From Frigoribacterium sp. (GTDB lineage: Bacteria; Actinomycetota; Actinomycetes; Actinomycetales; Microbacteriaceae), in the NCBI GenBank assembly GCA_025363205.1, contig JANYEI010000145.1, positions 1 to 61,300 of the forward strand: a stretch of DNA of 61,300 nt, given 5' to 3'. Every line of letters begins with the position of its first letter. Positions within the stretch are counted from its first letter, which is position 1. Made by a program: the position numbers and the translations under genes. The notes below the pieces were generated by a model, which was not told the origin of the DNA, searched no databases, and saw only the letters and a list, made by a program, of their open reading frames with translations. Positions 1 through 61,300 of this stretch are shown here, piece by piece.

Positions 1-1
1 C

Positions 2-1237
2 GGCATCCAGCCCGACGAACTGGACCACATGGCCCAGCAAGCGTCGCGATTCGGCACCGCGGAGCTCTCGCGGGCTGCGGATGTCGCGAACGCGGGCCTC
101 ACCGAGATGACCGGTGCCACCTCCCCCCGACTTCACCTCGAACTCATGATCGCCCGCGTGCTCGTGCCGTCCAGCGACGAAACCAACCGCGGTGCGCTGG
201 CCCGAGTGGAGCGTCTTGAACGTCGCATCGGCGTCGACGCCCCCGAGCACGCCGCCACCCGAGAGAGCGGCATCCCCGCCACAGAGACCCGCCCCGCCGA
301 GACCCGCCCCACGCAATTCACAGAGACCCGCCCCGCCGAGACCCGGCCCTCCGAGACTCCACCCACAGAGACCCGCCCCGCAGAGACCCGCACCTCTGCG
401 CCCCTCGGCCCCGTCTACGGATTCCGCGCAACCCCCACAGCAGACGCAAAACCCGAGCTGACCCCGCCGGCCGCCACCACCGTCACCCCCACCCCAGCTA
501 CCCCCAGCGTGGTCACCTTCCAGCAGGTCAAGGACACCTGGCCAGAGATCCTCGAGCGGCTCGAAAAGGCCAAACGCACCGCCTGGATGGTTATATACAC
601 GGCAACCCCGCTCGCACTTCGCGACGGCAACATCCTCGATCTCTCGTTCGCGAGCCAGACGGATGTCGACGCCCTCAAGCGGCGCACCACACCGGGGGAG
701 GGCGTCTCAGACTTCCTCAAGCAGGCGGTCTACGACGTGCTGGGCTTTCGCCCACTGCTCACTGCGCGGGCGGAGACCACGCGCGCGGCGCAGGCACCCG
801 TGGCCGCCAACACTTCAGCTCCTTCCGAGACGAAGGCCAGCCAGGAGCCACCGGCCCCCCAAAGGCCGAAGGCCAGCCAAGAGACGAAGGCCAGCCAGGA
901 GCCGCCAGCCCCCCAGGACCCCCCAGCCTCCCAAGAGCCCCCGGAGCCGACCGCGCCCGACATCGAGCCGCCGACCCCGTCGGGCGCTACCTGGGAGACT
1001 GCGGTGATCACCGATTCTGAGCCGGAAACCAAGCGGGTGCCTGAGCCGGTGGCGAAGAAGGCACCGGCAAAGGTCGAGCGCCCCGTGGAGCAGCCGGCAG
1101 CGCCGAAGCGCCCGGCACCGGTCGCAACAGCCGACGGCAAGCAGCGCTATGGCGAGTCCGTGGTGCGTGAGATCCTCGGTGCGAGCTTCATCGAAGAACA
1201 GGCCGTGGCCCCGCGGGTCGCCCCGAGAGAGCAGTAA
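2..1237 (+). CDS. dnaX: DNA polymerase III subunit gamma/tau, C-terminal part
   Basis: Partial gene: the frame is open from base 2, so the N-terminal AAA+ ATPase lies outside the window. What remains is the end of domain III (a helical clamp-loader oligomerisation segment, [15 protein letters not shown] near the start), a long Pro/Glu/Thr-rich linker with ETRPA repeats, a compact tau-like domain (about [20 protein letters not shown] onward) and a second Ala/Pro/Glu linker ending in [17 protein letters not shown]. DnaX loads the beta clamp and bridges it to the replicase. recR follows after 2 bp, the usual bacterial dnaX-recR arrangement. Identification rests on the C-terminal domain plus this neighbour. 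Confidence 0.9.
281..391 (+). repeat. In-frame ETRPA tandem repeats in dnaX linker
   Basis: About seven imperfect units built on the codons for E-T-R-P-A/T/S occur in the linker that joins the clamp-loader collar to the tau-like domain. Unit lengths vary by multiples of three, so the frame is kept. A second, weaker SQEPPAPQ-type repeat follows at about 838-950. Likely a flexible, low-complexity tether that varies by slippage. Confidence 0.7.
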
Positions 1238-1239
1238 GC

Positions 1240-1839
1240 GTGTACGACGGAATAGTTCAAGAACTGATCGATGAGCTCGGTCGCCTGCCCGGCATCGGTC
1301 CGAAGTCGGCGCAGCGTATCGCGTTTCACATTCTGCAGACCGAGTCCTTCGACGTCACTCACCTCGCGGAGGTGCTCATGACGGTGAAGGAGAAGGTGCG
1401 TTTCTGCGACGTCTGCGGCAACGTGACCGAGCAGGAGCTCTGCAACATCTGCCGCGACCCACGGCGCTCTCCCGCCACGATTTGCGTGGTCGAGGAGGCG
1501 AAGGATGTCGTGGCCATTGAGCGCACCCGCGAGTTCAAGGGTCTCTATCACGTGCTCGGTGGGGCGATCAGCCCGATTGACGGAATTGGACCGGATGATC
1601 TGCGCATCCGTCAGCTCATGCAGCGCCTCGCCGACGGTGTTGTCACCGAAGTGATCATCGCGACCGACCCGAACCTCGAGGGTGAGGCGACGGCCACCTA
1701 CCTTTCGCGCATGATGATGCACCTGGATCTGCGGGTCACGCGGCTCGCCTCGGGCTTGCCCGTTGGCGGTGACCTTGAGTACGCCGACGAGGTGACCCTC
1801 GGCCGTGCCTTCGAGGGACGTCGGCTCGTCGAGAACTAG
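1240..1839 (+). CDS. recR: Recombination mediator RecR
   Basis: 199 residues, the normal RecR length. RecR works with RecF/RecO to load RecA on gapped single-stranded DNA. Seen in order: an N-terminal helix-hairpin-helix ([17 protein letters not shown], residues 16-32), a four-Cys zinc finger (C56, C59, C68, C71), then a Toprim domain with VVEEAKDV near residue 85 and the acidic [11 protein letters not shown] stretch near 143. The GTG start lies 2 bp after the dnaX stop, so the two are almost certainly co-transcribed. Confidence 0.97.
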
Positions 1840-2059
1840 CACCGGCCACTCGTCAAGATATAGGCAGGCCGCTCGACGAGCTCTAAGGCCGACGGCAGAT
1901 CGAGATCGAGATCGAGGCCGACAGCACAAAAGCCTGCCGTGGATTCCGATTCGCCGCGGTTCTTCGGACAGCCCACCCCCCCTTTGTACCCCAGACCGAT
2001 CTGTCTGTCCCCATGACTGGAGTGATGCCGGTATATCGGAAATCGAGCAGACTGAAGCT

Positions 2060-2410
2060 ATGTCTTCCCAGCCCGTAGCTCTCTCGTACCGTGTGGTGAC
2101 TCTCGCCGAGCGTCACCCCTCCGGCGGATACGACCAGGTGATGACCTTTGCCGATGGCTCTGTGTCATATCTTCGGGGCGGCGCGCTTCATTGCGAGGAT
2201 GGCCCGGCCCATGTCGACCCCTCCGGAGCAGAAACCTGGCTGCAGAATGATCGCGAACATCGCGACTCCGGCCCGGCGGTCATTTTCAGCAACGGAGTGC
2301 GCGAGTACTGGCTCCGCGGCAGGCGGGTTCAGAAGAGCGAGTGGCGCAAACTCCGCGCGCGCCCCACGCCCCTTCGTCGAATTTGCGCGCTGGCCGAGTT
2401 GTCACGCTGA
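2060..2410 (+). CDS. Small DGPA-repeat protein, function unknown
   Basis: 116 residues if read from the ATG at 2060. The frame stays open upstream, but that extension is a basic, Ser/Arg-rich stretch that looks like non-coding sequence. The protein has two to three copies of a short beta-hairpin pattern: GALHCEDGPAHVDPSG, then REHRDSGPAVIFSNG, then a final YWLRGRRV. Each unit joins an acidic D/S-GPA turn to an aromatic strand. This resembles the MORN-like DGPA repeats of phage and hypothetical proteins; that comparison is from memory and no function follows. The basic tail (KLRARPTPLRR) could bind nucleic acid or membrane. It is a single gene between recR and lysC. Confidence 0.65.
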   Translation: MSSQPVALSYRVVTLAERHPSGGYDQVMTFADGSVSYLRGGALHCEDGPAHVDPSGAETWLQNDREHRDSGPAVIFSNGVREYWLRGRRVQKSEWRKLRARPTPLRRICALAELSR

Positions 2411-2537
2411 AAATCTCTTCGCACCACGGGAGGGTGAGCGTCGCCGATCAGCACGTCACATAGCGATCTCTCGGCACGTCAGCATTTAGGATGGGGAGTC
2501 GGCCAGCGTCCGACTTCCCGACCTGCAGGAGAATTCA

Positions 2538-5536
<2,999 letters not shown>

Positions 5537-5624
5537 CTTGACGCGGGATGGATCTCCTCGCCGAACAGGTCACATCCTCGTGTTCCCGGGAGACAATGAA
5601 ATTGACCGTTCGAAGGAGAACCGC

Positions 5625-5933
5625 ATGTCCCTTGTTGTCGTGGCCACAATGACTCCCCAACCCGGCAAGTTACAGCAATTGACCGACGCCTTCGAACGGG
5701 TCGCTTCGGCTATCCAGGCGGAGCCCGGCTGTGAGCTCTACGCCATCCACTCTGACGGCAATGTCGTCGTGACGATCGAGCGCTGGGAGAGCGAGGCGGC
5801 GCTCGACGCGCACATGAAGGCACCCTCGGTGACGACACTGCTCGAGCAGGGACCGACGTTCCTTGCCAAGGCGCCCGAGATCGTTCCGATGCAGGCGCTC
5901 GGATTTGGTGACCCGGTGAAGGGCACGATCTAG
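5625..5933 (+). CDS. Antibiotic biosynthesis monooxygenase-fold protein
   Basis: 102 residues with the ABM/YgiN ferredoxin-like fold: first strand LVVVATMTPQPG, helix LQQLTDAFERVASAIQAEPG, then CELYAIHSDGNVVVTIERWE, the W-E-S-x-x-A-L-x-x-H helix (WESEAALDAHMKAPSV) and a C-terminal helix and strand. Family members act as cofactorless quinol or polyketide monooxygenases or as stress-related heme or quinone handlers. AAGGAG lies 6 bp before the ATG at 5625. The frame is open further upstream but enters the asd remnant, so the later start is preferred. The substrate cannot be told. Confidence 0.8.
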   Translation: MSLVVVATMTPQPGKLQQLTDAFERVASAIQAEPGCELYAIHSDGNVVVTIERWESEAALDAHMKAPSVTTLLEQGPTFLAKAPEIVPMQALGFGDPVKGTI

Positions 5934-6032
5934 CGGATAGTCGCGCTGTCGACATCAGTTTTTCACTGTGGAGCGCGCTCAACATTCGTTTCTCCGGCAT
6001 TATCACGGCTGGCTGATGTTGAAGCAGCGGAT

Positions 6033-6878
6033 TCAGCACGGCCGGCCCGCGGCAAGTCCGGCTGCCACGACCTGGAGGCACCAAGCGCGGCGGAACATCA
6101 CCTGCGAATAGGTAAATCGTGCGGAGCCGAACCGGGCTAGAGTCGCCTCGCCGTCACGTCGTCGATCGGTCGTCTGCTGCGCGTCGCCATCGTGGAATTC
6201 GCGGCTGTCGCATTCAACGATGTACCAACCGTCCACGAGCAGATCGACCTGGCCGACTTTGCGGATGCTGGCCTGCGTATCGACCCGATAGCCCTGTGCA
6301 CGGAGGTCGACGCGCATCAACGATTCGGTACCGGCCATCGACGATGCATCCAGCTCCCTGGCATTCGGCCGCACCCGCTCTGGCAGCGCGGCGAGCAACT
6401 CGGCGAGCTCGAAATGACTGAGTAGCCCATGATGCAGGGCACTGTCCAGGGTTGCAATGATCTCGGCGCGATTCGAGATCCTGGCGTGCTGCAGGATTGC
6501 GTCCTTCAGTGAGACTCGAAACATCCGATCGCCGTTGGCGGGGAATTGATCGGACGCCCAGACACGGGATTCTCCGGGCAGTAGAGGCGGAAGGCGACTG
6601 GCTCCGGGAACGACAGCAACCACGAGTCCGGGAGAGTGTCCAGCCCAGACGCCGAACGATTCGAGTGCACTTGCCCCGCCAAGGCGCCCACCCAGCGTTA
6701 CCGCACGAAGCGCGGCAGGTGCGGCCCGGGCAGTCGCGATCCACCCCCTGCGCGGAGAGAAAGTGGCGCCGGTGCGCGTCGACCTCGCAATCGACCGTGT
6801 GGAATGGCCGAGTGAGCGCAGGAAACCGGAGCGGGCGAGATTCCCACAGCGCAACAGGTCGGCTTCGAGGGATCGCAT
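6033..6878 (-). CDS. DUF559/AbiEi-like endonuclease-fold protein
   Basis: 281 residues from the ATG at 6878 (the frame also opens at GTG 6989). Two parts are visible. The N-terminal half resembles the AbiEi-type winged-helix and linker common in actinobacterial DUF559 proteins (RSIARSTRTGATFSPRRGWI then RLGGASALESFGVW). The C-terminal 110 residues have a Vsr/DUF559-like PD-(D/E)xK pattern: QVDLLVDGWYIVECDSREFH, with the D and the E-x-D in the right places, then a basic helix (QQTTDRRRDGEATLARFG) and a strand RFTYSQV. Such proteins are very common in actinobacteria and their role is unproven; nuclease or antitoxin-like activity is inferred. It has no partner gene beside it. Confidence 0.65.
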   Translation of the reverse strand: MRSLEADLLRCGNLARSGFLRSLGHSTRSIARSTRTGATFSPRRGWIATARAAPAALRAVTLGGRLGGASALESFGVWAGHSPGLVVAVVPGASRLPPLLPGESRVWASDQFPANGDRMFRVSLKDAILQHARISNRAEIIATLDSALHHGLLSHFELAELLAALPERVRPNARELDASSMAGTESLMRVDLRAQGYRVDTQASIRKVGQVDLLVDGWYIVECDSREFHDGDAQQTTDRRRDGEATLARFGSARFTYSQVMFRRAWCLQVVAAGLAAGRPC

Positions 6879-7548
6879 AGCACCTGATCCTGCTGCCGTT
6901 CGTCGGAGAACGGGGCCGCCGCCGGAATTTTGGGGATAATCCTGCACGCTCCGGCCGGGGGAGGACGGCGCGCGATCGCTGGAGTACACAGCTCAACATC
7001 ATTCGACGCCGCGGATGCCGAGAATCCTGCTGTTGAACCGGACGGAGGCCGAAAAACTGCTGTTGGAGCGCCATCGGCACCGCCGGGAGCGCGAAGGGAT
7101 CGGATGCTCCCGCACCCAGGCCGATTGTCGCGGTCTACGACGCTTCCAATGCTCTCGAAGCTGGCGCGATGTGAACCTGGGCGCTAACGGCCTCGGCTTC
7201 GTCATGAACCGCTCGGCCGCAATGGACGAACCTGGTGACGTAATTGCGGCGCAGCCGGACAGTGTGTTCAACACCATCGGACTCAACGACAATTTTTCCT
7301 GCGATCAATCCGCCGCAGAGATCCACCGCCCGGGTCGCTCGGGTTTATCAGCGGCTGGGTCGGGTCCGCGGCATCCGACCACGGTGCCTCCCATATTCCG
7401 GGCGCTGCACACTGGATGAGCACCACTCCGAGTAGATGGTCGACGAGGGATCACGTTCGAACACTGACGGTTATGCCGAAATGACGAGGGATAAAGACTG
7501 AGCTTAAGAATCTCGGCCTTTAATGCCGCCGCATCCGCCCTCACGGAA
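6879..7548. other. Gene-poor stretch, possibly decayed coding sequence
   Basis: About 670 bp between the DUF559-type gene and the mqo promoter with no convincing gene on either strand. Short open frames exist on both strands around 7015-7419 but show no recognisable domain, good ribosome binding site or consistent frame. Fragments with protein-like character appear in two plus-strand frames (PIVAVYDASNALEAGAM, then after a frame change LGANGLGFVMNRSAAMDEPG). This would fit a frameshifted relic but is too weak to call a pseudogene. Confidence 0.4.
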
Positions 7549-7580
7549 GGCGAACGGGTTCGCCACCGTAAACTGGGGCT
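7549..7580 (+). promoter_or_regulatory. mqo promoter with palindrome; leaderless start
   Basis: A -10-like TAAACT at 7569-7574 ends 6 nt before the mqo GTG at 7581, so transcription would begin at or next to the start codon. A perfect inverted repeat, GGCGAA-cggg-TTCGCC (7549-7564), sits just upstream of the -10 in the spacer, where a repressor or activator could act. No good ribosome binding site precedes the GTG, consistent with a leaderless mRNA. The -35 is not clear. Confidence 0.5.
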
Positions 7581-9059
7581 GTGACTTTATCAGGCAAACC
7601 CGTCGACGTCGCCCTCATCGGTGGCGGCATCATGAGCGCTACCCTCGGCGCCTTCATCAAGCAGCTTCAGCCCGATTGGTCGATCGAGATTTTTGAGCGG
7701 CTCGGGGATGTCGCGCTCGAGAGCTCCAACCCGTGGAACAACGCCGGCACCGGCCATTCCGCGCTGTGCGAGCTCAATTACACGCCCGAGAAGGCGGACG
7801 GCTCCATCGACATCTCGAGTGCCGTGAAGGTGAACGAACAGTTCCAGGTGTCCCGCCAGTTTTGGTCGTATTTCGTTGGCAAGGACCTGCTGCCCGATCC
7901 GCAGTCCTTCATCAACCCGGTGCCGCACATGAGCTTCGTCTGGGGCACGGAGAATGTGGACTACCTGCGCCGCCGGCAGGAGGCGCTGGCCGGGCATCCG
8001 CTCTTCGCCGGTATGGAATTCAGCGAAGATCCGAAGGTGATCCGTTCCTGGGCCCCCGCGATGATCCCGGGTCGCAAGAAGGATCAGCCGATCGCGGCTA
8101 CTCGCATTGACGCCGGCACCGATGTCGATTTCGGTGCCCTCACGCACGGATTGCTCGACTACCTCACCTCCCACGGTGCCAAGCTGCTCACCGAACATTC
8201 GATCAAGAACATCACCCGTCAAAGAGACGGCCTGTGGCGCCTGCACGTCGTGCACGAGGTCGGAGGCACACCGCAGGATGTGCGCGCTCGCTTCGTGTTC
8301 GTAGGAGCCGGCGGTGGCGCACTCAAGCTGCTGCAGAAGTCGGGGATTCCCGAGATCAGGGGCTTTGGCGGCTTCCCGGTGAGCGGAGAGTTTCTGCGCA
8401 CCGACAACCCGGAGGTCGTGGCGCGCCACCAGGCGAAGGTCTACGGCAAGCCCGCGCTCGGAGCGCCGCCAATGTCAATGCCGCACCTCGACACCCGGGT
8501 CGTCAGCGGTTCGGCGAGCCTGATGTTCGGTCCGTACGCCGGCTTCAACACCAAGTTCCTCAAAAACGGATCGTGGCTCGACCTGTTCGCAACCATCCGG
8601 CTACACAACCTCGTTCCGATGATCTCGGCGGGAGCGTCGAACCTCGGGTTGGTGCGCTACCTCATTGCCCAGCTGGTCGCCTCCAAGTCGGCCAAGTTCG
8701 ACGAATTGCGGGAGTTCATGCCCACCGCCGACCCGAAAGACTGGTACGTCATCACCGCCGGCCAGCGGGTGCAGGTGATCAAGAAAGACAAGGAGAAGGG
8801 CGGAGTGCTGCAGTTCGGCACCGAGGTCATCACCTCTGCCGACGGCTCCATCGCCGGCCTGCTCGGCGCGTCGCCCGGAGCATCCACCGCCGTTCCGATC
8901 ATGCTCGACGTGCTGAAGCGCTGCTTCCCCGACCGAATCGCCGCCTGGACGCCGAAGCTGCAAGAGATGGTTCCGACCTACGGAACGCTGCTCTCAGAAA
9001 ATCCGAAACTCGCCAAGAAGACCCTCGGATCGACCCAGAAGGCTCTCGAGATCGCCTGA
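7581..9059 (+). CDS. mqo: Malate:quinone oxidoreductase
   Basis: 492 residues, the normal Mqo length. This membrane-associated FAD enzyme oxidises malate to oxaloacetate and passes electrons to the quinone pool. Seen: N-terminal FAD-binding Rossmann motif VALIGGGIMSATLG (residues 9-22), family block SSNPWNNAGTGHSALCELNY, the central VFVGAGGGALKLLQKSGIPE, and the C-terminal LLGASPGASTAVPIMLDVL. It stands alone between unrelated genes, with its own predicted promoter. Confidence 0.97.
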   Translation: MTLSGKPVDVALIGGGIMSATLGAFIKQLQPDWSIEIFERLGDVALESSNPWNNAGTGHSALCELNYTPEKADGSIDISSAVKVNEQFQVSRQFWSYFVGKDLLPDPQSFINPVPHMSFVWGTENVDYLRRRQEALAGHPLFAGMEFSEDPKVIRSWAPAMIPGRKKDQPIAATRIDAGTDVDFGALTHGLLDYLTSHGAKLLTEHSIKNITRQRDGLWRLHVVHEVGGTPQDVRARFVFVGAGGGALKLLQKSGIPEIRGFGGFPVSGEFLRTDNPEVVARHQAKVYGKPALGAPPMSMPHLDTRVVSGSASLMFGPYAGFNTKFLKNGSWLDLFATIRLHNLVPMISAGASNLGLVRYLIAQLVASKSAKFDELREFMPTADPKDWYVITAGQRVQVIKKDKEKGGVLQFGTEVITSADGSIAGLLGASPGASTAVPIMLDVLKRCFPDRIAAWTPKLQEMVPTYGTLLSENPKLAKKTLGSTQKALEIA

Positions 9060-9065
9060 GGTTGG

Positions 9066-9569
9066 TCAGTTGGCGGGTGTGCGCCGCACCATCCGAATTT
9101 CCTTGATCCCGTACTCCTCCTTGAACGCCCCGTCAGAAACGAAGCCATGCTTTCGGTAGACCGCCAGCGCTCGCGGGTTGGGATCTGCCACCCAGAGGGC
9201 GGCAGCTTCGCTCTGGGATAGGACGGCGTCGAGCAGACCGGCTCCGGCTCCGGTACCGTGCGCGGACGCAAGCACATAAAGAACATTGAGCTGCTGGCTC
9301 CAGGTTGCGTCGGCATCGGTGGGGGGTGCGCTCTGCGCAATTCCGATCAGCTCTCCGCCGTATTCCGCGACCGCGACTCGATGGTGGGCGAATCGCTCGT
9401 TCGTGAGCCCCCTCATCCAGAAGCGCTCTCTCGTTGCCACGAACTGGGGATCGTCCAGCATCTCGTCGGTCATGACGCCACCGCGCAGCTGCGATCGCAG
9501 TTGCGCGGTTTCCCCCTCTTCCTTCTCACACGGAGGCTCGCTGCGGGTTACGGGGGCAGAAGGGGACAT
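9066..9569 (-). CDS. GNAT family N-acetyltransferase, short N-terminus
   Basis: 167 residues from the ATG at 9569, or 135 from the ATG at 9473. The C-terminal GNAT core is clear: strand VAVAEYGGELIGIAQSAPP, then QLNVLYVLASAHGTGAGAGL with the acetyl-CoA pyrophosphate loop (H-G-T-G-A-G), then AALWVADPNPRALAVYRKHG and FVSDGAFKEEYGIKEIRMVR. The usual first strand and helix (IRPA...A...W) are missing before MTDEMLDDPQF, and no other frame restores them. The gene is therefore either N-terminally truncated or starts with a diverged segment. The substrate is unknown. It is convergent with mqo, with 6 bp between stops. Confidence 0.75.
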   Translation of the reverse strand: MSPSAPVTRSEPPCEKEEGETAQLRSQLRGGVMTDEMLDDPQFVATRERFWMRGLTNERFAHHRVAVAEYGGELIGIAQSAPPTDADATWSQQLNVLYVLASAHGTGAGAGLLDAVLSQSEAAALWVADPNPRALAVYRKHGFVSDGAFKEEYGIKEIRMVRRTPAN

Positions 9570-9675
9570 TTTCGTTGAAAATGCCTCGAAATTGCAAGAA
9601 TCCACCGCCCAACGGGGTACAACGTCAGCCGGCTCGATGAGAGACTGAACGCGGACGACACCGGGAGGGAAGGTT

Positions 9676-10905
9676 ATGTCCCTCGGATTGCCGTCACATC
9701 TGACGCGCCGCACCGTTAATCGGTCTTTCGGGCGGGCGCTCAACGCCGTGGCGTACACCTGCCTTTTTGCCGCACTTGTGGTGACGGTGGCATTCCAACT
9801 TTTTCTTCCGTCCACTGTTCTCTGGCCGGCGATGGTGGCGATCGCCCCCATGCTGGTGTTGCTGTATCTCAGCGCCCGAACGCGAGACACCCGCTACTCG
9901 ATCGCCTATCTTGTAGTCGGTGCCGCCTGCACTTATTGGTTCGTCGTTACCTGTTATTCACAGGATCCACCGATCCTCGAAAGCGATGCGTTCTCCCTCG
10001 CCCTCCCCATGATCGCCCTTATCATGGTCGGAGGATCGTCGCCCCACATCGTAGCGAGGCTGGCCTGGTGCACAGCCGGATTCCTCGTCGCTGAACTCTC
10101 CGTCACCGCCGGCATCGTCATGACGGGGCAGCGCTGGGAGTTTGAACCGACCGCCTTATTCGCCTACCTTGTCACCTCCGTCATCTTCATCGTCGGCAGC
10201 CTCAGTCGGCGCAGTTCGCGTCGAACCCAGCCAATGTTGCATCGCGCCGCGCGAGATGACCAGCTGGCGGCAATGCGCCAGCGAATGGAGGTGAAGGCCG
10301 CGTCTCTTTTGCACGACACTGTGCTGAGCCACTTGGCTGCAATCACCGGGTCGGTCGGCGGCACCCTTGACCCACTCCTCCGAACCCAGGTTGAGCGCGA
10401 TCTCACAATCCTGATCGGTGAGGAATGGCTGACCGAGCCTGAGCCGGAGACCGACCCGCGCATGCGGCAACGCTGGGAGCAGAGTCCGCTGTTCGTAGCA
10501 ATCGCAGAATCGCGCCTGCTCGGCCTCGAGGTCGAGTGCACCGGAGATTTCGAGGCAGTGTCCCGTCTACCCGTACAGGCTTCGCTCTCTCTCGCGCTCG
10601 CGGTGAAACAGTGCCTCGTCAACGTGTTGCGCCACTCGGGACTCACCCGCGCCGAGATCGCCGTCTTCGATTCGGAGTCTGACGTATCGGTGATGGTGAT
10701 CGACGCCGGCCTCGGATTCTCCGAGGCAGAGATCGCGCCCGACCGGCTCGGCATTCGGCAGTCGGTGCGTCAGCGCATCGAGCAGGTCGGGGGTGTTGTT
10801 CAGATCTGGTCGACGCCGGGGCGCGGCACATCGATCATGATTCGCGTACCCGCGAATCCGTTGTCTTCCCCGTGCGAACCATCCTCCGAGGTCGATGCCT
10901 CGTGA
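9676..10905 (+). CDS. Membrane sensor histidine kinase (NarL-system type)
   Basis: 409 residues. The first 180 hold about six hydrophobic segments with almost no extracellular domain. Then comes a dimerisation helix with phospho-acceptor H213 in LLHDTVLSHLAAITGS, as in kinases that pair with LuxR-type regulators. The C-terminal ATPase lobe shows an N-box-like AVKQCLVNVLRHSG, a G1-like VIDAGLGFSEAE and a G2-like TPGRGTSIMI. A strong GGGAGGGAAGG site precedes the ATG. The next three genes overlap in sequence, giving a four-gene operon through tdk. The ligand is unknown. Confidence 0.88.
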   Translation: MSLGLPSHLTRRTVNRSFGRALNAVAYTCLFAALVVTVAFQLFLPSTVLWPAMVAIAPMLVLLYLSARTRDTRYSIAYLVVGAACTYWFVVTCYSQDPPILESDAFSLALPMIALIMVGGSSPHIVARLAWCTAGFLVAELSVTAGIVMTGQRWEFEPTALFAYLVTSVIFIVGSLSRRSSRRTQPMLHRAARDDQLAAMRQRMEVKAASLLHDTVLSHLAAITGSVGGTLDPLLRTQVERDLTILIGEEWLTEPEPETDPRMRQRWEQSPLFVAIAESRLLGLEVECTGDFEAVSRLPVQASLSLALAVKQCLVNVLRHSGLTRAEIAVFDSESDVSVMVIDAGLGFSEAEIAPDRLGIRQSVRQRIEQVGGVVQIWSTPGRGTSIMIRVPANPLSSPCEPSSEVDAS

Positions 10906-12065
10906 CCACTATCGAACGCACGCGCCAGCAACTCGACCCGGTGGGTAGCACAGGGGTCGCCCCGGTTGCTATCTGCCTTGCCCTCGGTGCTTTTATTTAC
11001 GCGGTATTCATGACGGTGCGAGGCGAGGCAGAGATCTCCAATCCCGTCTTCGCCAGTCTCGCCCTGGCGCTCCTCGCCATTGCTGGAGCAATCGTGATCT
11101 CTGGCTCGAGCCCCAATCGCGCTCCGCTCACCGCTCGTACGCACGCCGCCACCCACGCGATAGCGGTGCTGGCGATCCTCTGTGAAGCCGTCGGGCAGTG
11201 GGGAACGAACGCGTTCGTTCGAGACGACTGGGGTCCGGTCACACTGGGAATCCTGTTGGTGAGCCTCGGTCCCTACCGACCGGCGAAGGAGATCGCGGGA
11301 GCGGGCATGCTCTCGGCCATCACGATCGGGCTCATCACTTATTTTCAGGTGCCGTGGCTCGTGACATCCGGCCCGCCACTTGCCTTCATAGTCGCGGCCG
11401 TGACGCCGATGCTCGCCCTCTGCTTGTCGGCGGCGATGTTCTCCTTCGGAGTGGTGACCTCGATCGAGCGCTGGCAGAAATGTGCAAAGGCGGCCTCCCT
11501 CAGCCTGGTGCGAGAACTTCGAGAGGGCATCGCTCGCTCGGTGCAGCAGGACCGCATCACCATTCTCAATCGTGACGTGCTTCCGTTCTTCAGCGAGGTT
11601 CTCGCGCGAGACACCCTCACTGCTGCGGACCGTGATCGGGCACGGATGATCGCCGACGCGATCCGGCAGGTCATGGTGGAAGAGGTCGACCGCTCCTGGC
11701 TCGAGTCGCTCCTGGAACATGCGGGAGTCGAACACACGAATAGGCCGGGAGCGGCCCGGGCCATCGTGGACGATCCGCATCGGGTGGCACCGATGATGAC
11801 CACAGCCCAGCGCACCGCAATTCGAGCTCTTCTGGTGGGTTTCCTAACCATTCCCGGGTTCAACCGTGATCACCTGCGCATCGTGCTCTCACGCGATGGC
11901 AACCGCAATCACGGCGTCATCACAGCCCAGGTACCGATCACTGACCATATTCTGCGTTCCACCTTCGCCCCGTTCCTCGCCGTGATGCGCGCCGTGTTTA
12001 CCAATCTGGAGGCGACCTTCGGGCGATCCCTGCTCACACTAAGGTTCTCCTATGACAACGACTAG
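10902..12065 (+). CDS. Kinase-like membrane protein lacking ATP-binding boxes
   Basis: 387 residues from the GTG at 10902, which overlaps the upstream kinase stop (GTGA). Like its neighbour it has an N-terminal block of about six membrane segments (residues 20-190). A helical region follows that resembles a histidine-kinase dimerisation helix without its histidine (LSLVRELREGIARSVQQDRI). The C-terminal part (RTAIRALLVGFLTIPGFNRD...LRFSYDND) sits where an ATPase lobe would be but lacks N- and G-box motifs. I infer a non-catalytic paralog that senses with, or dimerises with, the active kinase. Its end overlaps the response-regulator start by 14 bp. Confidence 0.7.
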   Translation: MTTIERTRQQLDPVGSTGVAPVAICLALGAFIYAVFMTVRGEAEISNPVFASLALALLAIAGAIVISGSSPNRAPLTARTHAATHAIAVLAILCEAVGQWGTNAFVRDDWGPVTLGILLVSLGPYRPAKEIAGAGMLSAITIGLITYFQVPWLVTSGPPLAFIVAAVTPMLALCLSAAMFSFGVVTSIERWQKCAKAASLSLVRELREGIARSVQQDRITILNRDVLPFFSEVLARDTLTAADRDRARMIADAIRQVMVEEVDRSWLESLLEHAGVEHTNRPGAARAIVDDPHRVAPMMTTAQRTAIRALLVGFLTIPGFNRDHLRIVLSRDGNRNHGVITAQVPITDHILRSTFAPFLAVMRAVFTNLEATFGRSLLTLRFSYDND

Positions 12066-12729
12066 GCCGGTCACTGCTCACCCTGGCCGACGGGTGCGTC
12101 TGGCGATCCTTGATGATCATGAGGTGCTTCTCGACAGCCTGTCGAGCTGGATCAGCGCCAACGCTCCCGACTTCGATCTCGTGTTGAGCGCTGGCACCTG
12201 GTTGCAGCTCGTACACAGCGAAAATTTTCCGACAGAACTCGTCTTCATTGACTTCCAGCTGAAGGAATCTGTCTCGATCGAGGCACGGGTGCGCACCTGC
12301 CGGGCGGCCGGAGCGAAGGTGATCGTGCTGTCGAGCCTCGACACCAGGGAGGCCCGCGAGCGAGCGCTGGATGCCGGGGCATCCGCCTTCCTCTCTAAAA
12401 CCATCCCCATGCGCGAGGTGATGGACAGCGCGCGCGCCGTCATGGGTGTTGCGACCGGGGAGAACCTGCAGAAAGACTGGCGTCCGCTGCCGGTCGGAGC
12501 GATGGTGCGCCAGCCTCGACCCAAGCTGAGCCACGGCGAGACGAAGGCGCTTAAGCTGTATGTGGTCGGCTTGAGCACCAGCGAAGTTGCCAGCCAGATG
12601 AACGTGAAGTACGAGACCGCCAAGACCTACCTGCGTCGGGTGCGGGAGAAATACGCCAAAGCAAACAGACCGGCGAGCAAGAAGGCAGATCTCATCCGCC
12701 GGGCCGCCGAGGACGGATACCTCCAGTAG
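12052..12729 (+). CDS. LuxR-type response regulator
   Basis: 225 residues. The receiver domain has the acidic pair D21-D22 (LAILDDHE), phospho-acceptor D67 (VFIDFQLK), the switch Ser in VLSSLD and the Lys in FLSKTIP. The C-terminal helix-turn-helix (LSTSEVASQMNVKYETAKTY with flanking helices) is related to the LuxR/NarL type. Co-transcription with the two upstream kinase-like genes makes it their cognate output. Target genes cannot be named; tdk directly downstream overlaps it by one base and may be co-regulated. Confidence 0.9.
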   Translation: MTTTRPVTAHPGRRVRLAILDDHEVLLDSLSSWISANAPDFDLVLSAGTWLQLVHSENFPTELVFIDFQLKESVSIEARVRTCRAAGAKVIVLSSLDTREARERALDAGASAFLSKTIPMREVMDSARAVMGVATGENLQKDWRPLPVGAMVRQPRPKLSHGETKALKLYVVGLSTSEVASQMNVKYETAKTYLRRVREKYAKANRPASKKADLIRRAAEDGYLQ

Positions 12730-13409
12730 TGGCAAAGCTCTATTTTCGTTACGGCGCGATGAACAGCGGTAAGAGCACGGCCATGCTTCAGGCGGCCTTC
12801 AACTATGAAGAGCGCGGACAACAGGTGCTGCTGGCGAAGCCGTCCGTCGACACCCGGGGCGACGGCGCAATCGTGTCGCGGCTCGGCGTCAGTCGCCCGG
12901 TCGATTTTGTGATCACCCCGGACGACGACGTCTACGCCCGGTTCGAAAGCCAGCGTGCTCGCGTTCTGGCGGCGACCGGAGTAGACGTGAGCTGCCTGCT
13001 CGTGGATGAGGCGCAGTTTCTCAACGAGACACAGGTGGACGACCTGTTGCGCATCGCGATCATCGAGGGAGTGCCGGTGCTGGCCTACGGCATCCGCACC
13101 GACTTTCAGACCGTGGCCTTTCCCGGAAGTCGACGCCTGCTCGAGATCGCGCATTCGCTCGAAGAGCTGAAGACGATCTGCCGGTGCGGTCGCAAGGCGG
13201 TCTTCAACGCGCGCAAGATCGACGGCCGCTTCATCTTCGACGGCGACCAGGTGGCCATCGACGGGGCACTCGAAGTGACCTATGAGTCCCTCTGCGGGGC
13301 GTGCTACCTCGACGAGAGTCACGGACTGCTCGGCAGCGGTCGCCGTCGCGTGCTCGTGGATCAGCCCGACACCGCATACGGATCGGCGCCGGACGCGGAC
13401 TTCGAGTAG
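12729..13409 (+). CDS. tdk: Thymidine kinase
   Basis: 226 residues, type II TdK. Phosphorylates thymidine for salvage. Seen: P-loop GAMNSGKS (residues 9-16), Walker B-like LLVDEAQFL (90-98), AYGIRTDFQ lasso region, and four zinc ligands in two pairs (C151/C153 and C189/C192). The GTG start shares one base with the response-regulator stop, an odd partner for a nucleotide-salvage gene. The C-terminal 30 residues (GRRRVLVDQPDTAYGSAPDA) extend past the zinc site. Confidence 0.95.
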   Translation: MAKLYFRYGAMNSGKSTAMLQAAFNYEERGQQVLLAKPSVDTRGDGAIVSRLGVSRPVDFVITPDDDVYARFESQRARVLAATGVDVSCLLVDEAQFLNETQVDDLLRIAIIEGVPVLAYGIRTDFQTVAFPGSRRLLEIAHSLEELKTICRCGRKAVFNARKIDGRFIFDGDQVAIDGALEVTYESLCGACYLDESHGLLGSGRRRVLVDQPDTAYGSAPDADFE

Positions 13410-13440
13410 GCGCCGGGCCGACCCATCCGCTTCACCCGTG

Positions 13441-13519
13441 CGAAATGCAGGAATCCCTGTGACAGGAGTGACGGATGAGCCTCTTCAGCCTCATCCGTCA
13501 CGCTCAATCCTGCATTTCG
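13441..13519. repeat. Large nested palindrome (REP-like element)
   Basis: CGAAATGCAGGA (13441-13452) pairs with TCCTGCATTTCG (13508-13519), and inside it GTGACGGATGAG (13468-13479) pairs with CTCATCCGTCAC (13490-13501). Both stems are 12/12. The left side carries 15 extra bases with a mini-hairpin. The whole 79-bp unit sits between tdk and tRNA-Pro and codes for nothing. It looks like an intergenic mobile palindrome of the REP/BIME kind rather than a simple terminator. Confidence 0.75.
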
Positions 13520-13546
13520 TCGAGTACGTGATGGGGGAGCGGTGAA

Positions 13547-13583
13547 CGCCAGAAGGGCCGCACGCTGTGCGGCCCTTCTGGCG
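13547..13583 (-). terminator. Terminator hairpin after tRNA-Pro
   Basis: A perfect 17-bp stem (13547-13563 with 13567-13583) with a 3-nt loop, 6 nt beyond the 3' end of the tRNA on the minus strand. There is no U-tract, as is common for actinobacterial terminators. Confidence 0.8.
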
Positions 13584-13589
13584 TATCTG

Positions 13590-13663
<74 letters not shown>

Positions 13664-13701
13664 ATGCCCAAGATTCGAGCTGGCCCGTCAAACGGGCCCT
13701 C

Positions 13702-14664
13702 TCAAGAATAGCTGATATCTCGAGCGGTGAGCGTCAACAGCGTCGCCTCGGGCGGGCAGGCGAAACGTACCGGTGCGTAGATGGATGTGCCGAGCCCGGC
13801 TGACACGGTGAGATAGGCCGTGTGACGGGCGTGGGTCCACAGGCTGAGACCCTTGACCTGGTCACGCGGAATATCACAATTGGTCACAAGGGCCCCGTAG
13901 CCGGGTACGCAGACCTGGCCGCCGTGCGTGTGACCAGCCAAAATCAGCTCGGAGCCATAGTTCACGAGTGAGTTGAGCACGCGCTGGTACGGCGAATGCG
14001 TGAGGCCGATAGTCACCGGGTTCGGGCCGCTCGGCTCATCCCGCCAGCCCACGTTCTCCCGCATATCGTCCATCGCACCCGGCAGGTTCGCGAGCTTGTC
14101 CCAGCCGATGTGGGCGTCGTTGACTCCGAGGAATTCGAGCCGGGAACCCTTGATGCTCATCGCCCGCGCCGTGTTGTTGAGATCGAGCCAGCCGAGCCCT
14201 TCGAGGAAGGAATTGAGCCGCTCCGTGTCGAGTCCCGGCTGGGAATGCTCGACCTCCGATGGCCCCGTGAAGTAGGTAAAGGGGTTCTTCGCGACCGGCC
14301 CGTGATAGTCGTTCGACCCGTGCACGAAGACGCCGGGGATGCCGCGGAACGGCTCCAGCGCATACTCGACACCCTCGATTCCTCGTTGGTGCCCGAGGTT
14401 GTCTCCCGTGTCGATCACCAGGTCGGGTTCGTAGACAGCGAGTCCGCGGATCCATTCCTGTTTCGCCCGCTGCCACGGCGCCATATGCAAATCAGAGAGA
14501 TGCAATACGGTCAGCGCACGCGCTCCCGGCTGCAGCACGGGCACCGTGTGCATGCGCAATGTGAACCGGTTGCGCTCGACAAGCGTGCCCCACGCGAGCG
14601 TGCCTAGGCCAAGCGCGGCGAGCGCTACAGCTGCCGCGCCCGCGCGTTCGGATGCCCGGCTCAC
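13702..14664 (-). CDS. Membrane-anchored metallophosphoesterase
   Basis: 320 residues. An N-terminal hydrophobic anchor ([20 protein letters not shown]) is followed by a calcineurin-like domain with the full set of metal motifs: [23 protein letters not shown], a middle THSP and C-terminal LAGHTHGGQ. It resembles the YkuE/YaeI-type phosphoesterases; the substrate is unknown. The GTG overlaps the stop of the upstream class A PBP by 4 bp, a common actinobacterial pairing that suggests an envelope-linked role. Confidence 0.92.
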
Positions 14665-17402
14665 TTGGGACAGACTGCGCCCGGATCGCTTCCATCCGGC
14701 TTGCCGTAGACGGTCAGTGTGATCGGATCACTCTTTGAGGCGGCTGTCCCGGAGGACGGGTTTGATGCCTGCACGATACACACGCTGTCGGTCTGCCCGG
14801 GGAGTGGGTTGCCCTTTGCCCATTGATAACTGATCTTGCTTGTGTCAAAACCCGCGCTGGCTATCGTCGCATCGGCCACCTGGCGGGTAAGTCCCGTCAC
14901 AGCCGGTATCTTGACGGCGAGGCTTCCGTCACTGGTGAACACCGTGATGTTCGAGCCGGCAGACACCTTTGAGCCCGCATCGGGATCCGTGCGTGTGACC
15001 CGCCCCACGGGCAGGGCAGAGGCCTCCGGACCGCCGTCGGTGTACTGGAATTTGAGGCTCTCCAGCAGCTTCTGTGCCTGGTCGGAGGACTGGCCGGTCA
15101 GGCTTGGCACGATCGCAGATGACCCGCCGAGCATCGCTGCGGATGCGTCGGGGAAGGCCCTGGCACCTTTCAGAGCGGTGGTATTGATCGACTTGACCAT
15201 CGCCTTCATGATCGCGAACCGAGAAGAATTGTAGTAGTACTGCCGGGTATTGGGGTTCACAAACTTCTTCAGGCTTGTTGCGGCACTGTCGACGTTGCCG
15301 GTCCAAACCGAGGATCCGACCTTCGTGGTGGTAGCGATGACCCAGTCTTGGTGAGCAGTCGGGGAGGTTCCCGTCTTTCCTCCGATGGCGACACCGTCAT
15401 AGGGGTTCGCCGGGCGGCTGGTTCCGCCCGTCATGCTGCCCACCATCGCGTTCGCGACGCCCGCGGCGACGTCCGCGCTGATGGCCTGGTTGCAGGTGAT
15501 GGGCTGTCCGGAGAGCGCTTTTCCTGCGGGGTCGATGACGTGGTCGATGATGATCGGGGTGCAGTGCAGGCCAGCACCCCCGACAGTGGCAGCGACAGCG
15601 GCCATCGTGAGCGGTGCCTGTTCGTTGGTCCCGAGGATGTTCGAGGGGGCGACATTGAGATCACCTCTGAAGTCGCCCCTGTGCGCTCCCATGCGTTTCG
15701 CAGTGTCACGGATGGCACATAGGTCTTGTCGCGTGGCCATCTGCATGAAAGCGTTATTCACCGATCCAATGAGGGCGTCCTTCACGGTCATGTACCTACC
15801 GCCGGCTCCGCCATCGTTCGCCAGAGTGTAGGGCTTGTCGAGAACCGGTCCACCGAAACATGGAGCAGTGAACTGCTTCGCCGTGTAGGTCTGGGGTCCG
15901 CGGCCATCGACCATGTCATACAGCCCGTGACCGGTCTCCAACCAATTGGCGAGGTCGATGACCTTATAGGTGGAGCCGGTCTCGAAGCCGTTAGCCCCCC
16001 CGTAGGGCCTATCGACGCTGAGGTTGTAGGCGGAGGTGGTCGTGGTGGTGGGCGCGGCACCGTCGTCGAAGATTTTGTTTTGGGCCATCACGATGACCTT
16101 GCCGGTGCCGACCTCGACGGAATTCGCGGTCGCACCGAGCTGAAAGCGGGCCTCTTCGGCTGGGGCCTGAGTCTGGAGCACGGTCTGCGCCTGATCGGTG
16201 AGATCGAGGTCGAGCGTCGTGTATAGCTTGTATCCGCCCTTATCCCAGTTGGCGCGTCGCTCGGCGGGAGTCGCCCCGAGAGCGTTCACCTCGGGTGCCA
16301 GGTTCGCTTTCGTGGTGTCGAGTCGGGCGCCCAAAGCGGCCAGCACAGCGGGCTTCTGTTCTTGGGCTGGCTTACCCTTGTAGTCCTTCAACGCCGACTC
16401 CGCGTCACCGACGGGATCCGCCTTAATGAGTGATAGAGCGTAGTCGCAGGCTGCTGCTGCGCTCAGATGGGTGGCGGTCCGGCATCCGTTGGCGGCATCG
16501 CTCCGCTTGATGTACGACTCGATCTTGGTCGCTACGGCCTCGTCGTACTGCTTCTGGGTGATGTGCTTAGCGCTCAGCATGGCAGCAAGAATCTGGTCGC
16601 GCCGATCCTTGTTTGCAGGAAAGGTCTTCGGATTTGAGAGCCCCTGAGTGTTGGGATTCTGCACGATCGCGATCAAGCTTGCTGCCTGGGGCAGCGAGAC
16701 ATCCTTGGCGTGCACGCTGAAATACTGCAACGCAGCGGATTCGACCCCGTACGTCGTCGAGCCCATGCCGACGATATTGAGGTAGCCGAGCAAGATCTGC
16801 TTCTTGGTGTATTCCTTATCGAGACCGATCGCAAGCTTTATTTCTTTAAGCTTGCGGTCGTAGGAGTAGCCGTTGGCCTGCTTGATCGCATCCGCGCGCT
16901 GGGCGACCTGGTTGTCTCCCGTGTAGACAGCGGTGAAAGCCTGCTGCACGAGGATGTTCTTTACAAGCTGCATGTCCAGAGTCGAGCTTCCACTCTGCTG
17001 TCCACCCGAGCCGTTCTTGATTACGGCACGCGCAATCGACTGCAGGTCGACTCCGCCGTGGGTGAAGAAGCGGCGGTCTTCGCCGTCGACCGCGGCCTGC
17101 TTGAGGAGGGGCGACACATCGTCCCAGCCCACGACCTGGCGGTTCTGCTTGTAGATCGTGGCGAGCAGCACATCCTTGCCACCGCTCTTGGCGTAGATCT
17201 GGTTCTGTTGAGCCTGCGTGCCGATCTTGATCGCGTCGGGCAGGTTCTGGAAGATATCGATGGAGCCCTGCGCCGTCATGCTGGTGACGGCGATGGCCGG
17301 TGTGACCATCGCGGTGACCAGAACTCCGGCGAGAACACTGAAACCAACGAGGCCGAGCACCCCTCCGAGTACGCGGGACGGCTTCAATTTTTGGGCAGAC
17401 AT
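14661..17402 (-). CDS. Class A penicillin-binding protein with PASTA domains
   Basis: 913 residues. Bifunctional peptidoglycan synthase. In order: one N-terminal membrane helix (residues 11-38); a GT51 glycosyltransferase with catalytic E108 in DGEDRRFFTHGGVD; a transpeptidase with the active-site Ser in GSTYK (about residue 477), SxN motif SVN and KTG motif GGKTGTS; two C-terminal PASTA-like repeats (about 770-895) that may bind muropeptides. The tail ends VCPK with a second Cys in VCIVQAS, possibly a disulfide. Its partner phosphoesterase gene overlaps at the 3' end. PonA-family identity is clear; the exact paralog is not. Confidence 0.94.
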   Translation of the reverse strand: MSAQKLKPSRVLGGVLGLVGFSVLAGVLVTAMVTPAIAVTSMTAQGSIDIFQNLPDAIKIGTQAQQNQIYAKSGGKDVLLATIYKQNRQVVGWDDVSPLLKQAAVDGEDRRFFTHGGVDLQSIARAVIKNGSGGQQSGSSTLDMQLVKNILVQQAFTAVYTGDNQVAQRADAIKQANGYSYDRKLKEIKLAIGLDKEYTKKQILLGYLNIVGMGSTTYGVESAALQYFSVHAKDVSLPQAASLIAIVQNPNTQGLSNPKTFPANKDRRDQILAAMLSAKHITQKQYDEAVATKIESYIKRSDAANGCRTATHLSAAAACDYALSLIKADPVGDAESALKDYKGKPAQEQKPAVLAALGARLDTTKANLAPEVNALGATPAERRANWDKGGYKLYTTLDLDLTDQAQTVLQTQAPAEEARFQLGATANSVEVGTGKVIVMAQNKIFDDGAAPTTTTTSAYNLSVDRPYGGANGFETGSTYKVIDLANWLETGHGLYDMVDGRGPQTYTAKQFTAPCFGGPVLDKPYTLANDGGAGGRYMTVKDALIGSVNNAFMQMATRQDLCAIRDTAKRMGAHRGDFRGDLNVAPSNILGTNEQAPLTMAAVAATVGGAGLHCTPIIIDHVIDPAGKALSGQPITCNQAISADVAAGVANAMVGSMTGGTSRPANPYDGVAIGGKTGTSPTAHQDWVIATTTKVGSSVWTGNVDSAATSLKKFVNPNTRQYYYNSSRFAIMKAMVKSINTTALKGARAFPDASAAMLGGSSAIVPSLTGQSSDQAQKLLESLKFQYTDGGPEASALPVGRVTRTDPDAGSKVSAGSNITVFTSDGSLAVKIPAVTGLTRQVADATIASAGFDTSKISYQWAKGNPLPGQTDSVCIVQASNPSSGTAASKSDPITLTVYGKPDGSDPGAVCPK

Positions 17403-17452
17403 AGGATCAGGGTAAGGGATAACCGCCCTGTCAAACCTGAAGGGATGCCCAA

Positions 17453-17614
17453 ATGACCACGTGGGAATACGTCACAACTCCACTTATCGTTCACAGTACC
17501 GCCGCGATTCTCAATAATTGGGGGTCTGAGGGCTGGGAGCTCGTGCAGGTCGTGACAGGGCCGGAAGGCGGCCTCGTTGCCTACTTCAAGCGCGAGAAAA
17601 AGGAAGCGAACTGA
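17453..17614 (+). CDS. 53-residue conserved-type protein (DUF4177-like)
   Basis: A short ORF: MTTWEYVTTPLIVHSTAAIL, then NNWGSEGWELVQVVTG, ending KREKKEAN. The pattern W-E-Y...ILN-x-x-G-x-x-G-W-E-L-V is that of small DUF4177-like proteins. GAAGGG precedes the ATG at 17453. Its TGA overlaps the ATG of ridA by one base, so the two are co-translated. It is divergent from the class A PBP. Function unknown; confidence comes from the ribosome site, the coupled overlap and the motif. Confidence 0.85.
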   Translation: MTTWEYVTTPLIVHSTAAILNNWGSEGWELVQVVTGPEGGLVAYFKREKKEAN

Positions 17615-18075
17615 TGCCAATCATCGCCGACCGTCTCGCTGTTCTCGGCCTCGAGCTGCCGGCGCTCGCGACACCCGCCGGCGCCTACATCCCCGCAGTA
17701 GTGAGCGGCAATCTCGTGTTCACCTCTGGCCAGTTGCCGTTCGTGTCGGGAGCACTTGCCGCCACCGGAAAAGTCGGGGGTGCCGTCTCGCCGGAGGACG
17801 CCAAGATCTACGCGGCAACGTGCGTGCTCAACGCGCTCGCTGCGGTGCAGTTTGCGATCGGATCGCTGGATCGGGTGACCCGCATCGTGAAAGTCGTGGG
17901 CTTCGTCGCATCCGACCCGTCCTTCACTGGCCAGCCGGGAGTGATCAACGGGGCATCGGAGCTGCTCGGCGAGATCTTCGGCGATGCGGGCGTGCACGCG
18001 CGCAGTGCTGTCGGCGTGGCTGTGCTCCCGCTCGACTCTCCCGTCGAGGTGGAGCTGATCGTCGAGTTCGCGTAG
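17614..18075 (+). CDS. RidA/YjgF-family protein
   Basis: 153 residues, the longer RidA-like subfamily. The core VVSGNLVFTSGQLPFVSG, the middle block of YAATCVLNALAAVQFAIGSL and RITRIVKVVGFVASDP-like strands, and HARSAVGVAVLPLDSPVEVE near the C-terminus (with an Arg that binds the substrate carboxylate in RidA proper) match the family. RidA enzymes hydrolyse reactive enamine/imine intermediates; this subfamily's substrate is unproven. Translationally coupled to the 53-residue ORF; convergent with acs, 6 bp between stops. Confidence 0.88.
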   Translation: MPIIADRLAVLGLELPALATPAGAYIPAVVSGNLVFTSGQLPFVSGALAATGKVGGAVSPEDAKIYAATCVLNALAAVQFAIGSLDRVTRIVKVVGFVASDPSFTGQPGVINGASELLGEIFGDAGVHARSAVGVAVLPLDSPVEVELIVEFA

Positions 18076-18081
18076 ACCCGA

Positions 18082-20052
18082 TTACTTCAACCGGTCGCTG
18101 ATGATCTGCATCACCGAGGTGTCGGCGAGCGTTGTCGTGTCACCGATGTCCCGTCCCTCTGCGACATCCTGCAGCAGCCGTCGCATGATCTTGCCGGAGC
18201 GCGTCTTCGGCAGCTCGGCGACGATAAAGATCTCGCGTGGCCGGGCGATCGCCCCGATCTGCTCGGCCACGTGCACGCGCAACAGAGCGCTCGCCTCATC
18301 CGAGGTCTGCGTTTCTGCGTGCTCGCTCCTCAGGATCACAAAGGCGACGACCGCCTGGCCGCTCGCCTCATCTGCTGCGCCGACGACGGCCGACTCCGCA
18401 ACGATCGGATGGGACACGAGCGCCGACTCGATCTCGGCGGTCGAGAGGCGATGGCCCGAGACGTTCATCACGTCGTCTACACGGCCGAGCAGCCAGATGT
18501 CGCCGTCCTCATCGATGCGGGCACCGTCGCCGGCAAAGTACTGCGGGCCATTGCCAACATCGGCGAACTTCGACCAGTAGGTCTCCCTGAATCGCTCCGG
18601 GTCACCCCAGATTCCCCGGAGCATCGACGGCCAGGGCTCGGTCACCACCAGGAGTCCACCGCTGCCCGCCGGCACCGGATGCCCCGCCTCATCGAGAACG
18701 TCGATCGAGATCCCCGGCAACGCCACCTGAGCTGAGCCGGGCTTTAGCGTCGTGACGCCGGGCAGCGCTGACACCATGATCGCCCCGGTCTCGGTCTGCC
18801 ACCAGGTGTCCACGATCGGGGTCGTCCCCCCACCGATCACATCGCGGTACCAGACCCAGGCCTCCGGGTTGATCGGCTCTCCCACGCTGCCGAGCACGCG
18901 AAGGGAGCTGAGGTCGAAGTCATCCGGCACCTGTCGCCCGAGCTTCATAAACGAGCGGATCGCGGTGGGCGCCGTATAGAAGATGGTCACGCCGTACTTC
19001 TGGATTATCTCCCACCACCGGCCGCCGTGCGGCGCATCGGGCGTGCCCTCGTAGAGCACCTGCGTCGCCCCATTGGCGAGCGGCCCGTAGACGACGTAAC
19101 TGTGACCGGTGATCCACCCGACGTCGGCGGTGCACCAGTAGACATCCGTGTCGGGATGCAGGTCGAACACGTTCTTGTGGGTGAAGGCAGCCTGGGTGAG
19201 ATACCCGCCGCTGGTGTGCAGGATGCCCTTCGGCTTACCGGTGGTTCCGGAGGTGTAGAGAATGAAGAGCGGCGTCTCGGCGGGAAACCCCTCCGCCTCG
19301 TGCTCGGCGTGCGCCCCGGCCATGGCCTCGTGCCACCACAGGTCACGACCCTCGACCCAGTCGACGTCGTTGCCTCCGCGCTTGACAACGAGCACGTTCG
19401 TGACCGTGTGCTCGCCCTCCTTGGCGAGGGCGGCATCCACCGCGGGCTTGAGCGCGCTGACCTTGCCTTTGCGCCAACCCCCGTCCGCGGTGATCACGAG
19501 CTTGGCGGCCGCGTCATCCACCCGGGATCGGATGCTGTCGGCACTGAAGCCGCCGAAGATTACCGAGTGAACCGCTCCGATGCGGGCGACGGCGAGCATC
19601 GCGATGACGGCCTCGGGGATCATCGGAAGGTAGACGGCGACCCGGTCACCCTTCTCGATGCCCAACGAGGTGAGCAGGTTGGCCGCGCGCTTCACCTCGG
19701 CGGTGAGTTCGGAGTAGCTGATGTCCCGGCTATCGCCGGGCTCACCCTCCCAGTGCAGGGCGATACGGTCCCCGTTTCCGGCGAGCACATGCCGGTCGAG
19801 ACAGTTGTACGCCACGTTGAGCTCGCCGTCTTCGAACCAGGTGGCGAAGGGGGCGTTCGACCAGTCGAGGTCCTTCGTGAAGTCCCTGTTCCAGTGCAGC
19901 AGCTGCCGGGCCTGGGCGGCCCAGAAGCCGAGGCGATCCGCAGCGGCCTCATCATAGAGGGATGCCGTTGCCACGGCATCCGCTGTGAATTCCGGGCGGG
20001 GCGCAAAGCGGCGTTCCTCGTGTTGCAGGCTGTCAATCGAAGTGCTGGACAT
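18082..20052 (-). CDS. acs: Acetyl-CoA synthetase
   Basis: 656 residues, the normal Acs length from the ATG at 20052 (GAGGG upstream). Activates acetate to acetyl-CoA through acetyl-AMP. Seen: the ANL-family P-loop YTSGTTGKPKG (about residue 268), the Acs block VYWCTADVGWITGHSYVVYG, DTWWQTETG, and the C-terminal KTRSGKIMRR with the catalytic, potentially acetylated Lys near 620. The frame stays open for 200 codons upstream, but that segment is low-complexity and crosses the 6C RNA region, so it is not coding. Confidence 0.97.
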   Translation of the reverse strand: MSSTSIDSLQHEERRFAPRPEFTADAVATASLYDEAAADRLGFWAAQARQLLHWNRDFTKDLDWSNAPFATWFEDGELNVAYNCLDRHVLAGNGDRIALHWEGEPGDSRDISYSELTAEVKRAANLLTSLGIEKGDRVAVYLPMIPEAVIAMLAVARIGAVHSVIFGGFSADSIRSRVDDAAAKLVITADGGWRKGKVSALKPAVDAALAKEGEHTVTNVLVVKRGGNDVDWVEGRDLWWHEAMAGAHAEHEAEGFPAETPLFILYTSGTTGKPKGILHTSGGYLTQAAFTHKNVFDLHPDTDVYWCTADVGWITGHSYVVYGPLANGATQVLYEGTPDAPHGGRWWEIIQKYGVTIFYTAPTAIRSFMKLGRQVPDDFDLSSLRVLGSVGEPINPEAWVWYRDVIGGGTTPIVDTWWQTETGAIMVSALPGVTTLKPGSAQVALPGISIDVLDEAGHPVPAGSGGLLVVTEPWPSMLRGIWGDPERFRETYWSKFADVGNGPQYFAGDGARIDEDGDIWLLGRVDDVMNVSGHRLSTAEIESALVSHPIVAESAVVGAADEASGQAVVAFVILRSEHAETQTSDEASALLRVHVAEQIGAIARPREIFIVAELPKTRSGKIMRRLLQDVAEGRDIGDTTTLADTSVMQIISDRLK

Positions 20053-20068
20053 CGGTATCCCTCGCGCT

Positions 20069-20090
20069 GCGCGGGCGTCGATGCCCGCGC
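20069..20090 (-). promoter_or_regulatory. Leader hairpin and promoter of acs
   Basis: GCGCGGGC (20069-20076) and GCCCGCGC (20083-20090) form an 8-bp perfect stem with a 6-nt loop, 17 bp upstream of the acs ATG. A minus-strand TAGGAT (20110-20105) is a possible -10, which would put the hairpin in a leader of about 46 nt, where it could affect ribosome access. The function is inferred. Confidence 0.45.
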
Positions 20091-20189
20091 GAAATCGTGA
20101 TCTGATCCTAAACCGCTCTCGAGTTGCGCTCGATTGCGTTGCACCGCCCGCGTATCCTGACAGTGTTCCTTTTTCGAAGAGTTTGTCTC

Positions 20190-20217
20190 TTGCGCGGGGA
20201 ACCTGCTGGAGTAAACT
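20190..20217 (+). promoter_or_regulatory. Promoter of the 6C RNA
   Basis: TTGCGC (20190-20195), a 16-nt spacer, then TAAACT (20212-20217). Transcription would start near 20224, about 20 nt before the first 6C hairpin. No start codon and ribosome binding site follow. Confidence 0.65.
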
Positions 20218-20223
20218 AGAGGT

Positions 20224-20325
20224 CGTCGAATGCAAATTCGATAAGCAACGCGCAGTGATTCCCCCCAATCCAGCGTTGCTGTGGCGGCGCCCGTTCCCCC
20301 CAGCAGGCGCCGCCCCTCTTTCGTT
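20224..20325 (+). ncRNA. 6C small RNA
   Basis: Two consecutive stem-loops, each with six cytosines in the loop, which is the defining trait of the actinobacterial 6C RNA. Hairpin 1: AGCAACGC (20244-20251) pairs with GCGTTGCT (20273-20280), C-run at 20261-20266. Hairpin 2: GGCGGCGCC (20283-20291) pairs with GGCGCCGCC (20306-20314), C-run at 20296-20301. A pyrimidine- and T-rich tail (CCTCTTTCGTT) follows, so hairpin 2 can also terminate. In mycobacteria the 6C RNA also lies upstream of the ssd-tad genes; here tadA follows at 20439. The C-loops are thought to pair with G-rich mRNA sites. The ends are estimated. Confidence 0.88.
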
Positions 20326-20438
20326 AACGGGATGTTCGTTAGTGGCGTGCCCCGGGCTGAGCACTCTTCTCCTCCCCCTGGTCGGCTCCTCCCGCTGTCT
20401 CCACCCTTCGCGACAAAGCCAGCTCCGGGGAAATCCGG

Positions 20439-21599
20439 ATGTTTTACCGTCGTTCGATGCTGATAGCCGATCCCGTCGATCCGTCCCTCGAATGCGCATC
20501 GTCCCCTGAACTCGCATCGAGCCGCGATCGATTCGTCGCGCGACGTTCGGGATTGAGCTCTGGAGCCACACTCTCCGGTGCGTCGGTGCCTGTTCCTCCC
20601 GTGCCTGTCCCTCCGGCGCGGCGCCTTTCTCGTGCAGGCCTCGAGCTTGATGAATTCGGTCCCCTCTCACCTTTTGTTTCCGATGCTGCGGTGACCGATG
20701 TCTTCGTCAACGGACCGGCAGACGTCTGGGTTGACCGGGGGAGCGGCGCGGTGCGCCAGCAACTCGCGCTTTTTGACGAGGGGATGCTGCGCGACCTCGC
20801 TGTGCGGCTGATCGGGCTCGGCGGGCGGCACATCGACGAGTCGACACCCTGCGTGGATGTGCGCCTGCACGACGGCATCCGCATCCACGCCGTGCTCCCC
20901 CCGATCTCGACCGGCGGCACGCTCCTTTCTATCCGGCTCCCGCGAGTGCAGCGCCTCGGGCTCGACGATCTTGCGGCGGCAGGTTTCTTCTCGACCGTCG
21001 ACTTCGAGACGGTGTCGGACCTCGTCACGCGCAGACAGAACCTGCTCATTACCGGAGCGGGGGGAAGCGGAAAGACCACCCTGCTTGCAGCGCTGCTGTC
21101 GAGCGCCGCTCCCGGCGATCGAATCATCGCGATCGAGGACGTGAGCGAGCTGCGCGTGGCGCATCCGCATTTCGTCTCGCTCGAGGCGCGACAGGCGAAT
21201 CTCGAGGGGGCTGGACAGGTGGGGCTTGAGCGATTGGTGCGTGAAGCACTGCGGATGCGCCCCGATCGGCTCGTGCTCGGCGAGTGTCGCGGGGCGGAGA
21301 TCCGCGAGTTGCTCGCTGCCCTCAACACCGGGCACGATGGCGGAGCGGGCACTCTTCACGCCAACTCTCTCGATGACGTTCCGGCGCGTATCGAAGCGCT
21401 TGGGGCGCTCGCCGGCATGAGCCCGACAGCCATCGCGCGCCAGACCGTCAGCGCCATTGGCACCGTGCTGCACCTCGAACGCGACCGGGATACCCGGCGC
21501 CTCGCCCAGATCGGGCGCTTCGAACTCGACCGCCGCGACCGTCTGCGTATGGTGGAAAGCACGGTGGAGGGCATGGTGGAGTCCCGTGCGACGGCGTAG
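20439..21599 (+). CDS. tadA: TadA/CpaF-type pilus assembly ATPase
   Basis: 386 residues; start at ATG 20439 (ATG 20457 is also possible). Cytoplasmic secretion ATPase that drives Tad/Flp pilus assembly. Seen: the N-terminal CpaF domain (SPFVSDAAVTDVFVNGPADV), Walker A GAGGSGKTT (about residues 206-214), Asp box IIAIEDVSELR, Walker B-like RPDRLVLGECRG and His box GHDGGAGTLHAN. The first 75 residues are a low-complexity Ser/Pro extension. It heads a five-gene tad-type operon with 14 bp overlap into tadB. The ssd/cpaE gene usually found just upstream is absent. Confidence 0.93.
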   Translation: MFYRRSMLIADPVDPSLECASSPELASSRDRFVARRSGLSSGATLSGASVPVPPVPVPPARRLSRAGLELDEFGPLSPFVSDAAVTDVFVNGPADVWVDRGSGAVRQQLALFDEGMLRDLAVRLIGLGGRHIDESTPCVDVRLHDGIRIHAVLPPISTGGTLLSIRLPRVQRLGLDDLAAAGFFSTVDFETVSDLVTRRQNLLITGAGGSGKTTLLAALLSSAAPGDRIIAIEDVSELRVAHPHFVSLEARQANLEGAGQVGLERLVREALRMRPDRLVLGECRGAEIRELLAALNTGHDGGAGTLHANSLDDVPARIEALGALAGMSPTAIARQTVSAIGTVLHLERDRDTRRLAQIGRFELDRRDRLRMVESTVEGMVESRATA

Positions 21600-22518
21600 T
21601 CGTGCCGCGGATCTCGAGCCGCTCGCTGCAGTGGTGCAGCGTCTCGGGGTGCTGCTGGCGGCGGGTGTGGCACCCGCCTCTGGCTGGGCCTATCTGGCCG
21701 AAGCGGCTCGAGGAAATGCCGAAAGCGGAGTGCGGGGAGTGGCCGACTCAGCCGCGCGCGGCGACTCCATTCCCGAAGCGATCCTCACCGTTGCCGGGTC
21801 GAACGCGGCGGAGACAACGGCCTGGCGCGGACTTGCCGCTGCGTGGATCGTGGCCAGTGATGCCGGGGCGCCCTTGGCCGCCACCCTCGCCGATCTTGCC
21901 GCGTCCCTACGCTCTCTCGCCCAAAACCAGCGCGATCTCGAGACAGCGCTCGCAGGCCCGGTAGCCACCGCGCGGATGGTCATGGCGCTTCCCGTGGTCG
22001 GCATCCTGTTCGGCATCGCCCTTGGCTTCGACTCGGTCCGGATTCTCTTCACGACTCCGCCGGGGCTGGCGTGTCTTGCGCTCGGTAGCTCGCTGATGCT
22101 CTTCGCGCAGCTCTGGAATCGCCGACTCATGCGCCGCGCACGACCCACACACCTGACTCCGGGTCTCGCTCTCGACCTCATGGCGATCGCGGTCTCGGGC
22201 GGAGCATCCCTGACGCGCGCGCGGCGTGCCGTAGCGGATGCCCGCGAAACCTGCGGAATCGGTGACGACGACAGCGAGGCCGCGATCGAGGACGTGCTTG
22301 CCCTCAGCAGCCGGGCGGGTATCCCGGCGGCAGCGCTGCTGCGAAGCGAGGCGACCGAAGCGCGACGGACGGCTCGCAGCACGGGGGAGCGCACCGCCGC
22401 GACGCTCGCAGTGACTCTCATGCTGCCGCTCGGGTTGTGCATCCTGCCGGCATTTATGCTGCTCGGTGTCGCGCCGTTGCTGATCGCCGTCATCTCGTCC
22501 ACAGTGACCGGCTTGTGA
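21586..22518 (+). CDS. Tad secretion F-domain membrane protein (TadB/TadC-like)
   Basis: 310 residues from the GTG at 21586, overlapping tadA by 14 bp. It has two cytoplasmic T2SSF-like helical halves: the first starts LAAVVQRLGVLLAAGVAPAS, the second LTPGLALDLMAIAVSGGASL. Each is followed by paired membrane segments (VMALPVVGILFGIALGF and LACLALGSSLMLFAQLW; LAVTLMLPLGLCILPAFMLL and onward). Other Tad loci carry separate TadB and TadC; only one gene is present here, so it may serve as both. It forms the inner-membrane platform on which TadA acts. Confidence 0.85.
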   Translation: MRRRSRAADLEPLAAVVQRLGVLLAAGVAPASGWAYLAEAARGNAESGVRGVADSAARGDSIPEAILTVAGSNAAETTAWRGLAAAWIVASDAGAPLAATLADLAASLRSLAQNQRDLETALAGPVATARMVMALPVVGILFGIALGFDSVRILFTTPPGLACLALGSSLMLFAQLWNRRLMRRARPTHLTPGLALDLMAIAVSGGASLTRARRAVADARETCGIGDDDSEAAIEDVLALSSRAGIPAAALLRSEATEARRTARSTGERTAATLAVTLMLPLGLCILPAFMLLGVAPLLIAVISSTVTGL

Positions 22519-22622
22519 GTTCTGTTCACCGATGCCGGGATGCGGGGAATGCGAAAACAGCGAACCACACACCATTGACGTGTCTGGCGGCCTGCCGGGC
22601 TCACGACGAGAGGAATGTGCAG

Positions 22623-22814
22623 ATGAAGAGACTTCGCGCCAGGGTACGTCGGGGAGAGCTGCGGCGGGAGGAGGGCGCGGCCACGGCCGAATACGCGATC
22701 GCCACCATGGCCGCGGTCGGATTCGCGGGGCTACTCGTCGCGATCCTGCGCAGCGACGAGGTGCGTAACATGCTCACGGAACTCGTGCATCGTGCGCTCA
22801 CCTTCGCGGGCTGA
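22623..22814 (+). CDS. DUF4244 pilin-like small protein
   Basis: 63 residues: a basic N-terminus (MKRLRARVRRGELRREEG), then AATAEYAIATMAAVGFAGLL, with the Glu at +5 and a hydrophobic stretch typical of class III prepilin signals, then a short tail. This is the DUF4244 protein that takes the Flp-pilin position in actinobacterial tad loci. GAGAGG precedes the ATG. No dedicated prepilin peptidase is present in the window, so cleavage would need one elsewhere. Confidence 0.88.
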   Translation: MKRLRARVRRGELRREEGAATAEYAIATMAAVGFAGLLVAILRSDEVRNMLTELVHRALTFAG

Positions 22815-23157
22815 CCGCCGACCCCATCGGGCTTCCGGGGAGCGCGGCAGCGTGACGGCTGAATTCGCCACCGTCATCCCCGCCGTGCTGCTGGTGCTCG
22901 CGGCCTGCCTTTCGGGGATGCAGCTCTCCATCCAGCAGGTTCGGCTGCAACAGGTCGCGGCGACGGCCGCACGGAGTGTTGCTCGGGGGGAGCCTGCGGG
23001 GGCGGCATCCGCAATGGTGACAGGGTCGAGCCTTCGGATAGCACATCGCGGCGACCTGGTCTGCGTTACGGCATCCGCTCACGGTTCGACGGTCGTCGGG
23101 CTGATCAGTGGGTTCACGGTGAGTGCGTCGAGCTGTGCGTTCGACGGGGGCAGGTGA
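22792..23157 (+). CDS. TadE-like minor pilin protein
   Basis: 121 residues from the GTG at 22792, overlapping the pilin-like gene by 23 bp. After a basic leader comes ERGSVTAEFATVIPAVLLVL, a TadE-type signal with the Glu at +5 and one membrane helix, then a small extracytoplasmic domain with two cysteines (LVCVTAS and ASSCAF) that may form a disulfide. TadE proteins are membrane pseudopilins. A GTG at 22852 is an alternative but would cut into the signal. Confidence 0.85.
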   Translation: MRSPSRADRRPHRASGERGSVTAEFATVIPAVLLVLAACLSGMQLSIQQVRLQQVAATAARSVARGEPAGAASAMVTGSSLRIAHRGDLVCVTASAHGSTVVGLISGFTVSASSCAFDGGR

Positions 23158-23160
23158 GCG

Positions 23161-23550
23161 GTGGTGCGCGACGCGCAGGGGAGTGAGAGGGGCTCCGGGT
23201 CCATCCTCGCGGTGGCGATAGTCGCTGCGGTGCTCATGCTGTTCTCCCTCGTACTGCCGGTCGCCACAGTCCTCTCGGCGCAACAGCGAGTGGCGGGAGC
23301 GGCGGATGCATCGGCGCTCGCCGCAGCGGATGTGGCAGTCGGCATCCGCTCCGGAAGCCCGTGTCCCAGTGCCGCTACCGTCGCCGCCGCGAATGCCGCG
23401 CGACTGGACGGGTGCCTCATCGAGGGACCAACTGCAACGGTGCGGCTGACCACCTCGGTGCTCGGTTTTGCCGTGTCCGCGCGGGCCACCGCCGGCCGTC
23501 CCGCAAGCGAAGCGATGGTGCCCGGCGATGCTGCTGGGGATACCAGATGA
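23161..23550 (+). CDS. Helicase/secretion-neighbourhood TadE-like protein
   Basis: 129 residues with one N-terminal helix (SILAVAIVAAVLMLFSLVLP), preceded by GSERGSGS, then QQRVAGAADASALAAADVAV, the block that marks this actinobacterial family (the Rv3654c type, usually last in the tad operon). Two cysteines in the C-terminal half (SPCPS, DGCLIEG) may form a disulfide. It starts with GTG 3 bp after the TadE stop and ends the operon; topA follows after 164 bp with its own ribosome site. Confidence 0.85.
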   Translation: MVRDAQGSERGSGSILAVAIVAAVLMLFSLVLPVATVLSAQQRVAGAADASALAAADVAVGIRSGSPCPSAATVAAANAARLDGCLIEGPTATVRLTTSVLGFAVSARATAGRPASEAMVPGDAAGDTR

Positions 23551-23714
23551 AGCGGCTGTCACGTTTCTGTGTGTATGGTGTGCGTGTCGGGACCACTACC
23601 GATATCTCCGACTCGCGGTGCGTAGCATCAGCGGTGCCGCCCTAGGCTGGGCGGGGTTTGGTTTCACCCGGAGACCCACAGAGGCGGCGGGAGTCGCAAA
23701 AGTCAAGGAGTCAA

Positions 23715-26594
23715 GTGCCTGGCACGAAGAAGCTGGTCATAGTCGAGTCGCCCGCAAAGGCAAAGACGATAGCCCAGTACTTGGGCGACGGATACGAGGT
23801 GCTGGCCTCGGTCGGACACATCCGCGACCTGATCGAGCCAAAAAATCTTCCGCCGGAGCTGAAGAAGGGCTCGCTCGGCAAGTTCTCGATCGACGTGGAG
23901 AACGGCTTCCTTCCTTACTACGTGGTCTCCGACCAGAAGAAGAAGACGGTCGCCGACCTGAAGCGCGCACTCAAGGGCGCCGACGAGCTCTACCTCGCCA
24001 CTGATGAGGACCGTGAGGGTGAGGCCATTGCGTGGCACCTTCTCGACGAGCTCAAGCCCAAAGTTCCGGTGAAGCGCATGGTCTTCCACGAGATCACCAA
24101 GGAGGCGATCGAGCGGGCCCGCGACAACACCCGAGACATCGATACCGCCCTCGTCGATGCCCAGGAGACCCGCCGCATCCTTGACCGGCTCTACGGCTAT
24201 GAGATCTCCCCTGTGCTCTGGCGCAAGATTGGTCCTGGCTTGTCTGCCGGGCGCGTGCAGTCCGCCGCCACCCGTCTCGTCGTCGACCGCGAGCGCGAGC
24301 GCCTTGCCTTCGTGGCAGCCGGCTACTGGGACCTGTCGGCGCTGCTCGCGGCATCCGCCGGATCGACGCCCTTCGAGTCCCGCCTCGCCCGTCTCGACGG
24401 GGTGCGCGTCGCCACCGGCCGCGACTTCGACGACACGGGCCAGCTCAAGGCCGCGACGAAGGGCAAGCCGGATGCGATCGCTCTCGACGAGCAGGCTGCG
24501 ACCGCCCTTGCCGAGGCACTGCGCGATCCGTCGGTTTCTGTCGTCGTGTCTTCGGTTGATTCCAAGCCGTACACCCGGCGCCCCGCTGCCCCGTTCAGTA
24601 CCTCAACGCTGCAGCAGGAGGCCGCGCGCAAGCTGCGTTTCTCCGCGCGCCAGACGATGAGCGTGGCCCAGGGCCTGTACGAAAACGGGTACATCACCTA
24701 CATGCGTACGGATTCGCTCAACCTCTCGCAGCAGGCGATGACCGCCGCTCGGAGCCAGGCGGCCTCGCTCTATGGTGCCGAGAGCGTTTCTGAAAAGCCC
24801 CGCACCTACGCGAGCAAGAGTAAGAATGCGCAAGAGGCGCACGAGGCAATCCGACCTGCGGGGGACACTTTCCGCACGCCGGGGCAGCTCGAGGGCACGC
24901 TTCGCGGCAACGACTGGAAGCTCTACGACCTCATCTGGAAGCGCACTATCGCCTCCCAGATGGCCGACGCCAAGGGCATGACAGCGTCCGTGGTCATCAC
25001 CGCCGGACCCGTGCAGGGTACGACGATGGCCGAGTTCGCCGCGAGTGGCACGGTCATCACATTCCGTGGATTTCTCCAGGCCTATGAGGAGAGCCGCGAC
25101 GAGGAGCGTAACGATGCGGCAGAGCCGGCCGAAGCCAAGCTCCCGCCGCTCACCGTCGGACAGAAGCTGTCGGTGACGGAGGTCACGGCGAAGGGTCACG
25201 AGACCAGCGCACCGCCGCGCTACACCGAGGCGAGCCTGGTCAAGACGCTCGAAGAGCTGGGAATCGGGCGTCCGTCGACCTATGCGTCGATCATCTCGAC
25301 CATCATTGACCGCGGCTACGTCACCCCGCGGGGAACTGCCCTCGTGCCCAATTGGATCGCGTTTTCGGTAGTGCGCCTGCTTGAGGACTTCTTTTCCGAC
25401 CTGGTGGAGTACGACTTCACGGCCAGCATGGAAGACGATCTCGACCGCATCGCCGACGGCAAGCAAGATCGCGTCGACTGGCTCAACAGCTTCTACTTCG
25501 GCAGCGATAAGCACCGCGGACTCCGCAGCGTCATCGACAACCTCGGCGAGATCGATGCGAAGAGCATCAACTCGATCCGGCTCGATGACGAGGTCACGCT
25601 GCGCATCGGCAAATACGGTCCGTATCTCGAGGTCGTGGATGCGGATGCCGCGCCGGAAGAGACCCCGCGTCGCGTAAACATCCCGCCGGAGCTCGCGCCC
25701 GACGAGCTCACCGTTGCAAAAGCGCACGAGCTGATCGATGCTCCCGTCGTCGTGGACCGGGTGATCGGGGTCAACCCTGACAACGGCAAGAACGTTGTCG
25801 CGAAGGACGGTCGCTTCGGGCCGTACATCACCGAGGCGGATCCGGAACCTGCGGCGGTCGACCCGGTCGAGACCCCGGTCGCGGAGTCTGCTGTTGACCC
25901 AGCCACCGGCGAGATCATCGAGCCGAAGAAGAAGCGTGCCGCGCCGAAGAAGGTAGCGGCGATCAAGCCGCGCACGGCGTCCCTGTTCAAGTCGATGGAC
26001 CTCGCGACCGTCAGTCTCGACATCGCGTTACGACTTCTCGCGCTGCCTCGGGTCGTCGGCCAGGATCCCGAGACCGGCGAAGAGATCACCGCCCAGAACG
26101 GCAAATTCGGCCCGTACCTCAAGAAAGGCGTCGACACGCGCTCGCTCACCGGGGAAGACCAGATCTTCGAGATCGATTTGCCCGGTGCGATTGAGCTCTA
26201 CTCCCAGCCCAAGTACGGTGCCCGCAAGGCGTCCAGCGCCCTCAAGGAGTTCGACGCTGACCCGGAAAGCGGTAAGCCAATCCGCATCAAGGACGGTCGC
26301 TTTGGCGCCTATGTGACCGATGGCGTCACCAATGCGACGATTCCGCGCGGGGAGACGGTTGAGGAGATCGACTTCGAGCGGGCCGTGCAAATGCTCGCCG
26401 ACAAGCGTGCGAAGGGTCCGGTGGTGAAGACTGCCGCGGCGAAAAAGCCTGCGGCCAAGAAACCCGCGGCGAAGAAGCCTGCCGCCAAGAAGCCTGCCGC
26501 CAAGAAGCCTGCTGCGACAAAGCCGGCTGCAACAAAGCTGGCTGCAACAAAGCTGGCTGCAAAGCCGGTCGTTGCGTTCGAGCCCGCGCAGTAG
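23715..26594 (+). CDS. topA: DNA topoisomerase I with Lys/Ala/Pro tail
   Basis: 959 residues from the GTG at 23715 (AAGGAG just upstream). Type IA enzyme that relaxes negative supercoils. Seen: Toprim KLVIVESPAKAKTIAQYLG, acidic DEDREGEAIAWH, catalytic Y329 in GYITYMRTDS, and three or more C-terminal repeats of the GRFGPY type (residues about 690-900) in place of zinc fingers. The last 50 residues are repeated AAKKPAAKKP units, a cationic tail known in actinobacterial TopA to aid processivity. It follows the tad genes and precedes tmk by 20 bp. Confidence 0.97.
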   Translation: MPGTKKLVIVESPAKAKTIAQYLGDGYEVLASVGHIRDLIEPKNLPPELKKGSLGKFSIDVENGFLPYYVVSDQKKKTVADLKRALKGADELYLATDEDREGEAIAWHLLDELKPKVPVKRMVFHEITKEAIERARDNTRDIDTALVDAQETRRILDRLYGYEISPVLWRKIGPGLSAGRVQSAATRLVVDRERERLAFVAAGYWDLSALLAASAGSTPFESRLARLDGVRVATGRDFDDTGQLKAATKGKPDAIALDEQAATALAEALRDPSVSVVVSSVDSKPYTRRPAAPFSTSTLQQEAARKLRFSARQTMSVAQGLYENGYITYMRTDSLNLSQQAMTAARSQAASLYGAESVSEKPRTYASKSKNAQEAHEAIRPAGDTFRTPGQLEGTLRGNDWKLYDLIWKRTIASQMADAKGMTASVVITAGPVQGTTMAEFAASGTVITFRGFLQAYEESRDEERNDAAEPAEAKLPPLTVGQKLSVTEVTAKGHETSAPPRYTEASLVKTLEELGIGRPSTYASIISTIIDRGYVTPRGTALVPNWIAFSVVRLLEDFFSDLVEYDFTASMEDDLDRIADGKQDRVDWLNSFYFGSDKHRGLRSVIDNLGEIDAKSINSIRLDDEVTLRIGKYGPYLEVVDADAAPEETPRRVNIPPELAPDELTVAKAHELIDAPVVVDRVIGVNPDNGKNVVAKDGRFGPYITEADPEPAAVDPVETPVAESAVDPATGEIIEPKKKRAAPKKVAAIKPRTASLFKSMDLATVSLDIALRLLALPRVVGQDPETGEEITAQNGKFGPYLKKGVDTRSLTGEDQIFEIDLPGAIELYSQPKYGARKASSALKEFDADPESGKPIRIKDGRFGAYVTDGVTNATIPRGETVEEIDFERAVQMLADKRAKGPVVKTAAAKKPAAKKPAAKKPAAKKPAAKKPAATKPAATKLAATKLAAKPVVAFEPAQ

Positions 26595-26614
26595 AAAAAA
26601 GTGCGGAGCTCAGC

Positions 26615-27232
26615 GTGACCGGTCTGTTCATCACCTTCGAGGGCGGCGACGGATCGGGTAAATCCACCCAGGCCGGCCTGCTCGCGGACTGGCTGACGGC
26701 ATCCGGTCACACGGTCGAGCGCTCGCGGGAGCCGGGCGGAACCGAGCTCGGGCTCGAGCTGCGGGAAATCGTGCTGCACCGTCGCGGACACATCGCGCCG
26801 CGCGCCGAAGCCCTGATCTACGCTGCCGATCGCGCCCACAACATCGCCACTAGGGTGCGGCCGGCGATCGAGCGCGGCGAGATCGTGATCCAGGACCGCT
26901 ACCTCGACTCCTCGGTGGCCTACCAGGGTGCGGGGCGGGTGCTCGACCCCACAGAGGTGCGTGACATTTCGCTCTGGGCAACCGAGGGGTTCCTGCCGCA
27001 CCTCACCATCCTGCTTGATCTCGATGAGACGATCGGCCGGGAGCGGCTGGATGTGGCGCGTACCAAATACGACCGGCTCGAGGCCGAGAAGAGCGACTTC
27101 CACTCCCGGGTGCGAGCCGGATTCCTCGCGCTCGCGGCGGCGGAACCTGACCGCTTTCTCGTGCTCCCGGCCATCGATTCGATCGAGTCGATCGCCGCAC
27201 ACATCCGCGCCCGCGTGACCAGTCTCTTGTAG
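26615..27232 (+). CDS. tmk: Thymidylate kinase
   Basis: 205 residues. Phosphorylates dTMP to dTDP. Seen: P-loop FEGGDGSGKST (residues 8-18), DR(E)PGG motif SREPGGTELG, the DRYLDSSVAYQG dTMP-binding block and the LID-like RLEAEKSDFHSRVR. The GTG lies 20 bp after topA. holB follows after 156 bp of repeat-bearing spacer, the common tmk-holB pairing. Confidence 0.96.
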   Translation: MTGLFITFEGGDGSGKSTQAGLLADWLTASGHTVERSREPGGTELGLELREIVLHRRGHIAPRAEALIYAADRAHNIATRVRPAIERGEIVIQDRYLDSSVAYQGAGRVLDPTEVRDISLWATEGFLPHLTILLDLDETIGRERLDVARTKYDRLEAEKSDFHSRVRAGFLALAAAEPDRFLVLPAIDSIESIAAHIRARVTSLL

Positions 27233-27260
27233 CACTCTCGCGTTTGTCTCGCCTGCCCCG

Positions 27261-27331
27261 AGGAACTGCCTCGCGGAACTGTGCACGCGGAACTGTGCAA
27301 GCCGAGCTGTGCCCACCGAACTGTGCAGTCT
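27261..27331 (+). repeat. Tandem repeat of a 14-15 bp unit between tmk and holB
   Basis: About five imperfect direct copies of a unit close to GGAACTGTGCACGC span 27261-27331. Copies differ by one to four bases. They fill most of the tmk-holB gap and do not code. The function is unknown. Confidence 0.65.
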
Positions 27332-27388
27332 GGACTCCCGCATGCCGCGGGGGCAGGTCGGGTCAGCCGCTCCGCTTAGGCTTGACGG

Positions 27389-28564
27389 ATGACCGTGTGG
27401 GATGAATTGACCGGCCAGTCGGAGGCGATCGCGATCTTCCGCGCGGCGGCAGCTGACTCGACGCTCGGCAACTCTCCGATCGGAGATTCGGCGATGACCC
27501 ACTCCTGGCTCATCACCGGGCCGCCCGGGTCTGGTCGATCGAACCTCGCCTATGCGTTCGCGACGGCACTCCTCAGCCCCGCGGCCACCGGCGGCACCGG
27601 AAACCCCGACGGCGACGAAGCCACCCGGCGCCAGGTCGCAGCCCGCACGCATCCCGATCTCGCCGTGCTCAGCACCGAGGGCGTGATCATCAAGATGGAT
27701 GACGTGCGCCGGTTGGTCTCGAGCTCGAACTTCTCTCCATCGGTGAGCCGGTACCGCGTAATCGTGATCGAAGACGCGGACCGCATGCAGGAGCGCACCT
27801 CCAACGTGCTGCTCAAAGCTCTCGAAGAGCCGCCGCCGCGAACAGTCTGGATTCTCTGCGCGCCGAGCGAAGCAGACCTGCTTCCCACCATCCGCTCCCG
27901 TGTGCGCACTGTGCGATTGCGCGTTCCGGATGTCGCGGAGGTCGCCGGGCTGATCGCACTGCGCAATGGCGTGGACATCGCCACCGCTACGCGCGCGGCC
28001 CGCGAGTCGCAGAGCCACATCGGCATGGCCCACCGCCTCGCAACGAACGAGGATGCCCGGCGTCGGCGCCAGCAGACCATCGAGATCGCTCTCGGCATCC
28101 ACACCGTGTCGGGGGCGGTGATCGCCGCAGCGAAACTGCTCGAGCTCGCCGGCGAGGATGCTAAGGCAATCACCGAGGAACGCGACGCCGTGGAGCGCGA
28201 AAGCGCGCTGCGATCGCTGGGGATCGAGCCGGGCGGCACCATCCCGCCGGCTCTCCGCGCACAGTTGCGCACTCTCGAGGATGACCAGAAGCGGCGGGCG
28301 ACGCGCAGCCTGCGTGATGGCATCGACCGCATCATGGTGGATCTCCTCTCCCTGTACCGCGACATCCTGCTGCTGCAGCTCGACGCCCGCACCGAGCCGA
28401 TCAATCTCGCGATCCTCTCCCAACTCACGAGCGCGAGTGCGGCCTCGACGGCCGCCGAGACCCTCGCCACGATGGACGCCATCGCCACCGCCCGCACGCG
28501 CATCGACGGCAACGTGGCTCCGGCTCTCGCCCTCGAAGCCATGCTGATCTCCACCGCCCGCTGA
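27389..28564 (+). CDS. holB: DNA polymerase III subunit delta'
   Basis: 391 residues. Clamp-loader subunit. It opens MTVWDELTGQSEAIAIF, with a degenerate Walker A GPPGSGRSNLA (Lys replaced by Arg), sensor/arm segments YRVIVIEDADRMQERTSNVL and LLKALEEPPPRTVWILCAPS, and the SRVRTVRL that follows. The four-cysteine zinc site usually found between Walker A and THPDL is absent: that stretch reads ATGGTGNPDGDEATRRQVAA, without a Cys. The C-terminal collar domain is present. Context (tmk upstream) supports the call. Confidence 0.92.
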   Translation: MTVWDELTGQSEAIAIFRAAAADSTLGNSPIGDSAMTHSWLITGPPGSGRSNLAYAFATALLSPAATGGTGNPDGDEATRRQVAARTHPDLAVLSTEGVIIKMDDVRRLVSSSNFSPSVSRYRVIVIEDADRMQERTSNVLLKALEEPPPRTVWILCAPSEADLLPTIRSRVRTVRLRVPDVAEVAGLIALRNGVDIATATRAARESQSHIGMAHRLATNEDARRRRQQTIEIALGIHTVSGAVIAAAKLLELAGEDAKAITEERDAVERESALRSLGIEPGGTIPPALRAQLRTLEDDQKRRATRSLRDGIDRIMVDLLSLYRDILLLQLDARTEPINLAILSQLTSASAASTAAETLATMDAIATARTRIDGNVAPALALEAMLISTAR

Positions 28565-28566
28565 GG

Positions 28567-30120
28567 ATGTCCATGACCACGCGCACCACCCGCACCACCC
28601 GCACCGTATTGGTCGCGGCCGCTCTCGCCATCATCCTTCCGCTCACCGGCTGTGTCACGTCGTTTCTGCCAAAGACTGCCGCCACCAGGTCGACGCCGAC
28701 GAGTGAAAAGGTCGACGCCGACCTCCAGCCGTTTTACAGCCAGGTGCTGAAGTGGAAGTCCTGCGAGGGCGGTGACTTCCAGTGCGCAACGGTGAAGGCG
28801 CCGATGGACTGGAAGAATCCAGCCACCAAATCGATCGATCTCGCGCTCATTCGCAAGACCGCTACCGGCACGGCGCTTGGCTCGCTGCTCGTCAACCCCG
28901 GCGGTCCGGGAGGGTCGGGCTACGACTTCATCCGCGACAGCCTCGGCTATGCGGTCGATGCGAAGCTGCAGCAGAACTACGACATCGTGGGCTTTGATCC
29001 GCGCGGGGTAAACAAGTCCTCGGCGGTGAAGTGCTACCAAAACCCCGCCGAAATGGACAAGTTCCTCTTTGGCGTTTCGCCCAACCCCTTCGGTTCGGAT
29101 GCCTGGATCGCCGACCAGCGCACCAACAACACCGCGTTCGGGGCGGCCTGCCTCAAGTACACCGGCGACCTCCTGGGGTTTGTCGACACCAACAGCGCCG
29201 CCCGTGACCTCGACCTGTTGCGGGCGACTCTCGGCGACAAGAAGCTCAACTACCTCGGCTACTCGTACGGCACGCTTCTCGGCGCGACCTATGCCGAACT
29301 CTTCCCGAAGAAGACCGGTCACCTCGTGCTCGACGGCGCCCTCGACCCGGCGACCACCAGCTTCGAAGTGGGAGCCACCCAGGCGCAGGGCTTCGAGAGC
29401 GCCCTCCGGGCCTACATCAAGAATTGTGAGACCGGCAAGGGCTGCCCGTTCAGCGGATCGAGCACGGCCGCGATGGCCGAGATCCGTTCGTTGCTCGACA
29501 GCCTCAACGCGAGTCCGCTGCGCGCGAAGGATGGCCGCTTGCTTTCGAGCAGTGCGATGTTCAATGCGATCATCTTTCCTCTCTACAACAAGACCAACTG
29601 GCCGTACCTCACGCAGCTATTCACCACGGTGATGCGGGGCGACCCCTCGGTGGCGTTCCAGCTCGCCGACAGCTATTACGGGCGCACCGCAGACGGCACC
29701 TACAAAGACAACTCGACCGAGGCGTTCATCGGCATCAATTGTCTCGACTACGCAGCCGAATCCAGCACGGACGCGAACTTGAGGGCGGATGCGGCGAAGC
29801 TCGCCTCCCTCGCGCCGACCCTCGGTGCCCAGCTCGCCTACGACACCTCATGTGCCTCCTGGCCGTTCCAGCCCACCCGCACGCGCGGGTCGATCGCGGC
29901 GAATGGCTCGGCGCCGATCCTCGTGGTGGGAACCACCAACGACCCGGCGACGCCGTATGTGTGGGCGAAAGCGCTCGCGAAGCAACTGCAGAACGGCCAT
30001 CTCATCACCTATCGAGGCGAAGGTCACACGGCCTACAACAAGTCCAACCCCTGTGTGAATAACGCCGTCGACGACTTCTTCGTCTCCGGAACCGTGCCGA
30101 AGCAAGATCCGCAGTGTTGA
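28567..30120 (+). CDS. Secreted lipoprotein alpha/beta hydrolase, SlpD/SlpE type (copy 1)
   Basis: 517 residues. Lipoprotein signal with lipobox LTGC (C29). The alpha/beta hydrolase fold has an oxyanion-loop VNPGGPGGSG, nucleophile elbow GYSYGTLLG, late acid in TNDPATPY and His in GEGHTAY; its C-terminal TAP-like domain ends [12 protein letters not shown]. This is the tripeptidyl-aminopeptidase-related family of actinobacteria (Streptomyces SlpD/SlpE). It probably cleaves short peptides outside the membrane. The ATG lies 2 bp after the holB stop. Copy 2 follows in overlap. Confidence 0.92.
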   Translation: MSMTTRTTRTTRTVLVAAALAIILPLTGCVTSFLPKTAATRSTPTSEKVDADLQPFYSQVLKWKSCEGGDFQCATVKAPMDWKNPATKSIDLALIRKTATGTALGSLLVNPGGPGGSGYDFIRDSLGYAVDAKLQQNYDIVGFDPRGVNKSSAVKCYQNPAEMDKFLFGVSPNPFGSDAWIADQRTNNTAFGAACLKYTGDLLGFVDTNSAARDLDLLRATLGDKKLNYLGYSYGTLLGATYAELFPKKTGHLVLDGALDPATTSFEVGATQAQGFESALRAYIKNCETGKGCPFSGSSTAAMAEIRSLLDSLNASPLRAKDGRLLSSSAMFNAIIFPLYNKTNWPYLTQLFTTVMRGDPSVAFQLADSYYGRTADGTYKDNSTEAFIGINCLDYAAESSTDANLRADAAKLASLAPTLGAQLAYDTSCASWPFQPTRTRGSIAANGSAPILVVGTTNDPATPYVWAKALAKQLQNGHLITYRGEGHTAYNKSNPCVNNAVDDFFVSGTVPKQDPQC

Positions 30121-31655
30121 CCCGGCGCCCGGTGCGCCTCGCCATGATCGCCATCGCGAGCGCGGGCATCCTGCTACTCAGCGGGTGCACCACCGAGCTC
30201 TTCCCGAGCGTGGAACACAGCTCACAGCCCACCGGCGAGAGTGTGCCGGCCGCGGTGGCCCCCTACTATCACCAGGTGCTCAGCTGGAAGAATTGCGGGA
30301 AGAGCCAGCAGTGTGCCACGGCGAACGCGCCGATGGACTGGCGTAACCCCTCGAAGGCGACGGATATCACGCTCGCCCTGACTCGGGCATCCGCCACCGG
30401 CACACGGCTGGGCTCGTTGTTCGTGAACCCGGGCGGCCCAGGGGCATCCGGCTACGATCTTGTGCACGACAATCTGAATTATGCGGCGTCGAAGACCCTG
30501 CAGAAGAGCTACGACGTGATCGGCTGGGACCCGCGCGGAGTTGGCCGGTCAACACCCGTCACCTGCTACGACGATAAGAAACTCGACGGGTTCATCTACG
30601 GGGTGGCCAAGAATCCGGTGAACAGTCCGGCCTGGGTCACCGAGGTGACCGACCAGTCGAAGGCCTTCGCGGCATCGTGCCTCAAGAACACCGGCCCGGC
30701 CCTCGAATTTATCGACACGCAGAGCACCGTGCACGATCTCGATATGCTGCGCGCCGTCGTGGGGGATACGAAACTCAACTACCTCGGTTACTCCTATGGC
30801 AGCGACATCGGCATGTACTACGCCGATCGCTTCGCGAAGAAGGTCGGCCACGTGGTGCTCGACGGTTCCACCGATTCGACACTGTCGATCTTCGACATCA
30901 ACCTCACGCAGTCCACCGGGTTCGAAGACGCTCTCAAGGCCTACCTTGCAAACTGCCCGTCGACGAAGGGCTGTCCCTTTCCGGGGTCGGTAGACGACAG
31001 CCTCGCGAAGATTTCCGCGCTCTACGACCGGCTCACTGTCACTCCGATCAATGCCCCCGACGGTCGGGTGCTCGACCAGAACCTGCTCGACACTGCCATC
31101 AATTCCGCGCTCTATGACAAATCGTCGTGGCCATATCTCAGCGACATGTTCGGCGAGATCAGGAAGGGCACCACCGGTACCGCGTTCGTGCTCGCCGACT
31201 CCTACAACGGCCGCAATGCCGACGGCAGCTACAAGGACAATTCCCTGGAGGCGTTCATCGCGATCGGATGCCTGGACTATCCGACCGTGACCGATCCGGC
31301 TGTGATCGCAAGTGAGAACGCTCGGTTGATTCAGGCCGCGCCCACCCTCACGCGCTCAAAGGTGATCGGCGATGTCACCTGTGAGAACTGGCCGTTCCAG
31401 AACCGCGAGGCGCCGGCCAAAGTGACCGGTGTCGGCGCCGCGCCGATTCTCATCCTCTCCTCAACAGGGGACCCGGCGACCCCGTACCAGTGGGGTGTCG
31501 CACTGTCGAAGCAACTGACGAGCGCGCACCTCGTCACCCGTCACGGAGAGGGTCACACGGCCTACAACCGCGGCATCCCGTGCATCGACAACACGGTCGA
31601 TCGGTATTTCGTATCCGGCACCGTGCCGAAGAAAGACCCGGATTGCACCGGATGA
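30114..31655 (+). CDS. Secreted lipoprotein alpha/beta hydrolase, SlpD/SlpE type (copy 2)
   Basis: 513 residues from GTG 30114 (TTG 30117, overlapping the upstream TGA by 4 bp, is equally possible). Clear tandem paralog of copy 1: lipobox LSGC (C25), [11 protein letters not shown], nucleophile [17 protein letters not shown] and GEGHTAY, all at the same spacing, and the same [12 protein letters not shown] end. The two have diverged outside the motifs, so the duplication is not recent. Signals and tails indicate both are anchored outside the cytoplasmic membrane. Confidence 0.92.
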
Positions 31656-31674
31656 CGCGCGGCCATGGTTTGGA

Positions 31675-31694
31675 TATAATTGCAGAGAGTGCAA
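31675..31694 (+). promoter_or_regulatory. Promoter and probable operator of the TetR gene
   Basis: A consensus -10 TATAAT (31675-31680) is followed at once by the inverted repeat TTGCA-gagag-TGCAA (31680-31694), which would cover the transcription start. The ATG of the TetR gene is 11 bp beyond. Autorepression is inferred from this overlap. No clear -35 is seen. Confidence 0.5.
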
Positions 31695-31704
31695 GAATGG
31701 CAGC

Positions 31705-32346
31705 ATGACTCTCGATCACGCGAACGCGGGACTCCGTGAACGTAAACGTCTCGCTACTGCTCGGGCGATCGAGATGGCGGCAATCACCCTCGTCGCCGAG
31801 AAGGGCCTCGACAAAGTGACCGTCGACGAGATCAGTCGAGTCGCCGACATCTCTCCGCGCACCTTTTTCAACTATTTCGCGTCCAAGGAGTCCGCGCTCA
31901 TCGGCGCGACACCCGAACCTCCCACCGCGGATGCCATTTCCGCCTACGTGAATGCCTCCGACGGCACCGTGTTCGAAGGACTCGGCGCACTCCTCGCCGC
32001 CGCTACCGAGGGCACTTCCAACGACACGGAGCTGATGCTCAAGCGGCGCAGTCTGCTCAAGGACTACCCCCAACTTTTCGCGATGCGCATGGCGGCGATG
32101 CGGGAATTCGAGGATCGTGTGCGCGAGATCGTCGCGCTGCGTTTGAGAGCGGATGACCCGGCCCTCGCCGCGGTTTCCGACCTGCTCCACAGCCGCTCCC
32201 GCCTCATCACGAACGTGGCGTTCGGTGCGATGAAGCACGCGTGGGTGCGCTGGGCAGACAAAGAGGGTGGGATCTCGCTTGGCGATAGCCTCAAGGATTC
32301 CTTTGACGAGCTTGGCCGTATCCTCGCGCCGGTGCACGCGGCCTGA
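31705..32346 (+). CDS. TetR-family transcriptional regulator
   Basis: 213 residues. The N-terminal helix-turn-helix is typical: [20 protein letters not shown], then [20 protein letters not shown] and YFASKESAL. The C-terminal ligand domain is of the MftR/TetR_C type ([20 protein letters not shown]...[20 protein letters not shown]). It probably regulates itself through the site just upstream. Other targets are not evident: the upstream hydrolases point the same way, and tRNA-Thr follows. The effector is unknown. Confidence 0.9.
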
Positions 32347-32389
32347 TCGGCTAAGCTTTCACGCGTTGCCCACGAGAAATCGTGTGCAC

Positions 32390-32465
32390 GCCGCCTTAGC
32401 TCAGTTGGTAGAGCATCTCACTCGTAATGAGAAGGTCGTCAGTTCGATTCTGACAGGCGGCTCCA
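32390..32465 (+). tRNA. tRNA-Thr (anticodon CGT), CCA encoded
   Basis: 76 nt including an encoded CCA end (32463-32465). Acceptor stem GCCGCCT / AGGCGGC; D-arm TAGCTCAGTTGGTAGAGCA; anticodon arm TCTCA-CTCGTAA-TGAGA with anticodon CGT; T-arm GTTCGATTC. Reads ACG threonine codons. Confidence 0.96.
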
Positions 32466-32535
32466 CTGGAAAGTCCGCGGCTCGCTGGGGGACGGCCCGC
32501 CAGAGGGCCGTTCCCGTGCACGTTTTTGTGACCAT

Positions 32536-33483
32536 CTAGCCGATGTTGTAGAGCGCCTTTGCTTGTTCCTGGGTAGCGATGGGCCGGCCCACTTCGCGGG
32601 CGATCTCCTGTGCCTGTTGCAGCAACTCGAGATTGGTGGGGTTACGCGCGGGGTCGTAGAAAAGCTCCAACCCGGTTTTGATGTGACCACCGAGTTCAAT
32701 GGCCCTGCGCAAGATCGCCGTGTCGTCGAGCGCGCCCTGCCCCCAGATCGAGATGTACCAGGGGTGTTTGACCTCAGCCTCTTCGATCATGTGCAGATAG
32801 TAATACAGGCTTTCGAGGCTGGGTTTCATCCCGTTTGTGGCGATGGGGTCTTGCGCCGTCAGTCCGTAGTCGCCAATGAGATAGAAATCCCACATCGAGC
32901 CCGGTGTGGAAAGACCGTTGTTCACGTAGTGCATGGCGTGGCGAAGGTGACCCGGCTCGTAGACGCCGAAAACCATGGGAGCGTCCAGCTCACGAAGCAT
33001 CCTGATCTGGCTTGCCACCCGTGCATAATTGAAGCCAAATTCGGGTCCGGCAAGGTAACCCTCGGCATCCGCCTCCGTCGCAAAAAGCGTCAGCCCCGTG
33101 TCGACGCAGGCGATCCGCACGTTTGCGTTTTTCACCAACGGAGGAACATGCTGGAGTCCGTTTTCATCGCCTTTGAGCCGGAGGTTGTTGCACGTAGTGG
33201 GGTACCAGGTGATGTTCGGGTGCTTACTCAACACGGTGTCCCACGTGCGCATGTAGTCCTTGTAGGCATCGTCGCCCATCAGGTCGAAGCTCGTGTTGTG
33301 CGCGTGGATGGCTCCGGCTCCGGCTTCCCAACAGCGAATCGCATCTTCCGCGATCTCTTCGTAAGAAATCGGTGTATTCGGGTTCATCTCTTTTGTTCGA
33401 ATTCCATTGATGTGGGATTCGATGATCACCGGATAATCCCAGTTGGGTTTCATCTCGGCATATTTGTCCAGCGCAGTGCTCAT
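32536..33483 (-). CDS. BKACE-family beta-keto acid cleavage enzyme, divergent
   Basis: 315 residues from the ATG at 33483 (GAAGGG upstream on that strand). TIM-barrel family related to 3-keto-5-aminohexanoate cleavage enzyme. Characterised members combine a beta-keto acid with acetyl-CoA to give acetoacetate and a new CoA ester, using Zn. Seen: VIIESHINGIRTKEMNPNTP then ISYEEIAEDAIRCWEAGAGA and a metal pair H60-x-H62 (AIHAHNT), where most members have H-x-H-x-R/D; later GVYEPGHLRHAMHYVNNGL, IWGQGALDD and IKTGLELFYDPARNPTN, with the third metal Glu. The Arg after H-x-H is replaced, so the substrate may be unusual. The upstream region is AT-richer than its surroundings, hinting at transfer. Confidence 0.78.
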   Translation of the reverse strand: MSTALDKYAEMKPNWDYPVIIESHINGIRTKEMNPNTPISYEEIAEDAIRCWEAGAGAIHAHNTSFDLMGDDAYKDYMRTWDTVLSKHPNITWYPTTCNNLRLKGDENGLQHVPPLVKNANVRIACVDTGLTLFATEADAEGYLAGPEFGFNYARVASQIRMLRELDAPMVFGVYEPGHLRHAMHYVNNGLSTPGSMWDFYLIGDYGLTAQDPIATNGMKPSLESLYYYLHMIEEAEVKHPWYISIWGQGALDDTAILRRAIELGGHIKTGLELFYDPARNPTNLELLQQAQEIAREVGRPIATQEQAKALYNIG

Positions 33484-33775
33484 AAATTCACTAACCCTTC
33501 TCGGATGTTTCTTCAGCTTCAAAAGTCGAGGCGCAGCAATTCTTTTGTTGACATCGAATTGGCAGGAGGGACGGCGTCTCAATATTTGAATAACCATGCT
33601 TTTTTAGAATAAATATGCGATAACGCACGACGATACACCACCCGTGTTTTGATCGGTGTTCAAACGCCGCACGTCAAGTTCCTGATGCATCTCCCCCACC
33701 CCCTTGGCGGCTCGAGAGACGGCGATGGTCGGGAGGGGTTATCGCCGGGAGGGGAATTCTCCGATCCCTGCCCCG

Positions 33776-33824
33776 TTGAGCTACAGAAGGAGCGTTTTAT
33801 AGAGATAGTCCACCGGCGGTGGAC
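33776..33824 (+). promoter_or_regulatory. Promoter with palindromic operator before the SDR gene
   Basis: TTGAGC (33776-33781), 16-nt spacer, TATAGA (33798-33803), then a near-perfect 17-nt palindrome GTCCACC-ggc-GGTGGAC (33808-33824) at the predicted +1. The position is ideal for a dimeric repressor. The cognate regulator is not adjacent; a plus-strand leader of about 70 nt follows before the SDR start. Confidence 0.6.
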
Positions 33825-33884
33825 CCGATTGTCCCGGTGTGCGTCGAACAAATCGACGTACGGCGGCAAATAAGAGGAGAGAAA

Positions 33885-34547
33885 ATGACCACCATCGCAA
33901 TTATCGGAGCCGGTAAGGGATTGGGCCTTGCCGTTGCACGCCGCTTCGGGCGCGAAGGCTTCACCGTTGCTCTGATCGCCCGTAATCAAACCCGTGTCGA
34001 CGACCTCGCCGCAACCCTCACTGCGGAAGGAATCGGCGCGAAAGGGTTCATCGCGAACGTTCGAGATGCTGAGTCCTTGACTGGCGCTCTTACCCAGGCG
34101 GCGGAGCAGCTCGGCCCGATCGAGGTGCTTCAGTACAGCCCCCTGCCGGCCAAGGAGTTCATGCGGCCGGTTCTGGAAACCGTCGCCGCGGACCTCGTTG
34201 GTCCGGTGGAATTCTCGATTTACGGACCCGTCACCGCCGCACACCAGGTGATTCCCGGCATGCGCTCGCTCGGTCGAGGAACCCTCCTCTTCATTAACGG
34301 GGCCAGTGCCGTGCGCCCCGGTGCCACCGTCACCGGAACCTCGATCGCCTTCGCGGGAGAGAGCGCCTACGCGCAGCTGCTGCATGACGCCCTCGCCCCC
34401 GAGGGAATTCACGTTGCTCAGCTGATAATCCCGCAAGGGATCGGCGCAGGAGAGCCCTCGCACGAGCCGGAGGCTCTGGCGGAGTCGTTATGGAAAATCC
34501 ACACCAACAGGAGCGAATTTCGCACCTACGCTGCCCCTCTCGCCTAG
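33885..34547 (+). CDS. Atypical short-chain dehydrogenase/reductase
   Basis: 220 residues from the ATG at 33885 (AGGAGAG upstream). The NAD(P)-binding start is IAIIGAGKGLGLAVARRFG (glycine motif residues 8-14). The usual catalytic Tyr-x-x-x-Lys is not seen: the equivalent region reads FAGESAYAQLLHDALAPEG, with no Lys three after the Tyr. The Ser-bearing strand is FINGASAVRPG. This is an SDR subgroup that has lost the standard catalytic dyad. It is divergently placed with the BKACE gene and probably shares its control. Confidence 0.8.
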   Translation: MTTIAIIGAGKGLGLAVARRFGREGFTVALIARNQTRVDDLAATLTAEGIGAKGFIANVRDAESLTGALTQAAEQLGPIEVLQYSPLPAKEFMRPVLETVAADLVGPVEFSIYGPVTAAHQVIPGMRSLGRGTLLFINGASAVRPGATVTGTSIAFAGESAYAQLLHDALAPEGIHVAQLIIPQGIGAGEPSHEPEALAESLWKIHTNRSEFRTYAAPLA

Positions 34548-34612
34548 GGTCCGCGACCGGAAAAGGGCCTCCCGCTTTGCCCCATCACCCCGCGCCAAGG
34601 CCGTCTCATGTG

Positions 34613-34632
34613 ATACCCTATGGGGGTATAAG
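34613..34632 (+). promoter_or_regulatory. CsoR operator overlapping the csoR promoter
   Basis: The pseudo-palindrome ATACCCTATGGGGGTAT (34613-34629) has the form of known CsoR sites (TAcCC-centre-GGGTA). A TATAAG -10-like hexamer overlaps its right arm (34627-34632). The csoR ATG is 18 bp beyond the operator. Cu(I) binding to CsoR would release it and turn on csoR-copZ-copA. Confidence 0.8.
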
Positions 34633-34646
34633 GGAAAGGCTCGAAC

Positions 34647-34928
34647 ATGGTGGGGTACACCGCAAATAAAGACGATCTGCTCAAGCGGCTTCGGCGTGCT
34701 GAAGGCCAGGTACGAGGAATCCAGCGCATGGTCGATTCCGACAGCTACTGCATTGATATCCTCACGCAGGTTTCCGCCGCGACGAAGGCGCTCGAAAACG
34801 TCGCTCTCGCGCTGCTCGATGATCATCTCGCGCACTGCGTCGCGGAGGCCGCGCGTGAAGGGGGCTCTGTCGCAGACGACAAGATCCGGGAAGCCTCCGC
34901 AGCAATCGCGCGCCTCGTGCGATCCTGA
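34647..34928 (+). CDS. csoR: Copper-sensing repressor CsoR
   Basis: 93 residues, DUF156 family. All-helical DNA-binding repressor released by Cu(I). The three Cu ligands are in canonical positions: C35 (SDSYCIDIL), H60 and C64 (DDHLAHCV). The helical core LLKRLRRAEGQVRGIQRMVD is the family signature. Its own operator lies just upstream and the copper genes follow in the same direction (48 bp to the chaperone gene), which supports copper rather than another DUF156 effector. Confidence 0.95.
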   Translation: MVGYTANKDDLLKRLRRAEGQVRGIQRMVDSDSYCIDILTQVSAATKALENVALALLDDHLAHCVAEAAREGGSVADDKIREASAAIARLVRS

Positions 34929-34975
34929 CGTCGAATCCGCCAGGTCCAACCAACCACTCAGAAAAGAGAATCGCC

Positions 34976-35317
34976 ATGTGCAACTCCACCCCCTCAACGA
35001 CTGACCTCGGTCTGATCGACAAGAACCACGCCTGCAGCTGCGGCACCGACGATCACAGCGCAGCCCACTCCGATGCGGGAGAGGTGAAGACGGAAGGCAC
35101 AGTCCGCGAGCATTACCTGGTCGAAGGCATGACCTGCCGTCACTGCGTTGCGAGTGTCACCGAGGAGCTCTCCGCGGTGCACGGGGTTGAGAGTGTGAGC
35201 GTGGATCTGCACGCGGGCGGCACCTCCCGCGTCATGGTTGTCAGCTCCCAGCCGGTGCCGGTCGGCGATGTCCGCGCCGCAATCATCGAAGCCGGATATT
35301 CGCTGGTCACGGCATAG
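34976..35317 (+). CDS. copZ: CopZ-like copper chaperone with Cys/His-rich extension
   Basis: 113 residues: a CopZ-like heavy-metal-associated domain (residues 45-113, metal loop GMTCRHCV at 51-58) preceded by about 44 residues with [16 protein letters not shown], a Cys/His cluster not found in ordinary CopZ, which is about 70 residues. It should bind Cu(I) and deliver it to CopA, whose gene begins 2 bp after the stop. The extra cluster may raise its metal capacity or interact with CsoR or CopA; that is inference. AAAAGAGA precedes the ATG. Confidence 0.88.
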
Positions 35318-35319
35318 CA

Positions 35320-37590
35320 ATGGCCGAGACCGATGTCGAACTAGAGATCGGTGGGATGACCTGCGCGTCCTGCGCAACCCGCATCGAACGCAAATTGAAC
35401 CGGCTCGATGGCGTAGAGGCGACCGTGAACTACGCGACGGAAAAAGCTCGCGTCAAGAGTTCGAGCGGTCTCGACATCCAGGCTCTGATTGCGACCGTTG
35501 CATCGGCGGGCTACACCGCGACCGCACCGTTGCCGCCAGAGGCACCGGGCCTCGGCACTCCCACGTCGAAACCCGATGAGGTTATCGTCCTGCGTACCAG
35601 GCTCCTCATCTCTGCCGCGCTCGGGATCCCGGTGGCGCTCCTGTCGATGATTCCCGCGCTCCAATTCACCAACTGGCAGTGGCTCGCGCTCACCCTCGCT
35701 GCTCCGGTCGCGGTCTGGGGAGCGCTGCCGTTCCACCGGGCTGCCTGGGTCAACGCCCGGCACGGGGCCACGACCATGGACACTCTCGTCAGCGTCGGAG
35801 TTCTTGCTGCCTTCGGCTGGTCGCTCTATGCGCTGTTCTTCGGAACAGCCGGGGAGCCCGGCATGCGGATGAGCTTCAGCTTCATTTCGATGCGCGGATC
35901 CGGCGCGAGTGAGATCTACCTCGAGGTTGCGAGTGCGGTGACCATTTTCCTCCTCGCCGGCCGGTACGTCGAAGCTCGCGCCAAGCGGGAATCCGGCGCG
36001 GCGCTGCGAGCCCTGCTTGAGCTGGGAGCGAAGGAGGCGATTTTGTTGACCAACGGTGTTGAGACTCGTGTCGCCGTGTCAACGCTTGCGATCGGCGACC
36101 GGTTCGTCAGCCGTCCCGGCGAGAAGGTCGCAACGGACGGTCTGGTCGTAGAGGGGGCCTCGGCGGTGGACCGAAGCATGCTCACCGGAGAGTCCGTACC
36201 GGTAGAGGTGGCTGTCGGAGATCGCGTGGTCGGTGCGACGGTGAATGTGGGCGGTCGACTCGTCGTCGAGGTCACGCGCATCGGATCTGAGACCGAACTC
36301 GCGCGCCTTGGCCGCCTTGTCGAAGAGGCCCAGACCGGAAAGGCCGAAGCCCAGCGGCTCGCCGACCGGGTATCGGCTGTTTTCGTGCCGATCGTCTTCG
36401 CACTTGCAGCCCTCACCTTTGTTGGTTGGCTCGTGTTGGATGGGTCGATCGAGGCCGCTTTCACCGCAGCCATCGCCACCCTGATTGTTGCGTGCCCGTG
36501 TGCCCTCGGTCTGGCCACGCCCACCGCACTGCTCGTGGGTACCGGTCGTGGATCGCAGCTCGGGATCCTCATCCGCGGTCCGCAGGTGCTCGAGCAGACC
36601 CGCCGTGTCGACACAATCGTGCTCGACAAGACAGGAACCGTGACCACCGGTGAGATGACGGTGGTCTCGGTACTCCCGCTGGGCGGGGAGACCAACGAGT
36701 CCCTGTTAAGAAGTGCCGCCTCCGCTGAGCTTGGCTCGGAGCATCCGGTCGGTCGCGCCATCGTCTCTGCTGCCGGGGTGAACGCTGCCGGGGTGAACAT
36801 TGCCACCGCAGAATCCTTCGTCGCGACCGCAGGGTTTGGCGTCCAGGCCGTTGTCGGCGGAAGCGCAGTGATAGTCGGACGAGCCTCCTGGCTGGCGGAG
36901 AATTGGAGCCTGCCCCTTGCGCAGCAGCTGCAGGCCGACGTTGACGCGGCAGAATCGGCCGGCCGCACGGTGCTCATCGTCGCTGTGGACGGGGAGCTTC
37001 GTGGGGCAATCGTCGTTAGTGATACCGTAAAGCCGACCAGCGCGGAGGCCGTGACACGATTCACCTCACTCGGTCTGGCACCGGTGTTGCTCACGGGAGA
37101 CAATGCGGGAGCCGCCGCCGCCGTCGGAGCAGAAGTAGGCATCGCCGACGTGCGCTCGGGGGTCACACCACAGGGCAAGCTCAAGGTGATCCGGGCGCTT
37201 CAGGCCGAGGGCCGGGTCGTGGCGATGGTCGGCGATGGCGTGAACGACGCCGCCGCTCTCGCCGCAGCCGACCTCGGCATCGCGATGGGCACGGGAACGG
37301 ATGCCGCGATCGCTGCGAGCGACGTGACCGTGCTAAGGGGCGACCTTCTCGCTGTCGTCGACGCGATCCGCCTCTCCCGGAGCACCCTCGGAACGATCAA
37401 GGGCAATTTGTTCTGGGCCTTCGCCTACAACGTTGCCGCCATCCCCATTGCCATGCTCGGACTCCTGAACCCCGTGATCGCGGGCGCCGCAATGGCGTTC
37501 TCATCCGTGTTTGTGGTGACGAACAGCCTGCGGTTGCGTCGCTTTCGGGCAAGCGTGCCAGCGGCTCTACTTCGGTCTCACCGGTCGTGA
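35320..37590 (+). CDS. copA: Cu(I)-exporting P1B-type ATPase
   Basis: 756 residues. In order: one N-terminal metal-binding domain with GGMTCASC (residues 11-18); eight predicted membrane helices; the TGES actuator loop ([10 protein letters not shown]); the CPC motif in [15 protein letters not shown] (Cys-Pro-Cys near 392); phosphorylation site DKTGT (about 435); SEHPVGRAI (about 473); hinge [20 protein letters not shown] (about 637). The last helices carry AYN and [17 protein letters not shown], the pattern of Cu(I)-type (P1B-1) pumps. Part of the csoR operon. Confidence 0.96.
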
Positions 37591-37709
37591 ACAAGCCAAA
37601 GCCGGGTGCCCGCTGACGGAGACGATCTCTCAAGACGGTGGGCTATCGTGGGGCGAAATCGGGTAAGCAGACAGTGCATGATGTCGTGGGAGTGACAGTG
37701 GGAGTGACA

Positions 37710-38201
37710 ATGGTCGAGAGAGTGAGCGTCATCGGGCGTCTCTTCGCGACCACATCCCTGAGGCGACTGCTTCTGGCATCGCTCACAATCGCCGCCATCC
37801 TGCTGGGACTCATCGGCATGCACGCGCTTTCGGCGGGGGCGAATCCTCAGACCAGCCACGCTTCCCACTCCGAGCTGGCGTCGGGGCTGGGCAGCCACAT
37901 GCAGATGATGGCCGGCTCGGATGATAGCGCCCCGCTTGCGGTCGCTTCAGCGCTCATCCTCTCTGCGGGGGTGGTTACGGCAGGGGGATGCACCGGGATG
38001 TGTGCGATGAATTGCCTGCTGCTCGGCATGGTCTGTGCTCTCAGCTTGCTGGTTGCCCTCACCGGTCTACTGTCGGGCAAGCTGCCGTCCCGGCTGTTGT
38101 CTGGCATCCGCACAGTGGTGCGTGTTCCTCGCATCGTCAGTTCACAGTTCGTCCTACCGACCACCGCCTCACTTAATATGCTCTCCATCAGCAGAACCTG
38201 A
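37710..38201 (+). CDS. DUF6153-like copper-island membrane protein
   Basis: 163 residues from the ATG at 37710. N-terminal helix LLLASLTIAAILLGLIGMHA, an extracytoplasmic loop rich in His, Met and Ser (TSHASHSELASGLGSHMQMM), then two further helices around ALILSAGVVTAGGCTGMCAM and GMVCALSLLVALTGLL, with cysteines at the membrane face (GGCTGMCAMNC). This resembles small actinobacterial membrane proteins near copper genes. The cluster of His, Met and Cys suggests copper contact, but no function is proven. The frame extends upstream with two GTGs, but the ATG after GGAGTGAC is the better start. Confidence 0.65.
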   Translation: MVERVSVIGRLFATTSLRRLLLASLTIAAILLGLIGMHALSAGANPQTSHASHSELASGLGSHMQMMAGSDDSAPLAVASALILSAGVVTAGGCTGMCAMNCLLLGMVCALSLLVALTGLLSGKLPSRLLSGIRTVVRVPRIVSSQFVLPTTASLNMLSISRT

Positions 38202-38218
38202 TCAGACACTCGGTTGCC

Positions 38219-38234
38219 CTCCCGAATTCGGGAG
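38219..38234. promoter_or_regulatory. Palindrome upstream of the DUF305 gene
   Basis: CTCCCGAATTCGGGAG (38219-38234) is a perfect 16-bp palindrome without a loop, so a dimeric protein site is more likely than an RNA hairpin. It lies 65 bp before the DUF305 start and 17 bp after the preceding stop. The binding factor is unknown. Confidence 0.45.
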
Positions 38235-38299
38235 TCAGGTAAGTCGCTTCACCAGCAGCGACTCCGTTGTCTCATTTTTTTCTTCTGATTGGATTCCTT

Positions 38300-38875
38300 A
38301 TGTACACCCCACGAAAGATTCTCGTTATTGCCGCTATCGTCGGCAGCGTCATCACGGTGAGCGCCTGCTCCACCGCGACGACACCGAGCACGTCCGGCTC
38401 ATCCTCGAGCGCGTCTGCTTCGTTCAATAAAGCAGATGTCAGCTTCGCAACCGATATGGCGGGCCACCACCAGCAAGCCGTAGAAATGTCGCAAATGCTC
38501 CTGGACAAGAGCGACATCGACCCGCGTGTTGTCACTCTCGCAGAAGAAATCAAAGCCGCGCAGGGCCCCGAGATCAAGCAGATGAAGTCCTGGTTGTCCG
38601 ATTGGGGCCAGAAGTCAGACAGCATGTCGGGAATGGATATGGGCGGCTCGATGATGTCTGACGCGGATATGAATGATTTGAAGAGCTCGACGGGGCTCGC
38701 GGCAAGCAAGCTGTTCCTCACCCAGATGACGGTTCACCACAAGAGTGCGCTCGTCATGGCGAAGACAGAAGTCGACTCTGGGAAGAACGCCGACGCTGTG
38801 ACGCTGGCGAAAAATATCATCTCAACCCAGACCACAGAGATCACAAAAATGAGCGACATTCTCGCTTCGCTCTAA
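38300..38875 (+). CDS. DUF305 copper-binding lipoprotein
   Basis: 191 residues from the ATG at 38300. Lipobox VSAC (C23), a Ser/Thr linker, then two repeated four-helix DUF305 halves with HH motifs: MAGHHQQAVEMSQMLL and MTVHHKSALVMAKTEV. Between them is a Met-rich loop (MSGMDMGGSMMSDADM). DUF305 proteins are often encoded with copper-resistance genes, and the His-His and Met clusters suit Cu binding. It would sit on the outer face of the membrane. Its maturation needs Lgt, encoded nearby at 39941-40867. Confidence 0.88.
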   Translation: MYTPRKILVIAAIVGSVITVSACSTATTPSTSGSSSSASASFNKADVSFATDMAGHHQQAVEMSQMLLDKSDIDPRVVTLAEEIKAAQGPEIKQMKSWLSDWGQKSDSMSGMDMGGSMMSDADMNDLKSSTGLAASKLFLTQMTVHHKSALVMAKTEVDSGKNADAVTLAKNIISTQTTEITKMSDILASL

Positions 38876-38908
38876 TGCCCCGTCGTCCGTCGAGGGGAAG
38901 GTCGGTTC

Positions 38909-39838
38909 GTGAAAATACCCAGGTTCGCCCGTGCCGCCGTGCGCGGTAGGGCAATCGCCACAGGACTCCTCCTGCTTACATTTCTCGCCGGCTGCGCCAA
39001 AGGTTCGACCGTGACATCACAAGCCCCACCTGGGGCATCAGCGTCACGCTTCGGCCACGTTCACGGCGTGGGCTTCGACGAGACCTCGGATGCGGTCTAT
39101 GTCGCCACGCATACCGGGCTTTACACCGTTTCCGGTTCGCTCAGGTCACCGAAGGAGTCCGCAGCTCTCGGTGGCCCCATCGCCGGGCTGCGCCAGGACA
39201 ACATGGGATTTGCCATCGATGGTGAGCGCATGTACGCGTCCGGGCATCCCGATCCCACCGTTTCCTCGGATGCCAATCTGGGGCTCGTATCCAGTACCGA
39301 TCAGGGAAAGAGTTGGGATGCAGTCTCGCTGAAGGGCACAACTGATTTTCACGATCTGGAGATCAGTCATTCCGGCCAGGGCCCGACCACAATCTACGGT
39401 TTTGACAGCGCGGACGCTGTCATTCGGGTGAGCCGGGATGGGGGATCCACATGGACGTCGGGCGCCGCTCTTGCGATGCGGGATATGGCGGCCGACCCCG
39501 CTCTCCCCGGAACGATCTATGCGACGACGAGCGATGGACTGAAGGTCAGCCATGACTATGCGGCATCCTTCGAGCTCAGTCCCGACGCGCCAGCGCTCTA
39601 CCTGATCGCCGCCGCCGGATCCGCCGCCCAGCCGCAGCTCGTCGGAATCGATGCGGCGGGGATCGTCTGGAAGAAGTCAGCCAATACACCCTGGCAGGCA
39701 ACGGGAGCGGTCACGGGAACGGCGGATGCTCTGGCCCTCTCCGTTGGGGCGACATCGACGCTGGTAGTCGCCGACCAGCGTGGAATCGTGGCCAGCTCTG
39801 ACTATGGTGCGAGCTGGCGAATCCTGGTGACGAACTGA
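38909..39838 (+). CDS. Beta-propeller lipoprotein (BNR/F510_1955 type)
   Basis: 309 residues with lipobox LAGC (C29). The mature part is a repeated beta-propeller with BNR-like Asp-box units: STDQGKSWDAVSL, SRDGGSTWTSGAAL, SSDYGASWRIL. An early His-rich strand FGHVHGVGFDE is typical of the F510_1955-like family often found with copper lipoproteins. The substrate is unknown; a copper-binding or scaffold role is more likely in this setting than sugar hydrolysis. It follows the DUF305 gene by 33 bp, in the same direction. Confidence 0.78.
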   Translation: MKIPRFARAAVRGRAIATGLLLLTFLAGCAKGSTVTSQAPPGASASRFGHVHGVGFDETSDAVYVATHTGLYTVSGSLRSPKESAALGGPIAGLRQDNMGFAIDGERMYASGHPDPTVSSDANLGLVSSTDQGKSWDAVSLKGTTDFHDLEISHSGQGPTTIYGFDSADAVIRVSRDGGSTWTSGAALAMRDMAADPALPGTIYATTSDGLKVSHDYAASFELSPDAPALYLIAAAGSAAQPQLVGIDAAGIVWKKSANTPWQATGAVTGTADALALSVGATSTLVVADQRGIVASSDYGASWRILVTN

Positions 39839-39940
39839 CGGCACAGACTCGCGGTCCCGCCATTTCCCAGCTCCAGGGATGGGATGGTGACACGGTGGTG
39901 AGTTTCCATTCGCCACGCAGCGTGAGCGGGGCAAGCTGGT

Positions 39941-40867
39941 CTAAAGTCCTCGGGTGGTGTCCTTTGAGAGACCTATGGCCGGTTCTCGCTGACCATCCAA
40001 CGGCGGCTGCTCCCGCGGAATCCATCCGTCCCTGAAGACCGAAGTCTCGGGCCCGGGGTGTCGGCGGGTCTGTACGACGAAGAGCGTAATTCCGAGGGCA
40101 ATGGCCACGAGTGAGGCCCACACGTTGGCCGGGATGCCGAGCAAGCCGTCGCTCGTCGGGTCGATGCGGATCGCCTCGAGCCAGCTGCGCCCCAGTCCGT
40201 ACCAGATGAGGTAAAGACCGAATGCGCGGCCCCAGCGCAGCATCAGCCTGCGTTCCAGGAAGAGGATCACCGCGACGCCGATCAGGTTCCAGATAATTTC
40301 GTAGAGGAACAGTGGATGGAACAGTGTGCCTGCAGCGAGCCCGGGGGGAAATTTCGCATTCGTGGATTCGATCTGCAGACCCCAGGGAAGGGTGGTCGGT
40401 AATCCGAAGAGTTCGTGGTTGAAGTAGTTGCCGAACCTCCCGAGGGACTGGGCGACGAGCATCGCCGGGGCGAGCGCGTCCGCGAACGACCAGAAGCGGA
40501 TCCCGTGTCGGCGGCAGCCGATGTATGCCCCAATGGCGCCGCCAAGCAGCGACCCATACAGCGCGTTGCCTCCGTCCCAGATCGCGAAGACTTTCCAGAG
40601 GTTGGCGCCCGAGAAGAAGTAATCACCGATGTGAGTGAACACGTGGTAGAACCGGGCACCGACGATCCCGATGGGCACGGCCCAAATGATGATGTCGAGC
40701 ACGACCCCGGATTGGGCGCCACGAGTGGTGAGTCTCCGTTGTGTGATGACCACCGCGGCGATGATGCCGACGAGAATGCAGAGGGCGTAGGTGTGAACCG
40801 TCAGCGGCCCGAGTGTGAACTGTGACCACACGGAAGGGGGACTGGGGATGCTGGTTAGTGCGGCCAT
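39941..40867 (-). CDS. lgt: Prolipoprotein diacylglyceryl transferase
   Basis: 308 residues from the ATG at 40867 (AAAGG upstream). Polytopic membrane enzyme that attaches diacylglycerol to the lipobox Cys. About seven helices. The Lgt signature is present (SLGRFGNYFNHELFG) and the conserved GNALYGSLLGGAIGAYIG takes the place of the H-G-G-L motif, with Tyr where E. coli has His103. It is in the copper island, convergent with the lipoprotein genes and downstream of the CDF exporter. A chromosomal Lgt usually sits near trp genes in actinobacteria, so this is probably an extra copy for island lipoproteins. Confidence 0.9.
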   Translation of the reverse strand: MAALTSIPSPPSVWSQFTLGPLTVHTYALCILVGIIAAVVITQRRLTTRGAQSGVVLDIIIWAVPIGIVGARFYHVFTHIGDYFFSGANLWKVFAIWDGGNALYGSLLGGAIGAYIGCRRHGIRFWSFADALAPAMLVAQSLGRFGNYFNHELFGLPTTLPWGLQIESTNAKFPPGLAAGTLFHPLFLYEIIWNLIGVAVILFLERRLMLRWGRAFGLYLIWYGLGRSWLEAIRIDPTSDGLLGIPANVWASLVAIALGITLFVVQTRRHPGPETSVFRDGWIPREQPPLDGQREPAIGLSKDTTRGL

Positions 40868-40988
40868 CCGAATCCTTTCAGGGTGTGAAGGGTGATATCC
40901 CTCCAACTCTGGAACCCATTATCGCGCTCTGCAGGGAGGCGTAATTCGGTATTCCCGCAGGATGGCCCACAGGGTAGGGCGCGGGTTC

Positions 40989-42107
40989 TCAGTCTGAGTG
41001 CGAATGCAACCCGGAAACACGAGCGACGGTCACCGCGCGGATAGCCATGTCGTCGAGGTTCGGTAGCGCTTGACCGATTCGATGTTCGGCCTCGTGAACG
41101 ATACTTTCGGATTGCGAGAGGGCTGTGTCCGCGACGGTGACTACCGCTGCGCCCTGGAGTCGATGCCCGACCCACCGCAGCTGCAACCTCGAAACGCCAA
41201 GAACCCCCGGGGTTGCCGAGAGAGCGGACTCGGCCCGAGCGACAAGCTCTGGCTCGATCGCATCCATCAGCCGTCCACCGATGCTTCGCACCGTGCCCCA
41301 GAGCAAGAAGATGATCGCCACCGAGATAAGGAGTCCGACAATCGGATCCGCGAGCGGGAAGCCGAGCATGACACCGATTGCGCCGACAACCACAGCGAGA
41401 GAGGTGAAGCCGTCAGTGCGCGCGTGCACGCCGTCGGCAACCAGAGCGGCCGATCCGATCCTCTGGCCGACACGGATTCGGTATATTGCGACCGCTTCAT
41501 TTCCGATGAAACCGACGATTCCGGCAGCGAGAACCCACCACAGATTGTGGAGTGGCTGCGGGTTGAGGAGCCGGTTGATGGACTGCCATGCCGCCAGAAC
41601 CGCAGACAGGGCGACGACCGCGACGATAAAGAGTCCCGCCAGGTCTTCCGCTCGGCCGAAGCCAAAGGTATAGCGGCGGGTTGCAACGCGGCGTCCCAAC
41701 ACGAACGCGATCCAGAGAGGTACAGCGGTCAGGGCGTCGGAAAAGTTGTGAATGGTGTCGGCAAGAAGTGCCACTGAGCCGCTGGCGAGGACCACAGCGA
41801 GTTGGAGAACGCTGGTTCCGAGCAGGATGAAGAGGCTGATTTTGAGGGCACGCACGCCTTCCTTGCTCGCTTCCAAGGCGTCGTCGATGGAGTCTGCTGC
41901 GTCGTGGGAGTGCGGCACGAATAGACCGTAAAAGAATCCTTTGAGACCGGTCGGGTGAGAGTGCCCCTGTTCTTCGGCGTGATCGTGCCCATGGCTGTGC
42001 TCGTGCTCGTGGCCATGGCCGTCAGAGTGGGGATGATGGTGGTCATCGACATGAGCGTGAGCGTGCGGCTCGTCGGCAGGGGAACGAGGGGGAGGGGTCG
42101 CGTTCAC
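40989..42107 (-). CDS. Cation diffusion facilitator with His-rich N-terminus
   Basis: 372 residues from GTG 42107 (GGAG upstream). Zn/Co/Ni/Cd:H+ antiporter family. The first 60 residues are a His/Asp-rich tail (HVDDHHHPHSDGHGHEHEHS and onward), followed by six membrane helices with the family motifs: LLADTIHNFSDALTAVPLWI (helix 2) and ADGVHARTDGFTSLAVVVG (helix 5), each with the H-x-x-x-D metal pair. A C-terminal cytoplasmic domain ends the protein. The His tail likely buffers metal before export. It is 13 bp downstream of the ArsR-type gene. Confidence 0.92.
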   Translation of the reverse strand: MNATPPPRSPADEPHAHAHVDDHHHPHSDGHGHEHEHSHGHDHAEEQGHSHPTGLKGFFYGLFVPHSHDAADSIDDALEASKEGVRALKISLFILLGTSVLQLAVVLASGSVALLADTIHNFSDALTAVPLWIAFVLGRRVATRRYTFGFGRAEDLAGLFIVAVVALSAVLAAWQSINRLLNPQPLHNLWWVLAAGIVGFIGNEAVAIYRIRVGQRIGSAALVADGVHARTDGFTSLAVVVGAIGVMLGFPLADPIVGLLISVAIIFLLWGTVRSIGGRLMDAIEPELVARAESALSATPGVLGVSRLQLRWVGHRLQGAAVVTVADTALSQSESIVHEAEHRIGQALPNLDDMAIRAVTVARVSGLHSHSD

Positions 42108-42120
42108 GAGTGGATCTCCG

Positions 42121-42534
42121 TTAAATCGAGGGGACGGATGAGTCGAGGCGAGGGACGCGTTGCCCGGGAATGACGGCACGGTCAATCTTGTGATGGTGGT
42201 GCGGGGGATCATTGCTGAGCGAGTGCTCGGCCTGGAAGATCGCGTCAGTCACCAGCTGCTTCGCGTGCTCGTTTGCGAGTTGGTAGAACACACGCGTACC
42301 CTCCTGGCGGCTGGTCACAAAACGCGCAAGCCGAAGTTTCGCAAGGTGCTGGGAGACCGCGGCAGGCGTTTTTTCCACGATGTCCGCTAACTCATTGACA
42401 GACAACTCTTCGCCACCCAACGCGAGGATGATGCGTACTCGGGTGGCGTCGGCGAGCATGGCGAACACTTCGACAGCCAGTTCGACGTATTGACTGTCGG
42501 GTTCCGTTCCCCCACATCGCATATCTGCATTCAT
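42121..42534 (-). CDS. ArsR/SmtB-type metal-sensing repressor
   Basis: 137 residues from the ATG at 42534. Winged helix-turn-helix: ADATRVRIILALGGEELSVN, ELADIVEKTPAAVSQHLAKL, then wing FVTSRQEGTRVFYQLANEH. The C-terminal part has a His run, NDPPHHHHKIDRAVIPG, and the helix after the wing is HAKQLVTDAIFQAEH, fitting a sensor of the alpha-5 type for Zn, Co or Ni. It should repress itself and the CDF exporter that follows by 13 bp. Confidence 0.9.
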   Translation of the reverse strand: MNADMRCGGTEPDSQYVELAVEVFAMLADATRVRIILALGGEELSVNELADIVEKTPAAVSQHLAKLRLARFVTSRQEGTRVFYQLANEHAKQLVTDAIFQAEHSLSNDPPHHHHKIDRAVIPGQRVPRLDSSVPSI

Positions 42535-42546
42535 ACGCAGATTATC
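42523..42546 (-). promoter_or_regulatory. arsR promoter and operator; leaderless start
   Basis: On the minus strand GATAAT (42546-42541) is a -10 placed so that transcription would start at the A of the ATG (42534), giving a leaderless mRNA. The inverted repeat ATCTGC / GCAGAT (42523-42528 and 42537-42542, 8-nt spacer) spans the start codon, where a bound repressor would block initiation. Inferred from position. Confidence 0.55.
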
Positions 42547-42644
42547 GCACAGGAGAAATGCGGATGCCCGACGACTCAATTGGGGATGGGCATCGAATGT
42601 GGCGCGATCTATCGGTCCGCCGTCGGAGGTTCTTATCTCCGCGC

Positions 42645-42694
42645 CCAAAAGTGCCACGCGCGCCCGAACTTTTCGACGCGCGTGGCACTTTTGG
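42645..42694. repeat. 18-bp perfect palindromic repeat between ArsR and MarR genes
   Basis: CCAAAAGTGCCACGCGCG (42645-42662) pairs perfectly with 42677-42694 over a 14-nt loop. The arm/loop pattern AGTG-x-CAC-x-CGC-x-CCC-x-AAC is shared with the hairpin at 52177-52218. Lies between the arsR promoter and the 3' end of the MarR gene; no coding sense. Could also terminate the MarR transcript. Confidence 0.75.
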
Positions 42695-42796
42695 TCGCGA
42701 CGGGGGAGGCGATGCGGAGGTCAATGCCGAGGTCGCTGCTGGGGTCGCTCCCGAGCGTGACCACCCAAAGCAGTGGTGCAAGTGGCGCCACACCGG

Positions 42797-43177
42797 TCAG
42801 CGCGGTTCGATCAGCCGTTCGAGAGCCGGGAGCGCCGCCTCGATCGAGGCCACCTCGTCGGCCGAGAGCGGCCCCAGCAGTTCGGCGACCATCTGTTGGC
42901 GAACCCGCCGAGCCACCTGCACGGCTTCGAGTCCGGCATTCGTCACCTGGATCAGCGAGGCGCGACCGTCTGCCGGATCGGGAGTGCGCGAGACCAGTGC
43001 TTTACCCTCGAGCTCCGCGACGAGCCGGGTGATGCTTGGGGCGGAAACGAGCTCGGCCTGCGCCAGGTCGGCGAGGCGCAACGGTCCGTGTTTGGCCACG
43101 GACACGAGCGTCGACAGCAGGCTGTGACTGAGCCCGCCACGCGCCGACCGGAGTCGACGCGTGAGCTGGCCGATCAC
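42797..43177 (-). CDS. MarR-family regulator of the adjacent efflux gene
   Basis: 126 residues from GTG 43177; the frame is open to just after the MFS stop, but there is no other normal start. Winged helix-turn-helix: PLRLADLAQAELVSAPSITR, LVAELEGKALVSRTPDPADG, RASLIQVTNAG. The D-x-R-A-x wing is standard MarR. It is second in an operon with the MFS gene. It should bind the repeat at 45059-45078 upstream of the MFS gene and be released by a drug-like ligand. Confidence 0.85.
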   Translation of the reverse strand: MIGQLTRRLRSARGGLSHSLLSTLVSVAKHGPLRLADLAQAELVSAPSITRLVAELEGKALVSRTPDPADGRASLIQVTNAGLEAVQVARRVRQQMVAELLGPLSADEVASIEAALPALERLIEPR

Positions 43178-43258
43178 GAATGCGAGTCGCCCTGCGGAAT
43201 CGGTGAGGAGTCGATCGATGGTGCCACTCTCTTTCGCATCCGGCCAGCGATTAACGAT

Positions 43259-45031
43259 CTAGACGGTGCTCATCGTAGCGGCGGCCCCCTGCGGGACCTC
43301 CGCACTGACCGGCTCCTCCTCGACGTGGATGTACTTGCCCCCGGCGGTGAGGGACGCGATCGCTCCGATCACCGACATCGCGGCCGCGGCGATGAAGACG
43401 ATCACGAGGCCGGCGTGGAACGGTTCGGCGATCAGCTGCGGGAAGAAGGTCTTGCCGGTAAGCGCCGCCGCGTTCGATGACGACAGCGAATTCAGCACAC
43501 CGGTCGGCCCGAGGATGGACTCGATCGGGTTGTAGCCCAGGAAGGCCGCGAAAAGGCTGCCCACCGGAGGCGTTGCGGCCACCTGGTTGGCGACGGTCGC
43601 ACTCACGCCGTGCGCCGTCAGCCCCGAGCGAAGGGCGTGGGGAAGGGTCGAGGCGAGGCCGGCGATCATCAGCGAGAAAAAGATACCGATCGAGAGAGAG
43701 TTCCCCGCGTTCTGGAACGTGCCGGTCATCCCGGATGCCGCGCCGCGCTGGTTCGCGGGCACGCTGTTCATGATCGCGGTGCGGTTGGGAGCTGCGAACA
43801 GGCCCGATCCCACGCCGTTGAGGAAGGTGATCAGTGCGAACAGCCAGTACGGGAAGTCCACCGGAATGAGCAGCAGTGCGATGAAAGTCGCCGCGACCAC
43901 CAACAGTCCGCCGGTCGCGAAGGCTCGGGCGCCGAACCGGTCGGACAGCGATCCGGATACCGGACCGGACACGAGGAACCCGATGGTGAGCGGCAACAGG
44001 TAGATTCCCGCCCAGAGCGGCGTGCTCTCATAGGAATAGCCGTGCAGCGGTAACCAGATTCCCTGCAGCCAGATGATCAGCATGAACTGCAGTCCCCCGC
44101 GGCTGATCGAGGCGAGGAGGCCGGCGAAGTTACCCCAGCCAAAGGCGCGGATGCGGAACAGCCGCATGTTGAACATCGGGTCCGCGGTGTGCAACTCGAG
44201 GAAGACGAACCCGATAAGAAACGCGATTCCGCCGATGATGCCGGTGAGCACCCAGGGGTTGAGCCAGCCGGTGGACGAGTCGCCATAAGGCTGGATGCCG
44301 TAGGTGATGCCGGTGAGAAGCGCCACGAGTCCGATCGCGAAGACGATATTGCCCGGCCAATCGACCTTTCCGGTGGCCCGGGTACCGACCTCATGCAGCG
44401 ATTTGTACGACCAGATCGTGCCGAGGATGCCAAAGGGAACGCTCACGATGAAGACGGCGTGCCAATCCAGTTCGGCGAGCACGCCGCCCACGATCAGCCC
44501 GAGGAAGGTGCCAGCGATGCCAGCGACCTGGTTAATGCCGAGCGCGAAGCCACGGCGTTCGATCGGGAAGGCATCGGTGAGGATGGCGGTGGAGTTGGCG
44601 AACAGCATCGACCCCCCGACGGCCTGCACCACGCGCCATCCGATCAACCAGAGGGCTCCCTCTCCGCCGCTGAAGGGGTCGAAGACCAGGAAGATTGCGG
44701 AGATCGTGAAGATGACGAAACCGAGGTTGTAGATCTTGACCCTGCCGTAGAGGTCGCCGAGTCGGCCGAAGCTCACGACGAGCACGGCAGTTACGAGGAT
44801 GTAGCCGGTGAGCATCCAGAGCAGGTAGCTCACGTTGCCGGGTTCGAGCGGATTGAGCTTGATGCCGGTGAAGATGGCCGGCAGCGAGATGAGCACGATC
44901 GACCCGTTGATGGTCGCCATCAGGATGCCGAGGGTCGTGTTGCTCAGCGCGATCCATTTGTAGTTCGGGTGGTCCTTGTTGAACATCCCGGTTCGAGTCT
45001 TTACGGTCTTCTGCCCCACGATTGCCTCCAT
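43259..45031 (-). CDS. DHA2-type MFS drug exporter
   Basis: 590 residues with about 14 membrane helices (DHA2 type). Motif A occurs at [20 protein letters not shown], and the helix-5 motif C region [20 protein letters not shown] is visible. It begins with a cytoplasmic stretch ([20 protein letters not shown]) and ends with a loop and short tail. It is a proton-driven exporter; the substrate is unknown. The MarR gene follows on the same strand by 81 bp, and a MarR-type palindrome lies 28 bp upstream of the ATG. Confidence 0.9.
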
Positions 45032-45058
45032 GCCAAGGCCTCGTCGTTGAGCGCCATA

Positions 45059-45078
45059 TAGTTACTTGTTGTAAACTA
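45059..45078. promoter_or_regulatory. Probable MarR operator before the MFS gene
   Basis: TAGTT-ACTTGTTGTA-AACTA (45059-45078), an AT-rich inverted repeat in GC-rich DNA, 28-47 bp upstream of the MFS ATG on the minus strand. Its length (20 bp) and make-up suit a MarR dimer. The MarR gene is the second in this operon. Confidence 0.65.
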
Positions 45079-45081
45079 ACC

Positions 45082-45586
45082 ATAGACGACAGCGGGATGT
45101 GGGAAGCGTGTTTTGCCTCACGCTCGCGACGACGATGACCTCGTGGTGACGACGCTGGCGACGATCGGAAAGGTTAAACGCCTATGCAACAGCTCCCGTG
45201 TCGAGATGCGTGCGTGCGACCGCATGGGTTCAGGAAAAAGGGGGCCCGGCACAGTAACCACACGATGCCGGACCCCGGCGAAACCCGACGAAAAGAGTCG
45301 GCACGCGTCTGTGAAGATACACTCGCCGGTCGTGACCGGCAGTTCTCTCAGTAGTTTTGAAGGTTGCCGAGAGGAAAGCGCCCGAGGAATGTACCCCGCA
45401 GAGGGGGAGAAACGTGCATTCTGTCCCCTCGACGAGGGCGCATGACCGCAACGAAACGCCCCCACTTCGGGGCGACTTGGGGAGGTTGCCCTTGTGATTG
45501 GTTGTGGGAGCAGCGCACGGAGCGTAGCGTTGAACAGAGGTTCGGCGCGGGGACGCTGGCCTCACTGGGATTCGGGGGAATCTGAC
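45082..45586 (+). other. 500 bp non-coding stretch with nested inverted repeats
   Basis: No gene is supported on either strand. The region holds several strong inverted repeats: 45241-45244/45273-45276 with 45246-45251/45266-45271 (one C/A mismatch between), the 16-nt palindrome 45325-45340, a nested set with outer arms GCGCCC/GGGCGC (45378-45383/45436-45441) and inner GAATG/CATTC, and CGCCCC/GGGGCG (45457-45462/45469-45474). AGGTTGCC occurs at 45361 and 45483. The pattern fits a structured 5' leader of the secreted CAP-like gene or a separate small RNA. It does not match c-di-AMP (ydaO), cobalamin, c-di-GMP or RNase P signatures as I know them. Confidence 0.55.
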
Positions 45587-46540
45587 ATGAAGCGATTTGC
45601 TCTTCTTACGACGGTACTGACTGCCGTACTCACACTGCTTTTACCGTTCATCGGTGGCAGTGGACCGGCACTGACCGGAGGCGCCTCCTACGCCTCCGCA
45701 GCCGGATTTAACGGTCCGCGCTACGCCTCGTCGATTGATGCTCCCGCGACGGCGCCTCCGACCGAAACGTCAATCGCCTCCCATCGCGGTCAGCTCGCGA
45801 AGTCCCGCGCGGCCACCACGGCCCATCTCACCGTCGACACCGAGCACCTCGGCCAAAAGCCCGTGCCGATCCCTGTCGTGGTCGCCAGTCCGGCCGACCC
45901 GCCCGCCGCCGGTAATCCTGCCAGTCGCGGAGGCGCGAGCAGCAGGACACCCAATCGTGGAGGCGCCAGCAGCGCAGGCGGGAGCACGGCAGACCGCAGT
46001 TCGGCGGCCGCCGCGGCCGGAACGTCCTGCCCGGGCAACGGGGGTGGGGGTGGAAGCGCGCCCGGTGGAAGCGAATCGGGCATCGGCGGAACGACCAGCG
46101 GTGACATCCAGTCATTCTCAGCCGCCCTCAACTCGATCCGCGCCGCCAACTGTCTCCAGCCCATCGCCTCCGGAAACTTCCGCTACGACTCCTGCATGGA
46201 GCAGCGCCTCTACTGGATGGCAGAGGACCCGAGCACGAACCCCGGAAACACCTGGGGCCACACAGGCGTGAGAAGCCTCGCTCCCGACGCCAACGGCGTC
46301 TACTACTCGGATGCCGTGCCGGCCAAGGGATGCGATGGCAACCTGGCGGGTGGATCGGGCAACAGCGGCGCCACGGTCGCGCAGAAGTGGTGGGACTCTC
46401 TCTCGCATCGCGCTTCGCTCTACCGCCCGTCCGTTACCAGCACTGCGGGCGTCTGCATCTACTTTGCGATGACCCACGGGGGAGTGCCCAGCGAAAACCC
46501 CGGATTCGCCCGGGCTGCGGCCCGCTGGGGCGGATGCTGA
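45587..46540 (+). CDS. Secreted CAP/SCP-like protein
   Basis: 317 residues from the ATG at 45587 (GGGGGAA upstream). Signal peptide FALLTTVLTAVLTLLLPFIG, then about 130 residues of low-complexity Ser/Gly/Ala/Arg linker, and a C-terminal CAP-like domain: IQSFSAALNSIRAANCLQPI, YDSCMEQRLYWMAEDP, TWGHTGVRS, WWDSLSHRASLYRP, CIYFAMTHGG. CAP domains occur in secreted proteins of varied or unknown function. It has four or more Cys, probably disulfide-bonded outside the cell. A long structured leader precedes it. Confidence 0.82.
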   Translation: MKRFALLTTVLTAVLTLLLPFIGGSGPALTGGASYASAAGFNGPRYASSIDAPATAPPTETSIASHRGQLAKSRAATTAHLTVDTEHLGQKPVPIPVVVASPADPPAAGNPASRGGASSRTPNRGGASSAGGSTADRSSAAAAAGTSCPGNGGGGGSAPGGSESGIGGTTSGDIQSFSAALNSIRAANCLQPIASGNFRYDSCMEQRLYWMAEDPSTNPGNTWGHTGVRSLAPDANGVYYSDAVPAKGCDGNLAGGSGNSGATVAQKWWDSLSHRASLYRPSVTSTAGVCIYFAMTHGGVPSENPGFARAAARWGGC

Positions 46541-46562
46541 GGCCCTGCTAGATTCTCGTTTC

Positions 46563-47579
46563 ATGACTTCTCCTGTGATCGCCGGGGCGACCAGCCCGAC
46601 CGCACCGATCCGCTGGGGCATCCTCGGCACCGGCTTCATCGCTCACACCCAGACTGCCGATCTTCTCGGCTGTGGCTTCACGGTGGCCGCGGTCGGCTCG
46701 CGCTCGCAGGACACAGCGGATGCCTTCGCAGCCGAGTTCGGCATCCGTACGGCCCATGGCAGTTACGAGGCGCTCGTGGCCGACCCCGGGGTCGACGCGA
46801 TCTACATTTCGACGCCGCATCCGTTCCACGCGGAGAATGCTCTACTCGCGCTGCGAGCGGGCAAACACGTGCTGATCGAGAAGGCCTTCACCCTCACTGC
46901 TGGCCAGGCGCTCGCGGTCGTCGAGGCGGGTGAGGCGCATGGACTCGTGGTGATGGAAGCGATGTGGACACGCTTTCTGCCTCATATGCTGCGCATCCGC
47001 GAGATCATCGCCGCCGGGACCCTTGGTGATGTGCGCACCCTTATTGCTGACCACAATCAGAACCTGCCGAAGGACCCCCTGCACCGCATCAATAATCCGA
47101 CCCTCGGTGGCGGTGCGCTGCTCGACCTCGCCATCTACCCGGTGTCGTTCGCCTTCGACCTGTTCGGCACGCCCGAAACGGTGCGCGCGATCGCGGCGAA
47201 GACGGCGACCGGGGTCGATCGGCAGACGGCCATCCTGCTCGGATTTGAGGATGGCCGCCAGGCCGTGCTCCATTCGGCGCTCGATACGCAGGGTCCGAAC
47301 ACCGCCTCGATCCTCGGCACGGGCGGGCGGATCGCGGTAGACGCCGTCTGGTATTCGCCCACGACTTTCACGGTGTTCGACGACCGCAACAGGGTAATCG
47401 AGCGCTTTGAGAACGATGTTTCGCACCGCGGTATGCAGTTTCAGGCGTGGGAGTTCGAGCGCCGAATTCGAGAGGATGACCGCTCGCCGGCGATCCTTCC
47501 GGCCAGGGAGAGTGTGCGCATCATGGAGACTCTCGACGCTGTACGCGCCCAGATCGAGCTCTCGTACCCCGCAGAATGA
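46563..47579 (+). CDS. Gfo/Idh/MocA-family oxidoreductase
   Basis: 338 residues. N-terminal Rossmann fold IRWGILGTGFIAHTQTADLL, the family block DAIYISTPHPFHAENALLAL and RAGKHVLIEKAFTLTAGQAL with the E-K dyad; C-terminal alpha/beta domain with GGGALLDLAIYPVSFAFDLF holding the D-x-x-x-Y/H catalytic element. It uses NAD(P) to oxidise or reduce a sugar, inositol or related substrate; the substrate is unknown. The next gene overlaps it by 4 bp. Confidence 0.9.
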   Translation: MTSPVIAGATSPTAPIRWGILGTGFIAHTQTADLLGCGFTVAAVGSRSQDTADAFAAEFGIRTAHGSYEALVADPGVDAIYISTPHPFHAENALLALRAGKHVLIEKAFTLTAGQALAVVEAGEAHGLVVMEAMWTRFLPHMLRIREIIAAGTLGDVRTLIADHNQNLPKDPLHRINNPTLGGGALLDLAIYPVSFAFDLFGTPETVRAIAAKTATGVDRQTAILLGFEDGRQAVLHSALDTQGPNTASILGTGGRIAVDAVWYSPTTFTVFDDRNRVIERFENDVSHRGMQFQAWEFERRIREDDRSPAILPARESVRIMETLDAVRAQIELSYPAE

Positions 47580-49264
47580 GCTCCGGTTATTATGGGGAGG
47601 TGAGTGACCCGCAAGATCCGCAGGCCGCAGAGCCCCCGATCAACCCCCTGAATGTGCCGCAGCCGGCGCAGCCGGCGCAGCCAATGACCCGACGGGAAGC
47701 TCGCGAACTCGCTCTGTCGGGATCCGTGGACGAGGTTACTTCGGTGCTTCCCGCGGCCGAGGCCACGTCGGTGTTCCCGGCAGCCGAGCAGGAGACCACG
47801 TTGCTCGCGACGAACGCTCTAGCAGGAGGATCCGGGTTCGAAACCGCGCCTTCCGCTCGCGGAGGCATCTTTGCACTGGTCGCAAAGCATCCGAATACCT
47901 GGCTGTTCTCGGCGCTCGGCGTGGTTTTCGTGCTTCTGGCGACAGGGGCGATCGGTGCCGGTGCCGCTGTTGGAGCCTCGAAAGCGGATGCCTCCGTTGT
48001 GAGTTCCGCGGCGAACTCGAGCGCGACGCCCTCGCCGACGCCCACCCGGCCGGTACCTGCCGCGATCGCCGCCGCCGCCCGCCTGCGCACCTGTTCGGTC
48101 GCGGGGCCCGCCTCAGATCCGAACCTGCTCACCTTCCAAGGCACCGTAATCAACACCTCCACCGGCGAGGTGCTGTTCGATCGCAACGGAGCGACGCCAT
48201 CTCCTACCGCGAGCGTGCTGAAGACACTGACGGCGGCCGCTGCCCTTACCGTGCTCGGCCCCGACTATCAGATCTCCACGAAGGTCTACGAGGGATCGAC
48301 TCCCGGCACTGTCGTGCTGGTCGGTGGCGGAGATCCCACGCTCAGTGCTCTCGGCGCCGGCCAGGAAAGCGTGTATCGCGGCGCTCCGAAACTCAGTGAT
48401 CTCGCCCTCCAGGCGAAAGCCAAGAGCTCCGTGCCGATCACCGATATCGTGCTCGATTCGACCTACTGGGACCCGACCGACAACTGGGATCCGAGCTGGG
48501 ATCGCATCGAACAGTCCGAGGGCTCCCAGCCGGTAGTCACCGCCCTCACCGTCGACGGCGGGCGAGCAAACCCCCAGGCACAGAACAGCCCGCGGAGCAG
48601 CGATCCGATCGCGGCTGCGGGTGCGGCCTTCGCTGCGGAGCTCGGCATCTCCGGGGCGGCGCACGTGACCACCGGCACCGCACCGGCGGGCGCGACATTG
48701 CTCGGCGAAGTGAAGTCGCAACCGGTGAGCGCCCTCGTGGCCTATATGTTGCCCGTGTCGGATAACACCCTGGGAGAATACCTCGCACGCCAGACCTCGA
48801 AGGTCGCGGGCAACAATGGGTCCTCTGCCTCTCTCGCCAAGGTGATCCCGGCCGCACTGGCCAAGTACGGACTCACGACGACGGGCGTTGGCGTCCGGGA
48901 TGGCTCGGGCCTCAGCGGCAACAACGTCGTGCCCGCCGCGTTCGTGGCCCGGTTGATGGCCAAAGTGGTCGGCGGCAAGCAGAACCTCAACGTCATTTAC
49001 GACGCCCTGCCGATTTCCGGCAAGACCGGCACACTCGCGAGCCGCTTCACCGGGGCAAACGCGGTCGCTCGCGGAGCCGTCAACGCGAAGACCGGCTGGA
49101 TCAAGTCCGAAAATTCCCTTGCGGGTGTGGTGCACGCCAGCGACGGCACGACGCTGTCGTTCGCGTTTTACGCTCTCGGGGCGGTCAACAGCCGCACGAT
49201 TCCTGCCCTTGACACCATCACCACCGCCATCTTCACCTGTGGCAACAACCTGTCGAACAACTGA
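47576..49264 (+). CDS. dacB: D-alanyl-D-alanine carboxypeptidase, PBP4 (S13) type
   Basis: 562 residues from ATG 47576 (overlaps upstream TGA; GTG 47600, beside GGGGAGG, is an alternative). An N-terminal cytoplasmic region of about 100 residues with repeats (VTSVLPAAEATSVFPAAEQE), one membrane helix (LFSALGVVFVLLATGAIG), then an extracytoplasmic S13 peptidase: SxxK at S213-V-L-K216, SDN motif in VSDNTLGEYLA, KTG in SGKTGTLASR. It trims D-Ala from muropeptides. The long cytoplasmic tail is unusual for PBP4 but common in actinobacteria. Confidence 0.93.
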   Translation: MSSGYYGEVSDPQDPQAAEPPINPLNVPQPAQPAQPMTRREARELALSGSVDEVTSVLPAAEATSVFPAAEQETTLLATNALAGGSGFETAPSARGGIFALVAKHPNTWLFSALGVVFVLLATGAIGAGAAVGASKADASVVSSAANSSATPSPTPTRPVPAAIAAAARLRTCSVAGPASDPNLLTFQGTVINTSTGEVLFDRNGATPSPTASVLKTLTAAAALTVLGPDYQISTKVYEGSTPGTVVLVGGGDPTLSALGAGQESVYRGAPKLSDLALQAKAKSSVPITDIVLDSTYWDPTDNWDPSWDRIEQSEGSQPVVTALTVDGGRANPQAQNSPRSSDPIAAAGAAFAAELGISGAAHVTTGTAPAGATLLGEVKSQPVSALVAYMLPVSDNTLGEYLARQTSKVAGNNGSSASLAKVIPAALAKYGLTTTGVGVRDGSGLSGNNVVPAAFVARLMAKVVGGKQNLNVIYDALPISGKTGTLASRFTGANAVARGAVNAKTGWIKSENSLAGVVHASDGTTLSFAFYALGAVNSRTIPALDTITTAIFTCGNNLSNN

Positions 49265-49851
49265 TGCCTGTGATCCGCGCCCTCTTCATCATCGACGTGC
49301 AGAACGACTTCACCGAGGGTGGCGCGCTCGGGGTCGAGGGTGGCGAGGCGGTCGCCGCGGGCATCACGCGGTATCTGGCGGAGCATCCGCATCGCTATGA
49401 CCAGGTATTTGCCTCGCGCGATTGGCATGATGCCGACAATGACAACGGTGGTCACTTCGCGACGACGAACGCCCCGGACTTCGTCACCACCTGGCCGGTG
49501 CACTGCGTGGCAGGCACGATCGGTGCCGACTATCATGCGTCGCTCAACACTTCGGCGGTGACGGTCGGTGTGCGTAAGGGCCAGGGCCGCCCGGCGTACT
49601 CGATCTTCGAGGGTGTGACGGATGAGGGCGAGCCGCTGACGCAGAGACTCGTCGATCTGGGCGTCGAGGAGATTGATGTCGTCGGCATCGCCACGGACTA
49701 CTGCGTGCTGGCGTCCGCCCTCGATGCGGTGGCGACCGGGCGGATGGTGCGGGTTCTCGACGATCTCGTCGCGGGGGTCGCACCGGTGTCGAGTGCTCTT
49801 GCACTCGAGCAGCTGGCTGCCGCGGGAGTGCAGGTCGAAAGGTCAAGCTAA
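49264..49851 (+). CDS. pncA: Nicotinamidase
   Basis: 195 residues, cysteine hydrolase (isochorismatase-like) fold. Converts nicotinamide to nicotinic acid for NAD salvage. The catalytic triad is visible: D11 (IIDVQNDF), K105 (VRKGQGR) and C147 (IATDYCVLASA). The metal-site D-x-H-x-x-x-x-H pattern is seen in RDWHDADNDNGGHF. The ATG shares one base with the dacB stop. Good length for the family. Confidence 0.94.
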   Translation: MPVIRALFIIDVQNDFTEGGALGVEGGEAVAAGITRYLAEHPHRYDQVFASRDWHDADNDNGGHFATTNAPDFVTTWPVHCVAGTIGADYHASLNTSAVTVGVRKGQGRPAYSIFEGVTDEGEPLTQRLVDLGVEEIDVVGIATDYCVLASALDAVATGRMVRVLDDLVAGVAPVSSALALEQLAAAGVQVERSS

Positions 49852-49867
49852 AACTAGACTGGATCGC

Positions 49868-51340
49868 ATGAGTGCACTCTCTGAATCCGAACTTCTTTCC
49901 CGCGTGCCCGACCGACTCTTCATCGGAGGGGAGTGGGTGGAATCCACCTCCGGCCGAGCGATCGAGGTGGTGGATCCCTCGACCGGTTTGGTGATCAAGA
50001 CCATCGCTGACGCGTCCGTCGCAGACGGCGCACGGGCGATGGATGCCGCTGCCGCGGCCCAGGAGTCGTGGGGGTCCACCGCTCCGCGGGTGCGCGGCGA
50101 AATCCTGCGCGGTGCCTTCGACCTGCTGCAGGAGCGGGCCGACGAATTCGCCATGCTGATGACTCTCGAGATGGGTAAGCCACTCGCGGAGGCACGCGGC
50201 GAAGTCACGTACGGCGGTGAGTTCCTGCGCTGGTTCAGCGAAGAGGCTGTGCGCATCGGGGGTCACTACGGCGTAAACCCGGAAGGTACCGGGCGCATGT
50301 TCGTCACGCGCTTCCCGGTGGGGCCGTGCTTCCTCATCACGCCGTGGAACTTTCCGCTCGCGATGGCGACGCGCAAGATCGCCCCAGCGTTAGCCGCGGG
50401 CTGCACGGCGGTGGTGAAGCCGGCCGAGCTCACGCCACTCACCACCCTCTACTTCGCGCAACTCCTCGAAGAGGCTGGCTTGCCAAAGGGCGTGCTCAAC
50501 GTCATCACCACCTCGACCTCCGGTGACGTCTCCGGGCCGATTATTGCGGACCCCCGGCTGCGCAAACTGAGCTTCACCGGGTCAACTCCCGTCGGAGTGC
50601 GCTTGCTCAAGCAGGCCGCTGACAACGTGTTGCGCACCTCCATGGAGCTTGGCGGCAATGCGCCGTTCCTGGTATTCGAGGATGCCGATCTGGATGCCGC
50701 GGTAGACGGCGCGATGATCGCCAAGTTCCGCAACATCGGCCAGGCCTGCACGGCGGCAAACCGATTCATCGTGCATGAGGCGATCGCTGAAGATTTTGCC
50801 GCACGCGTGACCGCGCGTGTCAATGCACTGACAATCGGCCGAGGTACCGAAGAGGGTGTCGCGATCGGCCCGCTCATCAATGCCGCTGCGGTCGCCAAAG
50901 CCGACGACCTGGTGAAAGACGCGGTCTCCCGCGGCGCGACAGTGCTTACCGGCGGGTCTCCCGTTGACCGCGATGGCACCTTCTACGCGCCGACCGTGAT
51001 CACCGGCGTGACGCCAGGCAGCGACATCCTGCGTGAAGAGATCTTCGGTCCGGTGCTGTCGATCACGACCTTCACCGACGAGGCGGATGCCGTGGCTAAG
51101 GCCAACGACACCCAGTACGGCTTGGTGAGCTACGCCTTTACGCGTGACCTGGCCCGCGGGCTGCGACTGATCGACAGCATCCAGACCGGCATGATGGGCC
51201 TCAACGTGGGAGTCGTCTCGAATGCGGCGGCGCCGTTCGGCGGGGTCAAGCAGTCCGGGCTCGGTCGCGAGGGCGGAGACGTCGGCATCGACGAGTACCT
51301 CGAGACGAAATACGTGCTGGCACCCAACACCGTCGCGTGA
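49868..51340 (+). CDS. gabD: NAD(P)-dependent succinate-semialdehyde dehydrogenase
   Basis: 490 residues from the ATG at 49868. Aldehyde dehydrogenase fold with catalytic C294 in NIGQACTAANRF and general base E260 in MELGGNAPFLVFED. The cofactor loop LSFTGSTPVGVRLLKQ and the C-terminal YGLVSYAFTRDLARG and PFGGVKQSGLGREGG are as in GabD. It oxidises succinic semialdehyde to succinate; no GABA transaminase is next to it. The stop overlaps the next gene by 4 bp. Confidence 0.92.
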   Translation: MSALSESELLSRVPDRLFIGGEWVESTSGRAIEVVDPSTGLVIKTIADASVADGARAMDAAAAAQESWGSTAPRVRGEILRGAFDLLQERADEFAMLMTLEMGKPLAEARGEVTYGGEFLRWFSEEAVRIGGHYGVNPEGTGRMFVTRFPVGPCFLITPWNFPLAMATRKIAPALAAGCTAVVKPAELTPLTTLYFAQLLEEAGLPKGVLNVITTSTSGDVSGPIIADPRLRKLSFTGSTPVGVRLLKQAADNVLRTSMELGGNAPFLVFEDADLDAAVDGAMIAKFRNIGQACTAANRFIVHEAIAEDFAARVTARVNALTIGRGTEEGVAIGPLINAAAVAKADDLVKDAVSRGATVLTGGSPVDRDGTFYAPTVITGVTPGSDILREEIFGPVLSITTFTDEADAVAKANDTQYGLVSYAFTRDLARGLRLIDSIQTGMMGLNVGVVSNAAAPFGGVKQSGLGREGGDVGIDEYLETKYVLAPNTVA

Positions 51341-52125
51341 CCGTCGTCGAGATCGCGGATCTGTCTGACCCCCGGCTCACCGACTACTCGCACCAGACGG
51401 ATGTCGCGCTCAAGAAGGCCCGCGGCACCGAGCATGGCCTCTATATCGCCGAGTCGGCGCTGGTACTGCAGCGTGCGCTCGCTGCCGGGCACCGTGCGCG
51501 CTCCGTGCTCGCCCTCGGGAATACCGTTGATGAGGCAAGGGCACTTGTCGGAGGCGATGTGCCCATCTTCTGCGGGCCGAGCGAGCTGCTCGAGGAGCTC
51601 ACCGGTTACCTTCTGCATCGCGGGCTGATCGCGGCGATGCATCGTCCTGAGCTCCCGACGGTTGCTTCGCTATTGGAGGGGGCCAGGAGGGTGATCATTC
51701 TCGAAAACGTGGCTGATCCAACCAACGTCGGCGCAATCTTCCGTTCGGTCGCAGCCATCGGAGCGGATGCCGTCTTCGTGACGCCCCGCTGTTCCGACCC
51801 GTTCTACCGGCGCGCCATCCGGGTGTCCATGGGCACTGTGCTCCAGGTGCCATGGACGCGTCTCGGGGACTGGCCGGGCGCACGGCAGGTACTCACGGCA
51901 TCCGGCTTTCAGATCGCGGCGCTGGCCCTGAGCCCGGATGCCGTGAGCCTGCGTAACTTCGTGGCGCCCGACAAACTCGCGCTTGTGCTCGGCGCGGAGG
52001 GAGAGGGCCTGACGGTGGAGGCGCTCGCCAGCGCCGACACCATTGTGCAGATTCCGATGGCGCATGGAATCGATTCGCTCAATGTGGCGGCCACCGCAGC
52101 GGTGGCGATGTGGGCGCTCGCGTAA
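51337..52125 (+). CDS. SpoU/TrmH-family RNA 2'-O-methyltransferase
   Basis: 262 residues. N-terminal substrate-binding segment, then the SPOUT knot with the three motifs: ILENVADPTNVGAIFRSVAA, LVLGAEGEGLTVE, and IPMAHGIDSLNVAATAAVAM. It methylates a ribose 2'-OH in tRNA or 23S rRNA; the target cannot be read from the sequence. GTG start overlaps the gabD stop (GTGA). Confidence 0.9.
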   Translation: MTVVEIADLSDPRLTDYSHQTDVALKKARGTEHGLYIAESALVLQRALAAGHRARSVLALGNTVDEARALVGGDVPIFCGPSELLEELTGYLLHRGLIAAMHRPELPTVASLLEGARRVIILENVADPTNVGAIFRSVAAIGADAVFVTPRCSDPFYRRAIRVSMGTVLQVPWTRLGDWPGARQVLTASGFQIAALALSPDAVSLRNFVAPDKLALVLGAEGEGLTVEALASADTIVQIPMAHGIDSLNVAATAAVAMWALA

Positions 52126-52176
52126 CCATCAGGCGAAGTCGAACGCGCGCACGCACGGGCTGGTCCGCGCGCCCGC

Positions 52177-52218
52177 GAGTGACACCCGCTCCCAAACATT
52201 CGGGCGCGAGTGTCACTC
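52177..52218. repeat. Hairpin repeat of the AGTG-x-CAC family
   Basis: GAGTGACAC (52177-52185) pairs with GTGTCACTC (52210-52218). The stem continues inward as CGC-t-CCC with GGG-c-GCG, giving a 42-nt hairpin with an 8-nt loop. It is related to 42645-42694. It lies between convergent methyltransferase and ABC exporter genes and could also end both transcripts. The flanking sequence has further GCGGAGCCGCG-like short repeats. Confidence 0.7.
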
Positions 52219-52294
52219 ATGGCCGCGGAGGCGGAGCCGCGGGGAGGGGCGGAGCCGCGCGGAGGAACGGGAGCTGCGGGTGACCCGGTCGACC

Positions 52295-54133
52295 TCAGAC
52301 GAGCAGCTGGTGCTTCGCCAGCTCGCGGTATAGAGGAGTGCTCTTGACCAGCTCGGAGTGGGTGCCGGTGCCGACGACCCGTCCGTGGTCGAGCACCACG
52401 ATCTGGTCGGAGTCGACGACAGTGGAGAGCCGATGTGCGATGACGATCAGCGTGCGATTCTCTGCGACGGCATCGATCGCTTCGCGCAGCAGCTGCTCGT
52501 TGAGACCGTCGAGCGACGAGGTCGATTCGTCGAGGAGCAGGATGGGCGGCGCCGCGAGCAGAGTGCGGGCGATGGCGAGACGCTGGCGTTCGCCGCCGGA
52601 GAGCATCACACCCTCTTCGCCGACCGCGGCATCCAGCCCATTCTCATTGCGCTCGAGCACCTCGGTGAGATTCACGTCGTGCAGTACCCGGATGCACTCC
52701 TCATCGGTCGCGTGCGGCGCACCGAGTGTGAGATTGTCCCGAAGCGAACCGGCAAGCACCGGCGCATCTTGCTCCACGTAGCCGATTTGGGCCCGCAGCG
52801 CTTCGCGATCGAGGCCGCGGATGTCGACGCCGCCGAGTCGCACAATCCCCGAGGTCGGATCGTAGAAGCGCTCGATCAGCGCGAGAATCGTGCTCTTGCC
52901 GGCACCGGACGGACCAACCAGGGCCGTGCGCTGGCCGCGCGGAGCATCGAAGGAGACACCGTGGAGCACCGTGAGATCTTTGCGCGCGACATCCTCAGCG
53001 CCGTCAGTGGCCCGGGGAGCGCGCGCCGCGTCCGGATAGGTGAAGACCACATCGTGGAAGCTGATGGCGGCATCAGAGGGCACGGGTGCCGCCGGCTCGA
53101 TCGCTCCATCGAGCTCAGCCTCGCTCGGCAGAGTCACGATCTCCTGGATGCGCCCGAGCGCGCCGAGCGCCTGGTTTACCGACGTGATGGCGCCGAAGGC
53201 CTGGCCGAGCGGCATGATCAGCATGAACAGGAAGAAGATGAACGCCACCAGGTTCGCGATCGTAATCGCGCCGCTTGCCACCCGGAATCCGCCGACGCCG
53301 AGAACCACGAGCAGCGACACCTGAAGCGCGATCCCGGCGATCGGCACGACGAGAGCCGAGATTTTTGCGACCTGGATGCCCATCTCCCAGGCACCCTTCG
53401 CATCCTTCTCTATTGCGGCCGTCTCGCGATCGGTGGCATTGGAGGCCCGGACGGTGCGGATGGCTCCGAGTGCACGCTCGACGGAGGAGGCGAGATCCCC
53501 CACCTTCTCCTGTTGCTTGCGGCTGGCGACACGCACCCGGCGAGACAGCAGCACTACCGTCACCACCGAGACCGCGATCACCAGCACGGTGAGCCCGAGA
53601 AGCACCGGATCGATCACGAGCATGGCGATGAGCGCGCCGAGGAAGATGAGCGCGCCGCCCACCGCATCGACGAGCCCCTGGGTGAGAACGGCGTAGAGCA
53701 GCGTGGTGTCCGACCCCACCCGGGAAACCAGGTCGCCAGTGCGTCGGGTATCGAATTCGCTGATCGGGAGCCGCAGCATCCGCCGCACCAGCTGTCGTCG
53801 GGCCGAGAGCACAACGCTGGTTCCGGTGCGCTGCAGCAGATAGTGCTGCACTCCGGAAAGCAGGGCAGAGATCACCACAAGGCCCACGAGTAAAACGACG
53901 AGCGCGCCGAGCGGACGATTTGCTTGCACGCGGGAGATCACCTGGCTCACGAGCAGTGGTTGGCCGAGCGACGTGCCGGCGCCGAGCACGCTCAATCCGA
54001 TCACGACCCCGAGCACTCTTTTATGCTCGAGAAGATACGGCAACAGCTGACGAACGCTCGCGCGCGGCCCCTCATCCTGCTTTCCGCGGGAAAAGGACGA
54101 TCGAGATCGAGGGGACGGAGTGCTTGTGCTCAT
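52295..54133 (-). CDS. ABC exporter, fused membrane and ATPase domains
   Basis: 612 residues from the ATG at 54133. The N-terminal membrane domain has six helices (residues about 40-330) typical of type IV exporters, with the ICL-like LPISEFDTRRTGDLVSRVGS. The C-terminal ATPase has Walker A LVGPSGAGKST (about 405-412), Q-loop YVEQDAPV, signature LSGGERQRLAIARTLL (about 510), Walker B ILLLDESTSSLD and the switch His in IVIAHRLST. It works as a homodimer or heterodimer; a drug, lipid or peptide is likely. The gene is divergent from the next exporter. Confidence 0.94.
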   Translation of the reverse strand: MSTSTPSPRSRSSFSRGKQDEGPRASVRQLLPYLLEHKRVLGVVIGLSVLGAGTSLGQPLLVSQVISRVQANRPLGALVVLLVGLVVISALLSGVQHYLLQRTGTSVVLSARRQLVRRMLRLPISEFDTRRTGDLVSRVGSDTTLLYAVLTQGLVDAVGGALIFLGALIAMLVIDPVLLGLTVLVIAVSVVTVVLLSRRVRVASRKQQEKVGDLASSVERALGAIRTVRASNATDRETAAIEKDAKGAWEMGIQVAKISALVVPIAGIALQVSLLVVLGVGGFRVASGAITIANLVAFIFFLFMLIMPLGQAFGAITSVNQALGALGRIQEIVTLPSEAELDGAIEPAAPVPSDAAISFHDVVFTYPDAARAPRATDGAEDVARKDLTVLHGVSFDAPRGQRTALVGPSGAGKSTILALIERFYDPTSGIVRLGGVDIRGLDREALRAQIGYVEQDAPVLAGSLRDNLTLGAPHATDEECIRVLHDVNLTEVLERNENGLDAAVGEEGVMLSGGERQRLAIARTLLAAPPILLLDESTSSLDGLNEQLLREAIDAVAENRTLIVIAHRLSTVVDSDQIVVLDHGRVVGTGTHSELVKSTPLYRELAKHQLLV

Positions 54134-54258
54134 GGTGTCTTTCGAGTGGCCGAGGCGAACAATCAAGCTTAGGCACGGTGGGGTTATGACGAGACACTCC
54201 GCGGAGATCATCGACGGTATTCGTAGGATCTCAACGGAAATGGATAGGGTGGAATACC

Positions 54259-55185
54259 GTGCCTTCACCTGTCATCGCCGCCAAGCTCCTCACCAAAAAG
54301 TACAAGGGGTTCGCCGCTGTCGACGGCATTTCCTTTGAGGTCGAGCCCGGAGAGTCCTTCGGTCTTCTCGGTCCCAACGGCGCCGGAAAGTCGACAACGA
54401 TGCGCATGGTGGGCGCGGTGTCAACGCGCACGAGCGGCTCCCTGCAAATTCTGGGGCTTGATCCCAATGAGCACGGCCCGGAAATCAGGTCGCAGCTCGG
54501 TGTCGTCCCGCAGCAGGACAACCTCGACATGGACTTGCGGGTGCGCGACAACCTCATCGTGTACGGGCGCTACTTTGGCATCAGCACCTCCGCCTGCGCG
54601 GCCAAAGCCGACGAGCTTCTCGAGTTCGCCCAACTCTCCGACCGCAGGAAATCCAAGGTCGACGACCTCTCCGGGGGCATGAAGCGCCGCCTGACCATCG
54701 CGCGGTCCCTCATGAATGACCCGAAGGTGCTTTTGCTGGACGAACCGACCACGGGACTCGACCCGCAGGCCAGGCACATCCTCTGGGATCGGCTGTTTCG
54801 ACTCAAGGAGCAGGGCACGACTTTGCTGCTCACCACGCACTATATGGATGAGGCGGAGCAGCTCTGTGACCGCATCGTCGTCGTCGACAAGGGCACGATC
54901 ATGGCCGAAGGATCCCCGGCGGATCTCATCCGCACCTATTCGACGCGCGAAGTGCTCGAGCTGCGGTTCGGTTCGGACAACAACGCCACGGTCGCCACGC
55001 AGATGTTCGGAATCGGCGACCGCGTCGAAGTGCTTCCCGACCGAATCCTCATTTACAGCAACGACGGCGACGGCGACCTCGACCGCATCCATGCGAATGG
55101 CTTCACACCCGTTACCAGCCTCGTACGCCGCTCGAGCCTCGAAGACGTGTTCCTGCGTCTCACCGGGCGGAGTCTGATCGAATGA
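54259..55185 (+). CDS. ABC transporter ATPase, NodI/DrrA type
   Basis: 308 residues. Walker A GLLGPNGAGKSTTMRM (residues 37-47), Q-loop VVPQQDNLD, signature LSGGMKRRLTIARSL (about 137), Walker B VLLLDEPTTGLDPQ, switch His TTHYMDEAEQL. A C-terminal domain of about 80 residues follows the ATPase, as in DrrA/NodI proteins. It forms an exporter with the two following permeases, which overlap in sequence (ATGA junctions). The GTG start is supported by GGTGGA. Confidence 0.93.
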   Translation: MPSPVIAAKLLTKKYKGFAAVDGISFEVEPGESFGLLGPNGAGKSTTMRMVGAVSTRTSGSLQILGLDPNEHGPEIRSQLGVVPQQDNLDMDLRVRDNLIVYGRYFGISTSACAAKADELLEFAQLSDRRKSKVDDLSGGMKRRLTIARSLMNDPKVLLLDEPTTGLDPQARHILWDRLFRLKEQGTTLLLTTHYMDEAEQLCDRIVVVDKGTIMAEGSPADLIRTYSTREVLELRFGSDNNATVATQMFGIGDRVEVLPDRILIYSNDGDGDLDRIHANGFTPVTSLVRRSSLEDVFLRLTGRSLIE

Positions 55186-56012
55186 CCGTCGCCATCGAGA
55201 ACGCCTCGGCCCGGGCGATCGCCGCCGGGATTAAGCCGCGACGCTATGGTTCCTGGTATGTGGCCGAGCATCGCATTCGTGGCTTTCGGAGCTACTACAA
55301 AACCCTGCTGTTCACGGCGGTCGGCAGCCCTTTCATGTACCTGTTTGCACTCGGGGTTGGGCTCGCGACTCTCGTTGACCGGCAGAACGCACTCGGCGGC
55401 ACGAGCTACCTTGTCTTCGTCGCGCCCGCCCTGATCGCTTCGGCCGCGGTCACTGCGGCGGTGGAGGAGTGCACCTACCCGATTCTCATGGGCTTCAAAT
55501 GGAATCCGATCTTCTTCGGGATGAATGCCGCACCGATCTCGGGCGCCCAGATTGTCAACGGCATCTTCATCGCCGTGCTCGCGCGGCTGCTACCGACCAC
55601 CCTGATCTACTACCTCGTCATGCTGGTGTTCGGAGCGGTGCCCTCCCCGCTCGGTGTGCTCGATATCCCGATAGCGATCCTCACCGGCATGGCCTTCGGT
55701 CTGGTGATCGCGAGCTACATCGCAACAGTGGAGCAGGATGTCGGCCAGCCCGCTTTCATCCAGCGGTTCATCGTCATTCCGCTTTTCCTCTTCTCCGGCA
55801 CCTTCTTCCCGCTCACCCAGATGCCCATTTTCCTGCGGTGGATCGGGTGGATCTCGCCGCTGTGGCACGGCACGGAGCTGGGTCGCGTGGTCAGCTATGG
55901 CGCGGTCGAGCCCGGCTGGTTGACCCTCGTACACGTGCTCTACCCGATCGGCCTCTGCGTCTATGGCTGGCGGCGCACGCAGGTTGTCGTCGCCCGGAGG
56001 CTCAACAAATGA
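55182..56012 (+). CDS. ABC-2 permease, first (NodJ/DrrB type)
   Basis: 276 residues, about six membrane helices after a basic amphipathic segment (KPRRYGSWYVAEHRIRGFRS). The order and the block IALFLFSGTFFPL-like IPLFLFSGTFFPLTQMPIFL then WISPLWHGTELGRVVSYG match the ABC-2 NodJ/DrrB membrane subunit. The ATG overlaps the ATPase stop by 4 bp; the next permease overlaps its stop by 4 bp. Confidence 0.92.
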   Translation: MTVAIENASARAIAAGIKPRRYGSWYVAEHRIRGFRSYYKTLLFTAVGSPFMYLFALGVGLATLVDRQNALGGTSYLVFVAPALIASAAVTAAVEECTYPILMGFKWNPIFFGMNAAPISGAQIVNGIFIAVLARLLPTTLIYYLVMLVFGAVPSPLGVLDIPIAILTGMAFGLVIASYIATVEQDVGQPAFIQRFIVIPLFLFSGTFFPLTQMPIFLRWIGWISPLWHGTELGRVVSYGAVEPGWLTLVHVLYPIGLCVYGWRRTQVVVARRLNK

Positions 56013-56857
56013 GTGCGAACTCCGACCTCGCTCCGATGCATCCCGTGCGTCCGGTGCGAAAGCCCCGCGCCGGCGGCATCGGCTCGCTCTACGCTGGCAA
56101 TTCCCGGTCGGTCATTGCGCGTGGACTCCTCGCCACGCGCAGTTCCAGCTGGCTCATTGTGTTGAGTGGATTTTTCGAACCGGTATTTTACCTGTTGTCG
56201 CTTGGCATCGGCCTCGGCGCACTGGTCGGCTCGGTCTCCACCTCGACCGGACAGCCTGTGTCTTACGCGGCTTTCATCGCGCCGGCACTGCTCGCGGTTT
56301 CGGCGATGAACGGGGCGATTTTCGACTCCACCTGGAACGTGTTCTTCAAGATGCAATATGCCAGGCTCTACGAGGCAATGCTCGCGACATCGCTTGGGCC
56401 GCTGGATGTCGCGCTCGGCGAGATCTTCCTCGCCCTGTTGCGCGGCGCGGTCTACGCAACGGGATTCCTTATCGTGATGCAGGTGCTCGGGCTCAACCGC
56501 TCCTGGACGGCGATCCTCGCACTCCCGGCGGTGCTTCTCATCGCTTTCGGGTTCGCGAGCCTCGGCATGGCAATCACCAGCTACATGAAGACATTTCAGC
56601 AGATGGACTGGATTAATTTCGTAATGCTGCCCATGTTCCTGTTCTCGGCGACGTTTTACCCGTTGAGTGTCTACCCGCAGGCGATTCAGTGGCTGATCCA
56701 GGTGCTCCCGCTCTGGCACGGCGTCGAGCTGGTGCGGGGTCTCACGACCGGAGCCTTGAGCGTCGCGATGATCGGGCATGTGCTCTACTACGTGGTGATG
56801 ATCGCGGTCGGGCTGGTGTTCACGACCCGTCGGCTGCGCGCGCTCTTCCTCGACTGA
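56009..56857 (+). CDS. ABC-2 permease, second (NodJ/DrrB type)
   Basis: 282 residues, paralogous to the preceding permease (same FFEPVFYLLSLGIGLGALVG opening helix and LFSATFYPLSVYPQAIQWLI then LPLWHGVELVRGLTTG block). The first 40 residues are a cytoplasmic Pro/Arg leader. The two permeases probably form a heterodimer with the ATPase dimer. The substrate is not evident; family members move drugs, glycolipids or oligosaccharides. A palindromic repeat follows at 56913. Confidence 0.92.
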   Translation: MSANSDLAPMHPVRPVRKPRAGGIGSLYAGNSRSVIARGLLATRSSSWLIVLSGFFEPVFYLLSLGIGLGALVGSVSTSTGQPVSYAAFIAPALLAVSAMNGAIFDSTWNVFFKMQYARLYEAMLATSLGPLDVALGEIFLALLRGAVYATGFLIVMQVLGLNRSWTAILALPAVLLIAFGFASLGMAITSYMKTFQQMDWINFVMLPMFLFSATFYPLSVYPQAIQWLIQVLPLWHGVELVRGLTTGALSVAMIGHVLYYVVMIAVGLVFTTRRLRALFLD

Positions 56858-56912
56858 CCCCCTTTGCTCCCCTCTGGCCCGTCCACTTCACGTCTGCTCC
56901 CCTCCGGCCCGT

Positions 56913-56978
56913 CCACCTCCCCTTTTTGCGACCACCACGGTGTACTGACCCGGAGGTGGTCGCAAAAACGGGAGGTGG
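56913..56978. repeat. Palindromic repeat, copy A (convergent terminator position)
   Basis: Left arm 56913-56936 pairs 23/24 with right arm 56955-56978 over an 18-nt loop. The right arm contains GGTGGTCGCAAAAACGGGAG, identical over 29 bp (56951-56979) to copy B at 58504-58532. Runs of T and A in the arms let it work as a bidirectional terminator between the ABC permease and the MFS gene. No coding content. Confidence 0.85.
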
Positions 56979-57003
56979 AAGTGGAGGTGGATGCGGCGGC
57001 GGG

Positions 57004-58395
57004 CTACTCCACTATCGTCGTGAAGTCGCTGTCGCGAGTTTCCCTGCTCAATCGAAGGGCCACGAGGGTGATCGCGGCCGCCAGCGAGAGGTAGACGCCG
57101 ACCAGGATCGTGCTGCCGCCCGCCAGCGCCCAGAGCGCAAGCGCGATGTAGGGCGCGACCGCCGCACCGAGGATGCTCGAGAAGTTGTAGCTGATGCCCG
57201 AGCCGGTGTAGCGCACGTTCGTCGCGAACAGCTCGGGCAACTGGGCTCCCATCGGCCCGAAGGTGAGACCCATGAGGGAGAAGCCGAGGATGAGCCAGGC
57301 CATCACTCCCACGGTGCCACCGCCCGAAAGCGGCACGAACAGCAGTCCGAAGACGATGATGCCGATCGTGACCACACTGAGCATCCGTCGCCGCCCGAAG
57401 CGTTCCGCGAGCGGACCGGAAACGAGCGTGAAGATTCCGAAGAACACGACTCCGACGATGAGCATGATCAAAAATTCGTTGCGACTGTAGCCCAGTCCGG
57501 CCACGAACGACGTCGGATTGAACGGCTTGCCTGCCGCACTCGCTGCCGCCGCGGCATCCGCTGAGGTTCGCGCTGCGGTGCCGAAGGCCAGCGTGAAGGT
57601 GGTCATCAGATAAAAGAGCACGTAGGTGGCGAGCATGATGAACGTGCCGAGGATGAGTTGCCGCCAGCTGGTCTTGAACACCAGGGCGAGCGGTACTCGT
57701 GCCACTGCACCCTGCTCGATCACCCGGGTGAAGGCCGGCGCCTCGACCAATCGGAATCTCACGTACAGCCCGACGATCACGAGCACGGCACTGGCGAGGA
57801 ACGGGATGCGCCAGCCCCAGGCGGCGAACGCGTCAGCGGGCAGGGTGAGGTTCAGCAGGAGAAAAAGCAGGTTGGCAATGATAAAGCCGATCGGCGCTCC
57901 CAGCTGGGGAAAGGTGCCGTAGATCGCGCGCTTTCCGACCGGGGCATTCTCGGTGGCAAGAAGTGCGGCTCCGCTCCACTCCCCACCGAGGCCGATGCCC
58001 TGGGCGAACCGGAAAACCACCAAAAGCAACGGGGCGAGCACGGTCCAGCCGGGGGTGGATGCCGAAGGCAGACAGCCGATGAGGAAGGTGGCGATGCCCA
58101 TGGTGAGCAATGACGCAATAAGGGTGCCCTTGCGGCCGATACGGTCGCCGAAATGGCCGAAGAGAATCGACCCGATCGGTCGACCGATGAAAGCAGCGGC
58201 AAAGACCGCGAACGAACTCAGCAGCCCGCTGGCTGGTGACTGCGCCGGAAAGAACAGAGCGGGAAAGACCAGCACGGCAGCGGTCGCGTAGACGTAGAAG
58301 TCGTAGAACTCGATCGACGTGCCGATCAGGCTCGCAAGGATCACGCGGGAGCGAGGATTCGCGGGAGCAGAGGCGGTGGCGGCAGGCGATGACAT
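57004..58395 (-). CDS. MHS-family metabolite:H+ symporter (MFS)
   Basis: 463 residues, 12 helices. The opening LIGTSIEFYDFYVYATAAVL, motif A-like FGHFGDRIGRKGTLIASLLT and GIGLGGEWSGAALLATENAP are those of the metabolite:H+ symporter (shikimate, alpha-ketoglutarate, proline/betaine) family. It probably takes up an organic acid or osmolyte. Related palindromic repeats lie on each side (56913 and 58470). Confidence 0.92.
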   Translation of the reverse strand: MSSPAATASAPANPRSRVILASLIGTSIEFYDFYVYATAAVLVFPALFFPAQSPASGLLSSFAVFAAAFIGRPIGSILFGHFGDRIGRKGTLIASLLTMGIATFLIGCLPSASTPGWTVLAPLLLVVFRFAQGIGLGGEWSGAALLATENAPVGKRAIYGTFPQLGAPIGFIIANLLFLLLNLTLPADAFAAWGWRIPFLASAVLVIVGLYVRFRLVEAPAFTRVIEQGAVARVPLALVFKTSWRQLILGTFIMLATYVLFYLMTTFTLAFGTAARTSADAAAAASAAGKPFNPTSFVAGLGYSRNEFLIMLIVGVVFFGIFTLVSGPLAERFGRRRMLSVVTIGIIVFGLLFVPLSGGGTVGVMAWLILGFSLMGLTFGPMGAQLPELFATNVRYTGSGISYNFSSILGAAVAPYIALALWALAGGSTILVGVYLSLAAAITLVALRLSRETRDSDFTTIVE

Positions 58396-58469
58396 GACGA
58401 ATGCTCCCTAGAGACGAGATTGACCGTCTCCGACCTTACCCCGCGTTCGGGGGCCATCCCGCCGACCGT

Positions 58470-58527
58470 CTCCCGTTTTTACGACCACCCTCCTGTGCGA
58501 ACACGGAGGTGGTCGCAAAAACGGGAG
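58470..58527. repeat. Palindromic repeat, copy B
   Basis: CTCCCGTTTTTACGACCACC (58470-58489) pairs 19/20 with 58508-58527; the loop (18 nt) differs from copy A. The 29-bp stretch 58504-58532 is identical to 56951-56979. It lies between the MHS-family gene start and the end of the next MFS gene. Short G-rich direct repeats (GGTGGATG-type) follow. Confidence 0.85.
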
Positions 58528-58591
58528 GTGGATGAGGTGGATGCTGCGGAGGGGTGGATGGGGCGGAGGGGAGGCGGATGCTGCGGACGGG

Positions 58592-59863
58592 CTACCGCAC
58601 GCTTTTGATTGGCAGGATGGCGAGGCCGCCGAGCGTCGCCGCGATTGCCGAGCAGACGAAGAGCCCGGTGAAACCCCCGACGGCGGCGACCAGGAATGCC
58701 CCAAGGAGCGGAGCAAACGCTTGGGGCACAGCCGTCGCGATGTTCATAATTCCGAGGTCTTTACCCCGGTTGTGCGAGTCGGGAAGCACTTGGGTTGCGA
58801 GCGCCTGGTCGACGGCCATGAAGCATCCGTAGCCCAGACCGAGAAGGCCGGCCGCAGCCAGGGCGACAGGAAGCGCGGGCGCGAAGGCGAGCAGCAGGGC
58901 GGCGAGAGCCTGCAGGTAGGCCGCGGCATAGACGAATATCTTGCGCTGGCCGATTCGGTCGCTGAGTTTTCCTAAGCCGAGCGCAGCGGCGATGAAGAAG
59001 ACGAGGTAGATCATCGTGAGAATGAGAAGCTCGTCCTCGGCGGCCTTTCCGAGACCGAGGCCGTACATGAGGAAGTAGAGGAGCAACGTCGTACCGAGCG
59101 CGTTGCCGAGGTTGACGAGCGTGCGGCTGAGAAGGGTCCAACCAAAGTCGGGGAAGCGGATCGGGTTGACCCAGAAGCCGCGCAGCAGGCTAGCGAAAGT
59201 GAACGGGGCACGAAGTACCCGGGGCAACACCTCATCCGGGGTGAACAGAACGAAGGGCACCACGAAAGCAATCAGAAGCACCGCCATCAGTGTGTAGCCG
59301 ACGAAGGTCGTGAGCACGAGGGCGAGCACGAGCACGAGGCCGAGAACGGTGCCGACGGCCTGCGGGGCCGACACCCAGCCCGAGACGAAACCGCGCTGGT
59401 TGACCGGCACCTGGTCGGAGATGGTGGCCGTCACTGCTGCGGAAATGACACAGAAACCGCTGAGCGCGAGCGACCAGAAGACGCCGACCCCCACGATCGA
59501 GGTCTGCGCGCCGAGGAGGAACAGCGCGATCGCGAAGACAAGGGTTCCAACGAAGATCCATGGTCGACGGCGTCCAAAGCGCGATGTGGTGCGGTCGGAG
59601 AGAGCGCCGGTAAGCGGGTAGACAATGAGAGCGCAGGTGCCGGCGATGCCAGAGATGATGCCGAATGCGACGACGCTCGACACCCAGTCTTTTGTCTTCA
59701 ACAGTTCTTCGACCTGCAGGGGAAGCAGCAGTTGGATCGGCGTGAGCTGCGCCATCCAGATGCCCAGCCATGCCGTGGCGAACAACGCGATCCAGCGTGC
59801 AGATACCTTCCGTCGCGGCTCGGCGAATGGGATGAATGCGGCAGGCACTGTCGGTGCAGTCAT
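58592..59863 (-). CDS. MFS transporter, GPH/SLC45-like
   Basis: 423 residues, about 12 helices. The start WIALFATAWLGIWMAQLTPI, the motif TGALSDRTTSRFGRRRPWIF in loop 2-3 and the repeat LGLGKLSDRIGQRKIFVYAA in loop 8-9 are of the sugar/cation-symporter kind seen in SLC45-like bacterial MFS proteins. The substrate is unknown. It ends 64 bp from palindrome B. Confidence 0.88.
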   Translation of the reverse strand: MTAPTVPAAFIPFAEPRRKVSARWIALFATAWLGIWMAQLTPIQLLLPLQVEELLKTKDWVSSVVAFGIISGIAGTCALIVYPLTGALSDRTTSRFGRRRPWIFVGTLVFAIALFLLGAQTSIVGVGVFWSLALSGFCVISAAVTATISDQVPVNQRGFVSGWVSAPQAVGTVLGLVLVLALVLTTFVGYTLMAVLLIAFVVPFVLFTPDEVLPRVLRAPFTFASLLRGFWVNPIRFPDFGWTLLSRTLVNLGNALGTTLLLYFLMYGLGLGKAAEDELLILTMIYLVFFIAAALGLGKLSDRIGQRKIFVYAAAYLQALAALLLAFAPALPVALAAAGLLGLGYGCFMAVDQALATQVLPDSHNRGKDLGIMNIATAVPQAFAPLLGAFLVAAVGGFTGLFVCSAIAATLGGLAILPIKSVR

Positions 59864-59954
59864 TCGTCTGGCTCCTTTGTCGCCAGATTAGCGTCTCGAA
59901 TACACGAAGATCGGCCGCTGCGACCCCCCATTCGGGAGGTTCAGACCTGGCGCT

Positions 59955-60377
59955 TTACGCGCCGTCGGCCGTGGCCCAGCGGGCGAACAGCGCAGAGGTG
60001 TCGCTCACGAAAGTGCCGCGCGGTTCGATACGCCCACAGTCGTAGATGCGGAATTTTGCCGTCTTCGAATCGGCGAATTCGAGGGTGACGGCAGTCGCAA
60101 GTCCGCCGGTGCAGACATCGTTGAGAGTCCGGTCGAAGTCAGTTACGTCGATCGAGTACTTCTTGACAACCGCCGTGAACGCGGCGATGCGTGCTGAGTC
60201 CGAGGTCCGGTGCCTGGATTCAGAAAAACCCGCAACGGCCGTTGACTGGCTGTATTGGATGCCGGTGATCGGGGGGAGCTCTGGGCGTGAGCCGGAATTC
60301 AGCGCGACGATGAGCACCACGAGAGCCACAACCACGACAGCGCCGACAGCCGCAAAGAGCCGCACCGGCGGCCGCAC
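59955..60377 (-). CDS. Membrane-anchored protein of unknown function
   Basis: 140 residues from GTG 60377. One N-terminal helix (LFAAVGAVVVVALVVLIVAL), then an extracytoplasmic domain of about 105 residues with two Cys (NDVCTGGLA, IYDCGRIEP), likely a disulfide. I do not recognise the fold. The start is one base after the stop of the small upstream ORF, so the two are co-translated. Confidence 0.75.
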   Translation of the reverse strand: MRPPVRLFAAVGAVVVVALVVLIVALNSGSRPELPPITGIQYSQSTAVAGFSESRHRTSDSARIAAFTAVVKKYSIDVTDFDRTLNDVCTGGLATAVTLEFADSKTAKFRIYDCGRIEPRGTFVSDTSALFARWATADGA

Positions 60378-60378
60378 G

Positions 60379-60525
60379 TCAGGCCGGATCGATTACGGAA
60401 TGGCTGCTGAGGCTGCGCGAGACCTTACCGGGATCCTTCAGGAACACGACGTAGGTGAACCCGGCAGCGAGCACTACCGCGATGACGATGGCGATCACAA
60501 TCAGGATCTTGAATGGGTTGCTCAC
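60379..60525 (-). CDS. 48-residue single-helix membrane protein
   Basis: A short ORF: MSNPFKILIVIAIVIAVVLA then AGFTYVVFLKDPGKV and a Ser-rich tail. AGGTAGG precedes the GTG. One transmembrane helix, with a short positively charged tail. It lies one base upstream of the 140-residue gene and 34 bp downstream of ribH on the same strand. Function unknown; support comes from the ribosome site, the hydrophobic profile and the tight spacing. Confidence 0.7.
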   Translation of the reverse strand: MSNPFKILIVIAIVIAVVLAAGFTYVVFLKDPGKVSRSLSSHSVIDPA

Positions 60526-60559
60526 GAAGTCAGCCTACCTTTCGGCGCCCCCGGTCGAA

Positions 60560-61030
60560 TCAACCGGCAAGGCGGTGGAGAACAACCGCCGTAGCGAGCG
60601 CCGCCTGGGCCGCTTCCGCGCCTTTGTCTTCCTTCGATCCGGGGAGCCCCGCTCGATCGAGTCCCTGCTGCTCGTCCTCGAGGGTGAGCACGCCGAAGCC
60701 GACAGGCTTTCCGGTGAGGATCGCCACCTGGGTGAGGCCGCTGGTCGCGGCATCCGACACGAACTCGAAGTGCGGGGTACCGCCTCGGATGATTACGCCA
60801 AGCGCGACCACCGCATCCGCCCCCGCGTCCAGGGCCGCCCTGCTCACCACGGGAAGCTCGAAGCTGCCGGGTACGCGCACCTCCGTCACCTCTGCTCCGG
60901 ATGCCGCGAGCACACGCCGCGCGCCGGCGAGAAGCCCGTCGGTGATTTCTTCATGCCAGCGTCCGGCCACAATGGTGACCTTGAGGCCGGTGCCGTCGGT
61001 GATGATCTCTGGTGCTCCGTCGCCGCTCAT
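60560..61030 (-). CDS. ribH: 6,7-dimethyl-8-ribityllumazine synthase
   Basis: 156 residues. Joins 5-amino-6-ribitylaminouracil and dihydroxybutanone phosphate in riboflavin synthesis. Seen: [52 protein letters not shown] with the catalytic His, [20 protein letters not shown]. The ATG overlaps the ribBA stop (ATGA), the standard rib operon arrangement. Confidence 0.96.
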
Positions 61031-61300
61031 GCGAGGTGTCCTTTCGGGGTTTCCAGAAGGCGCTGGTGGGCACGCGCAGACTGTTCGAGTTCGGTGTTAC
61101 TGGGAAGAATATGGCCCATGCGGTCGCGCTTGACCTCGAGGTACTGCTCGTTGAAGTCACCGACACCCACCACGAGTGGCACCTGCTCCGTCACGATGAT
61201 TCCGCGGGCGCGCAGCTGGCGAAGCTTTTCCGGATTATTGGTGATCGCACGCACCTCGCTCAGGCCGAGGTCTTCGAGAATCGCGACGGCCGCGCTGTAG
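61027..61300 (-). CDS. ribBA: RibBA, C-terminal part (GTP cyclohydrolase II)
   Basis: Partial; the gene continues past the window end. The visible 90 residues ([20 protein letters not shown] then [20 protein letters not shown] and onward) are the end of the GTP cyclohydrolase II domain. The C-terminal tail [20 protein letters not shown] is variable. Only the GCHII end is seen, so the fusion to dihydroxybutanone phosphate synthase is assumed from usual actinobacterial order. Confidence 0.88.

Follow-up and report, generated by a model that had tools for sequence, protein, structure and literature searches.

CsrA/RsmA-regulated leaders carry hairpins with G-rich loops upstream of and over the Shine-Dalgarno sequence. 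In staphylococci, C-rich small RNAs (sRNAs) reportedly use two contacts, one at the Shine-Dalgarno sequence and one between loops, as in the pairs RNAIII-coa and RsaA-mgrA. In mycobacteria, the sRNAs B11 and 6C use their C-rich loops to pair with G tracts that coincide with ribosome-binding sites or lie close to them, as PMC10470900 and PMC12395582 describe. Our literature search on G-rich/C-rich Shine-Dalgarno regulation returned nothing apt to the leader presented below, and we make no wider claim on what is in print.

The locus studied here, 45082-45586, lies in a stretch of 61,300 nucleotides from Frigoribacterium sp. that was analysed as a whole (the window). From left to right, the remnant of a PPOX gene is followed by a terminator-like hairpin that points leftward, then by C4-5/G4-5 dyads and a sigma-A-type promoter, and finally by a leader of ca. 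50 nt (Table 1). We read it as a composite regulatory region and not as a single RNA, with operators, a promoter and a leader for translational control, and put the probability of this joint reading at about 0.5. The anatomy is well supported by sequence comparison; the mechanism is what we infer from it. Most of the region is an ordinary promoter region, and the leader with its twin hairpins makes up the final tenth. As far as we found, this leader is unannotated; its kind, the cis-regulatory mRNA leader, is already known. A preliminary description had proposed a structured leader built from inverted repeats over some 500 bp. A structured leader before the gene is indeed real, covaries in homologs and has no Rfam family, but the inverted repeats do not form it: they are located upstream of the promoter, in the gene remnant, the minus-facing terminator-like hairpin or the operator-like C/G dyads. 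The conserved structure occupies the last ca. 50 nt before the start codon, which that description had not singled out.

Table 1. Features of the region and the downstream gene, with the basis of each assignment.
Feature	Position	Strand	Basis
Decayed PPOX-class F420-dependent oxidoreductase gene fragment	45122-45244	+	TIGR03666 match, identity to L032 copy
Terminator-like hairpin with T tail	45241-45276	-	Inverted-repeat search; conservation in L061 and L005
TGTACCCC box and dyad CCCCGCAGAGGGGG, operator-like	45390-45407	.	Dyads recurring in upstream regions
Wide dyad GGGGGA...TGTCCCC, operator-like	45403-45428	.	Runs kept in 8-sequence alignment
Palindrome CGCCCCCACTTCGGGG, operator-like	45457-45472	.	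Similar palindrome in flagellar divergent region
-35 box TTGTGG	45502-45507	+	Fixed place in relatives
-10 box TAGCGT, spacing 17	45525-45530	+	Alignment, fixed distance from start
Predicted 5' leader of the CAP mRNA, ca. 50 nt	45537-45586	+	Inferred from promoter position
Hairpin H1, loop CGGGGA	45537-45563	+	Arm-swap and shuffle controls
Hairpin H2, GGATTC-GGGG-GAATCT, presents Shine-Dalgarno G tract	45568-45583	+	Covariation, arm-swap, shuffle
Secreted protein of 317 aa with a CAP fold, divergent from Pfam models	45587-46540	+	Homolog structure model, alignment

The gene behind the leader starts with the ATG at 45587 and, as judged from structure modelling, encodes a divergent CAP-fold protein missed by Pfam. 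The window's protein has no match to Pfam and NCBIfam profiles at E ≤ 10 and none in a sequence search of the PDB at E ≤ 1; divergent subfamilies can escape profiles. A first structure model was poor (pLDDT 63.4) yet ranked PR-1 proteins first. The model of the homolog from locus L068, which is 74% identical to the window's domain, reached a pLDDT of 94.8, and its comparison by VIA-align placed GAPR-1 on top (Z 9.6, rmsd 2.9, 110 residues), with Borrelia BB0689 at Z 9.1 and Pry1 at Z 8.4. We take the 23 rows of this ranking to be of CAP/PR-1 type, except 8tid_P, from an axoneme complex and of a type that its title does not tell, and the last row, the unrelated 4onx (Z 2.8). Foldseek with the good model gave no match at E ≤ 0.001 and no CAP protein among the matches listed; as it is not significant alone, the assignment follows from the VIA-align ranking. 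The comparison of the homolog model bears out the preliminary label "CAP-like". Over 36 homologs, the C-terminal domain has a mean column identity of 68%, with invariant GCDGNLAGG and HGG blocks. A literature search on secreted CAP-domain proteins of Microbacteriaceae found nothing.

At E ≤ 0.001, a search of 299 genomes of the family yields CAP matches in 52, of which the one in G126 is weak. GTDB contigs supplied 44 loci; those titled to family or genus belong to Microbacteriaceae genera, e.g. Lacisediminihabitans, Salinibacterium and Microcella, while the titles of a few go no further than Actinomycetota or Micrococcales. The 58 distinct leaders were reduced to 55: L039, L045, L091 and L103 were removed for an unclear start, L096 was removed as the start of its contig falls within the gene, and L058 was included manually. 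Some of the 55 are near-identical, and alignment A1 has 53 distinct rows. One contig of Microcella pacifica carries two CAP genes ca. 9 kb apart (L087 and L092).

The promoter is a sigma-A-type hexamer pair, TTGTGG-N17-TAGCGT at 45502-45530, at a fixed distance before the CAP start. A best hexamer pair was found in 54 of the 55 upstream regions, 48 times with TTG, and the -10 box lies between -67 and -57 in 33 of the 55 (shuffled mean 0.13, maximum 1 in 60 shuffles). Five letters of the -10 box (T, A, C, G, T) do not vary across 12 aligned sequences. The pair thus combines what we looked for in an actinobacterial sigma-A promoter, namely a -35 TTGNNN, a spacing of 17-18, a -10 TANNNT and a conserved place; the Corynebacterium consensus in PMC3917453 was used for comparison. 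A simple scan for the strict consensus does not list the site. From the position of this promoter, transcription should start near 45537, and the nested repeats hence lie upstream of the predicted transcript; a start at 45180-45240, as suggested earlier, does not agree with this position. In several relatives (L047, L050, L078, L070 and others) a tRNA gene sits just upstream of the CAP promoter, a few hundred bases before the CAP gene; those in L070 and L078 are Rfam matches, the rest were recognised by eye.

Within the leader, H1 and H2 are adjacent, each has a G tract in its loop, and the Shine-Dalgarno G tract lies in and beside the loop of H2. In the 53 distinct sequences, 76.2% of the H2 cells are paired, compared with 57.6 +/- 2.0 after shuffling, and the covariation score is 0.554 against 0.255 +/- 0.026; none of 500 shuffles reaches either value. 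Sliding the partner arm lowers pairing and covariation, with the best values at slide 0. Two of the five measures for H2 are not above shuffles, namely pairs with two-sided changes (407/500) and further pair types (49/500). Shuffling everything but the G runs 200 times gave a further control: a strong H2 stem is found in 44 of 55 leaders versus 11.8 in shuffles (maximum 20), and a strong H1 stem likewise in 44 versus 21.8 (maximum 33). Exchanging the 3' arms between sequences reduces the fully paired cases from 37/52 to 13.8 (maximum 21) for H2, and from 25/48 to 5.7 (maximum 12) for H1. These shuffles leave the relatedness between sequences in place. The covariation claim combines the column-wise score of H2 with the shuffle and arm-swap scripts, which allow several registers. 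Structure kept by compensatory change, as expected of a cis-regulatory leader, is accordingly seen column by column for H2; for H1, it is the arm-swap and shuffle controls that support it.

Both hairpins are strong in 37 of the 55 leaders and at least one in 51; 18 have no strong stem at one or both places. GGGG is the common element of the homologs' loops, many of which have no GGA. Of the two closest relatives, L003 has no clear H1, and in L002 the loop of H1 has no GGGG. The window's own leader shows no unusual stability (z 0.17), and in a set of ten leaders, several yield alternative folds. The rows of the broad alignment A3 differ in loops and registers, for which reason RNAalifold returns no consensus pairs there; on 11 close sequences it returns H2 only, without any two-sided change.

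Comparison of homologous loci establishes that the dyads, the promoter and both hairpins are conserved, with covariation strongest for H2; what we propose beyond this is translational control through the G-tract loops. The leader would act on translation initiation and/or mRNA life: with the loops free, the ribosome would pair with the G tract offered by H2, and a trans-acting factor that holds the G tracts would shut it out. Our best guess, by analogy with mycobacteria, is that this factor is plausibly a 6C/B11-type sRNA with C-rich loops, two loops meeting two loops; the upstream dyads, acting as DNA operators, would add transcriptional control. As in 6C targets, a G tract is present at or near the ribosome-binding site. 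The four-base loop is short for a kissing contact, which counts against a loop-loop reading. A search at Rfam thresholds turned up no 6C-like RNA in the small part of the genomes covered, which comprised the window, one contig of the source genome, 16 loci of relatives, two flagellar loci and 400 kb from one relative; on source contig 6 and the 400 kb, Rfam matched tRNAs only, and in 14 loci of the source genome at E ≤ 1 it matched one tRNA, with two chance matches. A script scan of 446 kb (source contig 6 and the 400 kb of the relative) gave no convincing C-loop RNA; its yield was a single tandem pair of hairpins with C loops and a single C-loop hairpin resembling a terminator. In its fullest form, the proposal is a new actinobacterial family of mRNA leaders whose twin G-tract hairpins are clasped by the twin C-rich loops of a 6C-like sRNA. 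The clasp would stop a CAP-fold envelope protein from being made, and operator dyads, which also occur before flagellar genes, would add transcriptional control; we regard this full version as rather unlikely.

A covariance model of promoter plus leader found only the CAP site in the source genome, and with stricter filters it found 5 of 150 family genomes, all hits being at or beside CAP genes; the model therefore misses many CAP-positive genomes. That the leader stands before one gene only in the source genome would also suit a leader without any trans-acting reader, in which H1 is a protective hairpin at the very 5' end and H2, which covers the Shine-Dalgarno sequence, keeps it open in its loop for steady high expression. 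We consider this account less probable than the favoured one; it leaves unexplained why the G tract in the loop of H1 is kept in most leaders.

The G tracts would have a reader if a CsrA dimer bridged the two hairpins by GGA-like loops, one of them over the Shine-Dalgarno sequence. CsrA is encoded in the source genome, the window's loops contain GGGGA and GGGGGAA, and the two-site architecture resembles known CsrA leaders. Against this, 31 of the 52 CAP-positive genomes have no CsrA, both hairpins are kept in 14 of 19 genomes read that have no CsrA versus 4 of 9 with it, and the loops keep GGGG rather than GGA. A CsrA bridge is thus quite improbable, and CsrA as a general reader is rejected on its distribution and on the retention of the hairpins in genomes without it.

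Equally improbable is a reading in which the leader's G tracts serve as DNA operator units for the factor that would bind the upstream dyads, the flanking complementarity being a DNA palindrome. Several H1 loops do contain GGGGTAC, a unit also present in the upstream TGTACCCC, and L077 has GGGGTACA near the place of H1, where no hairpin was found. The 5-nt 5' arms, however, come in 30-31 different versions with complementarity still kept, and a protein reading DNA bases would not need arms that vary while their complementarity stays.

The inverted repeats of the preliminary description are present, e.g. 45241-45251/45266-45276 and 45394-45406/45425-45437, and inspection of the sequence also shows the nested pair near 45378-45441. 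Folding of the 505 nt is moderately better than that of shuffled sequences (z -2.24; 1 of 100 shuffles as good), and for 161 nt around the nested pair (45340-45500) z is -1.77, with 11 of 200 shuffles as good. As an RNA, the nested stem pairs in 49.1% of cells in 8 homologs (shuffled 42.7, 7/500) with a covariation score of 0.184 (shuffled 0.125, 16/500), which is weak beside the values for H2; the covariation expected among homologs is hence strong in H2 and slight in the nested stem. In the 8-sequence alignment, the conserved elements of the nested-stem region are the runs of G and C. The wide dyad is no better than shuffled as an RNA helix, and an alternative GAGGGG/CCCCTC helix was rejected as showing no excess (81.3 vs 80.2% paired in shuffles, 259/500); it pairs well because its runs hardly vary. 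No known RNA family covers any of the region, in agreement with the preliminary description: Rfam at gathering thresholds matches two tRNAs only in the whole window, and at E ≤ 10 the region has two matches, both far below threshold. The label "riboswitch-like" is not supported, since two small hairpins are in our judgement too little for a typical metabolite aptamer. That the upstream inverted repeats make a riboswitch-like leader or sRNA of ca. 500 nt, to which the modest folding excess and weak nested-stem covariation might point, is very improbable given the conserved promoter downstream of them, the gene remnant within, the low pairing of the nested stem and the lack of an Rfam match; on promoter position, remnant and nested-stem counts, we reject a riboswitch across the whole 500 nt.

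On the DNA level, dyads of the form CCCC-N3-8-GGGG occur in 34 of the 55 homologous upstream regions, compared with 4.0 +/- 2.0 in 200 shuffles (maximum 10), mostly 125-167 nt before the CAP start. We read the upstream dyads as probable DNA operator sites of a putative factor. In the source genome, CCCCANNNNGGGGG has 15 copies, several inside long reading frames, against 4 for the reversed control, and CGCCCCCA-N3-6-GGGG is not commoner than its reversed control (3 copies each); of these copies, one precedes the CAP promoter and another falls within a divergent region flanked by flagellar genes. The wide-dyad pattern, which does not match the window's own copy, has one match elsewhere in the source genome (control 0). 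RamA, which we take to be a LuxR-type regulator with C/G-run sites, is a candidate for the factor that we do not claim, and the RamA literature consulted gave no motif to compare with the dyads; TcrA of Actinoplanes was considered in this connection and set aside. Elsewhere in the source genome, two CCCC-GGGG dyads 64 bp apart stand directly before a gene for a 200-aa protein with no Pfam match (L168, 1500-1617, contig C6). At L175 (1480-1680), the stretch that separates a maltokinase-like gene from a reading frame has a CCCC-GGGG dyad and, after it, a hairpin-like TCGGGATACGGGGGTACTCCCGA, possibly a second leader in the style of the CAP leader.

Contrary to the preliminary description, the left part of the region is not free of gene sequence. 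The stretch at 45122-45244 encodes a decayed PPOX-class fragment: it matches TIGR03666 with 32.5 bits, below the cut-off of 84.9, over profile positions 33-82 of 132, and it shares 27 of 41 residues with the relative L032, where an open copy stands just upstream of CAP. DNA similar to 45121-45228 is found, at the DNA level, in L003, L004, L006, L007, L008 and L010, and L061 seems to hold another PPOX remnant. The neighbouring minus-strand hairpin has a CTTTTT tail in the window and is kept with the tail in L061 and without it in L005. Its loop exceeds the limit of 8 of the terminator scan, which does not list it; three other minus-strand sites are listed, versus 0.5 in shuffles. In three congeneric genomes (window, 45241-45276; L005, 1501-1550; L061, ca. 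3649-3700), the 14-nt loop CAGTAACCACACGA is identical and the stem changes compatibly; two of these sites are terminator-like on the minus strand. The congener with L005 (G237; 1500-1750) has no CAP gene and retains the hairpin and a short C/G-run stretch before a Gfo/Idh-like gene, the one that in the window comes after CAP. The arrangement looks as if CAP had been lost or gained at this locus.

The dyads also led to flagellar genes. Each of the four flagellated genomes in the genus has a CCCC-GGGG dyad in the flagellar divergent region, and L146, L149, L150, L151 and L154 have one at a comparable position; in the others of 19 flagellar loci scanned it is missing or placed elsewhere. The flagellin at the source genome's locus is a search match, and the sigma and flgN/flgK-like names of its genes are our reading. 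In the divergent region of the source genome (L142, 2561-2720, contig C210), the 14-mer CAGTAACCACACGA, an CCCCACTATGGGGG palindrome and an TGTACCCC box are present, all of which occur also before the CAP gene. In the flagellar loci of three congeners the CAGTAACCACACGA core was not found near the dyad, one having it ca. 1.7 kb away, so that the 14-mer common to the window and the source genome's flagellar locus may be shared by chance. Flagellin is encoded in 21 of 52 CAP-positive and 70 of 247 CAP-negative genomes (the 10 weakest of 101 flagellin genomes having been removed by hand; the search tool puts 94 above its cut-off), and across the family a flagellar link is not borne out as a general rule (Fisher p 0.098). 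Within the genus the counts are 4/4 and 0/2. A link between CAP and flagella is at most local. Our literature search on flagellar promoters and transcription factor binding in Microbacteriaceae found nothing.

If the joint reading is right, Microbacteriaceae gain a short, clearly covarying cis-regulatory RNA that is linked to a single secreted protein, together with a testable guess on its reader. It could extend regulation by C-rich loops and G tracts of the 6C/B11 type from mycobacteria to another order of Actinobacteria, and could show that target sites may be preformed as loops. A divergent CAP-fold protein that Pfam does not detect would, moreover, come under regulatory elements that may be common to it and flagellar genes.

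Compared with the CAP superfamily, the C-terminal domain of the homolog has a fold resembling GAPR-1, Borrelia BB0689 and Pry1, whereas the window's protein has no sequence match in Pfam, NCBIfam or the PDB and has its own GCDGNLAGG and HGG blocks. Like CsrA/RsmA leaders, the CAP leader has hairpins with G-rich loops upstream of and over the Shine-Dalgarno sequence; unlike them, its loops keep GGGG and not GGA, and most CAP-positive genomes are without CsrA. The contact at the Shine-Dalgarno sequence with a second, loop-loop contact, as is said of RNAIII-coa and RsaA-mgrA, resembles the proposed mode of action, but these belong to another phylum, and in the CAP leader both sites are hairpins close together with a putative partner RNA. 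Closest are the mycobacterial targets of 6C/B11, e.g. the eccB4 mRNA, which, according to PMC10470900 and PMC12395582, likewise combine a G tract in the 5' UTR or ribosome-binding site with an envelope or secretion-related gene. Unlike these targets, the CAP leader, known from sequence alone, shows its G tracts in the loops of two conserved hairpins.
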